This document shows, one piece after another, positions 1-39,037 of a DNA stretch of 39,037 nt. Source of the stretch: Candidatus Peregrinibacteria bacterium (GTDB lineage: Bacteria > Patescibacteriota > Gracilibacteria > UBA1369 > JABINC01); NCBI GenBank assembly GCA_030700255.1, contig JAUYJN010000030.1, positions 1 to 39,037 on the forward strand, written 5' to 3'. Within the stretch, counting starts at the first letter, position 1. Each line of letters begins with the position of its first letter. The translations under genes were made by a program, and so were the position numbers. The notes below the pieces were generated by a model. That model was not told where the DNA came from, searched no databases, and was given only the letters and a program-made list of their open reading frames with translations.

Positions 1-264
1 ATTTGGGGTAAAGTGTACGATGATCGTGGTATGGGGAATACTCCAAGTAGAGACGCTTTATGTGGCTATCCACAAGCATCTCGCGAATGCCAAAGTATTG
101 GCGAAGGTTGTGATGATGGAGTCGGTGCCTACGCCTTCTGCTCGGAGAAAGAAAACTTTCTTGGAATCGGTGAGCCGAAAAGAGTCGTAATCTGCATTTC
201 GCAGCAAACCGATGATCCGAAAATGGCAGAAGAAATTTTCAAAACATTCAAGTGGATTGACTAA
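1..264 (+). CDS. C-terminal fragment of a secreted or PsbP-like protein (5' end outside window)
   Basis: The frame is open from base 1, so the gene begins upstream of the window; the GTG at 13 is only the first internal start-like codon. About 87 residues remain. They contain five cysteines, which would suit an extracytoplasmic disulfide-bonded protein. The last residues (AEEIFKTFKWID) resemble the C-terminal helix of the PsbP-like proteins at 27.3-27.8 kb and 38.0-38.6 kb (NIFRTIKIVK, KILSTLKFTK). Assignment to that family rests only on this short tail and is an inference. No terminator is obvious directly after it. Confidence 0.5.
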   Translation: MWGKVYDDRGMGNTPSRDALCGYPQASRECQSIGEGCDDGVGAYAFCSEKENFLGIGEPKRVVICISQQTDDPKMAEEIFKTFKWID

Positions 265-301
265 AAATAGTATAAGAATCGGATAAGTCATCCCTTCCAA
301 C

Positions 302-319
302 GTTAATATCGATATTAAC
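302..319. promoter_or_regulatory. Perfect 18-bp palindrome, operator-like
   Basis: GTTAATATCGATATTAAC reads identically on both strands. It sits 38 bases after the stop of the first gene and about 40 bases before a short ATG frame at 357. Perfect palindromes of this size are typical dimeric-regulator sites, but the regulator is unknown and chance occurrence in AT-rich DNA cannot be excluded. Confidence 0.35.
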
Positions 320-368
320 TCAAATCCGTCCAATTCAAACGCTATGATAGATAATCATGGATATCCTC

Positions 369-392
369 AAAAGTGTTCACGTGAACACTCTT
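369..392. repeat. 24-base hairpin, copy 1
   Basis: AAAAGTGT, then the palindrome TCACGTGA, then ACACTCTT; the core 372-389 is perfectly self-complementary. It is followed by TTAGCCCCGTTCAAGG. The hairpin at 654-677 has the same outer arms and a similar downstream motif but a different inner stem. Confidence 0.5.
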
Positions 393-653
393 AGCCCCGT
401 TCAAGGGCTCAAACAAGCCATTTCTATTTTTAATCACATCATTCGTCAATCGGATAGGGGAATAAATGACGCTGAAAAGAATTTAGAAATGTCCTATGTT
501 TCACCAAGTAGAAATGTCCTATTCTCATATTTTTAAGTGGTTAATGATTTGAATTCATGCACTTTTTGTTGCTGAAATAAGTGCGCTGAACTAGGCATCG
601 GTACCTTTAAGCCTTTCCGTCTACCGTCTTTTCCCACCCGTTTCCTAGCTTTC

Positions 654-677
654 AAAAGTGTGCGGTCGCACACTTTT
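654..677. repeat. 24-base hairpin, copy 2
   Basis: AAAAGTGTGCG and CGCACACTTTT form an 11-bp stem around GT. The outer arms match copy 1 (369-392) while the inner bases differ and still pair. The flank TTAGGCTCGTTTAATGG parallels the flank of copy 1. Confidence 0.5.
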
Positions 678-1047
678 AGGCTCGTTTAATGGCGGAGGGA
701 AGCCTTTTTTTAAACATAGATTTGAGCGTTAAAATGCAAACTGCATTCAATAGCTGATGCGAGCCAAAACTAAATAGAAATAGGAATTATTTTTTACCTA
801 TATCCCACAATTTAATATGAAAAATCCTATTATTCGTTGTTTTGAGCGAATAAAATGACATTTAAGGGTCGTTTTAAGGTTGACTACGCGGGTAAAAAAG
901 TGTGTTACAGGCGACTGATAAATGTCGGTAAAATGGCTTGACTAAGCGGTTGACTCGTCATAATGCGCAGGTAGAAGCCAAAAAAAACGAATTGACAGTA
1001 ATTATATTTATTTTTTTGGCTTAGAAAGGACTATAAATAAAAAACAT

Positions 1048-1077
1048 TTGAAATGTATAGGCATTGTTGCCTATAAT
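1048..1077 (+). promoter_or_regulatory. Sigma-70-type promoter of the HU gene
   Basis: A -35 TTGAAA (1048-1053) and a perfect -10 TATAAT (1072-1077) are separated by 18 bases. Transcription would start near 1084 and leave a leader of about 30 bases with an AAAAGG ribosome-binding site just before the ATG at 1116. Confidence 0.7.
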
Positions 1078-1115
1078 TCCGTGCGGTTTTTTATTATTTC
1101 CTAATCCAAAAGGTT

Positions 1116-1391
1116 ATGACTAAAATGGATCTAGTTAATGCTATGGCTGATGCAGCAGGTATTACTAAAAAAGCGGCTGGAGAAGCTCTAGATGCTCTTC
1201 TATCTGCAGTTACTGCTTCTCTTAAAAAGGGAAACAACGTAACTATTACCGGTTTCGGTACTTTCCGTGTTTCTCACAGAGCAGCACGAACTGGAGTTAA
1301 TCCAAGGAACCCAAGCCAAAAGATCAAGATTCCTGCTATGAAAGTTCCTGCTTTCAAGGCTGGTAAATCTCTAAAAGATGCAGTTAGATAA
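1116..1391 (+). CDS. hup: HU-family DNA-binding protein
   Basis: The 91-residue product has the normal HU length and layout. An N-terminal helical dimerisation region opens with TKMDLVNAMADAAGITKKAA. The HU signature GFGTFRVSHRAARTGVNPRNP (about residues 46-66) follows, with the Asn-Pro at the tip of the DNA-binding arm, and the protein ends AGKSLKDAV. HU binds and bends DNA without sequence preference and compacts the nucleoid. It can assist site-specific recombination, which is of interest given the recombinase further along. The gene is a single unit with its own promoter and a strong terminator. IHF is an alternative family name, but a lone copy of this type is best called HU. Confidence 0.95.
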   Translation: MTKMDLVNAMADAAGITKKAAGEALDALLSAVTASLKKGNNVTITGFGTFRVSHRAARTGVNPRNPSQKIKIPAMKVPAFKAGKSLKDAVR

Positions 1392-1433
1392 CTCTAACCT
1401 TCTTTTTTAGAAGAGTCTTTTATAAGAATAAGG

Positions 1434-1466
1434 CCCCGTAGTACATTAAATACTGCGGGGTTTTTT
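1434..1466 (+). terminator. Rho-independent terminator after HU
   Basis: CCCCGTAGTA (1434-1443) pairs with TACTGCGGGG (1451-1460) around a 7-base loop and is followed directly by six T residues. It lies 43 bases after the HU stop codon. Confidence 0.9.
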
Positions 1467-1527
1467 CGTTATTTTTTTTAAAACCTCAGTTGCATTTTTG
1501 AGCCAATTCTATATCCTTGATTTCGCT

Positions 1528-2571
1528 ATGAAAGATAAACTCGAAAAAATAAAAAAGGAGGCCCTCGAAACATTACCAAAGCTGAATACGCTCGATAGTA
1601 TTCAGGAGTATGATGTAAAGATCTTTGGTCGAAAGGGTGATATGACAGAAGTTCTTTCGGGTATGAAAAATTTATCCGCAGAAGAAAAGCCGGTTATAGG
1701 AAAGTATGCAAACGAAATAAAAATAGAACTTGAAACGGCCTTCGCGCTCCGCCGCAGCGTAGTTGAAAAAGAAGAATTAGAAAAGTCACTTGCAGAGGAT
1801 TGGATAGACTTAAGCGCGCCAGGCCGCGCCCCTGTATCCGGAACTATCCACCCCCTAATGCAAACACAATCCGAAGTGGAAACAATATTTAATTCTATGG
1901 GGTTTATGGTCGCGGACGGATTTGAGGTTGAATCGGAACACTACAATTTTGATGCGCTCAATATCCCAAGTCATCATCCGGCACGTGATATGCAAGATAC
2001 ATTTTTCCTAGACAAAAAAGCTGATCCGGAATTCGGCAAACTCGTACTTAGAACTCACACATCGCCGGGACAAATACGAAACATGCAAAAATATGGAGCT
2101 CCACTCAGACTAATCATACCTGGGCGAGTTTTCCGTAATGAAGCTCTGGACGCAACACATGAACATTCATTTGATCAGGTGGAGGGGTTGCTCGTTGATG
2201 AGAATATTTCAATCGCTTCTCTCAAAGGAGTTATGAAAGAATTTTTAACAAAACTTTTCAAAAAAGAAGTTAATGTAAGGTTTCGACCGGGATATTTCCC
2301 ATTTGTAGAGCCGGGATTTGAACTCGACTTCTCATGCCTACTTTGTGATGGCAAGGGTTGTAGAACCTGCAAAGACACAGGCTGGGTAGAATTCATGGGA
2401 TCCGGAATGGTTCACCCAAAAGTCCTCGAAGCAGGAGGGATTGATTCAAAAAAATACCAAGGATGGGCGTTTGGCTTTGGCCTCGACCGACTCCTAATGA
2501 TGCGCTACAAAATAGAAGACATCCGCAACCTCCGCAGCGGAGACCTCAGATTCGTAACACAATTTAGATAA
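1528..2571 (+). CDS. pheS: Phenylalanine--tRNA ligase alpha subunit
   Basis: This is the catalytic subunit of the alpha2-beta2 enzyme that charges tRNA-Phe. The frame is open from a TTG at 1498, but the ATG at 1528 gives 347 residues and the usual coiled-coil N-terminus (KDKLEKIKKEALETL), so I choose it. Class II synthetase motif 2 is seen around GRVFRNEALDATHEHSFDQVEG. Motif 3 is the GFGLDRLLM segment near the C-terminus. Between them a Cys cluster (CLLCDGKGCRTC) forms the small knuckle found in many bacterial PheS proteins. The stop codon abuts the ATG of pheT, which implies translational coupling and equal subunit output. Confidence 0.96.
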   Translation: MKDKLEKIKKEALETLPKLNTLDSIQEYDVKIFGRKGDMTEVLSGMKNLSAEEKPVIGKYANEIKIELETAFALRRSVVEKEELEKSLAEDWIDLSAPGRAPVSGTIHPLMQTQSEVETIFNSMGFMVADGFEVESEHYNFDALNIPSHHPARDMQDTFFLDKKADPEFGKLVLRTHTSPGQIRNMQKYGAPLRLIIPGRVFRNEALDATHEHSFDQVEGLLVDENISIASLKGVMKEFLTKLFKKEVNVRFRPGYFPFVEPGFELDFSCLLCDGKGCRTCKDTGWVEFMGSGMVHPKVLEAGGIDSKKYQGWAFGFGLDRLLMMRYKIEDIRNLRSGDLRFVTQFR

Positions 2572-5001
2572 ATGAAACTCTCACTCAACTGGATAAAAAA
2601 ATTCGTAGACCTACCTGAATCTGATGCAAAAGAGCTGGGAAACTTACTCACGCTCAGAACGGCAGAGGTTGAAAGTGTTGAAAATGAAGCAGAGTTATTT
2701 GAAAATATGTACATTGCTGAAGTAACTAAAATTGAAAAGCATCCTGATGCTGACAAGTTATCGGTATGTGAATTAAGCGTTGGGAAGGAAAAAAGAACCC
2801 TCGTATGCGGTGGCCAAAATTTGAAAGAGGGAATGTTAATTGCTTATGCTGACAAAGGGTCAAAAGTAAAATGGCATGGTGAGGGTGAATTGGTAAAAAT
2901 TGAATATGCGAAAGTACGAGGGATTTTGAGCGAAGGTATGATTTGTGCAGGTGAGGAGATAGGTCTCGAATGCGATAATCCTGAGGGTCAAAAATTCGTT
3001 CGAATAAAAGACTTAAGCGATACGAAAGCAAAACCCGGGACTCCTCTTGCAAAAGCACTAAATAAAGATGACATCATTTTTGAAATAGACAATAAGTCCC
3101 TAACTCACCGACCGGATCTTTGGGGGCACTATGGTTTTGCGCGGGAGTTTGCGGCGATTATGAAAAAACCACTCAAGGCGCTAGATGAAAAATTTGATTT
3201 CCCGAAAGATAAAAGTCCTCTAAAAATTAATTCAAAAGATAAAAAGGCTTGTCCGTATTTCGGAGGCGCTATAATAACTAATGTAAAAATAGAAGAGTCT
3301 CCACAGTGGATAAAATCACTTCTACAAGCTGCAGGTGTTCGCCCTGTAAATAATATAGTAGACATTACAAACTATGTAATGCTCGAGCTTGGGCAGCCTA
3401 TGCATGCCTACGATAGAAGTTTTGTCGCAGAGGATTTCTTGGAAGCTCGATTTGCAAAAAAAGGTGAAAAACTAGAAACGCTAGATCATAAAGAAAGAGA
3501 ATTATTAGATACTGATTTGGTAATTGCAAACTCCAAAAAGGTACTCGGCCTTGCCGGAGTTATGGGAGGGGTGAATTCTGAAATAAAAGACGAAACAACT
3601 GAAATAATTTTAGAAGCGGCGAATTTTGATGCCGTTACCGTTAGACGAACAAGTACATACCACGGGCTTCGCACTGACGCCGTTCAAAGGTTCGAAAAGA
3701 GTCTTGATCCGCTGTTTGCCAAGCAAGCCCTGATACGAGCTTGTCAGCTAATAAATGAGCTGTGCCCAAATGCAAAATTCGAAGGTGGGCTTATTGAATT
3801 TGATGAATACAAAGTCCCAAATATAGAAATTAAATTGGATCCGTCTATTGTAAAAAAAGTAATCGGGGCGGATATAGATGAAAAAGAAATGATTGATTCG
3901 CTCACACGACTAGGGTTCACCGTCAAAAAAGGCAAAGTACTTAATGTAAAAGTGCCCTCTTGGCGTGCGACCAAAGACGTGGATATAGCGGAAGATTTGA
4001 TCGAGGAGATAGCGCGTATGCACGGATATGAAAATATCGAGGCCAGTCTTCCACCCCTTCCTATCCTTCCGCCAAGAGATTTTCCCGAAAGGGCTCAGAA
4101 ACATATCGCTCGAAAGATACTTGCACTAGGGCTAAATTGCAGCGAGATCCTAAGTTATTCGTTTTACTCGGAAAAAGATGTAAATTTCTGCATGCTAGAT
4201 GAGGCGAGGCATCTTCGAGTAGATAATTATCTATCAGAAGATCAGACCCATATGAGGGTAACGCTCGTTCCAAATATGTTAAAAGCCGTATATTTAAATT
4301 TAAAATACCAAGATGCTGTAAGAATTTTTGAATTCGGACGAACATATATTGAGAATGGATACATGCCAATAGAAGAAAAATATCTATGTGCAATGTTTGC
4401 TGAAAAGGGGAAAAAGAAGAAGTCGGGACCTCTGGATGAATTGTTCTATGATGCCAAGGGGGCGCTTGAGACGTTTCTCAAAAAACTTGGGGCTGAAAAG
4501 TACCAATTAGTAAAAACGTCAAATCCACCGGCCTACTCTCATCCTAATAAATGTTTAGAAATAAAATATCGTGGCAAAAGCATAGGGCATGTATTTACAC
4601 TGCACCCAATCGTTGCAAAAAAATATCAAATCGAAACTCCACCGGCAATATTTGAAGTAAATTTCAGTCAAATTATCGCTTCCGGACTCGATGAAATATC
4701 ATACAAAGCTCTGTCAAAACTGCCAAGTCTAAGTTTTGATATTTCTGTAGTTCTAGATGAAAAGACGGAGACCTCTGAGGTTGAAAAAACAATAAGAAAT
4801 CAAGGTGGGAAGCTAATAAAACAAATTGAACTATTTGATATATATCAAGGAAGTAATTTACCAAATGGTAAAAAATCATTGGCATTTAAAATTTTGATGC
4901 ACTCAGATGAAAGAACTCTCACAGATACGGATATGGCGGATATACAAAAAAAGATATTCGACCAATTGATAAAACAGGGTGGTGAAATTCGTGGTCTATA
5001 A
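2572..5001 (+). CDS. pheT: Phenylalanine--tRNA ligase beta subunit
   Basis: The 809-residue product has the full bacterial PheT layout. It starts MKLSLNWIKKFVDLP. An EMAP/Trbp-type tRNA-binding domain lies at about residues 40-150. The B3/B4 editing region carries VNNIVDITNYVMLELGQPMHAYD and the B5 domain follows. The C-terminal ferredoxin-like anticodon-binding domain covers about residues 715-809 (SKLPSLSFDISVVLDE and on). B3/B4 clears mischarged Tyr-tRNA-Phe. The length is normal and nothing appears damaged. It is directly coupled to pheS with no intergenic gap. Confidence 0.96.
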   Translation: MKLSLNWIKKFVDLPESDAKELGNLLTLRTAEVESVENEAELFENMYIAEVTKIEKHPDADKLSVCELSVGKEKRTLVCGGQNLKEGMLIAYADKGSKVKWHGEGELVKIEYAKVRGILSEGMICAGEEIGLECDNPEGQKFVRIKDLSDTKAKPGTPLAKALNKDDIIFEIDNKSLTHRPDLWGHYGFAREFAAIMKKPLKALDEKFDFPKDKSPLKINSKDKKACPYFGGAIITNVKIEESPQWIKSLLQAAGVRPVNNIVDITNYVMLELGQPMHAYDRSFVAEDFLEARFAKKGEKLETLDHKERELLDTDLVIANSKKVLGLAGVMGGVNSEIKDETTEIILEAANFDAVTVRRTSTYHGLRTDAVQRFEKSLDPLFAKQALIRACQLINELCPNAKFEGGLIEFDEYKVPNIEIKLDPSIVKKVIGADIDEKEMIDSLTRLGFTVKKGKVLNVKVPSWRATKDVDIAEDLIEEIARMHGYENIEASLPPLPILPPRDFPERAQKHIARKILALGLNCSEILSYSFYSEKDVNFCMLDEARHLRVDNYLSEDQTHMRVTLVPNMLKAVYLNLKYQDAVRIFEFGRTYIENGYMPIEEKYLCAMFAEKGKKKKSGPLDELFYDAKGALETFLKKLGAEKYQLVKTSNPPAYSHPNKCLEIKYRGKSIGHVFTLHPIVAKKYQIETPPAIFEVNFSQIIASGLDEISYKALSKLPSLSFDISVVLDEKTETSEVEKTIRNQGGKLIKQIELFDIYQGSNLPNGKKSLAFKILMHSDERTLTDTDMADIQKKIFDQLIKQGGEIRGL

Positions 5002-5009
5002 AAAAAATT

Positions 5010-8000
5010 ATGAACAACAATTTCGAAACTAAAAAAATTGGTGCAACCAAAGGAGAGGCTAAAAAAAATAGTGATTCATTGCTGAAATCATTTCCAAAAA
5101 AGCTCAAATGGAAAAAAATATTTATTCCGGAAAGTTTAAATTGGAGAACATTTGGAAATAAAAACCGGAGAGATGTAAATATAAAAAAATGGATACTTTT
5201 AATATGTTTAGGTGGGCCACTATTTGGAATAGTTTTGTTTTTTCTTATGGTGGTATATTTTTCAATAGGACTTCCTGATGTAAAAAATTTGGATCAATAC
5301 AGAGAGTCTCAAAGTACATTTATATATGATAGAAATGGAGAGGAGCTATATGCAATTCATGGAGATGAAAACAGAGAATCTATAAAATTATTCGATCGGG
5401 AAAACCCTGCGTTCAAAAAAGGAAAATGTAGAAAAGAAGCTGATCTATGTACAACTTCAGATGGTTACAAATACATAGTCTTGGCAACTATTGCGATTGA
5501 AGATGACAGATTTTATGACCACAATGGATTCGATGCAGAAAGGCTCCTCAAGGCGATCGTTTCTCAATTTTTGCCAACTGTAAGGGCTCGCGGAGGCTCG
5601 ACTATCACTCAACAATATATAAAAAACACCCTACTCTCACCTGAGCGTACTATTTCAAGGAAGTTCCGCGAGCTTATTCTCGCTGTAAAATTAGAAAATG
5701 TTTTCAACAAAGAAGAAATTATGGAGCTATACCTAAATAGTATTCCATATGGATCCAATGCATACGGGATAGAGCTTGCTGCAAAAACATATTTCAATAA
5801 AGAGGCTAAAGATTTAACTTTAGCGGAAGCAACTATCCTTGCGTCTCTTCCAAATGCCCCTACGAGATATTCTCCATATGGGGACTATCGATATCCAAAA
5901 TTACTAAAAACTTTTTCGGAAAAAGAACTGAAGCGTGGAAACATAGAATCGGAATCAGACTTAAATAATGAATTCATTCGTGGGCTACTTGGTACAGTCG
6001 TATATTTAGATCAGAGTATCGCCATAGAGGCCGCGACAAAAGAAGGCGAGGCGGCGGAGGCGGTGAGTGAGGACACGGCCCCTGAAAACGAAGAGGTTGT
6101 GAGGAAATTACGCTCAACTCCACTTACTGCAAAACTTGGTCCAAATGTAATATATATAAAAGGTCGTACCGACCTGGTACTCCAACGTATGACAGATCTT
6201 GGATATATTACCGCTGAAAAATCGCAAAGTGCGCTTGAAGAATCTTGGAACAAAGAGTTCACTCGTGCTAGAGAAAACATACTTGCCCCACATTTTGTTT
6301 TGTACATAAAGCAAGTTCTTGAAAATCAATATGGCAAAGAAGTACTTGAACAAGGTGGGCTTAAAGTTTATACGACTCTGGATAATGAATTACAGAAACT
6401 CGCTGAAGAGGCGATTCAAGAAAGACATGAATTTAATATAACAAATTATGATGCCGGTAACGCGGCACTAATGGCATTCGATCGTTCAACCGGAGAGGTT
6501 CTTGCTATGGTTGGATCGGCAGATTATTTTGATGAAGATATTGATGGAAGTGTAAATATGGCTACCAGTTATATCCAGCCCGGGTCTTCATTTAAACCGT
6601 TTGTTTATGCGCTCGCATTCGCTCGCGGCCTACTCCAACCGGCTACAGTTCTATATGACGTCCCTACAAAATTTGGTGGAGAGCAGCATGTTGTTGATAA
6701 TTATGATGGATTATTTACCGGTCCAATTCCTGTTCGGCGCGCCCTCGCTCAATCTAGAAATGTAACTGCGGTAAAGACATATTTCTTGATTGGAGTACAA
6801 GAACCTATAGTGGAATTAGCGGAAAAAATGGGAATTGAATTTTTGGATGGAGCAACGGAACACGGATCCTCGCTAGCGCTCGGCTCCGCAGAAGTGAAAT
6901 TCTCAAGTCTAGTTGAGGGATTCATGACTATGGCAAATTACGGAGTTCACAAAGACCCGATAATGATTTTAAAAATAGAAAATAATGAAGGTGAAATTTT
7001 GGAAGAAATTGAAGTAGCCAAGGTTAGGGAATCTGATCCACCTGTAGAATTTGGAAATATAATAGGTGAAGAGATTGAACTTGATGGCCCTGATAATTTA
7101 ACAGAATTAACTCCTGAACCGATTCCGGAATTTGACCCGCCATCAAATCCAAGTAGCGTCTCAAATGAAGAATTTGCTCTAGATCCACAGGCGGCTTATT
7201 TAATTACAAATATCTTATCAGATACAACGAATAGGCTCGGCCCAAACCTAACCATCCCGGGATGGCCAAATGCGGCAAAAACCGGAACGAGCAATAAACG
7301 TTTTGACAATGGAACTCCTGACTTTAGGGGGGACGATAAAATTCTCCCTAGCAATACTTTGGCAATGGGCTACACAAATGAAATAGTAGCTGGAGTTTGG
7401 GCCGGAAATACAGACGGCTCTGTAATGAGATGGAATGCGAACGGATACGACACAGCGGCTCCTATGTGGAAAAAATTCATGGTAGGCGCTCACGAATATT
7501 TAGCAAAAGAAAAAGGCCTTACACCAACATCTTTTCAAACTCCATACGGTATAACAAAGGTAAGCGTAAGCAGCGCCTCAGGACTACTTGCCAATCCGGA
7601 ATCAACACCTGAAGAATCGATAGTTGAAGATTTATTTGCTTCATATGCGATCCCAACACAAGTTGAAGATAAATTTATGAAAGTAGCGATAGATTCAAAG
7701 ACAAAAAAACTTTGGACTGAACACTGCCCTATCCAAAACAAAGTAGAAAGAGATATGGAGCTGCACGAAACTTTATTTGGAGACTTCCCCGGTTGGCAAG
7801 CAGGGGTCGACACTTGGGCGGAAGAAAACGATATGCTAATTCCAAAAGAAGTTTGCGATGATGACTATCAACGAGAATTCGAAGTCGACCCAACTATTAC
7901 AATTTTAGCACCATTTGATTTTGGAGAAGTACCATTCAAACCATTTCAAGTTTACGTATATGCAACTTCACCAAATGGGATATCAAATGTAGAATTTTAC

Positions 8001-8231
8001 CTCGGAGACCAACTACAATTCCAAGACAAAGCCGCCCCTTACATAGGTAGTATTCGGCCTCCGGTAACGGCTGCCAACGGTTCTAAGCGCAACATCACAG
8101 TGCGAGCTTTCGACAGTTATGGTTTTTCAAAAGACGCCACTATCGAAGTAAGATTCGACGATCGCCTAGGGAAAATAGAAAAGCCGGAAGGCTTCGACCA
8201 GCTCTATACTACGACACCAGCTACTGAATAA
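5010..8231 (+). CDS. Class A penicillin-binding protein (bifunctional peptidoglycan synthase)
   Basis: At 1073 residues this is a long class A PBP that polymerises and cross-links peptidoglycan. A basic cytoplasmic tail precedes one transmembrane helix (about residues 58-82). The glycosyltransferase domain shows EDDRFYDHNG (about 164-173, catalytic Glu) and RGGSTITQQ. The transpeptidase domain has SxxK as GSSFKPF (about 525), SxN as SRN (about 582) and KTGTS (about 757). A Glu/Ala-rich insert (about 335-370) links the two catalytic domains. A C-terminal Ig-like beta domain (about 965-1060) follows the transpeptidase. The gene starts 8 bases after pheT and may be read with it. PBP1a/PonA-type is the best family label. 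Confidence 0.93.
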   Translation: MNNNFETKKIGATKGEAKKNSDSLLKSFPKKLKWKKIFIPESLNWRTFGNKNRRDVNIKKWILLICLGGPLFGIVLFFLMVVYFSIGLPDVKNLDQYRESQSTFIYDRNGEELYAIHGDENRESIKLFDRENPAFKKGKCRKEADLCTTSDGYKYIVLATIAIEDDRFYDHNGFDAERLLKAIVSQFLPTVRARGGSTITQQYIKNTLLSPERTISRKFRELILAVKLENVFNKEEIMELYLNSIPYGSNAYGIELAAKTYFNKEAKDLTLAEATILASLPNAPTRYSPYGDYRYPKLLKTFSEKELKRGNIESESDLNNEFIRGLLGTVVYLDQSIAIEAATKEGEAAEAVSEDTAPENEEVVRKLRSTPLTAKLGPNVIYIKGRTDLVLQRMTDLGYITAEKSQSALEESWNKEFTRARENILAPHFVLYIKQVLENQYGKEVLEQGGLKVYTTLDNELQKLAEEAIQERHEFNITNYDAGNAALMAFDRSTGEVLAMVGSADYFDEDIDGSVNMATSYIQPGSSFKPFVYALAFARGLLQPATVLYDVPTKFGGEQHVVDNYDGLFTGPIPVRRALAQSRNVTAVKTYFLIGVQEPIVELAEKMGIEFLDGATEHGSSLALGSAEVKFSSLVEGFMTMANYGVHKDPIMILKIENNEGEILEEIEVAKVRESDPPVEFGNIIGEEIELDGPDNLTELTPEPIPEFDPPSNPSSVSNEEFALDPQAAYLITNILSDTTNRLGPNLTIPGWPNAAKTGTSNKRFDNGTPDFRGDDKILPSNTLAMGYTNEIVAGVWAGNTDGSVMRWNANGYDTAAPMWKKFMVGAHEYLAKEKGLTPTSFQTPYGITKVSVSSASGLLANPESTPEESIVEDLFASYAIPTQVEDKFMKVAIDSKTKKLWTEHCPIQNKVERDMELHETLFGDFPGWQAGVDTWAEENDMLIPKEVCDDDYQREFEVDPTITILAPFDFGEVPFKPFQVYVYATSPNGISNVEFYLGDQLQFQDKAAPYIGSIRPPVTAANGSKRNITVRAFDSYGFSKDATIEVRFDDRLGKIEKPEGFDQLYTTTPATE

Positions 8232-8304
8232 ACAATGAAGACCTGTCAATGCCCTTCCAAAAATATTTCAAACTTGTAATCCGATAAAATAAGGGGTAAG
8301 ATTA

Positions 8305-8323
8305 GGGTGTAACAATTTCACCC
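8305..8323. promoter_or_regulatory. Short inverted repeat upstream of the antitoxin gene
   Basis: GGGTG (8305-8309) and CACCC (8319-8323) flank a 9-base loop just before the antitoxin ATG at 8331. TAAAAT at 8285-8290 could be a -10 element. Antitoxins of the ribbon-helix-helix type usually repress their own operon at such sites; the assignment here is by position only. Confidence 0.35.
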
Positions 8324-8330
8324 CATAAAT

Positions 8331-8573
8331 ATGGAAAAAAAATCTAAAAGCAAAAAGGTTAACTTTATGATCAGATACGAAATACTTACCGAGCTGGAAG
8401 GGTTCGTAGATAGCGGCAAAAGAAGTGATTTTGTAAATGCAGCTTTAGAAAAAGCTATATCACTATTAAAACGAGAAATTGCTTTCAAAGAAATGGATAA
8501 ATTAAAAAAAGAATTGAATTTGAAGATGACAACTGAAGAGATAATTAAATTAAAAAATTATGGGCGGAAGTAA
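8331..8573 (+). CDS. Putative ribbon-helix-helix antitoxin
   Basis: The 80-residue, lysine-rich protein precedes and overlaps a PIN-domain toxin. The N-terminal KKVNFMIRYEILTELEGFV is compatible with a short beta strand and helix, and GKRSDFVNAALEKAI resembles the helix-turn-helix half of MetJ/Arc-type DNA-binding domains. The C-terminal half is a charged helix likely to bind the toxin. I recognise no exact family, so the call rests mainly on gene order and size. The overlap with the next gene is 14 bases, consistent with coupled translation. Confidence 0.7.
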   Translation: MEKKSKSKKVNFMIRYEILTELEGFVDSGKRSDFVNAALEKAISLLKREIAFKEMDKLKKELNLKMTTEEIIKLKNYGRK

Positions 8574-8991
8574 TAAGAAATGTATAATTGATTCTTCAGT
8601 AGCAATAAAATGGCTTCTAAACGAAGAAGATTCTGAGATCGCCATGCATTTGCGAAATTTATATAAACACGACTTGATAGATATCATCGTTCCGAGTCAT
8701 TTTTACTGGGAAATATGCAACGTTATGGCCAGAAAGGCAAGCGCCGGAGCCTTACGCTTTTTTTCTGAGTTAAGAATGTCAGATATTTTAGAAGTTCGCC
8801 TAACCAATAGAAATGCTTTAATGGCATGTAAGCTCATGGAAAAATATCCAAAAATTTCATTTTATGATGCAAGCTACCATGCTCTTGCAATTTTAGAAAA
8901 AGGCATATTTGTCACAGCCGATCAAAAATATTATGAAACAATGCGAGAGGAAGGAAGCATAATTTTATTGAAAAATTATAGCTTCAACTAA
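8560..8991 (+). CDS. PIN-domain ribonuclease toxin, VapC type
   Basis: The 143-residue protein has the four acidic residues of a PIN active site: Asp11 (IIDSS), Glu51 (WEICNV), Asp103 (YDASYHA) and Asp121 (TADQ). VapC toxins cut tRNA or rRNA and stop translation when the antitoxin is lost. The length fits the family and no active-site residue is missing, so the toxin is probably functional. The target RNA cannot be read from sequence. It ends 28 bases before the convergent glutamine synthetase gene. Confidence 0.88.
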   Translation: MGGSNKKCIIDSSVAIKWLLNEEDSEIAMHLRNLYKHDLIDIIVPSHFYWEICNVMARKASAGALRFFSELRMSDILEVRLTNRNALMACKLMEKYPKISFYDASYHALAILEKGIFVTADQKYYETMREEGSIILLKNYSFN

Positions 8992-9019
8992 TTCACTAGC
9001 TATTTAAACCTACGAAGGC

Positions 9020-10603
9020 CTAAAATTCCTCCCAAATTACTTGGTTTCTGATTTCATGATGAAACAAAACTTCAGCCGGTTTCACCTGAGTGCCAAGTGT
9101 TTGAGGGCTACGCATGGCAACCTCACGTTTTAATTCGCCATATTTTTCTTTGTTTTCAATGCCAAGAATTTTTTCTATAAATTCACTTCCATCATATAGA
9201 TCAAGCGCTTCATAAATAGTTCCCGGAAGCACCTTTCTATCGCGTGTAATTAGCCCTCTATTCATTTCATCGAGCTTTTGCTCACTCGCCTCTATTCCAG
9301 CGAGTCCCGCGCTTAGGATCGCATAAAATGCAAGGTATGGATTCACATCCGGAGCAACGCTCCGCACTTCTATGCGGGCTGATTTTTCATTCCCAAGTGG
9401 CACACGAATCATAGATCCACGATCGACCGCAGACACTTTAATTGCGTTCGGAGCTTCGAAATTCGGATCAAGGCGGCGGTACGCATTCACGCTAGGATTT
9501 ATGATAAGACACAGCCCCGGTGCGTAATACAAGACTCCGGTTATACACCTATGAGCGACCGAAGAAAGAAGCATGTCGCCCTGTTCACTATAAAAAATAT
9601 TTTTTCCATCCTTCATAAAGGACATATTTGTGTGCATTCCACTTCCATTGATTCCGGCGATTGGTTTCGGTAGAAAGCATGCTGTATACCCCATAGATTT
9701 GGCTACTTGTCGCGCCGTAAGCTTGTAGAGGAGAATCTGATCCGCTGTAGTCACGACGTCCGTATATTTAAAGTTTATCTCAAATTGAGACGGCGCAACC
9801 TCCGGATGATCTTTTTCATTTTCAAACCCAAGTGCCCTCTGCACCTCTGCAACTTTATCTATAAATTTTCTAAGTTTATCCTGAGGTAAGGTATTAAAAT
9901 ACCCACCCTTCGTCGCATAATGAAATCCACCATTTTCTTTGAAATTCTGCTCAGCATCCACTCCTTCAAAAAGAAATCCTTCGATTTCCGGAGCAACATT
10001 TACAGTTACTCCCTGCTCAACTCGAAGTTTTTCTGAAAGGGTATAAAGCTCTGCACGGTAATCTGATCCATAGAGAGAGCCATCTTTATCACACACAAAT
10101 CCAAACACAAGCACTTTACCGGCTCCAAATACATCTGATGGAATCCATTTGAGCGATGACCAATCAACTTTTAACCTCAAATCTGAATTCGCAAGAGCTG
10201 TAAATCCAGTGATTGAAGATCCATCAAAAGTTAAATTATCATAAGACTTCAAAATAAATTCTTTATCATAATCGAGAATATGAAGTTTACCTTCAAGGTC
10301 TGAAAAACAAACCATAACTGCTTTTACACTTGGCATTTCGCGAAGCTCATTTGTAAGTTTTTCTTCAAAATATTCTAAGGACGGAGAAGCCTCCTTATCT
10401 CTCTTCATAGAGAGATTTTTTTCTTTCAATTCTTCATAAGAAAGTTCAAGGAAATTTGTAAGACCTCCTGTTTTGTGACTAGCCTTGTAATCTTCCAAAC
10501 CTTTGATCAGTTGCTCAAATGCAAGATCGGAATCTCCCATACCCTTTAACCCACCGCCGCTGAGAGCAGCTTTTAATGAAGATACCATATCTATTGGACT
10601 CAT
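9020..10603 (-). CDS. glnA: Glutamine synthetase, type I-like, with N-terminal extension
   Basis: This enzyme makes glutamine from glutamate, ammonia and ATP. Of 527 residues, the first 90 or so are an extension absent from a typical 440-470 residue GSI. The catalytic core shows DGSSITGF, the ATP-binding segment KPIAGINGSGMHTNMS, and NAYRRLDPNFEAPNAI. The glutamate-binding ARIEVRSVAPDVNPYLAF follows. No clear adenylylation-site Tyr context is seen at the C-terminus. It is divergent from a TrmB-like regulator gene across a 190-base gap holding an inverted repeat, so nitrogen-responsive control by that protein is plausible but inferred. Nitrogen assimilation is notable in a reduced genome. Confidence 0.92.
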   Translation of the reverse strand: MSPIDMVSSLKAALSGGGLKGMGDSDLAFEQLIKGLEDYKASHKTGGLTNFLELSYEELKEKNLSMKRDKEASPSLEYFEEKLTNELREMPSVKAVMVCFSDLEGKLHILDYDKEFILKSYDNLTFDGSSITGFTALANSDLRLKVDWSSLKWIPSDVFGAGKVLVFGFVCDKDGSLYGSDYRAELYTLSEKLRVEQGVTVNVAPEIEGFLFEGVDAEQNFKENGGFHYATKGGYFNTLPQDKLRKFIDKVAEVQRALGFENEKDHPEVAPSQFEINFKYTDVVTTADQILLYKLTARQVAKSMGYTACFLPKPIAGINGSGMHTNMSFMKDGKNIFYSEQGDMLLSSVAHRCITGVLYYAPGLCLIINPSVNAYRRLDPNFEAPNAIKVSAVDRGSMIRVPLGNEKSARIEVRSVAPDVNPYLAFYAILSAGLAGIEASEQKLDEMNRGLITRDRKVLPGTIYEALDLYDGSEFIEKILGIENKEKYGELKREVAMRSPQTLGTQVKPAEVLFHHEIRNQVIWEEF

Positions 10604-10795
10604 ATTATTTATGTTAAAGAAATATAAAACATTATTGATATATGCCTATAATAAGACGTGTACAAGCCGGAATTTCATTGCCAAAAACACCTGAAGCTTT
10701 TGCTAACAACTGTTAAAGCTCCACTTGCACACAAAACCAAAAGGCACTAAACTCATCTTGTCGGAATTTCCTACAACAATTTAGCATTGACGCAT
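10604..10795. promoter_or_regulatory. Divergent control region between glnA and the TrmB-like gene
   Basis: TAACA-AC-TGTTA (10704-10715) is an inverted repeat nested in AGCTTT/AAAGCT arms (10695-10720). A direct repeat CGGAATTTC occurs at about 10670 and 10761. AT-rich -10-like stretches lie on both strands near 10636-10656. This is the layout of a shared operator between divergent genes; exact promoters are not clear. Confidence 0.45.
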
Positions 10796-11542
10796 ATGGC
10801 AAACCTTCGCAAAATCATTCAAGACATCGGTTTATCTGAAAAAGAAGCTCGAGTGTATTTAGCAAGTCTCGAAGTGGGAAATAATAAAGTTTCCGTAATA
10901 GCAAAAAAATGCGGCCTCAACAGAGTAACTACTTACGATGTTTTAGAACGGCTACTTGAACATGGGCTAGTTTCATTGGTCATCAAAGATAATCAAAAAA
11001 TGTACGCCGCCCTGGATCCAAAATCATTTGTGAACCGTTCAAAAGATAAGTTGAAAAACCTTGAAAAAGCCCTGCCACTACTAAAAAAACTCTCATCCAA
11101 AACAGACCATCCAAAGATCGAATACTTCGAAGGTATAAATGGTATAAAACAAGTTTATGCTGACACACTAACTGCAAAATCAGAAATATTAAATTACGCC
11201 AGCTCCGAATTAATACGCAAAATTTGGCCGGAATATGACGATGAATATATTACGGAAAGAATTAAGAGAAAAATATTTCTCCGAGGAATCGCTATAAATG
11301 ATGAATGTGGACTCAAGGTGGTTCAAGAGAACGAAAAATCTTACAGAGATATCCGCCTAGTCCCTAATGACCTTTTTGATTTCTCAAACGAAATCAACAT
11401 CTACGATGATAAAATCTCAATCATATCACTCAAGCACGACCTGGTTGGAATCATTATAGAAAATGAAGACATCGCAAACACTCAACGCTCAATTTTCAAA
11501 ATGGCTTGGGAATTTACAAAATATTTCAAAAACTCTTGGTGA
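10796..11542 (+). CDS. TrmB-family transcriptional regulator
   Basis: A winged helix-turn-helix (about residues 1-75) opens with LRKIIQDIGLSEKEARVYLASLE and includes RVTTYDVLERLLEHGLV as the recognition helix. A helical linker and a C-terminal ligand-like domain follow, typical of TrmB/sugar-specific regulators. The frame is open from a TTG at 10787; the ATG at 10796 gives 248 residues and the usual start. TrmB proteins were first studied as sugar sensors in archaea, but relatives in these bacteria have unknown ligands. It is divergent from glnA, so control of glutamine synthetase and of itself is a reasonable guess. Confidence 0.85.
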   Translation: MANLRKIIQDIGLSEKEARVYLASLEVGNNKVSVIAKKCGLNRVTTYDVLERLLEHGLVSLVIKDNQKMYAALDPKSFVNRSKDKLKNLEKALPLLKKLSSKTDHPKIEYFEGINGIKQVYADTLTAKSEILNYASSELIRKIWPEYDDEYITERIKRKIFLRGIAINDECGLKVVQENEKSYRDIRLVPNDLFDFSNEINIYDDKISIISLKHDLVGIIIENEDIANTQRSIFKMAWEFTKYFKNSW

Positions 11543-11588
11543 AATAATGAACCGCATACACGCTGTTATCCGGATGTAAATTTATCCC

Positions 11589-12752
11589 TTAGTTTTTATT
11601 CAAAAAATCAGATATGAAACCTTCATCGGTCAGGCTTTTTATCACACCGCGAAGAAGATAATTGTTTATGAAACTGATGGTATAAATTCGCCCCCCTTTC
11701 TTGATTGGATGGATAATGTTTTTATCTCGTAGTTTTGCCATTATGCGTGATTTTTGAAGTGAGCTTTTTATGCCAAACTCATCTAATTCCTCCGATTTCA
11801 TCTGAATTTCCTTTTTAAGAACGAGATATTTTAGAATACTAAATTCCTGCTCGGTAATATTTCCCCGATCCAAGGCGAAATTCAATGCAGGAAGAAGGAT
11901 TTTTTCCTGTGTATATTCACGACTGAGCAAACTGTCTATTTTTTCAATTTCATTTTTTAGCCCCGTAAGAAAATACTCCGCCCATTCCAAAATATCGGCG
12001 CTCTTGAGTGAATCAGCCTTTCCCAACATATCGTAATATTTATCTCTATCTGTATAAAAAACTGATGAAGGATTGATGATCCTGCCATTTTTCACCCTAA
12101 ACCCGAGCTTAATAAGTAGGGCGTAATTAAGAAGTCGCCCTATTCTTCCATTCCCGTTGTCAAATGGATGGATATAAGCAAAGCGATGATGCGCAAGCGC
12201 AACCATCAGAAGCTGGTATTGTTCAGGAAAAGCTGTATTTATAAACTTCAAGAATTCATCAAAATAATCCGGAAGAACCGTATAGTCAGGCGGTGTATGC
12301 TGTGCCTTTTTGATTTGAACATTATGCTTCCGCAAATTTCCCGGATTCCTTGACCCCTCACCATTTGGTGGTGGCGTGAGATCCTTGGTAATGATTTTGT
12401 GAAGTTCTAAAATAAAAGCTCTGGAAAGAGGTCTTTCTTCGTCAGCATTGTCTTCGATAAACTTTATTGCTTCATCAAGATTGAGAACTTCCCTTTGTCC
12501 TTCATCTTTCTTGGTCTTTTTTTCGATGATTTTTTCAACATACTCCGCAAGAGTGGTGTTATTACCTTCAATTCTTGCTGAACCCAAAGTTTCTAATATC
12601 TGAAAAACATCTTTGAGCTGAAAAAAAATATGGGGAGGAAGTTCTCCGTGGAGATTTTTTGAACGCAGTTTTTCCAGATCCAGGATTATATTGGCGAGTT
12701 GACTGCCCCAAGAAGGGTCGGGGATATTGATTGTTAAATTGTCACTTGTCAT
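11589..12752 (-). CDS. Fic-domain protein (class II, self-inhibited AMP transferase type)
   Basis: The core motif HPFDNGNGRIGR (about residues 194-205) matches HPFxxGNGRxxR, whose His catalyses transfer of AMP or a related group from a nucleotide to a target hydroxyl. An inhibitory helix motif SARIEG (58-63, form S/TxxxEG/N) lies N-terminal, which places the protein in class II, where the Glu blocks ATP binding. The C-terminal 100 residues form a likely winged helix (FSILKYLVLKKEIQMKSEELDEF). The length of 387 residues is usual for stand-alone Fic proteins of this layout. Three TGATAAGTAA repeats lie upstream. The target is unknown; self-modification or a DNA gyrase-type target are possible. 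Confidence 0.9.
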   Translation of the reverse strand: MTSDNLTINIPDPSWGSQLANIILDLEKLRSKNLHGELPPHIFFQLKDVFQILETLGSARIEGNNTTLAEYVEKIIEKKTKKDEGQREVLNLDEAIKFIEDNADEERPLSRAFILELHKIITKDLTPPPNGEGSRNPGNLRKHNVQIKKAQHTPPDYTVLPDYFDEFLKFINTAFPEQYQLLMVALAHHRFAYIHPFDNGNGRIGRLLNYALLIKLGFRVKNGRIINPSSVFYTDRDKYYDMLGKADSLKSADILEWAEYFLTGLKNEIEKIDSLLSREYTQEKILLPALNFALDRGNITEQEFSILKYLVLKKEIQMKSEELDEFGIKSSLQKSRIMAKLRDKNIIHPIKKGGRIYTISFINNYLLRGVIKSLTDEGFISDFLNKN

Positions 12753-12772
12753 ACTTTCTAGTGTAAATTTTA

Positions 12773-12871
12773 TTACTTATCACTACTTTATAGAAATCAC
12801 CTTGTGAATGCAACTATTTTGCGCGGATTTAATATTATTACTTATCATTTGCTAATCCGCCTTACTTATCA
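12773..12871 (-). promoter_or_regulatory. Three direct repeats TGATAAGTAA upstream of the Fic gene
   Basis: TTACTTATCA (minus strand TGATAAGTAA) occurs at 12773-12782, 12838-12847 and 12862-12871, all inside the 167-base gap upstream of the Fic start. An inverted repeat GCGGATT/AATCCGC (12823-12829 and 12854-12860) encloses the middle copy. This resembles a multi-site operator; the winged helix of the Fic protein itself is a candidate binder. Confidence 0.45.
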
Positions 12872-12919
12872 ATTAGTCTTATTTTTCCTGTCAAAAGCTG
12901 TTGCAAGAAAGATCCATGA

Positions 12920-14020
12920 TTATTCTTTTGCACGAAGTCCCGCCTCGATAACATCGTCAAGATCTCCATTGAGTACATCCTCGACTTGTGAAGTTTCCCA
13001 TTTTGTACGCAGGTCTTTTACCATTTTGTATGGATGCAAAACATATGAACGAATTTGATGACCCCATTCGTTTTTGCCAAGATTCCCTTTGAGTTGATCA
13101 ATTTTTTCGACTTGCTGTTCTTCTATCAAAGCCACGAGTTTACCACGCAATTGCGCCATCGCACGCTCTTTGTTTTGATGCTGAGAGCGTTCATTTTGAC
13201 AAGACGTAACTATCCCCGTTGGGAGATGGGTTAGGCGCACTGCCGAATCCGAAGTGTTAACATGCTGCCCACCGGCGCCACTGGAACGATAAGTATCTAT
13301 TCGCAAATCTTTTTCATCAATAACTAAACTTTCAATGTCAGTATCTATTTCCGGCACCACTTCAACCAAGCCAAACGAGGTTTCGCGAGTATTTCCGGAA
13401 TTAAATGGTGAAAGCCGAACCAATCTATGAACACCTTTTTCTTCTTTGAAATGTCCAAATGCAAGCGGCCCCTCAACCAAGATAGTGACATGTTTTATCC
13501 CTTCGGGGTCACCATCGGTTTGGTGCAAAATAGTTGTTTTGTATTCTTTTTTTTCTGCATATCGCAAATACATACGAAGCAACATAGCTACCCAGTCTTG
13601 AGCGTCCGTACCACCGGCTCCGGAATAAATAGAGACTATGGCATTCCCTTCGTCGTACTCTCCATTCATATAAAGCTCAATTGATGCGTGCTTGATATCT
13701 TTTTCCAATTTTGCTGTGTCTTCATGCATCTGCTTTTTATCTTTTTCAGAATCATCATTCTCTTCAAAATACATCTGAAGTAATTCCAAAAGTTCATTTG
13801 CTCTCAATCTCAACCCCAACCAAAATTCTTTCTTTTTGAGAAGATGATTTAACTGAGTTGTAACTTTCTGAGCATTCTTTTGATCATTCCAAAAATCCTC
13901 ATCCATAGTCTGGGATTCCATCCCCCCTATCCTCTCTTCCATCTTTGGCAAATCGATAAAAACAATCGCCTCTTCTACTTCATTTAAAAGGTATCCTAAT
14001 TTATCCTTGAGTTCCTGCAT
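12920..14020 (-). CDS. prfB: Peptide chain release factor 2
   Basis: The 366-residue protein ends translation at UGA and UAA codons. It shows the tripeptide stop-codon reader SPF (in VRLSPFNSGNTRETSF, about 203-205) and the peptidyl hydrolysis motif GGQ (in SSGAGGQHVNTSDSAV, about 250-252). The reading frame is continuous from the ATG, so the programmed +1 frameshift used by many bacterial prfB genes is absent. A functional RF2 argues that UGA is a stop here. No partner gene is evident; the EEP gene is divergent 63 bases away. Confidence 0.95.
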   Translation of the reverse strand: MQELKDKLGYLLNEVEEAIVFIDLPKMEERIGGMESQTMDEDFWNDQKNAQKVTTQLNHLLKKKEFWLGLRLRANELLELLQMYFEENDDSEKDKKQMHEDTAKLEKDIKHASIELYMNGEYDEGNAIVSIYSGAGGTDAQDWVAMLLRMYLRYAEKKEYKTTILHQTDGDPEGIKHVTILVEGPLAFGHFKEEKGVHRLVRLSPFNSGNTRETSFGLVEVVPEIDTDIESLVIDEKDLRIDTYRSSGAGGQHVNTSDSAVRLTHLPTGIVTSCQNERSQHQNKERAMAQLRGKLVALIEEQQVEKIDQLKGNLGKNEWGHQIRSYVLHPYKMVKDLRTKWETSQVEDVLNGDLDDVIEAGLRAKE

Positions 14021-14083
14021 AATGTGGGGTTAAGTATCAAAGCTATTTTAACATAAAAACGGAAAAAGTGACACGCTAATATT

Positions 14084-15073
14084 ATGGACATACTTCTATT
14101 TTCATCGGTCTGCCTACTGTTTGTAACAGTAATTAGTTATCTGGGAAATCTAAATGCTTTATTTGATTTGATCAGCCATTTCAGAGTGCATTTTTTACTT
14201 GCGGCCGGGGGGATTGCGCCATTTGCTTTTATTCATCCAAATAAAATTGTTATAGCGCTGATTGCCGTTTCAGCAATTATAAATTCACTGGAAGTCCTAC
14301 CATGGTATATAAAACCTAAATCAAAAAAGAGCAGAAAAAAATCCATATCGATAACGTCAATAAACGTTCAATTTAATAATCATAACGCAAAGGCGCTCAT
14401 TGATTTCGTACTCAAACAAAACCCTGACATTCTCCTTTTGCAAGAATTAAATGAAAAATGGATCAAGGCACTAAGTCCACTAAAAAAACTCTATCCATAT
14501 CAATTTATCGAAGATCCGGGCAATCAATTTGGGATAGGGATTTTAAGTAAATTTGAAATTAAAAATAAAGAAATAATAACCGAAAAAGAATTTAATACTC
14601 CTCTCCTCGCTTCAGATATAAAAATCGATGGGAAAATTATAAAAATTATTACAATACATCCGGTTCCACCATTTGACACGCCAATGCTAAAAAGTAGAAA
14701 TCGAGTATTCAAGAGTGTCGCCGAAATCGCACAAGCCGGTATTTATCCGGTTGTGGTTTGTGGTGATTTCAACGTAACAATGTGGGCAAGCGCTTACAAA
14801 AAGCTCATCAAAGATTCCGGGTTAAAAAATTCCAGAAAAGGATATGGCGTCAAGGGTACGTGGCCATTTGGCAAAGCGAATCATAAAAGTTTCCAACCGA
14901 GAGAAAGAAAAAAAATCACGGATTTAATCCCAAGTTTTCTTGTACATAAGCACCCAATAAAATTACCAATAGATCATATACTTGTAAGTCCAATGATAAT
15001 GGTGAAGAATATGAATGTTGGACCAAGTATCGGATCTGATCATCTGCCAATTATGGCGGAGTTACAAATTTAA
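14084..15073 (+). CDS. Membrane-anchored endonuclease/exonuclease/phosphatase family protein
   Basis: Two or three hydrophobic helices (about residues 1-75) precede an EEP-fold domain. The fold is marked by NVQFNNHNAKAL, DILLLQELNEKW (metal-binding Glu), VVCGDFNVTMWA (Asp and Asn of the active site), and the final SDHLPIMAEL with its catalytic Asp-His. Proteins of this build hydrolyse phosphodiesters, often sugar or lipid phosphates at the membrane. The substrate is unknown. The flippase gene starts 4 bases after its stop, suggesting a joint role in envelope polymer assembly. Confidence 0.85.
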   Translation: MDILLFSSVCLLFVTVISYLGNLNALFDLISHFRVHFLLAAGGIAPFAFIHPNKIVIALIAVSAIINSLEVLPWYIKPKSKKSRKKSISITSINVQFNNHNAKALIDFVLKQNPDILLLQELNEKWIKALSPLKKLYPYQFIEDPGNQFGIGILSKFEIKNKEIITEKEFNTPLLASDIKIDGKIIKIITIHPVPPFDTPMLKSRNRVFKSVAEIAQAGIYPVVVCGDFNVTMWASAYKKLIKDSGLKNSRKGYGVKGTWPFGKANHKSFQPRERKKITDLIPSFLVHKHPIKLPIDHILVSPMIMVKNMNVGPSIGSDHLPIMAELQI

Positions 15074-15077
15074 AAAA

Positions 15078-16580
15078 ATGACACCAAAATTTAACATAAT
15101 TTTAAATACGATTTATCAGTTCGGTGGGCGTATCGCTAGCGGGCTTGTTTCAGTTATTATAGTAAAACTCATCTCAAATTATCTTGGAGTTTCCGGGTAT
15201 GGAGAATACGCATCTACTTATGAATTCATGAGTTTCTTTGCAATATTTGCGGATATGGGGATTTTTACAATCGCTATACGTGAAATGGCACACTACGAAA
15301 ATGACAAAAAAATGCTCTCAAAAATCTTTGGAAATATACTTTCGATCAGATTAGTTATGACCGTTGTCATGATGACAATCGCCGTCGTTGCATTGTTTTT
15401 GATACCGCAATATTCGGTTACTCGCATACCATCAGCCGGGATATTTGCCAGCCTTGTGACTTTGATGACATTGATGACGGGAACGCTTTCTTCGATATTG
15501 CAACTATTTCTCAAAATGGGAAAAGCGACTACTGCATTTTTAATCGGAAAAGTTCTAACTCTCGGATATATCGCTTACGCAATCTTGTACGCATATCCAA
15601 ATAATATCGATACCGGATTTATTCATCTATTCGTCGCAGGGATTATCGGTGGAATCGTCACTACCGGAATCACGTTTTATTATGCTCGTAAATTTGTACC
15701 AATTAAGCTTCGTTTTGATTTCGCATATTGGAAAGAAATAATCGTAAAGACTGCCCCATATGGTGCTGCTATTATTTTAAATCAAATATATTTTCGCATA
15801 GATTCGATCCTCTTGCTTCTGCTTAAGGGGCCGGCTGAAGTTGGGATATACGCCGTACCTATGAGGGTACTCGAAGTGCTAACTGTAGTTTCATTTTTCT
15901 TTATGAATGCGACGCTTCCAACGCTAACTCGTGCGTTTAAAAAAAGTGCCGAGGAAGCGAGCCGAGTTATACAATTTGCATTTAATTTTTTGAGTATGGC
16001 GGGAGCCCCACTTATAGTCGGTGGATTTATACTCGCTTATCCAATAATTTTTATAATCTCAAGTCCTGAATTCTTGAGCCGCGTCGATGAAGGGTTTTAT
16101 GGGTCTGATATTGCATTTCAAATTTTAACTGTCGCGCTCGTTGGATCATATATTTCAACATTGTTTACTTACATACTCGTTGCAACTGAAAGGCAAAAAA
16201 CAGTCCTGTGGATAAATGGAGCCGGGGCGATATTTAATGTAATTGCAAATTTATTGATTATTCCAAGTTTCGGCGCCAGAGGCGCCGCCTACACCTCAGT
16301 TGCTTCCGAATTACTAATTGTGCTTATCGCGGCAATCGTATGTTATTCACAATTAAAGGTTCGTATTAGCTTAATTCCACTGTTTAAAATTATTCTCTCA
16401 GTCTCCGTAATGGGGCTAGTGATATACTTTTTACGGGATCCAAGCTACAACTTTATGGACATGCAAAACAAAAACATTTTATTTTTAATTCCTCTCGGGG
16501 GTATAATTTACGGGACAATGCTCTTTTTAACTGGTATGCTGACGAAGGAAACCTTCAAAAACCTAAAACAACATGGATAA
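15078..16580 (+). CDS. Polysaccharide flippase, Wzx/MOP superfamily
   Basis: I place the start at ATG 15078, four bases after the previous stop. The open frame reaches back to 15015, but that part overlaps the EEP gene. The 500-residue protein is almost entirely hydrophobic, with about 12-14 predicted helices, and carries the N-terminal YQFGGRIASGLVSVIIVKLISNYLG pattern typical of oligosaccharide flippases. Such proteins move undecaprenyl-linked sugars across the membrane. The stop overlaps the start of the NlpC/P60 gene by 8 bases. Confidence 0.88.
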   Translation: MTPKFNIILNTIYQFGGRIASGLVSVIIVKLISNYLGVSGYGEYASTYEFMSFFAIFADMGIFTIAIREMAHYENDKKMLSKIFGNILSIRLVMTVVMMTIAVVALFLIPQYSVTRIPSAGIFASLVTLMTLMTGTLSSILQLFLKMGKATTAFLIGKVLTLGYIAYAILYAYPNNIDTGFIHLFVAGIIGGIVTTGITFYYARKFVPIKLRFDFAYWKEIIVKTAPYGAAIILNQIYFRIDSILLLLLKGPAEVGIYAVPMRVLEVLTVVSFFFMNATLPTLTRAFKKSAEEASRVIQFAFNFLSMAGAPLIVGGFILAYPIIFIISSPEFLSRVDEGFYGSDIAFQILTVALVGSYISTLFTYILVATERQKTVLWINGAGAIFNVIANLLIIPSFGARGAAYTSVASELLIVLIAAIVCYSQLKVRISLIPLFKIILSVSVMGLVIYFLRDPSYNFMDMQNKNILFLIPLGGIIYGTMLFLTGMLTKETFKNLKQHG

Positions 16581-17433
16581 ACTCAAAAAAGAACTACTCG
16601 ATATAAAGGCTGAATACGAGAAAAAATACGGGTTTGCCATCTTTGATATTACGTTTGCAAAAGAAGGCAAAAGACTCCTCGTAGAAGGAGAGGTGTTACT
16701 TGAAAGTCAGAGAAATTATATAAAAAAAATAGTTAAAAAACATTTTTCCGGACAAGTTCTAAATCAAGTCAAAGTCTTGAGCGATAGAAGGGAGCCACCA
16801 GTTCTTGGATACGGTACATGCAAAAATGATATTGTAGATATTTACTCAAGACCACTTAAGAATTTCGACAAAGCAAGCCGAGCGAGTCTCAACAGAAATA
16901 GAGCGACTCAATACCTAAAATCAGACCCTCCATTTAGAATGATTGCTAAAAATGATGGATGGATCCTGATCCAACTCTTCGACAACACCCTTGGTTGGAT
17001 AAGGAAATCTGAAGTTAATGATGTGAAAAATCTAACCGTCCCAACTTACAAACAAGCTATCCACTATAAAAGATTAAAAGAAGTAGCAAACAGTTATCTC
17101 GACACGCCATATCTCTGGGGTGGGGTAACTCATAAAGGAATCGATTGCTCCGGGCTGGTACAAAGAATCCTTCTTGAGAGCTCGTCAGTTTTACTTCCGA
17201 AACATTCAGAAAGCCAAGCCGAACTTGGGAAAAAAGTATCAATTGTAAAAGCTAACATTGGAGATTTATTTTTCTTTATAGAAAAAATCAAACGCACCAA
17301 TCACGTCGGGCTGCTACTTGACCCGAAAGAACAACTCATAATTCACGCTTGTTTAAAAAATAAAAAAGTACGAATCGAAAAGCTAGATGCAATCCTTGCA
17401 AGCTACCGTCTAACTGATATTAAGAGAATCTAA
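16573..17433 (+). CDS. NlpC/P60-family peptidoglycan hydrolase
   Basis: Of 286 residues, the last 120 form an NlpC/P60 domain: YLWGGVTHKGIDCSGLVQRI holds the catalytic Cys (about 192), TNHVGLLL the catalytic His (about 243), and IIHAC the third polar position. These cysteine peptidases cut D-gamma-glutamyl-diamino acid bonds in stem peptides. Residues about 80-155 look like an SH3-type domain (VDIYSRPL, GWIRKSEV). No signal peptide is visible, so the protein either acts inside on recycled muropeptides or leaves by another route. It overlaps the flippase gene by 8 bases. Confidence 0.88.
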   Translation: MDKLKKELLDIKAEYEKKYGFAIFDITFAKEGKRLLVEGEVLLESQRNYIKKIVKKHFSGQVLNQVKVLSDRREPPVLGYGTCKNDIVDIYSRPLKNFDKASRASLNRNRATQYLKSDPPFRMIAKNDGWILIQLFDNTLGWIRKSEVNDVKNLTVPTYKQAIHYKRLKEVANSYLDTPYLWGGVTHKGIDCSGLVQRILLESSSVLLPKHSESQAELGKKVSIVKANIGDLFFFIEKIKRTNHVGLLLDPKEQLIIHACLKNKKVRIEKLDAILASYRLTDIKRI

Positions 17434-17501
17434 TATGCCACGCACCTCGCGAGTGAACACGAGCTTGAGGATGCGAATAAGGAACGAAGCAACCATATCA
17501 T

Positions 17502-18887
17502 ATGCATCTAAAAAATTTAAACGTACACATCGTTGGTTTAAGCGGAGTTGAGGGCTCTGCTATTATTGAGTTTTTATGGCAAAACGGATGCACAAATATA
17601 ACTGCGCATGATTTTTGTGATAAAAAAGATTTTATAAAAAACTTTGCAAAATTCAATTCAGGCCTAAGTACAGACCAAAGAAAAGCGAGGCTCAAAATTA
17701 TAAATGAACCAAAACTCATTAAACATTTCAAAGATTCATACCTTACAGATATCGAAGCGGCAGACTTAATTTTTGCAGGACAAGCTTGGTACAAATACGA
17801 ATTTAATTTTCCAAAATTAAAAAACGCCAAAGAAAAAAATATTCCATTTAAAACAATAATAAATCTTTATCTCGATTTATTTCCAGGCACAACGATCGGA
17901 ATCACTGGCACGAACGGAAAAACGACAACGACCTCACTCATCCACCATATTTTAGCCTCAACACACAAGCGCCAAGTCCTCATCGCCGGAAACATAGATT
18001 CGGAAATTCAATCTCTAAACGAACTTACAAAATCCAATTCAAAAGACATACTCGTACTTGAAATTTCAAACAGACAATTAAAACTCCTAGGTGAAAGTAG
18101 GCCTGACCTCGCAGTCGTAACCAATATAACTGAAAACCATCTGGATGAGCATGACAGCTTCGAGGAATACGCAAAAAATAAATTGGAAATCACTTCAGCA
18201 AAAACCGTCATATTAAACAACAAAGACGAAGCTACAAAAAAATATGTAGATCAAAATCTCAAATCAAATTCTAAACCAATCTGGTTTAACGATGAAAAAA
18301 TCCTTGAAGAATTCGAACTGAAAAAATCAGACCTTGCCCTCCCGGGCGCACATAATTTAGAAAATCTATACGCAGCACTAAACGTCATAAAAGTGCTCAA
18401 ATCAAATCAACAAATCAGCCTTTCAAATTCTGAAATAAAATCAGCTATTCAATCATTCAAACCAGTCGAAAAACGCCTCGAGATAATCGGTGAAACTCAC
18501 GGCATAAAAATTGTAAACGACCTAAGCTCCACAACTCCAATCTCAACAATCCTCGCTCTCGAGGCATTCCCAAATTCAACATTTTCAATCGTCCTCGGGG
18601 CGAATCACAAAGGCGGAAGTTACACCGAATTAATCAAAAAACTCCAAACTCTCCAGTCAAATAAAACCCTAAAACAAATATTCCTACTCCCCGGAACTAT
18701 CCGAGAGATAATAAAAACCTCTCCTCTCCAAACTACTGACATCACAAACTTCGAACAAATCGCCGAATTACTCAACCCTACAAACAAACCCAATATCGGA
18801 GATTACCTAATAATCTCCCCATCCGGTGAAAAAGTAATTTCCGTCCACCTCAAAGGCAAAAACCTAAAAACCATTTTCACCATCTAA
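17502..18887 (+). CDS. murD: UDP-N-acetylmuramoylalanine--D-glutamate ligase
   Basis: This cytoplasmic ligase adds D-glutamate to UDP-MurNAc-L-Ala in peptidoglycan synthesis. The 461 residues show an N-terminal UDP-binding Rossmann-like part (VHIVGLSGVEGSAIIEFL) and the Mur ligase P-loop GITGTNGKTTTTSL (about 131-144). Next come ENHLDEHDSFEEYAKNK in the middle domain and NDLSSTTPISTILALEAF in the C-terminal domain. MurD is the best match among Mur ligases by these motifs and length. It is the last chromosomal gene before the accessory region; its stop is 24 bases upstream of the first attachment-like site. Confidence 0.88.
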   Translation: MHLKNLNVHIVGLSGVEGSAIIEFLWQNGCTNITAHDFCDKKDFIKNFAKFNSGLSTDQRKARLKIINEPKLIKHFKDSYLTDIEAADLIFAGQAWYKYEFNFPKLKNAKEKNIPFKTIINLYLDLFPGTTIGITGTNGKTTTTSLIHHILASTHKRQVLIAGNIDSEIQSLNELTKSNSKDILVLEISNRQLKLLGESRPDLAVVTNITENHLDEHDSFEEYAKNKLEITSAKTVILNNKDEATKKYVDQNLKSNSKPIWFNDEKILEEFELKKSDLALPGAHNLENLYAALNVIKVLKSNQQISLSNSEIKSAIQSFKPVEKRLEIIGETHGIKIVNDLSSTTPISTILALEAFPNSTFSIVLGANHKGGSYTELIKKLQTLQSNKTLKQIFLLPGTIREIIKTSPLQTTDITNFEQIAELLNPTNKPNIGDYLIISPSGEKVISVHLKGKNLKTIFTI

Positions 18888-18911
18888 CCATCACTCCACC
18901 CACCACCACCC

Positions 18912-19024
18912 CCACAACTCGCTTTTATACTTTACAAAACATAAAAAAGCTTGCCCACTAACACAAAAAAGCGTACAAAAAAGAAAAAGCCCCTTCAAAT
19001 ATCTCGCCTAAAAGCGAGTTAGCT
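18912..19024 (+). other. Array-head attachment site, copy A (attI/attC-like)
   Basis: A 12-base arm AACTCGCTTTTA (18916-18927) is perfectly complementary to TAAAAGCGAGTT (19009-19020), with 81 bases between. The outer 7-mers CCACAAC (18912-18918) and GTTAGCT (19018-19024) sit where integron R'' and R' cores would be. The same architecture and a homologous interior (shared TTTAT.CTTT, AAAAGCT.GCCCA) occur at 36212-36322. The stems of the two copies differ with compensating changes. It directly precedes the restriction-modification cassette. Confidence 0.65.
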
Positions 19025-19090
19025 GAAATATTCCTTTTCTTTTTTGGGCTATCGCCCAATTGTTTTAAAAAATTTTCAAATTTCTTTTTC
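19018..19090. repeat. Left terminal inverted repeat of the restriction cassette
   Basis: It starts with the core GTTAGCTGA and continues about 64 bases into the cassette. It is the near-perfect inverse of 25089-25159. Inside it the hairpin TTGGGC-TATC-GCCCAA (19044-19059) occupies the place of CCGAC-TATC-GTCGG in the right copy: the stems differ but both fold. Confidence 0.85.
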
Positions 19091-19097
19091 TTTTTTA

Positions 19098-19150
19098 TAA
19101 GGGGAAATATGGTGTTTTCTCCGCTCCCGCTGGTCGCTCCGAAAACCTTA
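19098..19150. repeat. Hairpin just inside the left repeat
   Basis: GTTTTC (19114-19119) pairs with GAAAAC (19141-19146), inside ATAAGG/CCTTAT outer arms. Its AGGGGAA motif and its position match the inverse of the tandem hairpins at 24964-25087, so it may be a worn counterpart that extends the terminal repeats. The match is partial. Confidence 0.4.
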
Positions 19151-19173
19151 TTTTATAACTAACGCTAACGCGC

Positions 19174-19179
19174 TATAAT
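19174..19179 (+). promoter_or_regulatory. Likely -10 element for the restriction-modification operon
   Basis: A perfect TATAAT lies 28 bases before the ATG of the methyltransferase gene. No good -35 hexamer is present at the proper distance (TTTTAT at 19151), so the promoter may be weak or need an activator. Confidence 0.4.
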
Positions 19180-19207
19180 ACAGCGGAAGTCAAACCAAAA
19201 TTAACTT

Positions 19208-20923
19208 ATGCCTACATTAAACTGGATCGGAAAAGACGCAGTAATAAACCACGACAAAGAGGTTCCTTTTCGGTTACTCAAAAAAGTTAAGTCATCTTCT
19301 GTAGGCAATTCTCAAAATTTGATTATCCATGGCGACAATCTTGAGGCATTGAAAGCTATAATGCCTTTTTATATCGGAAAGGTAAAATGCGTCTATATTG
19401 ATCCCCCATATAATACGGGAAATGAGGGCTGGGTTTATAACGACAAAGTAAATTCTCCGAAAATCAAAAAATGGCTTGGGAAAGTAGTGGGTAGAGATTC
19501 AGAAGATCTGTGTCGTCATGACAAATGGCTTTGTATGATGTATCCACGAATTAAACTCATCCACAGCCTATTAAGCGATGACGGACTTGCAATTATTCAC
19601 ATTGATGAAAATGAAGTTACTCATCTAAAAATCCTAATGGATGAGATATTTGGCGAAAGTAATGATCTTGGAACTATTGTTTGGGATAAACGGAACCCAA
19701 AAGGTGATTCTCAAAAAGTTTCCTACCAACACGAAAGTATAATCCTTTTCGCGAAAAACATTGAAAACATCAGGGGCAGTTTCTCAGTGAAAAAAGCAAA
19801 TGCAAAAGAAATTATCAAGAAAGCAAATAATCTATTTTCCAAATTGGGTAAAAAGGATTTACCAGAAGACATTAAAAAATTAGCTAAAGAGTATGATTTC
19901 CCCAAAGAATTTTTAGAAAAACAGTCTAAAATCTTCACTTTACAAGACATAAATAACGAGTTCCAAGTCTGGATGAAGAAACAAGATTTTACAGGGGGAG
20001 AGAAAGCCTACCGATTCATTGATCCAAAGGGAAAAGTTTATCGTGGAGTTTCAATGGCATGGCCAAACAAGAGCAAAGCTCCTGATGATTATTGGATACC
20101 TTTGATTCATCCAAAAACAAAAAAAGAATGCCCCTTGCCGTCACGAGGTTGGCGCTATCCTAGTTCAACAATGCAACAGCTTTTGGAGCAAGGATATATT
20201 CTTTTCGGAGAAGACCACAAGAAACAACCAGAGCGAAAATACTTGCTTGAAGAAAATATGAGTCAAAACCTTACTTCATTGATTAGCTTTGGAGGTAGTG
20301 ATGATTCTTTGCAAAAACAATTAGGTTATCAATTTGAAAATCCAAAACCAGTAACCTTTGCGGCCGACCTTTTAGATATTTTTACAAACAAAAATGACAT
20401 TATCCTAGACTCGTTTGCTGGCTCTGGCACAACAGCACACGCAGTTTTAAAGCTGAACAAATCGGATGAAGGAAGCAGAAAATTTGTACTAATAGAAATG
20501 GACGATAAAGTTGCAAAAGACATCACAGCCGAACGAGTAAAGCGAGCAATCAAACAATACGATTATAAAGACGGTTTTGAATATTGCGAACTCAGCAAAC
20601 CGCTTTTTGACGAAGAAGGTCAAATCGAAGACACATGCGACTTCGATCAATTCGCAACCTACATTTACTTTACCGAAACGCAAACAAATATTGACCCTGC
20701 CAAAGTATCGGCAAATTATATCGGCGAATACGCGGAAACTGAGTATTATCTGATTTACAAAGAAAAAGGCGAAAATGTGTTGAACAAATCTTTCTTGAAA
20801 AAACTAAAAAAGAACGACAGTAAAAAGGTTATTTACGCCGATAAGTGTTTGCTCGACGAAGCCACACTTGGAAAACAGAATATCGTCTTTAAGCAAATCC
20901 CTTACGAAGTTAAAATTTACTAA
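19208..20923 (+). CDS. mod: Type III restriction-modification system methyltransferase (Mod)
   Basis: The 571-residue protein methylates adenine N6 in the recognition site and supplies sequence specificity to the restriction complex. The catalytic motif IDPPYNTG (DPPY at 65-68) precedes the AdoMet-binding DSFAGSGTTAH (about 401-411), the order of beta-class enzymes typical of Mod subunits. The central region between the motifs (about 150-380) is the likely target-recognition domain. It starts a four-gene run with spacings of 2, 2 and -4 bases, which must be one operon. It lies inside an unusually large cassette bounded by inverted repeats. Confidence 0.93.
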   Translation: MPTLNWIGKDAVINHDKEVPFRLLKKVKSSSVGNSQNLIIHGDNLEALKAIMPFYIGKVKCVYIDPPYNTGNEGWVYNDKVNSPKIKKWLGKVVGRDSEDLCRHDKWLCMMYPRIKLIHSLLSDDGLAIIHIDENEVTHLKILMDEIFGESNDLGTIVWDKRNPKGDSQKVSYQHESIILFAKNIENIRGSFSVKKANAKEIIKKANNLFSKLGKKDLPEDIKKLAKEYDFPKEFLEKQSKIFTLQDINNEFQVWMKKQDFTGGEKAYRFIDPKGKVYRGVSMAWPNKSKAPDDYWIPLIHPKTKKECPLPSRGWRYPSSTMQQLLEQGYILFGEDHKKQPERKYLLEENMSQNLTSLISFGGSDDSLQKQLGYQFENPKPVTFAADLLDIFTNKNDIILDSFAGSGTTAHAVLKLNKSDEGSRKFVLIEMDDKVAKDITAERVKRAIKQYDYKDGFEYCELSKPLFDEEGQIEDTCDFDQFATYIYFTETQTNIDPAKVSANYIGEYAETEYYLIYKEKGENVLNKSFLKKLKKNDSKKVIYADKCLLDEATLGKQNIVFKQIPYEVKIY

Positions 20924-20925
20924 TT

Positions 20926-23202
20926 ATGGAACTCAAAAATTACCAAGTTAAAGCAATTGAAATCATCAACAGTTACCTGTTTTTCCTAGATCAGGTAGGG
21001 ACTGCTAAACGTGCATATATAGAGCTTAAAGAGGATGTTTATCACTCAGAATATTTTAATGATGTTCCATTTGTCTGCGTAAAAATACCTACAGGCGGAG
21101 GTAAAACACTTGTAGGCTGCCATGCCCTCAACGAAATCATGCGCTCTGCACTCAAACACAAAATGGATAGAGGCATAGTGATGTGGTTTGTTCCGTCCGA
21201 AGCGATTAAGTCTCAAACTCTCAAAAAATTTAAAGATCGCAACGATTGGCACAGACAAGTCTTAGACGAAGCGTTTCAAAACGGCGTGCGAATTTTTTCA
21301 AACGAGGAAGCTCTGAGAATTAGAAAGGAGGATGTACAGGACAATCTTTGTATTATCATTTCCAGCTTAGAAGCTTTCCGTAAAGAGAAAACACTACAAA
21401 AGAAATACAAGGTTTATCAGGAAAACGGCGCACTCTTGAGCCATTTTGAAAATCTGGACGGCCGAGATGATCTGGAAAAAGACGAGGAAGGCACAATTAT
21501 AAACTCGCTCGCAAATGTCATCCGTATGAGTAATCCCCTTGTCGTAATTGATGAGGGACACAAAACAAAAACTGAACTCTCAATAGATTTTCTAAACAGC
21601 CTCAACCCAAGTTTTGTCATTGAATACACCGCAACACCACGCGCCGGCAGTAACATTTTAGTAGATATTTCCCCTGCCGAACTCAAAGATGAGCAAATGG
21701 TGAAAATTCCGCTTGTACTCGAAAGCTCTGCCCAATGGCAAAACGCTGTTGCTCGCGGTCTTGAAAAACGAGCTGAACTTGAAAAAGACAGTAAAAAAAA
21801 TACTGGAGATTATATCCGCCCTATTGCCCTAATCCAAGCTCAGCCAAAGAGTAAAACGCAAAACAATGTAACGGTTGAGCAGATCAAAGAATATTTGCTT
21901 TCCGCCAAAATCTCCGAGGAGGAAATCGCAATCAAAACATCAGACCGAAACGATTTAGAGGGCATAGATTTATTTAACAAGAAATGCAAAATCCGCTACA
22001 TCATAACTGTTAGCGCGCTTGCTGAGGGTTGGGATTGTTCTTTTGCCTATGTTTTGATCTCCGTTGCCAATGTAGGGGCAAAAATAGCCGTTGAACAGAT
22101 CATCGGACGTATTATCCGCATGCCTTACGCAAAGAGAAAGAAGAACGAAGCATTAAACCGCTCCTATATTTTTGCTTCCGCTAAAAATTTCAATGAAGCC
22201 GCTAGCAATATCATTTCAGGACTTGAGAGAAATGGCTACAGCAAGCTGGATCTAATTGGTTCTTCATCAAACGGCGATACAGCCAAAGACCCGAAAGAAG
22301 TAAATCGAGCAGTGAAAAAGGATTTTGCCATTCCGATGATGAGTTTAGAGAACGAAAAACTAACTTTTGAAGAACTGATCGGCGAAGATTTTGAACTCGC
22401 GAAACAAAACGCCGAATTTGACTTTGAAATTCATTACGACAATGACGGTCGAGCCATAATTGATATTGAGGACGACAACAAGTGGCATAAAGGCAAACAG
22501 CAAATTCTCAATCTTACATACAGAGACAAAAACTTTTCAAAACAGGAATTGGTGCAATGGCTTGATAAAAAGCTCCGTTTCACCCTGCTTGATAAACCGA
22601 ACAAGGTAAAATTCATTGATAAAGCCGTTGATTATCAGCTAAAGCAGAAATCTTTAGCCGAGCTTTCTGTTAATCGTTATCTATTCCTTGATCGTCTGAA
22701 TGAAGCCATAAACAGCGTGCTAGAAGCATACGCAAAAAAGCGTTTTGTTGAGTTTGTAGCCAAAAAGAAAATTACGACCAAGACTTTTGATAATTTTCCA
22801 GAAACTATCACACTCAAAGAGGAAATACCGCAAGAGTTCAATAAAAATTACTACGAGAAAATCGACAAGCTGAACAAAGAGGAATTGAGTTTTGTCGAAC
22901 GCCTAGACCTTGATAGCCTGCCGAATGTTGCATTTTGGGTTCGCAATCGTGAAAAACAAGACCCCTTCTTTATTCAAGGCTGGAAGAAAGGCAAATTTTA
23001 CCCCGACTTTGTCGCGCTCACCAAAAAAGGCAACATCGTTGCCCTTGAATGGAAAGGCGAAGACAGAATCAGCAACGAAGACACGGGATACAAAGTTGAA
23101 ATTGCCGACGAATGGGTAAAGCTCGGCAAGAGCAAACTCCATTTCTTCTTGGTTCACAATGGGAATGTGGAGGAGGTTTTGACGAATTTAAAGACACTTT
23201 AA
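20926..23202 (+). CDS. res: Type III restriction enzyme subunit (Res)
   Basis: The 758-residue ATP-dependent nuclease works with Mod to cut unmethylated DNA. Superfamily 2 helicase motifs are clear: Walker A PTGGGKT (55-61), DEGH (209-212), EYTATPRAG soon after, and QIIGRIIRMPYA as motif VI. The C-terminus carries a PD-(D/E)xK-like nuclease: FYPDFVALTKKG then ALEWKG, about 45-65 residues before the end. All motifs are intact. The gene starts 2 bases after mod. The length is short for Res (often 850-1000), but no domain appears lost. Confidence 0.93.
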   Translation: MELKNYQVKAIEIINSYLFFLDQVGTAKRAYIELKEDVYHSEYFNDVPFVCVKIPTGGGKTLVGCHALNEIMRSALKHKMDRGIVMWFVPSEAIKSQTLKKFKDRNDWHRQVLDEAFQNGVRIFSNEEALRIRKEDVQDNLCIIISSLEAFRKEKTLQKKYKVYQENGALLSHFENLDGRDDLEKDEEGTIINSLANVIRMSNPLVVIDEGHKTKTELSIDFLNSLNPSFVIEYTATPRAGSNILVDISPAELKDEQMVKIPLVLESSAQWQNAVARGLEKRAELEKDSKKNTGDYIRPIALIQAQPKSKTQNNVTVEQIKEYLLSAKISEEEIAIKTSDRNDLEGIDLFNKKCKIRYIITVSALAEGWDCSFAYVLISVANVGAKIAVEQIIGRIIRMPYAKRKKNEALNRSYIFASAKNFNEAASNIISGLERNGYSKLDLIGSSSNGDTAKDPKEVNRAVKKDFAIPMMSLENEKLTFEELIGEDFELAKQNAEFDFEIHYDNDGRAIIDIEDDNKWHKGKQQILNLTYRDKNFSKQELVQWLDKKLRFTLLDKPNKVKFIDKAVDYQLKQKSLAELSVNRYLFLDRLNEAINSVLEAYAKKRFVEFVAKKKITTKTFDNFPETITLKEEIPQEFNKNYYEKIDKLNKEELSFVERLDLDSLPNVAFWVRNREKQDPFFIQGWKKGKFYPDFVALTKKGNIVALEWKGEDRISNEDTGYKVEIADEWVKLGKSKLHFFLVHNGNVEEVLTNLKTL

Positions 23203-23204
23203 TT

Positions 23205-24188
23205 ATGGATGAGGAAAAAATAACACAAATTTTCAATTTAGAATTTCCCCCATATATAGAAGAACTCAAAATTGGAGATTACATATTCAAAAGAGTAAAA
23301 AACTACAAAGAAGCCTTTGATGGCATGATGTGCTTAGTAAATTCATCAGGCAGCGAATTCAACACGCAAATTAAAGTCGGTTCTCACCAAATCACAGCAA
23401 TTGTAGAAATTCCTCAAAAAGAAAAAGGGTGTATTTTGCCGTTTGGAAACACAAAATTAACACAGCTTGACGATGTTTTATTCTTACTAACGATTTTTAC
23501 AGACAGGAATGTTTTTAAAAAGGACTGGGAAGATAGCGATAACATTGCGATAATTAGCGACCACAGAATACACCAGTATGGCGGTCAACTAGCCTGTTCA
23601 ATCAAATATGACTCTCGGTGGAAACATGTAGATACAGGAGAGTTAAAAACCGAGACGGAAATGAAAGGCATTCCGGTTTTTGATTATCACCAAATTAACA
23701 TTGGATTTGAAAATACCATAAACAAAGTACTCGATCTTATTTCAAGCAAAAAATGGCAAAATGAATATGAAGGTGGGTATTTTTTATTTCTGTTTAAATC
23801 TGCCATGCAAAGGCAAATTATTGAAACCTCCTTTATTTCATGCTGGACAATATGGGAACATATTTTTGCAATCAAAAATCGTAAATGGCTTGATAATAAA
23901 GCAATTGAGCAAATGAGTGGCGATAAGAAAATAGCCTTCATTTTGAATGAATATTTTTTGAAAAACATTGATGAAACGGCTAGAAAAAATATTCAGAAAA
24001 TAAACAAAACAAGGAATCGCCTAATTCATTTCGGAAAGAAAACAGAGCAGATTGACTATGATGAAATGGTAATGTTCATCAGGCTAACAGAGCAATTGAT
24101 AGCTATTATTTTCGAGCTATCCCCTTCAAATATATTCAATTCATTTGAAGCCTTGGACAAATTCTTAGCTGGCAAAAAGAAATCATGA
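23205..24188 (+). CDS. HEPN-motif protein linked to the type III system (gene 3)
   Basis: A longer frame overlaps res, but ATG 23205, two bases after the res stop, gives 327 residues and is the sensible start. The N-terminal 170 residues are beta-rich and unfamiliar. The C-terminal part is helical and ends in INKTRNRLIHFGKK. R270-N-x3-H275 there is the Rx4-6H motif of HEPN ribonucleases. The architecture recalls ApeA-type abortive-infection proteins, but identity is not shown. In this operon a role as an RNA-cutting backup, triggered when restriction fails or is attacked, is an inference. Confidence 0.65.
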   Translation: MDEEKITQIFNLEFPPYIEELKIGDYIFKRVKNYKEAFDGMMCLVNSSGSEFNTQIKVGSHQITAIVEIPQKEKGCILPFGNTKLTQLDDVLFLLTIFTDRNVFKKDWEDSDNIAIISDHRIHQYGGQLACSIKYDSRWKHVDTGELKTETEMKGIPVFDYHQINIGFENTINKVLDLISSKKWQNEYEGGYFLFLFKSAMQRQIIETSFISCWTIWEHIFAIKNRKWLDNKAIEQMSGDKKIAFILNEYFLKNIDETARKNIQKINKTRNRLIHFGKKTEQIDYDEMVMFIRLTEQLIAIIFELSPSNIFNSFEALDKFLAGKKKS

Positions 24189-24958
24189 GGAAAATAACCG
24201 CACAAATCAAAGAAGCAACATACGAGAATGTCGTCGTAGACTGCCCCAAGTGCAAAATTGAGTGTATTTTTAACAGAGTCTCTGATCTTAAAAGTATAAT
24301 GCCAATTTCAGGGCAAAATCTCAAATGTGAAACATGCGAAACAACCTTTTGGGCAACCGGCGATTTGGTGACAGCTGCAAAATACAGATGGTTTATAGAT
24401 GATCTGCCCATTTTGATGAAAAGCAAAAAATACGGTCTTTACATTCTAGCCTTGTGCCAAGCTTGTGAAGCATTTATGCACCAAGCAATAATTAACAAAC
24501 TTATTGACTATAATACTGATTATCGTGATCAGGAGGGCCATTTTTCCCATAATAAGCAAGTTGGTGCAGAAGCTTACAATCAAATTTACGAAGAGTTTTG
24601 CAATAGCAAAATCAGTGACATTACAAAAAATGGGCTGAAGAATAAAACCCAATACAAAAAGACCACGTTTGACAATTTGCGAGCACTTTTTCTACATATT
24701 TTTGATGATGAGAGAACAAACAAGTTAGCAACGTTAAAAAAACTCAAAGAAGACAAAAGAGCTAAAAGCTTTTGCGTGTTAGAAAAAACCACAATTAATA
24801 AAACAAGAAATGATACTATCCATAAAAACGCATATAGACCTAGTTTTTGCGATATACAAGAGTATGATGAGCTAATTAATAGTTTATACTGGCTTGGGGT
24901 ATATCTCGACGTAAATGATTCCACCCATTTCCTAAATAAGAGGATTAAACCTAAATAG
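24185..24958 (+). CDS. Zinc-ribbon HEPN-motif protein linked to the type III system (gene 4)
   Basis: The 257-residue product begins with four cysteines in CPKC (20-23) and CETC (48-51) pairs, a likely zinc ribbon. A helical domain follows whose INKTRNDTIHKNAY holds R208-N-x3-H213, again the HEPN Rx4-6H form. The motif shares INKTRN..IH with gene 3, so the two may be distant paralogues or a heteromeric pair. Its ATG overlaps the gene 3 stop by 4 bases (ATGA), a sign of tight co-translation. Possible roles are an RNase effector or its partner; I know no named family with this layout. Confidence 0.6.
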   Translation: MRKITAQIKEATYENVVVDCPKCKIECIFNRVSDLKSIMPISGQNLKCETCETTFWATGDLVTAAKYRWFIDDLPILMKSKKYGLYILALCQACEAFMHQAIINKLIDYNTDYRDQEGHFSHNKQVGAEAYNQIYEEFCNSKISDITKNGLKNKTQYKKTTFDNLRALFLHIFDDERTNKLATLKKLKEDKRAKSFCVLEKTTINKTRNDTIHKNAYRPSFCDIQEYDELINSLYWLGVYLDVNDSTHFLNKRIKPK

Positions 24959-24963
24959 AATAA

Positions 24964-25087
24964 GGTGTTTGAGGTCGGGGCAATTCACCCCTTTTGTTCC
25001 CCTCTTGCCCCTCCCTCAAACCATAAATAGGTGTTTTGGGTGGCGGTCATTCACCCCTTTTGTTCCCCTCTGCCCGCCACCCAAAAC
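24964..25087. repeat. Two tandem hairpins with an identical 23-base loop region
   Basis: Hairpin 1 pairs 24967-24983 with 25005-25021 (15 of 17 pairs); hairpin 2 pairs 25033-25046 with 25074-25087 (14 of 14). The stems have different sequences (GTTTGAGG... against GTTTTGGGTGGCGG), yet the loops share 23 identical bases (24983-25005 and 25049-25071, containing CACCCCTTTTGTTCCCC). They follow gene 4 by only a few bases and abut the right terminal repeat. No T-run follows, so they are not simple terminators. Confidence 0.85.
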
Positions 25088-25088
25088 G

Positions 25089-25159
25089 GAAAAAGAAATT
25101 TGAAAATTTTTTAAAACAACCGACTATCGTCGGAAAAGAAAAGGAATACATCAGCTAAC
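25089..25159. repeat. Right terminal inverted repeat of the restriction cassette
   Basis: It is the inverse of 19018-19090, ending in TCAGCTAAC, the exact complement of the left core GTTAGCTGA. It contains the hairpin CCGAC-TATC-GTCGG (25120-25133), whose stem differs from that of the left copy but still pairs. Confidence 0.85.
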
Positions 25160-25279
25160 ACTGCGTATGCGGTTACGGCTTGCTCCGTACCTCCGCAAGC
25201 CTCCACCAATATTTGCCAGTGGTAAGCACTTCGTGCAATTATACCACTGGCAAACATCGCATATTCTGGAACGTTAGCC
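25153..25279 (+). other. attC-like site of the restriction cassette
   Basis: Outer cores AGCTAAC (25153-25159) and GTTAGCC (25273-25279) bound a 127-base imperfect palindrome. Inner arms GCGTATGCGG and CGCATAT pair. A central stem TTTGCCAGTGGTA/TACCACTGGCAAA caps it. The CATATT...AACATCGCA...GAACGTT framework recurs in the sites at 26788 and 36710. Confidence 0.75.
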
Positions 25280-25311
25280 GGCAGATTCGTAAGAAATTAC
25301 GAGAGTTGCTA

Positions 25312-25339
25312 TTGACATAGTAGATTTTGTATATATAAT
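25312..25339 (+). promoter_or_regulatory. Promoter inside the second cassette
   Basis: A consensus -35 TTGACA (25312-25317), a 16-base spacer and a consensus -10 TATAAT (25334-25339) lie 23 bases upstream of the ATG at 25362. The cassette therefore carries its own strong promoter and need not rely on array read-through. Confidence 0.75.
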
Positions 25340-25361
25340 AATTAATTTATAAAACTTAGCA

Positions 25362-25997
25362 ATGGTACTAGAAAAAATCAAATCCATCGTTTCCCCAGTT
25401 GTCTTAGGAGCTGTAATTTCCATAATAGCTCCAGCATGTGCAACAACTCAACATAACACACGAACCAGAATTGAATCAGCAATTGCAGCCGAAGGAGGTA
25501 TTGAACAAATGGAATTCGAGAATTTTAGTGTTCGCTCTCTCCAATATCTAGAATTTCAATCAAGAGAACTACAAGATGACAAAGAAAGGTGTAATGCAAA
25601 TGTACTTTTTGACGGCGGGCAACTCCCAACAAAATGGCCAAAAGAAAAAGACGGACTATTTACCTTTCGCTTATTAGAAGATGAATTCCCGACTTGCCGC
25701 CCAGCAGATGAAGAAACAATAACAAGAAAGCCACTTATTGCTATTCAATTAACTGAGGGGTTGGTAACCAGAGTGTGGGAAAGAGCTAAAATTGTCGATG
25801 GTGAACCTAACGGAAAAAGTTATTTTAAATTACTTGCTATTCTGGGACCATCAGAGGAGAAACAACCATGGGGCGGACTTATAAGAAATAATTGGGGAAG
25901 CGATGGATTATTTATGTATGATCCAGCAGTAGCCCCACATCTCGCCACAATCGATAGAATGTTGACGGCACATTTAGCAGATTTAGGAGTAGAATAG
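25362..25997 (+). CDS. Cassette-borne exported protein of unknown function
   Basis: The 211-residue product opens with a short charged segment and a hydrophobic stretch (VVLGAVISIIAPACATT, about 13-29). This could be a signal peptide or a weak lipoprotein signal with Cys26; the residue three before the Cys is not ideal for a lipobox. The mature part has two further cysteines (ERCNAN and FPTCRP) and no motif I recognise. It has its own promoter. As a single-gene cassette of unknown function it is typical of integron cargo. Confidence 0.7.
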   Translation: MVLEKIKSIVSPVVLGAVISIIAPACATTQHNTRTRIESAIAAEGGIEQMEFENFSVRSLQYLEFQSRELQDDKERCNANVLFDGGQLPTKWPKEKDGLFTFRLLEDEFPTCRPADEETITRKPLIAIQLTEGLVTRVWERAKIVDGEPNGKSYFKLLAILGPSEEKQPWGGLIRNNWGSDGLFMYDPAVAPHLATIDRMLTAHLADLGVE

Positions 25998-26019
25998 GAC
26001 AGCTTTTGAGGCTTTCATC

Positions 26020-26139
26020 GTACAACAGAGACTTTGCGGTACCGTTCGCCTGCGGCTCACTCCACCAAAATTGGGCGGAGGTAAGGCATGTAGCCATATT
26101 GTATCGCCACCCAACTTCGCAAAGTCCCTGATGTTGTGC
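26020..26139 (+). other. attC-like site of the second cassette
   Basis: GTACAAC (26020-26026) and GTTGTGC (26133-26139) bound 120 bases. ACTTTGCGG pairs with CGCAAAGT, and an inner TTGGGCGG/CCACCCAA pairing is present. The left core of this cassette (GTTAGCC) does not complement GTACAAC, unlike the other cassettes. Confidence 0.6.
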
Positions 26140-26169
26140 GCCATTCTTTAAAACAGCTAAAATAAAAAC

Positions 26170-26793
26170 ATGAGAGTATTCGCAAACGGATTATTAACAG
26201 GTCTGATACTTCAAACGGCAATTGGCCCTGTTTTCTTTTTCATCATTAACCTTGCACTACAAAGGTCGCTTTACGATGGGCTTGTTGCCGTAGCGGCAGT
26301 TACACTCGTAGACTATTTTTACATATCACTCGCAATTCTCGGCATTGGGAAATTGCTCGAAAAAAAGAAAATTAAAAAGGCTTTTGGGATTATCAGCTCG
26401 CTCGTTTTAATTATTATCGGCATTATCATAATCAAAAACATTCCGACAGAAATAGGCACACCAGAACTAACAACAAATTCATCAAGTCTTTTAACAAGCT
26501 TTTCTTCCGTCTTTTTTCTCACAATTTCCAACCCCATGACAATCGTGTTTTTTACAGGAGTCTTTTCTGCCAAAGCAATCGAATACAATTACACAAAACA
26601 TCAACTCTGGATTTTTGGCCTATCGGTAGGACTAGCAACTTTCCTATTTATGGGCTCATCAGTAATTGTATTCTCATTGCTAAAGAAACCCGTGCCAATT
26701 TTGCTAATTCAAACATTAAACGTAATAGTAGGATGTTTGCTTATTTTATACGGAGCAATCCGTTTAAAACCTGTTTTAAAGAACAGCGCCTAA
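26170..26793 (+). CDS. LysE/RhtB-family amino acid exporter, cassette-borne
   Basis: The 207-residue membrane protein has about six hydrophobic helices. It carries the LysE-type N-terminus GLLTGLILQTAIGPVFFFIINLALQ, with the Gly-Pro conserved in the family, and NPMTIVFFTGVFSA in the middle. Members export basic or other amino acids and some toxic analogues. The substrate cannot be assigned. The stop codon lies inside the R'' core of the following attC-like site, so the cassette is packed to the last base. Its ends form a 24-base inverted repeat (26133-26156 against 26771-26794). Confidence 0.85.
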   Translation: MRVFANGLLTGLILQTAIGPVFFFIINLALQRSLYDGLVAVAAVTLVDYFYISLAILGIGKLLEKKKIKKAFGIISSLVLIIIGIIIIKNIPTEIGTPELTTNSSSLLTSFSSVFFLTISNPMTIVFFTGVFSAKAIEYNYTKHQLWIFGLSVGLATFLFMGSSVIVFSLLKKPVPILLIQTLNVIVGCLLILYGAIRLKPVLKNSA

Positions 26794-26930
26794 CAGCGTA
26801 TAGCCGGTTCGGCACTTTTCAGGCTGGCTTTCAGCACAGCCAAAAGTGCCTCTCCCATATTTGCTGGTGATGGCTCACTCCGTTCGCTATTATATCACCA
26901 GCAAACATCGCAAAGTGCGAAACGTTAGAC
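26788..26930 (+). other. attC-like site of the LysE cassette
   Basis: GCCTAAC (26788-26794) and GTTAGAC (26924-26930) both fit the integron consensus RYYYAAC/GTTRRRY exactly. The 143-base interior has a capped stem TTTGCTGGTGAT/ATCACCAGCAAA and a second stem GGCACTTTT/AAAAGTGCC. Confidence 0.8.
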
Positions 26931-27008
26931 CAAATGTCAAAATACTTACCCCTTGCTTTCTATATTGGATTATGTTTTAATTACCATCTATATAATTAAC
27001 ATTATATT

Positions 27009-27263
27009 ATGGAAACACCTAGAAGCTTAGAAGTACCTAGTAATTGGTCCAAGTGTGAATTGATATTTCCAAATCCTAACGCAACTGCACCCATAGCATA
27101 TTTTTTTAACGTTAATCATGGATTAGCCAAAAGAACTGAAGTGAACAAAGTTTCACTAAGTCCTTCGGAAGATCAGGATGGCGCAAAGAAATATCCAGGA
27201 GTTACCTTTGCAACTGATCTTGAGGAACTAGCAAAGCAAGGTGTTGAAGTAGTATTCTACTAA
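27009..27263 (+). CDS. Small unknown protein in a decayed cassette
   Basis: An 84-residue frame begins 78 bases after an attC-like core. A TATAAT (26991-26996) lies just upstream. The product is soluble-looking, with one Cys, and matches no family I know. Its last codons overlap the open frame of the next, start-less gene, so its C-terminus may be a product of a deletion junction. Confidence 0.5.
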   Translation: METPRSLEVPSNWSKCELIFPNPNATAPIAYFFNVNHGLAKRTEVNKVSLSPSEDQDGAKKYPGVTFATDLEELAKQGVEVVFY

Positions 27264-27789
27264 AGCTTACAATAAAGGATTTGCAAACATTGCAGTCGTC
27301 ATTTTAATTGTTGCAGTACTCGGTATTGCCGGATATTTCGTCTGGAGCAATTTGTCACTATCACCTGTTCCAAACGACACTACCGCCGCCACAAATGAGG
27401 TGGATGTAGATTGGCAATTTGTTGATGCTAATTCATTTACACTATCTTTGCCGCCGGGATGGGAATTCAACGAATTGCAGGGCATTGATTCCTATGTCGG
27501 TGAATTTGTCGGTGACGATGCAAAACTCGGTTTTGATTATGGCTGGTATTCCAATCCACTTGCTGACGAAAATGATCCAGACCATACTGTGACTTATGAA
27601 ACTATTGACGGTTACAATGCTAAAATAGTAATTCCAAAAGTCACTGAAGATGGCACAACTGGTGTTTACTTTGCCGATTTAGGGGGAGAAGTTCAAAAAA
27701 CTAGCCTCGAAATATCTGGTCGCGATTTAACGGCATCTCAACAAGAAACTGCCTTAAACATATTTCGCACAATTAAAATTGTAAAATAA
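27253..27789 (+). pseudogene. PsbP-like anchored protein lacking a start codon
   Basis: The frame is open from 27253 to 27789 but has no ATG or GTG before the membrane helix. The first TTG (27352) lies after the helix. The readable protein starts KAYNKGFANIAVVILIVAVL, a single N-terminal anchor common in these bacteria. A PsbP/MOG1-like domain follows with FTLSLPPGWEF, ending ETALNIFRTIKIVK. The N-terminus appears lost at a junction with the 27009-27263 frame. An unusual ATT start or fusion by frameshift are alternatives. It resembles the intact protein at 38050-38637. Confidence 0.6.
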
Positions 27790-27794
27790 ATTGT

Positions 27795-27920
27795 AAGCTG
27801 GGAAAATTTCGTTTAAGCTCAAAGCAATATGAAAATACGTTTAGCAAGAGATGAAGATTATGCAGCAGCCGCTCGCCTTCCATGACTAAAAAGCTTCGCT
27901 AAACAAAATTTTCCCCGCTT
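27795..27920. repeat. Inverted repeat flanking a gene stub
   Basis: Arm 27795-27818 (AAGCTGGGAAAATTTCGTTT and on) matches the inverse of 27893-27920 with only a few mismatches and small gaps. The loop contains an 18-residue frame. TTTGGCTAAC follows the right arm, so this looks like the collapsed remains of a cassette with terminal repeats. Confidence 0.6.
27829..27885 (+). pseudogene. Stub of a GNAT acetyltransferase gene
   Basis: ATG at 27829 opens MKIRLARDEDYAAAARLP then TGA. The string is a typical first strand and first helix of GNAT-family N-acetyltransferases (MKIRLA..ED...). The rest of the gene is missing, and the stub is enclosed by an inverted repeat. Deletion within a cassette is the likely cause. 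The family call rests on only 17 residues. Confidence 0.5.
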
Positions 27921-27922
27921 AA

Positions 27923-27938
27923 TTTGGCTAACGCCAAA
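27923..27938. other. Possible remnant R'' core and small hairpin
   Basis: TTTGGC-TAAC-GCCAAA is a 6-bp hairpin and also contains GGCTAAC, an R''-like 7-mer. Its inverse GTTAGCCAAA resembles the left core GTTAGACCAAA at 26924. No attC palindrome follows, so array 1 seems to end here in a truncated site. Confidence 0.4.
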
Positions 27939-27959
27939 TAAAAAATTTAAAATTTTCAT

Positions 27960-28310
27960 ATGCAATACCTCATTAAAATCATTATCACAGCCATAGTTGT
28001 CATTGGAATATCCGAAATAGGAAAAAAATTCTCACCCATTGCCGCTATATTAGCCTCTCTTCCACTAACATCTATTTTAGCTATGATCTGGCTTTATACT
28101 GATACAAAAGACGTTCAAAAAATCATCGATCTTTCCTCAAATATATTTTGGGCAGTCTTGCCATCGTTAATTTTTTTCCTCATACTTCCAATATTATTAA
28201 AAAATGGTTTTAAATTCAGTATTGCAATGATCGTATCTATAATAACCATGTTCATAGCTTATAGTATATATGTCATTCTATTACAAAAATTCGGAATCAA
28301 AATTTATTGA
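27960..28310 (+). CDS. DUF3147-family membrane protein
   Basis: The 116-residue protein has four hydrophobic helices and the family pattern IIITAIVVIGISEIGKKFSP...ASLPLTSILAMIWLYTDT. Members are small inner-membrane proteins of unknown function. It begins right after the decayed cassette end, in DNA that may itself be accessory, and 109 bases before the DUF302 gene. No ribosome-binding site is strong. Confidence 0.8.
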   Translation: MQYLIKIIITAIVVIGISEIGKKFSPIAAILASLPLTSILAMIWLYTDTKDVQKIIDLSSNIFWAVLPSLIFFLILPILLKNGFKFSIAMIVSIITMFIAYSIYVILLQKFGIKIY

Positions 28311-28419
28311 AGATTTACTTATAAATTATAATGTATTTACTTACTAAACAAATCGTATTAAAGATTATTTTTTGAATTACAATTCAATCATCAATTAAAA
28401 AATTTTAACAACCAAAAAT

Positions 28420-28803
28420 ATGGACTTTGACTACACTCAAACAACAACAAAGGACTTTGATTCATCAGTAAAAAGCGTTGAGGAAGAAATCGCCAAAGCA
28501 GGCATGCGGGTTTTACATATTCATGATGTTCAGAAAACTTTAACTGAAAAAGGGTTTGAAAGAGAACCGTTTAAAATCATTGAATTCTGCAATGCCAAAT
28601 ACGCCAATGATTTTTTAAATGTCGATATTAAAATCGGTCTTTGCCTCCCATGCAAAATCAATATTTATATCAAAGATGGGCAAACATTCATTTCCGGCAT
28701 GCGCCCAATTGTGCTCTCTCAATTTTTTCCGGACGCAGACCTGGGAGAAAAACCGCAGGAAATAGATAAAAAAATCCAGGATATTATCAATAATTCTAAA
28801 TAA
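28420..28803 (+). CDS. DUF302-family protein
   Basis: The 127-residue protein matches DUF302 by VLHIHDVQKTLTEKGFE, IIEFCNAKYANDFLNVD and IGLCLPCKINIY. Cys62, Cys76 and Cys79 (approximate numbering) could bind a metal or heme. DUF302 proteins are often encoded beside copper or redox proteins, and here the multicopper oxidase gene starts three bases after the stop. No signal peptide is visible, so it is probably cytoplasmic. A role in copper handling is inferred from the neighbour. Confidence 0.85.
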   Translation: MDFDYTQTTTKDFDSSVKSVEEEIAKAGMRVLHIHDVQKTLTEKGFEREPFKIIEFCNAKYANDFLNVDIKIGLCLPCKINIYIKDGQTFISGMRPIVLSQFFPDADLGEKPQEIDKKIQDIINNSK

Positions 28804-28806
28804 CCT

Positions 28807-30396
28807 ATGAAAAACAAACTATTATTTTTTGGAATAGCGGCGATAGCGGTAGCAATTATCGGAGGCATTTTCGTATCGAACAACAATACTGCCTCCGGTC
28901 AGACATTTTCAACCGGCATTAAGGGATTATCGTCTGCCGAAAAAACGGAGGTGATAGAACTCAAGGATGGAGACGCGTTTAATCTCACCGCAGGCTTCGT
29001 AAAGAAAAAAATTGGCAATACTGAAGTACGAATGCTTGCCTATAACGGCTCCATCCCCGGGCCGACCCTGAAAATCCCCCAAGGAGTCACGGTGACCGTT
29101 AATTTCAAAAACGATACGGATGTGGAGAATACCATTCATTCGCATGGGGTTCGTATGGCCAACGCCTTTGATGGTGTACCCGATGTGACGCAAAAAGCCA
29201 TTCTCCCCGGCGAATCATTTACCTACACACTTACCTTTCCCGATGCGGGCGTGTACTGGTATCACCCACATATGCGCGATGACTACGCCATTGAGCTCGG
29301 TCTCTATGGAAATTTTGTGGTCACGCCGGAAAGTCCGACCTATTGGAACACAGTGGATCGCGAAGTTGCAGTTTTCCTTGATGACATCTTGATCGAGAAC
29401 GGCAAAATTGCACCGTTCTACAAAGACGGCTCGGATCGAGCACTTATGGGACGATTCGGGAATGTCATGCTCGTAAACGGCGAGACTGATTACACGCTCT
29501 CGGTCAAAAAAGGCGAGGTGATCCGTTTCTATTTCACCAACAGCGCGAACGCCCGGCCGTTTAATCTGGCTATCAAAGGAACAAAATTGAAGCTCGTCGG
29601 CGGAGACAACGGCGCATATGAACGCGAGGAATGGAAAGACACGGTACTCATCACTCCTTCAGAACGTGCTGTTATTGAGACTCGCTTTGACGTCTCGGAT
29701 GAATACGAAATTCAAAACAAGACCCCCAACGGAACGATGCGTCTTGGAAAAATTATCGTTTCAGATGAGTTTATTGCTTCCACAAACGCGAACGTATTTC
29801 AGAAACTTCGTGATAACGACGAAGCCATAGCGATCATTGATTCCTTTCGTCCCTTTTTCGATAAAGTAACCGACAAACACATAAAACTCTCGCTCGATAT
29901 GATGGGTGACAACACGGGCATGATGGGCAACGACACTCATATGATGCCGTCCGGCATGGGCGAAGACCAGATGATGGGTGGCGTACCGGAAGGTGGTATT
30001 GAGTGGGACGACTCGGACAACGCAGGCATGAACGCAATATCCAACACGGACATGGTGACGTGGAAGATTATTGATCAAGACTCCGGTAATGCCAATATGG
30101 ACATTGATTGGAAGTTTAAGGTGGGAGACAAAGTGAAAATCCGCATTACCAACGATGGTAACTCTATGCATCCCATGCAACACCCCATCCACTTCCACGG
30201 CCAACGATTTTTGGTGCTAAATAAAAATAGCGTACCACAAACCAATTTGGTATGGAAAGACACAGTCAATGTACCGGCAGGCGAATATCTGGATATTTTG
30301 GTAGATATATCAAACCCCGGCGTGTGGGTAGCGCACTGTCATATTCTTGAGCACATCGAAGCCGGTATGGTGTTTCCGTTTACAGTCGAAGAATAA
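28807..30396 (+). CDS. Multicopper oxidase with Met-rich insert
   Basis: The 529-residue protein begins with an N-terminal hydrophobic segment (LFFGIAAIAVAIIGGIFVSN), giving export or membrane anchoring. Copper ligands are complete: HSHG (about 110), WYHPHM (about 150), HPMQHPIHFHG (about 454) and HCHILEH (about 510). This is the CueO/laccase layout of type 1 and trinuclear copper sites. A Met/Asp-rich stretch (about 360-395, DMMGDNTGMMGND and on) resembles the methionine-rich insert that takes up Cu(I) in CueO. Likely function is oxidation of Cu(I) outside the membrane. Base composition is visibly more GC-rich than neighbours, a sign of recent transfer. Confidence 0.93.
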   Translation: MKNKLLFFGIAAIAVAIIGGIFVSNNNTASGQTFSTGIKGLSSAEKTEVIELKDGDAFNLTAGFVKKKIGNTEVRMLAYNGSIPGPTLKIPQGVTVTVNFKNDTDVENTIHSHGVRMANAFDGVPDVTQKAILPGESFTYTLTFPDAGVYWYHPHMRDDYAIELGLYGNFVVTPESPTYWNTVDREVAVFLDDILIENGKIAPFYKDGSDRALMGRFGNVMLVNGETDYTLSVKKGEVIRFYFTNSANARPFNLAIKGTKLKLVGGDNGAYEREEWKDTVLITPSERAVIETRFDVSDEYEIQNKTPNGTMRLGKIIVSDEFIASTNANVFQKLRDNDEAIAIIDSFRPFFDKVTDKHIKLSLDMMGDNTGMMGNDTHMMPSGMGEDQMMGGVPEGGIEWDDSDNAGMNAISNTDMVTWKIIDQDSGNANMDIDWKFKVGDKVKIRITNDGNSMHPMQHPIHFHGQRFLVLNKNSVPQTNLVWKDTVNVPAGEYLDILVDISNPGVWVAHCHILEHIEAGMVFPFTVEE

Positions 30397-30438
30397 ATGC
30401 TAGATCACAGAAGATGGATTCTTTTTGGGCTTTTTACT

Positions 30439-30603
30439 CTATTTCTCCTCCTCCATCAATTCATAAGCGATTCCCATGTCTTCGTCTTCAATAGAAGTCA
30501 CTAAATGCACTGCTCCACAGTGTTCGCAATAAAGCATATCATCGATATCATAATCTGATGGGTCTATTTCCATTTCTTCACCACAGTCAAGGCATTTGTG
30601 CAT
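30439..30603 (-). CDS. Small zinc-ribbon protein
   Basis: This frame runs on the minus strand: ATG at 30603 down to TAG at 30439, 54 residues. The sequence MHKCLDCGEEMEID then LYCEHCGAVHLV gives two CxxC pairs spaced for one zinc. The C-terminal half is acidic (SIEDEDMGIAYELMEEEK). It faces the multicopper oxidase gene tail to tail. Such mini zinc ribbons are common and mostly unassigned; partner binding or metal buffering are possible. Confidence 0.65.
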   Translation of the reverse strand: MHKCLDCGEEMEIDPSDYDIDDMLYCEHCGAVHLVTSIEDEDMGIAYELMEEEK

Positions 30604-30741
30604 AATTTTTGATTAAATGATAGCTTCGCTCCCTTATTTCACAAGGCAAGCTCTAAAGCGCCTTGTGTGAAAGTTAAATTGCAAACATATCGGTAAACGT
30701 ATAACGTAAACCTGCCAGCATATTAAGAATTTTTTTTATTA
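30604..30741. other. Intergenic hairpin, possible worn attC
   Basis: TTTCACAAGGC (30637-30647) pairs with GCCTTGTGTGAAA (30660-30672) with a two-base bulge. Downstream, GCAAACATATCGG and AACGTATAACG resemble the 3' side of the attC-like sites (GCAAACATCGCA...GAACGTTA). No clean core pair is present, so this may only be coincidence. Confidence 0.3.
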
Positions 30742-31659
30742 ATGCAAGACCATTTTTCAGAAAAAAATACACCAACAGAGATTAATAGCCCAGGCGAGCT
30801 AAGTGAAAGGCTTTTGTTTTTTATCAAAAGAGAAGACCTGCATACGCTTGGCTCACATAAGCATTTCGCCGCAAGTGTGCAAATAAAAGATATTTCCAAA
30901 AGCGGACTAAAGGGAGGGGTTATTTCAACGTCTGGCAATGCCGGAATATGCCTCATCCACTACGCAAAAGATTCAAACGTAAATATTTATGTACTCACTA
31001 GTGATAAATGTAAGCTTGGAAAATTAGAGATGCTCACAAAGGAGTGTAAGAACTTATTCCTTTCAAAAAATCCAGCAAGGCTAAGTAATTATATAGCTGC
31101 AAAATATGGGCTAAAAAATCTTCGCCCATCTATGGATGATTTGGCGGTAAGTGGTTTTGAAGGTTTAGGGCGAGAGCTCTATGAGCAATACTTAGGACTT
31201 AAAATTAGTGGGAAATTAAATGAATTCTGGAAAGAGATTTATACATTCTCAACTAGCGGAGCTTCTTACATCGGCATGTATAATTCATTCAAAAAACTTA
31301 AAGATGAGGGATTCATAAATACCATCCCAAAAATGCATTGTGTTACCGGCTTCGCCGGCAACCTCGGCTCAAAACATTCATTAAGAAAAAAACAAATAAA
31401 TGAAATTTTAAAATTAACCAATGGCCGGAATATTGAAATCAATGAAGAGGAGCTTATCACTTTTAAAATGGATTTTCCAAAAATCGAACTATCTGAAGAA
31501 AGTTTAAGTGCGATGGCGGCGGCACTGAAAAACAAGGCGGATGAAACGTCGCTTGTAATATCGACAGGTAAAAAATGGAAAATTAAAAATCCGGACTTTG
31601 ATAAGTCAGTTATTCCACGCTTGGACAGTTTTGAGGATTGTGATAGATTGTTCTCTTAA
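30742..31659 (+). CDS. PLP-dependent enzyme, fold type II (TrpB/threonine synthase-like)
   Basis: At 305 residues it is shorter than usual relatives (350-450). FIKREDLHTLGSHKHF near residues 27-42 supplies the Schiff-base Lys (Lys40) in a context close to TrpB (KREDL..GSHK). STSGNAG (about 65-71) is the substrate-binding loop. TFSTSGASYIGM takes the place of the glycine loop that holds the PLP phosphate. The reaction is not known: beta-replacement or elimination on serine, cysteine or threonine derivatives are the family options. The gene lies three bases before an ATP-grasp ligase gene, so the pair probably makes and then joins an unusual amino acid. Confidence 0.75.
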   Translation: MQDHFSEKNTPTEINSPGELSERLLFFIKREDLHTLGSHKHFAASVQIKDISKSGLKGGVISTSGNAGICLIHYAKDSNVNIYVLTSDKCKLGKLEMLTKECKNLFLSKNPARLSNYIAAKYGLKNLRPSMDDLAVSGFEGLGRELYEQYLGLKISGKLNEFWKEIYTFSTSGASYIGMYNSFKKLKDEGFINTIPKMHCVTGFAGNLGSKHSLRKKQINEILKLTNGRNIEINEEELITFKMDFPKIELSEESLSAMAAALKNKADETSLVISTGKKWKIKNPDFDKSVIPRLDSFEDCDRLFS

Positions 31660-31662
31660 AAT

Positions 31663-32922
31663 ATGACAACAGAAAAAATTAAAAATTTATTGAACGAACG
31701 CTTAAATAATCACCTGATTGTATTTGTAGCGAAAGATTTTTCGCGTGGAGTTGGGCTTGAGAAATTTTTGCCAAACTTTGCGATAGTATGCGGTACCGAC
31801 TCAGAAGCGATTGACATAGCAAAGAGCTCAGGAATAAATATTTTTTGCCTCAATGAAGACTCAGAGCCAGGCTCTGAAAATGCAGGGAAAATTTTGGAAT
31901 CTATCGTCTCTCAAGGCTATATCAAAGACCTTCAAAAACAATTAAGCTGCTCAAAAGTTTCAATCCTGACATTTAAAGGAAGTTCAAAAATAGAATTTGT
32001 TTGTAAAAAAAATAATTGGGGATATCTAAATCTCGATGCCAAAACTACGACCTATCTCGAAGAAAAGGCGAATTTCGAAAAACTGCTAAAGGATTATGAT
32101 GGGGCGCTACTCCAAACCCTAAGCGGCAAACTAAAAGATATAAATCCGGAAATTTTACTGGATCAAAGTTTAGAAAAAAAACTGGCAATTCAATTTACTC
32201 ACGGGTTTGCCGGGCAAAGTACGCATTTTGTAAATTATGACGGATTTCAAAAACTTCAAAATGAATTTCCGGAGAAAAAAGTAAAAGTAACTCCATACAT
32301 AACCGGTGAAACTTTAACCCTAAACGGCTGTATATATAACGATGAAGTCTATATCAGCTATCCATTTTTACAAAAAACAGGAGACCCGGAATTCTCACGA
32401 CACGAGGGCGGTACATGCGGAGTAATTTTTGATAAAGAAAGAGTTTTGAAAAAAGTTCCGGAGGAAATGCTTGAAAAAACAATCAAAGCTTCATATGCGC
32501 TTGCAGAAAATTTCAAAAAGCATGGACTCAGAGGTTTTTTTGGATTCGACCTCGTAACTGATGGCAAAGAAGTTTGCCCAATCGAGCTAAATCCGCGCTT
32601 AACTGCAAACATTCATCCATTCACAATTCAGCAAATAGCAAAAGATCTTTCGCCATTTCTACTTTTGCATATTTTGGAATTTCTAAATATAAAAACAGAA
32701 ACCCCTGCAAAAGAACAATATCTAACTCCGCTCCGTGGTGAAACCACGTCACTCCGCAACGTAACAGATACTCCATTTACCCTCAACGAAGCCAAATCGA
32801 CCACTAGCCACACCTTCGAACATTTACTTACAAATCCGGAAATAATAGAAATGTTTATTCTTCTAAAGAATGGGCAAAGCATAACTCCGGATGGGAGGTG
32901 GGGCGAAAAATGGAGCCTATAA
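31663..32922 (+). CDS. ATP-grasp superfamily ligase
   Basis: The 419-residue protein shows ATP-grasp hallmarks: QFTHGFAGQSTHFVNYDGFQ (nucleotide lid region, about 178-197), VTPYITGETLTLNG, and GFFGFDLVTDGKEVCPIELNPRLT with the metal-binding Glu and Asn near residues 290-315. Such enzymes join a carboxylate to an amine or thiol through an acyl phosphate. The first 120 residues are a divergent N-terminal domain. The substrate is unknown; linkage to the upstream PLP enzyme suggests a two-step route to a peptide-like product. Both genes lie between copper genes and RNase J, outside recognisable cassettes. Confidence 0.8.
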   Translation: MTTEKIKNLLNERLNNHLIVFVAKDFSRGVGLEKFLPNFAIVCGTDSEAIDIAKSSGINIFCLNEDSEPGSENAGKILESIVSQGYIKDLQKQLSCSKVSILTFKGSSKIEFVCKKNNWGYLNLDAKTTTYLEEKANFEKLLKDYDGALLQTLSGKLKDINPEILLDQSLEKKLAIQFTHGFAGQSTHFVNYDGFQKLQNEFPEKKVKVTPYITGETLTLNGCIYNDEVYISYPFLQKTGDPEFSRHEGGTCGVIFDKERVLKKVPEEMLEKTIKASYALAENFKKHGLRGFFGFDLVTDGKEVCPIELNPRLTANIHPFTIQQIAKDLSPFLLLHILEFLNIKTETPAKEQYLTPLRGETTSLRNVTDTPFTLNEAKSTTSHTFEHLLTNPEIIEMFILLKNGQSITPDGRWGEKWSL

Positions 32923-32941
32923 AAGAATTTCAACTATTAAA

Positions 32942-32974
32942 TTGCTATAAATTTCTATTCAAGCTATACTTGAA
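32942..32974 (+). promoter_or_regulatory. Promoter of the RNase J gene with overlapping inverted repeat
   Basis: TTGCTA (32942-32947), a 17-base spacer and TATACT (32965-32970) form a fair promoter 33 bases before the ATG at 33007. TTCAAG-CTATA-CTTGAA (32958-32974) overlaps the -10, so a repressor could sit there. Confidence 0.5.
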
Positions 32975-33006
32975 GTAGTGAAAATAAAAATAAATAATAG
33001 AAATGC

Positions 33007-35016
33007 ATGAATGACATAATAGATCAGTGGTTGAATAAGACATTTGGTAAGAAGCGGGAAAGCGAGCATGTACAGCATCACGAACAAAAAGCACAACATC
33101 CAGGGCTATGGAGCCAAAAGTCACAACCTCATAATCAGGGAGACGGGAAGCAGCGTTCAAAGAAACGTTTTTTTAACAAATCAAAAAATAAATCTGCGGT
33201 TCAACAACCACGTAATAATACAAATCAGGGGCCTCAAAAAGAGAGTTCTAATAACAACAATAGGAAAGATATGAAACAAGAGAATAAGATGCAAAAACAT
33301 CACGAAAAAGAAGAAAGAAAACAACCTTTATTTAAAAATCAAAAGGTTAAAAAAGGCGTGCTTCGCATAATCCCAATGGGAGGGCTGAACGAAGTCGGTC
33401 AAAACATGATGATCTTCGAATACGAAGAAGACATTATTTTAGTCGATATGGGATTTATGTTCCCGGACGACGATATGCTTGGAATAGATTATGTAGTACC
33501 GGATACTACTTACCTCGAAGAGCGCAAAAAAAACATACGAGCGGTAATAATCACGCATGGACATTTGGATCATATTGGAGGGATTCCATATATGATTGAG
33601 AAGCTCGGTTATCCACCAATGTATGGAACCAAACTTACTATGGGTCTTGTTGAAAAAAGGCTTGAGGAGTTTAAAATGGTCGATAAAGTCGCACGGCACG
33701 TCATCCATCCGGATGATCAGCTTAAATTTGGAAATTTCAAATTAGACTTTTTCCGTGTAAATCACTCAATTCCAGATGGAGTTGGTGTGTATTTTCAAAC
33801 TCCCGGTGGGACGGCTGTTCATACCGGAGATTTCAAATTTGATGAAACCCCTGCGGACGGAATTGCAGCACAGATAGACAAAATGATGGCAATTGGCAAG
33901 CACGGCGTAGACGTACTTCTTTCAGATAGTACAAATGCACTTAAGCCCGGCCACACTGTCTCGGAAATGGTCATAGGTGACACTTTGGACGAAATTATAG
34001 GCGGGACTCACTCTAGGATAATTATCGCATCCTTCTCGTCACTTATAGGGAGGATCGGGCAAATTATCGCATCTGCCAAAAAATATGACAGAAAAGTCTT
34101 TGTATCCGGCCGCTCAATGCTAAACAATATCGATATCGCATCAAAACTCGGCTACTTAAACGTACCGGAAGGTATGATCCATCCAATCAAACGTGCAAAT
34201 GACGTCCCTGACAAAAACTGCCTCGTCTTAACGACAGGTGCTCAGGGCGAGCCGATGTCGGCACTTACCCGTATTTCAATGGGAAATCACTCTGACATAC
34301 AGATCAAAAAAGGCGATAAGGTTGTAGTGTCCGCAAGCCCAATCCCCGGAAATGAAAGGGCTACATCTAGTGTAATCAACAATCTGGCAAAAGCCGGGGC
34401 TCAAGTTATTCATCATAAAATTATGGACGTGCATGTATCAGGTCATGGTCAAAAAGAAGATCTTCGCCGCATGATTCAATACATTAAGCCAAAATATCTG
34501 GCGCCGATTCATGGAGAATTTTTTATGAGACAAGCTCATGGGGAAATTTTCGTTGAAGAAGGGTACTCTCGCGAACAAGTGCTTATGGCGGAAAATGGAA
34601 AAATCATCGAAGTGCAAAATGGTAAAGCCGAACTGGTCAAAGAATCTATTCCTTCGAAATACATATTGATCGACGGGCTGGGTATGGGTAGCTCTGATCA
34701 CGCTATAATTTCAGATAGAAAATTCATGTCTGAAAATGGCGTTATGATGCCACTCATCACTATTCACACTAAATCAAAAAAACTCAAAGGCGACATCGAC
34801 ATGGTCTCTCGCGGATTTATTTATATGGATGAATCCAAAGAAATCATGCGCAACCTACAGGAATACACAGCAAAGGCGTACAACGAGATAATGAGAAAAG
34901 ATCCGAACGCAAAACGCAGCGAGATCAAATCATACATCCGCCAAAAACTCGACAAACGAGTCCACCAACTCATCGCTAGGCGCCCACTGATAATCCCAAT
35001 TATCATCGAAGCCTAA
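33007..35016 (+). CDS. rnj: Ribonuclease J with low-complexity N-terminal extension
   Basis: The 669-residue protein has about 110 N-terminal residues rich in Gln, Asn, His and Lys, which look disordered, then a complete RNase J. The metallo-beta-lactamase motif ITHGHLDHIGG lies near 182-192, LLSDSTNA follows, and the beta-CASP part holds GRSMLNN and TGAQGEP. MDVHVSGHGQKEDL and PIHGEF carry the last metal ligands. RNase J combines 5' exonuclease and endonuclease activity in mRNA decay and rRNA maturation. The disordered leader could bind RNA or partner proteins. It ends 42 bases from the convergent recombinase gene. Confidence 0.95.
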   Translation: MNDIIDQWLNKTFGKKRESEHVQHHEQKAQHPGLWSQKSQPHNQGDGKQRSKKRFFNKSKNKSAVQQPRNNTNQGPQKESSNNNNRKDMKQENKMQKHHEKEERKQPLFKNQKVKKGVLRIIPMGGLNEVGQNMMIFEYEEDIILVDMGFMFPDDDMLGIDYVVPDTTYLEERKKNIRAVIITHGHLDHIGGIPYMIEKLGYPPMYGTKLTMGLVEKRLEEFKMVDKVARHVIHPDDQLKFGNFKLDFFRVNHSIPDGVGVYFQTPGGTAVHTGDFKFDETPADGIAAQIDKMMAIGKHGVDVLLSDSTNALKPGHTVSEMVIGDTLDEIIGGTHSRIIIASFSSLIGRIGQIIASAKKYDRKVFVSGRSMLNNIDIASKLGYLNVPEGMIHPIKRANDVPDKNCLVLTTGAQGEPMSALTRISMGNHSDIQIKKGDKVVVSASPIPGNERATSSVINNLAKAGAQVIHHKIMDVHVSGHGQKEDLRRMIQYIKPKYLAPIHGEFFMRQAHGEIFVEEGYSREQVLMAENGKIIEVQNGKAELVKESIPSKYILIDGLGMGSSDHAIISDRKFMSENGVMMPLITIHTKSKKLKGDIDMVSRGFIYMDESKEIMRNLQEYTAKAYNEIMRKDPNAKRSEIKSYIRQKLDKRVHQLIARRPLIIPIIIEA

Positions 35017-35058
35017 GCCGAAACTTTACATCCAAAAAAAACACCACGTCATTAGGAA

Positions 35059-35964
35059 TCAAAATGGACTTTTGACTCCACACAGAGCGCTTTCAGTAAC
35101 TTTTGTATATATAAGTGTGGTTCTCAAATCCTTATGTCCAAGGAATTTTTGAATATACGAAATACTAACTCCACTTTCCAAAAGATGCGTCGCAAAACTA
35201 TGTCGAAGCGAATGAAAGGACGCATTTTTCATAACCCCTGAGTTCTCCAAACTTTTTTTAAATATCTTTTGCAAAGTTGCAACACTTAACTTGCCACCCC
35301 TCCGACTTTCAAATAAATACGTCATCCGATTTCGCGAATTCACTCCAGCGCACTTCCACCTAACAATATCCGCAATCTCAATCAACAATTTATCAGGTAA
35401 AATCGTGAATCTATCGCGCCCACCTTTTGCATTGCGCACATGAATTAATTTCCTTTCAAAATCGAGGTCACACAATTGCAATTTCGTCACCTCAGAAACA
35501 CGAAGACCAGCCCCATAAGCAAGACTAATAATCAATTTATGTTTAGGATTTTTTGTAACCTCTATGCATTTCAAAATCTCATTTTTGCTCAAAACAACAG
35601 GTAGGCGCTTTACTTTTTTAGCAAAACTAACACGAATTTTACGCTTCGATTTCGCCACACGTTTATAAAAAAACTTAATCGCGCAGAGGTAAACATTTAG
35701 CGTCGAAGACGCCACCCCTCTGTCCGCTTTATATTTCAAAAACATTTTAATATGAGCATAAGAAGGCGTTTTCAGCATTCCACAATATTTAATTGTAGAA
35801 AAATATTCTTCCAAACAATGGGTATAAGCTTCGATCGTCCGCTTACTAAAACCGGTGATCGCAAGTTCATTTGAAAAATAATGCCATTCACGAACCATAC
35901 GTTTAACGTAAACAGGCCCTTGCCCACTCTCATTAAGCCTTTCAAAAAAATCTTCCGTAGCCAT
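35059..35964 (-). CDS. Tyrosine recombinase, likely the cassette integrase
   Basis: The 301-residue enzyme has an N-terminal SAM-like DNA-binding domain (about 20-105) and a full catalytic domain: Arg155 (GLRVSE), Lys180, His251 and Arg254 (HSLRHSF), His277 (LGHKD) and Tyr286 (LIYTKV). It ends GVKSPF, as many Xer/IntI-like enzymes do. The extra segment that IntI integrases carry between the Lys and HxxR motifs is absent, so by sequence it is Xer-like. Yet it is transcribed away from a cassette array with an attI-like site about 250 bases upstream, the standard integron layout. A plain XerC/D role is the alternative. Confidence 0.85.
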   Translation of the reverse strand: MATEDFFERLNESGQGPVYVKRMVREWHYFSNELAITGFSKRTIEAYTHCLEEYFSTIKYCGMLKTPSYAHIKMFLKYKADRGVASSTLNVYLCAIKFFYKRVAKSKRKIRVSFAKKVKRLPVVLSKNEILKCIEVTKNPKHKLIISLAYGAGLRVSEVTKLQLCDLDFERKLIHVRNAKGGRDRFTILPDKLLIEIADIVRWKCAGVNSRNRMTYLFESRRGGKLSVATLQKIFKKSLENSGVMKNASFHSLRHSFATHLLESGVSISYIQKFLGHKDLRTTLIYTKVTESALCGVKSPF

Positions 35965-36211
35965 AAATAATTGTTAATAAATATTCCAAATACGCTGATC
36001 ACATATACCAAACGAAATTAAAATTTCTTTAAAATCCAAAAGCGCATCTTAAAAAAAAACTCTAAAAAAACATCTCGCTTACCCGAACTTAGCTATCAAT
36101 ATTAAAACTAATTTACAATAAAAAAACGACCAAACGGCTACCACAAGCCATCCTCTGAAAGGAGACTGTGTACCGCAAGTCACTCCACAACTATGTAATA
36201 GCAAAGTATTA
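35965..36211. other. Region between recombinase gene and attachment site
   Basis: About 250 AT-rich bases with no gene. It must hold the recombinase promoter on the minus strand, and possibly a promoter reading into the cassettes. I could not fix either by eye. A-runs at 36052-36070 are present. Confidence 0.4.
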
Positions 36212-36322
36212 TTACAACTCAGGTTTATCCTTTTCGCAACCCAAAAAGCTCGCCCAAACCAAGCAAACAAGCCAAACTAAACTTCCAACCTCAAATCTAT
36301 TCCACCTAAACCTGAGTTAAGT
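36212..36322 (+). other. Array-head attachment site, copy B (attI candidate)
   Basis: AACTCAGGTTTA (36216-36227) is perfectly complementary to TAAACCTGAGTT (36307-36318), with 79 bases between. Outer 7-mers are TTACAAC (36212-36218) and GTTAAGT (36316-36322), the latter fitting GTTRRRY exactly. It is homologous along its length to 18912-19024. Its place between the recombinase and the first cassette is where attI belongs, but the folded form is more attC-like than classical attI sites. Confidence 0.7.
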
Positions 36323-36340
36323 GAAATAAATTTTACCTTT

Positions 36341-36691
36341 ATGAAACCAAACGCATACATTCTAGATTGGACAATGAATGAATACAGCCGTCTGCTTGCT
36401 CAGCTAAAAGAGCAGGGTTTTGATTTTCAGAAGGAAGAAGGTGAAGAACACGTGCGTGTCGATGTCCCATTTTTTCGCTGGGAAGAGTTTGCTAATTTAG
36501 TTCAGCCACAACTAAATGCACCTTACAATTACGTGGACATCAAATATCCAGAGGAAAACAAACTCATCATTATTTTCGGCGCAAAGAGGTTTGTAATCAC
36601 TAACAAAGAAGAAAATGAGGCCGCGAAAAAATGGGCCATCGACTCAGGTTTACCAACGGCGCAAGCAGACTGGTCTAATTGGTTTAAGTAA
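36341..36691 (+). CDS. Unknown 116-residue protein, first cassette
   Basis: The start ATG follows the core GTTAAGTGA by 16 bases. The product is soluble, rich in Glu, Asn and Trp, with no signal peptide and no motif I know. It might be a small alpha/beta protein (KLIIIFGAKRFVITN forms two likely strands). First position next to attI would make it the most recently gained and best expressed cassette if the array follows integron rules. The cassette ends form a 22-base inverted repeat (36316-36337 and 36695-36716, 20 of 22). Confidence 0.6.
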   Translation: MKPNAYILDWTMNEYSRLLAQLKEQGFDFQKEEGEEHVRVDVPFFRWEEFANLVQPQLNAPYNYVDIKYPEENKLIIIFGAKRFVITNKEENEAAKKWAIDSGLPTAQADWSNWFK

Positions 36692-36709
36692 GACGGTAAA
36701 ATTTACATC

Positions 36710-36841
36710 ACTTAACACGCAGTATGCGGCTACAGTTTGCTGCGTTTCACTCCGCAAACTTCCGCCCATATTCACTGGCTGTACCGCACTTCGTGCGATA
36801 TTATACAGCCAGTGAACATCGCATACTGCGGAACGTTATAT
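36710..36841 (+). other. attC-like site of the first cassette
   Basis: ACTTAAC (36710-36716) and GTTATAT (36835-36841) bound 132 bases. GCAGTATGCGG pairs with CGCATACTGC, and TTCACTGGCTGTA pairs with TACAGCCAGTGAA in the capped centre. ACTTAAC is the exact complement of the cassette's own left core GTTAAGT. Confidence 0.8.
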
Positions 36842-36845
36842 GAAA

Positions 36846-36891
36846 TTTAAAAAAACAAACCTTTTAAATATTTGAAAATTTTAGCAATTTT
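36846..36891. repeat. Left terminal inverted repeat of the kinase cassette
   Basis: The stretch TTTAAAAAAACAAACC, then an AT-rich middle, then AAATTTTAGCAATTTTA matches the inverse of 37755-37799. It ends at the base before the kinase ATG, so one repeat doubles as the leader of the gene. Confidence 0.7.
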
Positions 36892-37758
36892 ATGAAAGCG
36901 GAATTCTATATACAGAAGATCAAAAATTATTTTCCTCAAATAAAGTGGAAAAATATCCGTACTCTCACTCATGGCTTTGACCACGTTATTATTGTTCTTG
37001 ATGAGAAAATCATTTTTCGCTTTCCCAAAGACAAAGAATACAAAGCAGAGTTTGAGAATGAAATACAATTGCTCCACTACCTGAAAAAGAAAGTCCGAGT
37101 CGGAATTCCAGAGTACAACTACATTTCCAAAGACAAATCAATTGCTGGATATGATATGGTAGGTGGCCGAGAGCTTACTGCTTCACGTTTTCGTCGCCTC
37201 TCCGCTTCGGAAAAAGATACCATAGCCAAACAACTCGCTGAATTTATCTCAACACTTCATGCCACGCCGAAGTCAATCATTACCAAATACAACGTCCGAA
37301 CTGAAAATCAAGAAGAAGAATACAAAATCCTAGTCCGCGACGTTAAAAAACTTCTTTTTCCTCGGCTCAGAAAACGAGAAATCCAAGCCATCGAGGAATA
37401 CTTTGCTGAACTAAAAGACGCTCTCGACCACAAGTATTCAAATGCGCTCACTCATAATGACTTAGCATGGGCACACATCCTTTGGGATAGCAAGAATAAG
37501 CAAGTTAATATTATTGATTTTTCTGACCGCGCATTTGGAGATCCAGCAATTGATTTTAGCGGTTTATTTGAGTATGGCACCAAATTCGTAGAAAAAGTTT
37601 TCAAATTGTACTCTGGAAAAAAAGATAAACATATGTTAAAGAGGTCGCAATTGTATTTCAAAAGAATTCCGCTTTCTATTATGAAAAATTCTATGCAGGG
37701 ACGCCCAGTCACCTTTGAACAGGGTTACAGAAAGTTCAAGAAAACATTCAAAGTATAA
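36892..37758 (+). CDS. APH-like phosphotransferase, cassette-borne
   Basis: The 288-residue kinase-fold protein has an N-lobe with IIFRFPKDKEYKAEFENEIQLLHYL. The catalytic loop is HNDLAWAHIL (about 188-197), where Asp190 would be the catalytic base. The metal-binding IIDFSDRAFGDPAIDF (about 207-222) follows. The usual Asn of the HxDxxxxN loop is His here, a variant found in some APH subfamilies. Relatives phosphorylate aminoglycosides, macrolides or small alcohols such as choline and homoserine. Resistance is possible, given the cassette setting, but the substrate is not known. The stop codon lies in the right terminal repeat. Confidence 0.78.
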   Translation: MKAEFYIQKIKNYFPQIKWKNIRTLTHGFDHVIIVLDEKIIFRFPKDKEYKAEFENEIQLLHYLKKKVRVGIPEYNYISKDKSIAGYDMVGGRELTASRFRRLSASEKDTIAKQLAEFISTLHATPKSIITKYNVRTENQEEEYKILVRDVKKLLFPRLRKREIQAIEEYFAELKDALDHKYSNALTHNDLAWAHILWDSKNKQVNIIDFSDRAFGDPAIDFSGLFEYGTKFVEKVFKLYSGKKDKHMLKRSQLYFKRIPLSIMKNSMQGRPVTFEQGYRKFKKTFKV

Positions 37759-37844
37759 AATTGCTAAAATTTGATTTATGATCGGTTTGTTTTTTCAAAC
37801 TCAAGGGGACGCTGCGCTTTCGCTTCACTGCGTTACGCTCACCC
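37755..37844. repeat. Right terminal repeat of the kinase cassette plus a palindromic insert
   Basis: 37755-37799 is the inverse of 36846-36891. Between it and the core TCATATAAC (37845-37853) about 40 bases are inserted, GC-rich and nearly palindromic (GCTGCGCTTTCGCTTCACTG and on). The left end has no counterpart, so this looks like a later insertion. Confidence 0.55.
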
Positions 37845-37846
37845 TC

Positions 37847-37946
37847 ATATAACAAGGGCTATACGGTTCGGCACTCGGCTCGTGCTTCACCCAAATTTTT
37901 CTTCCGCTACGCTCCAGAAAAACTTCGTATATCCCTAACATTATGT
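37847..37946 (+). other. attC-like site of the kinase cassette
   Basis: ATATAAC (37847-37853) and ATTATGT (37940-37946) bound 100 bases; the right core has A in place of the first G of GTT. GGGCTATACGG pairs loosely with CGTATATCCC. ATATAAC exactly complements the cassette's left core GTTATAT. Confidence 0.6.
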
Positions 37947-37992
37947 GAAATACTATGAAATTTCTCTAATACGCTTTAGAATTTTTTTGGCG
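37940..37992. repeat. Left terminal inverted repeat of the PsbP-like cassette
   Basis: It runs from the core through GAAATTTCTCTAATACGCTT to TTTGGCGG and matches the inverse of 38641-38694 with few mismatches over about 53 bases. Confidence 0.85.
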
Positions 37993-38049
37993 GATGCACG
38001 GGTCGAATAACTCAAATATAAATTTAATTTATCAATAATCAATAAAATT

Positions 38050-38637
38050 ATGAATCAAAAAAACCTCATTGCAATTTTAGGAGTTGCGGTCGTAATTTTG
38101 CTCGGCACAACCATATATTTCGCAACAATCAGCGATGTTAGCCAGCCAGCGCCCATAACACAACCCGCTAGCGATACTACGAATTTGCAGACATATACAA
38201 GCGATAATCTGGGAATTAGCTTTCAATATCCAAAAGGCTGGTTTGTTAGGGAAGATAAGGCTATTGGTCGTGTATATATAGAAAACACTCAAGAATATGG
38301 GTACAAATGGGATATGCCAGCAGATTTTCAACGGGTTTGGATTTCAACCTGGGCACAAGAAGTCTCCGCAGAAAAAGAAAATAATCTAAAAAATGGCAAA
38401 CCCTATATGACAGAAATTTATACTTCTGTATCTATATCAACTATAAGTAACAATGGCATTGTGATAAATACGTATGAATATGAAGCTGATGGCGGTCCTA
38501 CGCTCGCAGCTTTCTGGACAGACAAATCCGGGAAAAGATATTACGCAACTAATTCAACAGAAATTGATGATGTAAATCAACAAAAAATGGTTTCCAATCT
38601 GAAAAAAATTCTTTCGACCCTTAAATTCACAAAATAA
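38050..38637 (+). CDS. PsbP-like lipid- or membrane-anchored protein, cassette-borne
   Basis: The 195-residue protein has one N-terminal hydrophobic helix (LIAILGVAVVILLGTTIYFA, about 5-24), so it is anchored or secreted. The domain YTSDNLGISFQYPKGWFV...through KILSTLKFTK resembles PsbP/MOG1-like domains, with the F-YP-GW motif. Such domains are abundant in these bacteria and their function is unknown. It is an intact relative of the start-less gene at 27253-27789 in array 1. Terminal repeats of about 53 bases flank the gene. Confidence 0.72.
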   Translation: MNQKNLIAILGVAVVILLGTTIYFATISDVSQPAPITQPASDTTNLQTYTSDNLGISFQYPKGWFVREDKAIGRVYIENTQEYGYKWDMPADFQRVWISTWAQEVSAEKENNLKNGKPYMTEIYTSVSISTISNNGIVINTYEYEADGGPTLAAFWTDKSGKRYYATNSTEIDDVNQQKMVSNLKKILSTLKFTK

Positions 38638-38640
38638 ATT

Positions 38641-38694
38641 CGCCAAAAAAAATTCTAAAGCGTATTAAAGAAATTTCTGGCTACATCACATAAC
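38641..38694. repeat. Right terminal inverted repeat of the PsbP-like cassette
   Basis: The inverse of 37940-37992, starting two bases after the stop codon and ending in TCACATAAC (38686-38694), which complements ATTATGTGA with one mismatch. Confidence 0.85.
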
Positions 38695-38886
38695 AGCGTG
38701 TATCTGGCTACGGAAAATTGGCGTTAATTAAATCTATATGGAGTGCCAATTTTCCTCCGACCAAAATTTCATCCCTTAGTTTGATGAAGGTTTGGGTGGA
38801 GTTCTATCAAAAAAGCGTGCGTCTAATAATAGAAGTTTATCCTGCTAAATCGGGATGAACACTTCAGATACACGCGAACGTTGTAA
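38688..38886 (+). other. attC-like site of the PsbP-like cassette (199 bases)
   Basis: ACATAAC (38688-38694) and GTTGTAA (38880-38886) are the outer cores. GCGTGTATCTGG pairs with CAGATACACGC. The site is longer than the others because of an extended interior. Confidence 0.7.
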
Positions 38887-39037
38887 AAAATTCCGCCTCG
38901 CTTCATTTTTTACAATGTGCACGAATATGCGTGGGCGGGAAAGTGGTATAATCAAACAATAGTAAGAATATCCGCGGAACTTCTTACAACAACGAATATA
39001 CGGCTAATCCGCCCAAATCTCCTCCGCTACGCTACGG
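38880..39037 (+). other. ORF-less unit and start of a further attC-like site
   Basis: The left core GTTGTAAAAAAT (38880-38891) is complementary to ATTTTTTACAA about 13 bases later. A worn attC-like stretch follows (ACGAATATGCGTGGG ... GAATATCCGCGGAAC), with no GTT at its end. TTACAAC then opens another site with CGAATATACGG, cut by the window end. A TATAAT lies at about 38946. No gene fits in the roughly 100 bases between cores, so this is an attC-only cassette, a promoter cassette or a deletion scar. Confidence 0.45.

Follow-up and report, generated by a model that had tools for sequence, protein, structure and literature searches.

The closest described systems are integrons, in which genes are followed by attC palindromes with an R''/L''/L'/R' layout and are arranged in one-direction arrays beside a divergent tyrosine recombinase. 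How new gene cassettes arise is listed among the outstanding questions of the integron field (PMC8618304), and IntegronFinder recognizes the integron integrase IntI by its additional domain (PMC9668308). We found no literature on integrons in Patescibacteria/CPR and no description of the hairpin family or cassette frames presented here, which thus appear to be undescribed in the searchable papers; most subscription journals were outside both searches.

We analyzed a 39,037-nucleotide stretch of DNA from a Candidatus Peregrinibacteria bacterium (the window). The original prediction was that positions 24964 to 25087 hold two adjacent hairpins whose 23-nt loops are identical and whose stems are unrelated, and this was confirmed at those positions. 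The two hairpins (H1 and H2, members of the family that we refer to as H), the remaining parts of their cassette, and the neighboring features were as follows.

19018-19043, + strand: left outer arm GTTAGCTGAAATATTCCTTTTCTTTT, which begins at the G^TT crossover and is an inverted match to 25134-25159
19044-19059, + strand: small hairpin TTGGGC-TATC-GCCCAA, terminator-like and directed into the cassette
19060-19090, + strand: left inverted repeat of family A, TTGTTTTAAAAAATTTTCAAATTTCTTTTTC
19099-19112, + strand: left G-rich motif AAGGGGAAATATGG, the inverse counterpart to part of the H loop
19114-19146, + strand: left hairpin (LH), with stem GTTTTC/GAAAAC (GTTTCC/GGAAAC in relatives) and loop TCCGCT...
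19152-19179, + strand: promoter-like TTTATA-N16-TATAAT between LH and the first gene, a consensus match only
19208-24958, + strand: cargo genes for an N6/N4 DNA methylase, a ResIII-type restriction enzyme, an Apea-like HEPN protein, and an uncharacterized 257-aa protein
24967-25021, + strand: H1, the first constant-loop hairpin, 8 nt past the stop codon, with its loop at 24984-25004
25033-25087, + strand: H2, the second constant-loop hairpin, with a stem unrelated to that of H1 and its loop at 25050-25070
25089-25119, + strand: right inverted repeat GAAAAAGAAATTTGAAAATTTTTTAAAACAA
25120-25133, - strand: small hairpin CCGAC-TATC-GTCGG, terminator-like on the minus strand and directed into the cassette
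25134-25159, + strand: right outer arm AAAAGAAAAGGAATACATCAGCTAAC, the end of which is the R'' box of the attC-like site
25153-25279, + strand: attC-like site of 127 nt, R'' AGCTAAC ... R' GTTAGCC, with a G^TT crossover
25274-26139, + strand: next cassette, a simple type without H, with a promoter-like site (25312-25339), an ORF (25362-25997), and an attC-like site (26020-26139)
35059-35964, - strand: IntI/XerA-like tyrosine recombinase without the IntI-specific stretch
36710-36841 and 38688-38886: attC-like sites on the other side of the recombinase gene

Elsewhere in the window (positions 8331 to 8991), small ORFs of 80 and 143 aa overlapped and, by eye only, resembled a PIN-type toxin-antitoxin pair.

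In H1, 15 of the 17 stem pairs were formed; in H2, 16 of the 17 were formed, and the outer 14 pairs were perfect. The common loop, ATTCACCCCTTTTGTTCCCCTCT, was identical across 23 nt and had no other copy in the window when up to 3 mismatches in 22 nt were allowed (none was expected in 100 shuffles). The folding of H1 and H2 exceeded that of shuffled sequence on either strand (z scores of -3.3 to -4.5). As predicted, the hairpins abut a terminal repeat, namely, the right inverted repeat starting at position 25089. The worn inverse counterpart that had been noted at 19098 to 19150 belongs to the opposite end of the same element, where a matching inverted repeat and an AGGGG motif were found, but the hairpin located there (19114 to 19146) has a different loop. 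A second tandem H pair was identified in the same genome (contig C7, locus L005:2812-2938), behind a different restriction-type gene set and with the same AT-rich repeat downstream. The right end of this pair was decayed past the inverted repeat, and our search for an attC site there found none.

The genome search with the loop that had been suggested alongside the original prediction recovered a family. Exact matches in public genomes were found at 21 loci, nearly all of them in Patescibacteria (Peregrini-, Magasanik-, Kerfeld-, Gracili-, and Paceibacteria), and none came from viral contigs. Two of the H loci (L031 and L041) came from bins labeled as Flavobacteriales and Gastranaerophilales; their contigs are about 4 kb long and are possibly mis-binned Patescibacteria. 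When 3 mismatches were allowed, the loop was present in 18 of the 89 genomes of the order. A covariance model made from 36 aligned hairpins detected H in 31 of 88 genomes in the order and in 33 of 380 genomes across the phylum. Nearly all of the loci found via the loop alone also carried the stem, and a widespread stemless loop was not seen.

The loop core of the family is ATTCACCCC-(2-7 nt)-CCCCTCT, and the stem is 17 bp long, with 82% paired cells in the alignment of 36 hairpins. Double-sided stem changes numbered 117 in the 36 relatives, compared to 41 in shuffles, and none of the 500 shuffles reached 117; no alternative came close in covariation when the stem register was slid along the alignment. 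Thus, the claim that the loop stays constant while the stems are exchanged held across the family. The stems ranged from GC-rich to nearly pure AT, their feet read GTTTT...AAAAC, and the tetranucleotide GG(A/T)G was located immediately 5' of the hairpin. The loop also resembled the anti-Shine-Dalgarno sequence, although this is a resemblance only.

Hybrid hairpins, with the left arm of one type and the right arm of another, were observed at L053:9715 and L050:12175. The L050 hairpin, in which the left half of H was fused to the right half of LH between two genes, suggests a merging of neighboring cassettes. We also considered recombination within the loop, based on these two hairpins and L094, and rejected it: the hybrids are no proof of a recombinase, and the comparison of L094 with its relative L129 fits a slippage deletion between tandem loops.

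H was usually located shortly after the last stop codon of a cassette. Among the 105 hairpins that were first in their row, 87 came after an ORF of 100 codons or more on the same strand, and 65 of these 87 began 0 to 12 nt past the stop codon; at least six of the remaining 18 were beside a long reversed ORF. An attC-like stem, defined strictly as a perfect 10-bp stem, was present within 480 nt downstream of 53 of 100 hairpins. The corresponding counts were 34 of 589 for random windows drawn from these loci and 2 of 600 for shuffled windows. Under a looser criterion, 80 of 125 hairpins had an attC-like site behind them; downstream sequence of at least 400 nt was available for 100 of the 125. 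Matching R boxes were not required in these searches, as a stricter version missed many sites. The distance from H to the downstream attC-like site was about 60 to 170 nt. The proposal that the hairpins are a landing site for a recombinase or transposase was therefore borne out with regard to the recombination context, but not with regard to a transposase, as no association with Y1 transposases was found.

The cargo in front of H was diverse. The 78 last genes before H contained 81 Pfam families, none of which occurred in more than four members, and HEPN was absent from the 25 most common of these families. Other H sites came after methylases, restriction enzymes, redox proteins, and other genes, and defense-type models recurred among the cargo genes. 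Of the expected relation to HEPN or restriction loci, the restriction loci did recur, but only as part of a broad cargo range, and the HEPN part was not supported.

Comparison of the cassettes revealed a standard anatomy. The 3' module consists of H, a 30-bp inverted repeat, a small hairpin, and an attC-like site of 100 to 130 nt, in this order; the 5' module consists of the outer arm at the G^TT crossover, a small hairpin, an inverted repeat, the AGGGG motif, and LH. The left and right ends are mutual inverted repeats and fell into family A (TTGTTTTAAAAAATTTTCAAATTTCTTTTTC, the family in the window), family B (GCTCTTAAAAAGAATCCGATTTTGTTTTTC), and a third, B-like family in genome G099. The two ends of one cassette matched by family, with a mean score of 23.0 compared to 13.5 for other pairs. 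The left-end motif is of the type A(G/A)GGGG, and its AGAGGGGAA form complements the TTCCCCTCT of the H loop. LH has a near-constant loop of its own and two exchanging stems; the idea that it encodes a leader peptide was discarded because, by eye on the sequences, the reading frame is lost when the loop length changes.

We then compared 217 pairs of cassettes whose 3' modules were at least 80% identical. In most pairs, similarity started at the left foot of H (H1 in the case of tandems), and in none did it extend more than 200 nt upstream. In addition, unrelated cargo genes carried identical module types. Because similarity starts at the foot of H and the cargo is diverse, H is the joint between a variable gene and a standard attC module. 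On this sequence evidence, H is almost certainly the 3' boundary of the framed cassettes.

The layout of genes followed by palindromes with R''/L''/L'/R' boxes was found in these cassettes, and the one-direction array beside a divergent tyrosine recombinase gene was found in genome G099 and, by position, in eleven further contigs of the order, where H and a recombinase had the same divergent layout. In the case of G099 (contig C1, about 252 to 292 kb, loci L119 and L120), about 14 cassettes point in one direction, away from the recombinase gene. Each contains a gene, H in most cassettes, a downstream stretch, and an attC-like palindrome, the R' of which reads ATT instead of GTT in most cassettes; by eye, most copies of the downstream stretch contain a promoter-like TTGCAC-N17/18-TATAAT. 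A RAYT-like gene, also identified by eye, is beside this recombinase. The H cassette of the window was on the opposite side of its recombinase gene, as a two-cassette cluster.

Many genomes of the order encoded IntI/XerA-like tyrosine recombinases of 275 to 300 aa next to attC arrays (for example, L054 328-1152 and L055 14355-15197). With the genomes sorted by match positions, IntI-like recombinases were present in 24 of the 31 H genomes, compared to 22 of the 57 others (P = 0.0007). These recombinases matched the integron integrase model TIGR02249 in two pieces and below the cutoff; the middle stretch was missing, and the IntI-specific additional domain was not found in the matches. In the order searched, only genome G081 yielded a match above the curated IntI cutoff. 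Since the recombinase lacks the domain that IntegronFinder uses, these integron-type systems of Patescibacteria, which carry much defense cargo, would probably be scored as recombinase-less clusters. H operates within, and looks like a part of, integron-type cassettes. We do not call the system a canonical integron because its recombinase is without the IntI-specific domain and because its recombination is a prediction from sequence.

We consider it most likely, with about an even chance of being correct, that H serves at the DNA level as a boundary and folding aid for the recombination structure of the cassette. In a single-stranded cassette, the 5' and 3' modules are predicted to pair into a giant hairpin with attC at its tip. 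H and LH would stand as side hairpins at the base, where they would present a fixed single-stranded loop and close the structure at the edge of the gene. Such closing could help attC to fold and could mark the joint between gene and attC. The stems of H would be free to drift, as they need only to pair with themselves and not with neighbors. To model the excised circle, we joined both cassette ends at the predicted crossover. The predicted fold of the resulting 450-nt sequence was a single long hairpin tipped by attC, at -126 kcal/mol for the bottom strand and -120 kcal/mol for the top strand, compared to about -44 and -40 kcal/mol for shuffled sequences.

A DNA-level action of H, which we infer, is supported by several of the results above: the covarying stem and constant loop, the stop codon spacing, the nearby attC-like sites, the edge of similarity at the foot of H, the family-matched ends, the fold of the circle junction, the enrichment of recombinases in H genomes, and the G099 array. 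However, the giant fold was predicted from a hypothetical joined end and was poorer at L122, a neighboring pair of unlike frames. The tight spacing of 0 to 12 nt would also fit a role at the 3' end of the mRNA, our second-ranked explanation, which we regard as possible but less likely. Here, a stem-loop behind the stop codon would shield the transcript from 3' exonucleases, and a host protein would bind the loop. The H hairpin is predicted to be stable as RNA, and the promoter-like sites in the window and in G099 suggest that cassettes are transcribed separately. Three observations point away from the mRNA and toward the DNA: wobbles in the H stems showed no sense-strand excess (14 G.T compared to 28 A.C, a weak test with P = 0.04), H also occurs beside reversed genes, and the equally constrained LH is upstream of the promoter-like site in the window.

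The position behind the stop codon and the C-rich loop could likewise indicate a transcription terminator, either intrinsic or Rho dependent, and H2 does hold an alternative GGGTGG...TCACCC-CTTTTGTT match. This match is not conserved; in the family, no T-tract follows the stem, the feet have a polarity opposite to that of an intrinsic terminator, and the alternative mini-hairpin is impossible in AT-rich stems and has no T-run in TAA-type loops. The Rho RNA-binding domain was undetected in the window's own genome and in 86 of the 88 genomes of the order (it was found in two), and we consider a terminator very unlikely. It is improbable, although slightly less so, that H is a passive relic, a part of a module that was spread by cassette movement and has no function of its own. 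Modules have clearly spread among cassettes, and decayed and hybrid copies of H exist, but the compensatory stem changes and the unchanged loop throughout the phylum imply selection. We see little chance that a single-strand Y1 (RAYT) transposase uses H and LH as REP-like substrates and mobilizes the gene that they flank. The GG(A/T)G directly 5' of the hairpin is placed like the GTAG of REPs (PMC8266576), and the G099 array has its RAYT-like gene; however, Y1_Tnp was present in 7 of the 31 H genomes and in 16 of the 57 others (P = 0.62), most H-rich genomes had none, and REPs are defined by conserved palindromes, whereas the stem of H is free. Least probable is the explanation originally offered, in which H acts as an RNA antitoxin or as a small RNA to which HEPN proteins bind. 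In the window, H does come after the HEPN gene and the ORF following that gene, but the window had no Rfam match above the gathering score, and the diverse cargo, with no recurrent HEPN gene and no constant toxin partner, refuted this idea as a general explanation.

Returning to the DNA-level role, H cannot be required for every attC, as simple cassettes without H exist (the second cassette of the window). A bolder proposal, which we judge rather unlikely, is that the frames are pre-made casings into which genes are loaded, with LH on one side and H on the other, and that any ORF could become a cassette in this way. If this is true, then the casing would supply each loaded ORF with a promoter, insulation, and attC, and H would be the joint that fuses the end of a gene to the attC module, which would provide a concrete account of cassette birth. 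H is a new clue to how the swappable gene cassettes of the ultra-small Patescibacteria are built: because the point at which a gene meets its attC module is marked by a hairpin across the phylum, and the same modules are found on unrelated genes, the question of cassette birth can be tested by comparing joints.

Compared with known systems, the cassettes described here resemble integron cassettes and chromosomal integrons in that attC-like palindromes with RYYYAAC/GTTRRRY-type boxes bound the genes, the arrays are unidirectional and point away from a divergently oriented tyrosine recombinase gene, and the cargo consists mostly of accessory and defense genes. They differ in their long inverted-repeat frames, H and LH, and promoter-like sites, in a recombinase without the IntI-specific stretch, and, in some arrays such as G099, in having ATT rather than GTT at the crossover. 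Like attC sites, which are recognized by their folded structure and vary in sequence, H would be read through its fold; it differs in being a separate hairpin 60 to 170 nt upstream of attC, with a fixed loop of 18 to 23 nt and a variable stem. H shares with REPs an extragenic hairpin behind a fixed tetranucleotide (GG(A/T)G for H and mostly GTAG for REPs) and differs in its fixed loop and free stem, its few copies per genome, and its lack of association with a Y1 transposase. Finally, like intrinsic terminators, H is a stem-loop near the stop codon; unlike them, it has no T-tract, its loop is large and fixed, and its feet are of the opposite polarity.

Follow-up and report, generated by a model that had tools for sequence, protein, structure and literature searches.

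Can gene cassettes be captured and shuffled by a tyrosine recombinase that lacks the segment with which known integron integrases (IntIs) grip folded attC DNA? The question is raised by a 39,037-nucleotide contig of Candidatus Peregrinibacteria bacterium (JAUYJN010000030.1; the whole stretch is referred to here as the window), in which an earlier note, written from the sequence alone, had described a recombinase gene of this kind beside cassettes and had offered two explanations: either a Xer-like enzyme was adopted for cassette work, or cassettes are recognised differently here, for instance by long stems. We conclude, with a probability of roughly 85%, that the locus represents a working type of integron whose integrase does without the I2/beta4-5 insert by which known IntIs hold the extrahelical bases (EHBs) of attC. 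Its predicted layout is that of an integron, with the integrase gene beside attI and cassettes that each end in an attC (Table 1).

Table 1. Features of the window (bit scores of attC sites are from covariance model R1; a slash separates the halves of a core sequence)
Feature	Coordinates	Strand	Remarks
Second attI-like platform, without integrase	18951..19020	+	Promoter-like TTGCCC-N17-TACAAA, then CTCGCCTAAAAGCGA/GTT
6.2-kb cassette, restriction-modification-like	19019..25273	+	Four ORFs
ORF in 6.2-kb cassette: N6/N4 DNA methylase	19208-20923		Pfam
ORF in 6.2-kb cassette: ResIII helicase	20926-23202		Pfam
ORF in 6.2-kb cassette: HEPN_Apea protein	23112-24188		Pfam
ORF in 6.2-kb cassette: unknown	24185-24958		
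attC of 6.2-kb cassette	25151..25281	+	93 bits
attC after ORF 25362-25997	26018..26141	+	75 bits
attC after LysE-type exporter ORF 26170-26793	26786..26932	+	59 bits
Cassette integrase (tyrosine recombinase without IntI-specific insert)	35059..35964	-	301 aa
Inverted exact 12-bp copy of attI core	36216..36227	-	AACTCAGGTTTA; ~90 bp upstream of attI
attI core	36303..36322	+	Crossover between G36316 and T36317, CCACCTAAACCTGAG/TTAAGTGA
Cassette 1	36317..36835	+	ORF 36341-36691, 116 aa
attC of cassette 1	36708..36843	+	104 bits; stem 11/11
Cassette 2	36836..37940	+	ORF 36892-37758, APH/choline-kinase fold (PF01636)
attC of cassette 2	37845..37948	+	58 bits; R' core ATT, point change
Cassette 3	37941..38880	+	ORF 38050-38637, PsbP-like
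attC of cassette 3	38686..38888	+	30 bits; long tip; stem 11/11
Partial attC at contig end, probably the left half of a further site	38982..39037	+	Weak: 9 bits, E 3.7

A complete recombinase without the IntI insert

The integrase matches the Pfam Phage_integrase family (E 2.5e-37) and the SAM-like N-terminal domain SAM_4. It is a complete tyrosine recombinase: the six catalytic residues named in the earlier note (R155, K180, H251, R254, H277 and Y286) are found at exactly those positions and are kept in all 55 aligned family members. That the stretch between the catalytic Lys and the HxxR motif is too short for the IntI segment is likewise confirmed, the spacing from this Lys to the His of HxxR (K-H spacing) being 71 residues, compared with 106 in IntI1 and 16 other canonical IntIs and with 68 and 72 in E. 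coli XerC and XerD; at this length, the IntI-specific additional domain (I2 plus beta4-5) that lies between K and HxxR is absent. Across the 55 aligned family members the spacing is 62-66, except in the window enzyme, in the enzyme of a second genome, G001 (103), and in the contig-end fragment L025 (84); viral-contig loci (L193-L272) entered one tally of this spacing and no count given here. Among the IntI1 contacts to extrahelical bases described in PMC3053210 are P242, H250 and H251, together with K219, Y220 and W229, all of which fall in the stretch that is shortened here, so that the window enzyme is without them.

The profile model TIGR02249 matches the protein in two stretches, at 195 bits (cut-off 265), and the top NCBIfam score of the protein, from NF040815 (recomb_XerA_Arch), is 202.2 bits (cut-off 220). 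An AlphaFold2 model based on 18 sequences (pLDDT 86) has helices at 191-207 and 228-242 and neither helix nor strand listed between 207 and 228, the place of I2 and beta4-5 in IntI; the closest solved chains are the V. cholerae integron integrase 2a3v (E 5e-16) and then XerA 5hxy (2e-15).

The nearest relative of the window integrase, the same-genus G001 enzyme (G001:C73; L034/L076), carries a 33-aa insert at the place of the IntI insert and adjoins an attC site of the (1,4) geometry described below. We rejected the identification of this segment with the IntI insert, their resemblance being no better than that of shuffles. A Kuenenbacteria homolog (L170) in which match length suggested an insert looks frameshifted; it was kept out of the alignment and the tree and stayed among the 70 sources searched with the attC model R1.

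Placement outside the housekeeping Xer and canonical IntI clades

Just two PF00589 genes are present in the genome that contains the window (G000; 97% complete at 1.37 Mb): the integrase and a second gene, on contig C25. A tree of 91 rows, computed with the insert columns removed, puts the C25 gene with the host Xer of the order and the window enzyme in a Patescibacteria clade (support 98/96); XerC, XerD and the order's host Xer split off from the window family (99/98), which also lies outside the clade formed by the 17 canonical IntI rows (100/99). The tree sampled every second row of the first family list, plus the window and G001, and dropped eight rows (six short fragments, one truncated archaeal row and one duplicate). 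Nearest kin of the window enzyme are other insert-less recombinases, several of which adjoin cassette arrays.

The phylogeny with IntI, XerC and XerD that the earlier note had proposed thus places the enzyme outside both the IntI and the XerC/D clades, and the possibility it had raised, that the gene might group with housekeeping XerC/D in a genome without a second Xer, is answered by the C25 gene, which is the host Xer. As a separate gene in a separate clade, the integrase is distinct from housekeeping Xer. The suggestion of a Xer-like enzyme adopted for cassette work stands as to shape, the protein being insert-less and Xer-like, and fails as to ancestry, which is not Xer. We therefore regard it as hardly credible that the gene is simply the housekeeping Xer and the neighbouring palindromes unrelated repeats: the fold and the K-H spacing are Xer-like and the XerD and XerC models score 164 and 162 bits, but these scores are far below the cut-offs of 329 and 335, the gene is patchy in its distribution, and the repeats carry a cassette scar and track the gene, as set out in the following sections.

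Cassette boundaries and the position of attI

If a cassette is a circle cut at G/TT, R'' is expected to match the R' with which its own cassette begins and not the R' that follows. Over 6 nt, R'' is the complement of its own cassette start in 30 of 43 neighbouring pairs and of the adjoining R' in 1 of 43, with mean matches of 5.49 and 3.72 of 6, respectively, and 3.43 for random (Wilcoxon 1e-7). The match is best taken as the scar of circular cassettes joined at G/TT. Window cassettes 1 and 2 match exactly between start and R'', as does cassette 3 except at its changed core base.

The same logic locates attI, since the first cassette of an array starts at a site that is not an attC. Ten loci show such a start, often resembling TTCGTATAAAAACGA/GTT, and in the window the R'' of the first cassette, TCACTTAAC, is the exact complement of GTTAAGTGA at attI. 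The arrangement reported in the earlier note, an integrase divergent to an attI-like site and cassettes, is what we find, with three attC sites beyond the attI core. Copies of this core with at most one mismatch number three in the window, against 0.17 expected; the inverted copy may be an accessory integrase site. The inverted repeat 36216-36227/36307-36318 was also considered as an attC and rejected, its one-hairpin fold being no better than shuffles (z -1.1). A check for a Pc promoter beside attI gave one weak match, no more than in shuffles. The ORF of cassette 1 has no match in Pfam or NCBIfam, and that of cassette 2 falls well short of all resistance-family cut-offs.

Three cassette starts away from the integrase share an element of ~70 bp, consisting of a promoter-like TTGNNN-N17-TACAAA followed by YTCGCCTAAAAGCGA/GTT. 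Its near-identical copies, at 19018 in the window and on contigs C2 (12225-12291) and C43 (89560-89626) of the same genome, are each followed by a cassette; the pattern occurs in 1 of 89 genomes of the order, three times, and its reversed control gives 0. These elements appear to be attI platforms that have no integrase of their own and are fed in trans. At the window platform, the R'' of the 6.2-kb cassette, TCAGCTAAC at 25151, matches GTTAGCTGA at 19018, and the exact start/R'' match is absent in two of the three later cassettes. The ends of the 6.2-kb cassette (19018-19096 and 25083-25159) form imperfect inverted repeats of ~80 bp.

Architecture of the attC sites

Finders based on complementarity alone were dropped, because their sites were indistinguishable from Markov sequence; a fixed-offset geometry scan could separate them. 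This unsupervised scan of AAC...GTT pairs and inner-stem offsets (26 loci, 285 kb) singled out one geometry, with 1 nt after AAC and 4 nt before GTT, which had 24 and 11 matches in the two orientations against ~0.5 each in Markov copies. A pairing-blind search that used sequence words only, in 36 family loci, yielded 89 left-right candidate pairs, 59 of which have 10-11 of 11 stem positions paired (3.6 expected with shuffled partners). All 59 sites are on the divergent strand and 5' of the integrase. They come from 16 of the 36 loci, each of which belongs either to the window's order or to a record named Peregrinibacteria, and in many of the site-less loci a contig end is close to the integrase gene.

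The sites share a folded structure that covaries. Variation is compensated at 10 of the 11 L-stem positions, and in an alignment of 26 sites 92% of cells are paired; cells with changes on both sides number 192 (shuffles, 59), and the named structure has a covariation score of 0.575, which falls to 0.125 or less when the structure is slid. Pairing in this alignment reaches 99% in helix L, 96% in hairpin A and 78% in helix R, the last being low because R'' matches the start of its own cassette and not the adjoining R'. Directly adjoining the L stem, 54 of 59 sites have hairpin A, which shuffled controls show in 9 of 59; its W pair is complementary in 51 of these 54, and 53 of the 59 sites are predicted to fold into a branched structure with a forked tip. 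On the bottom strand, hairpin A (e.g., window 36798-36808) has an AT-rich bulge that is conserved and may be a single-strand promoter or protein contact; this strand carries TATAAT in 31 of the 59 sites, against 2.2 expected.

The core motifs of canonical attC, RYYYAAC in R'' and GTTRRRY in R', are present, and the bottom strand folds, in line with attC features attested in PMC8946536 and PMC3053210. Two single extrahelical bases on one side (T-N6-G type), a feature of canonical attC according to PMC3053210, were not seen in these sites, whose L stems are perfect and unbulged (11/11) in 50 of 59. A covariance model, R1, built from 26 of the sites, had 0 matches in 17 canonical-IntI loci; only one of these showed a cassette link, so that a six-cassette class 1 integron is the better negative control, and there too R1 found none. 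In our reading, a typical attC of this class 1 integron has a symmetric spacer and a bulged base in L''. An Rfam search gave no match, and Patescibacteria are not listed among the clade-specific attC models of PMC8352920. The earlier suggestion that cassettes are recognised differently here, e.g., by long stems, largely holds, given an 11-bp stem and a different spacer and fork.

A further explanation is that the cassettes move as double-stranded circles and that the palindrome is kept because it serves some other end, for example as a hairpin in the transcript or as a terminator. The attI site is double stranded, and Escudero et al. (PMC4792948) state that integrons could in theory use double-stranded DNA only; still, in 54 of 59 sites the bottom strand has the better fold of the two (by a mean of 3.1 kcal), the bulge asymmetry is fixed, and the 11 covarying pairs are not needed by a double-stranded site, which together make this explanation improbable.

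Distribution and co-occurrence with attC

A profile of the family finds 76 of the 241 genomes of the class at >=187 bits, the next matches being host Xer at <=164 bits. Some of the 76 have a gene that is read through at TGA: the family integrases of G190, G196, G215, G221, G234 and others contain 4-13 in-frame TGA codons, and these genomes probably read TGA as an amino acid. Named relatives belong to Peregrinibacteria, Moranbacteria, Paceibacterota, Wolfebacteria, Magasanikbacteria, Falkowbacteria and Gracilibacteria, whereas canonical IntI is rare in the order, with the TIGR02249 cut-off passed in 1 of 89 genomes.

Sites matching R1 occur in 83 of the 241 genomes, the absences being soft because a limited number of candidates was scored per genome. 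They are present in 57 of the 76 integrase-bearing genomes and in 26 of the 165 others (odds ratio 16, p 4e-19), which leaves 19 integrase-bearing genomes without an attC match and 26 genomes with attC and no family integrase. On the family loci, R1 has 102 matches in 26 of 38 loci, training sites included; matches in other Patescibacteria phyla are weaker (23-37 bits; L116-L118), and the genome of the window has 17, six of them on contig C12. A contig end lies within 3 kb of the integrase on the 5' (array) side in 21 of 30 cases and on the 3' side in 4 of 30, an excess such as variable arrays would cause.

These counts bear on the idea that the host Xer moves the cassettes through folded or dif-like sites, as with CTXphi, while the neighbouring integrase does something else. 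To our reading the attI looks dif-like, with inverted arms around ~6 bp, and the use of a folded phage site by XerCD is among the cases described in PMC4792948. However, attI and the array abut the integrase gene, and attC tracks the integrase although Xer-type matches are near-universal in the same genomes, so we consider this idea very unlikely. In incomplete genomes, another enzyme could still be acting in trans.

Insert-less recombinases beyond Patescibacteria

Cassette arrays were sought at 82 loci by a chain test, in which a cassette start has to agree at all 6 nt with the R'' of the next attC and to coincide with the end of a previous attC-like stem; chance links average 1.5 per Markov copy of the set. 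On the integrase strand, links were found in Flavobacterium (3 in L130, 5 in L131, 5 in L145 and 2 in L159), Rufibacter (L139, 5), Saccharibacillus (L143, 2) and Patescibacteria (L122, 3). Single links, near chance level, occur in L149, L151, L152, L125, L142, L161 and the canonical L162; L151, a Methanoperedenaceae archaeon, combines its link with one R1 match of 62 bits. Outside Patescibacteria, the multi-link arrays are found on the downstream side of an insert-less recombinase with a K-H spacing of 64-65 and share its orientation, and their attC sites have an R' side 3-5 nt longer, the same asymmetry as in Patescibacteria. Just past the integrase stop, L143, L145 and L159 have an attI candidate. 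Several of these co-directional arrays are in cultured bacteria (Saccharibacillus kuerlensis, L143; Flavobacterium, L145, L130 and L131; Rufibacter, L139), which makes an insert-less cassette system testable in Flavobacterium, Saccharibacillus and Rufibacter.

Two plasmid-borne relatives, from Agathobacter (L110) and Sinorhizobium (L111), resemble the window enzyme in lacking the insert (39% and 33% identity) and differ in lying directly beside an IS91 family transposase instead of cassettes; the chain test found no cassette links at either. The label "IS91type", taken from these two members for a group of relatives outside Patescibacteria, was dropped, because several of the members whose neighbours were inspected adjoin cassette arrays.

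These relatives also bear on whether the family is ordinary IntI minus its insert, decaying or using ordinary attC sites. A clade uniting the family with IntI is not rejected (p-AU 0.56), and the RYYYAAC/GTTRRRY core motifs are common to both. Against this, the catalytic residues are intact in 55 of 55 members and the arrays look active, the sites are unlike canonical ones (R1 finds none in the six-cassette class 1 integron), and insert-less relatives in other phyla also adjoin arrays, so that absence of the insert may be the older state. We judge such insert loss unlikely, albeit the least so of the alternatives considered here, and retain the reading of a working insert-less integron. Whether it extends further is less certain: at slightly better than even odds, we suggest a second, insert-less integron type with asymmetric-bulge attC sites in Patescibacteria, Bacteroidota, Bacillota and perhaps some archaea, which predates or parallels IntI.

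Proposed mechanism and significance

Beside what can be read directly from the sequence, namely the missing insert, the covarying site architecture, the circular-cassette scar, the position of attI and the co-occurrence with the integrase, we propose the following mechanism, in which the window enzyme would be the catalyst and the attC would act as a single strand. The enzyme would join double-stranded attI, with an L box similar to TTCGNATA-N6 and then G/TT, to the folded bottom strand of the attC of a circular cassette, cut at the same G/TT core. The folded attC would offer a long R stem, a bulge of 3-4 nt on the R' side, an 11-bp L stem and a forked tip, with no pair of single EHBs. In our reading, the asymmetry of bulge and fork, instead of an EHB-binding helix, may tell the enzyme which strand and arm to cut, and the junction would be resolved by replication, by analogy with known integrons.

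If a second, insert-less integron type exists, folded-cassette recombination did not require the I2 domain. Integron integrases are recognised by the IntI-specific domain in IntegronFinder 2.0, as described in PMC9024848, and likewise in the archaeal survey of PMC9668308; surveys demanding this domain would score such systems as integrase-less attC clusters or miss them. IntI surveys and distribution are treated in PMC2426708 and PMC8618304. That the enzyme occurs in as many as 76 of the 241 genomes in a single class of tiny bacteria suggests an under-count of integrons. We found no report of insert-less integrons in literature on Patescibacteria, CPR, Parcubacteria and Peregrinibacteria, or on Flavobacterium/Paenibacillus, Bacteroidota and integron-like systems, in a search that lay outside preprints and most subscription journals. 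Escudero et al. (PMC4792948) pose a chicken-and-egg problem, namely how I2 could have been selected before attC, or attC before I2, and a cassette system without I2 and without classical extrahelical bases would be a form of the kind able to resolve it. Cassette capture and shuffling without a supposedly required part of the enzyme appear to take place in a very small, uncultured bacterium and in many of its relatives, which may show how capture can proceed without the hairpin-gripping part, on differently folded sites.

Comparison with known systems

Set against known systems, the locus has the following likenesses and differences:

(i) NF040815, a model titled 'site-specific tyrosine recombinase/integron integrase', already gives this name to some relatives at NCBI. 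The relatives L113, L118 and L143 pass its cut-off and the window enzyme lies below it; the name does not separate XerA from cassette enzymes.

(ii) XerC and XerD are alike in fold, length and K-H spacing, whereas the window enzyme belongs to a separate clade and lies beside cassette arrays.

(iii) Canonical integrons (IntI1, VchIntIA) share with the window a cassette array from a single attI, the G/TT core, the R''/R' boxes, a folded bottom strand, a divergent integrase and the closest solved fold (2a3v). The window enzyme differs in being without the I2/beta4-5 insert, and its sites differ from canonical attC in having a 1x4 spacer, a forked tip and an L stem of 11 bp that runs without interruption in 50 of 59.
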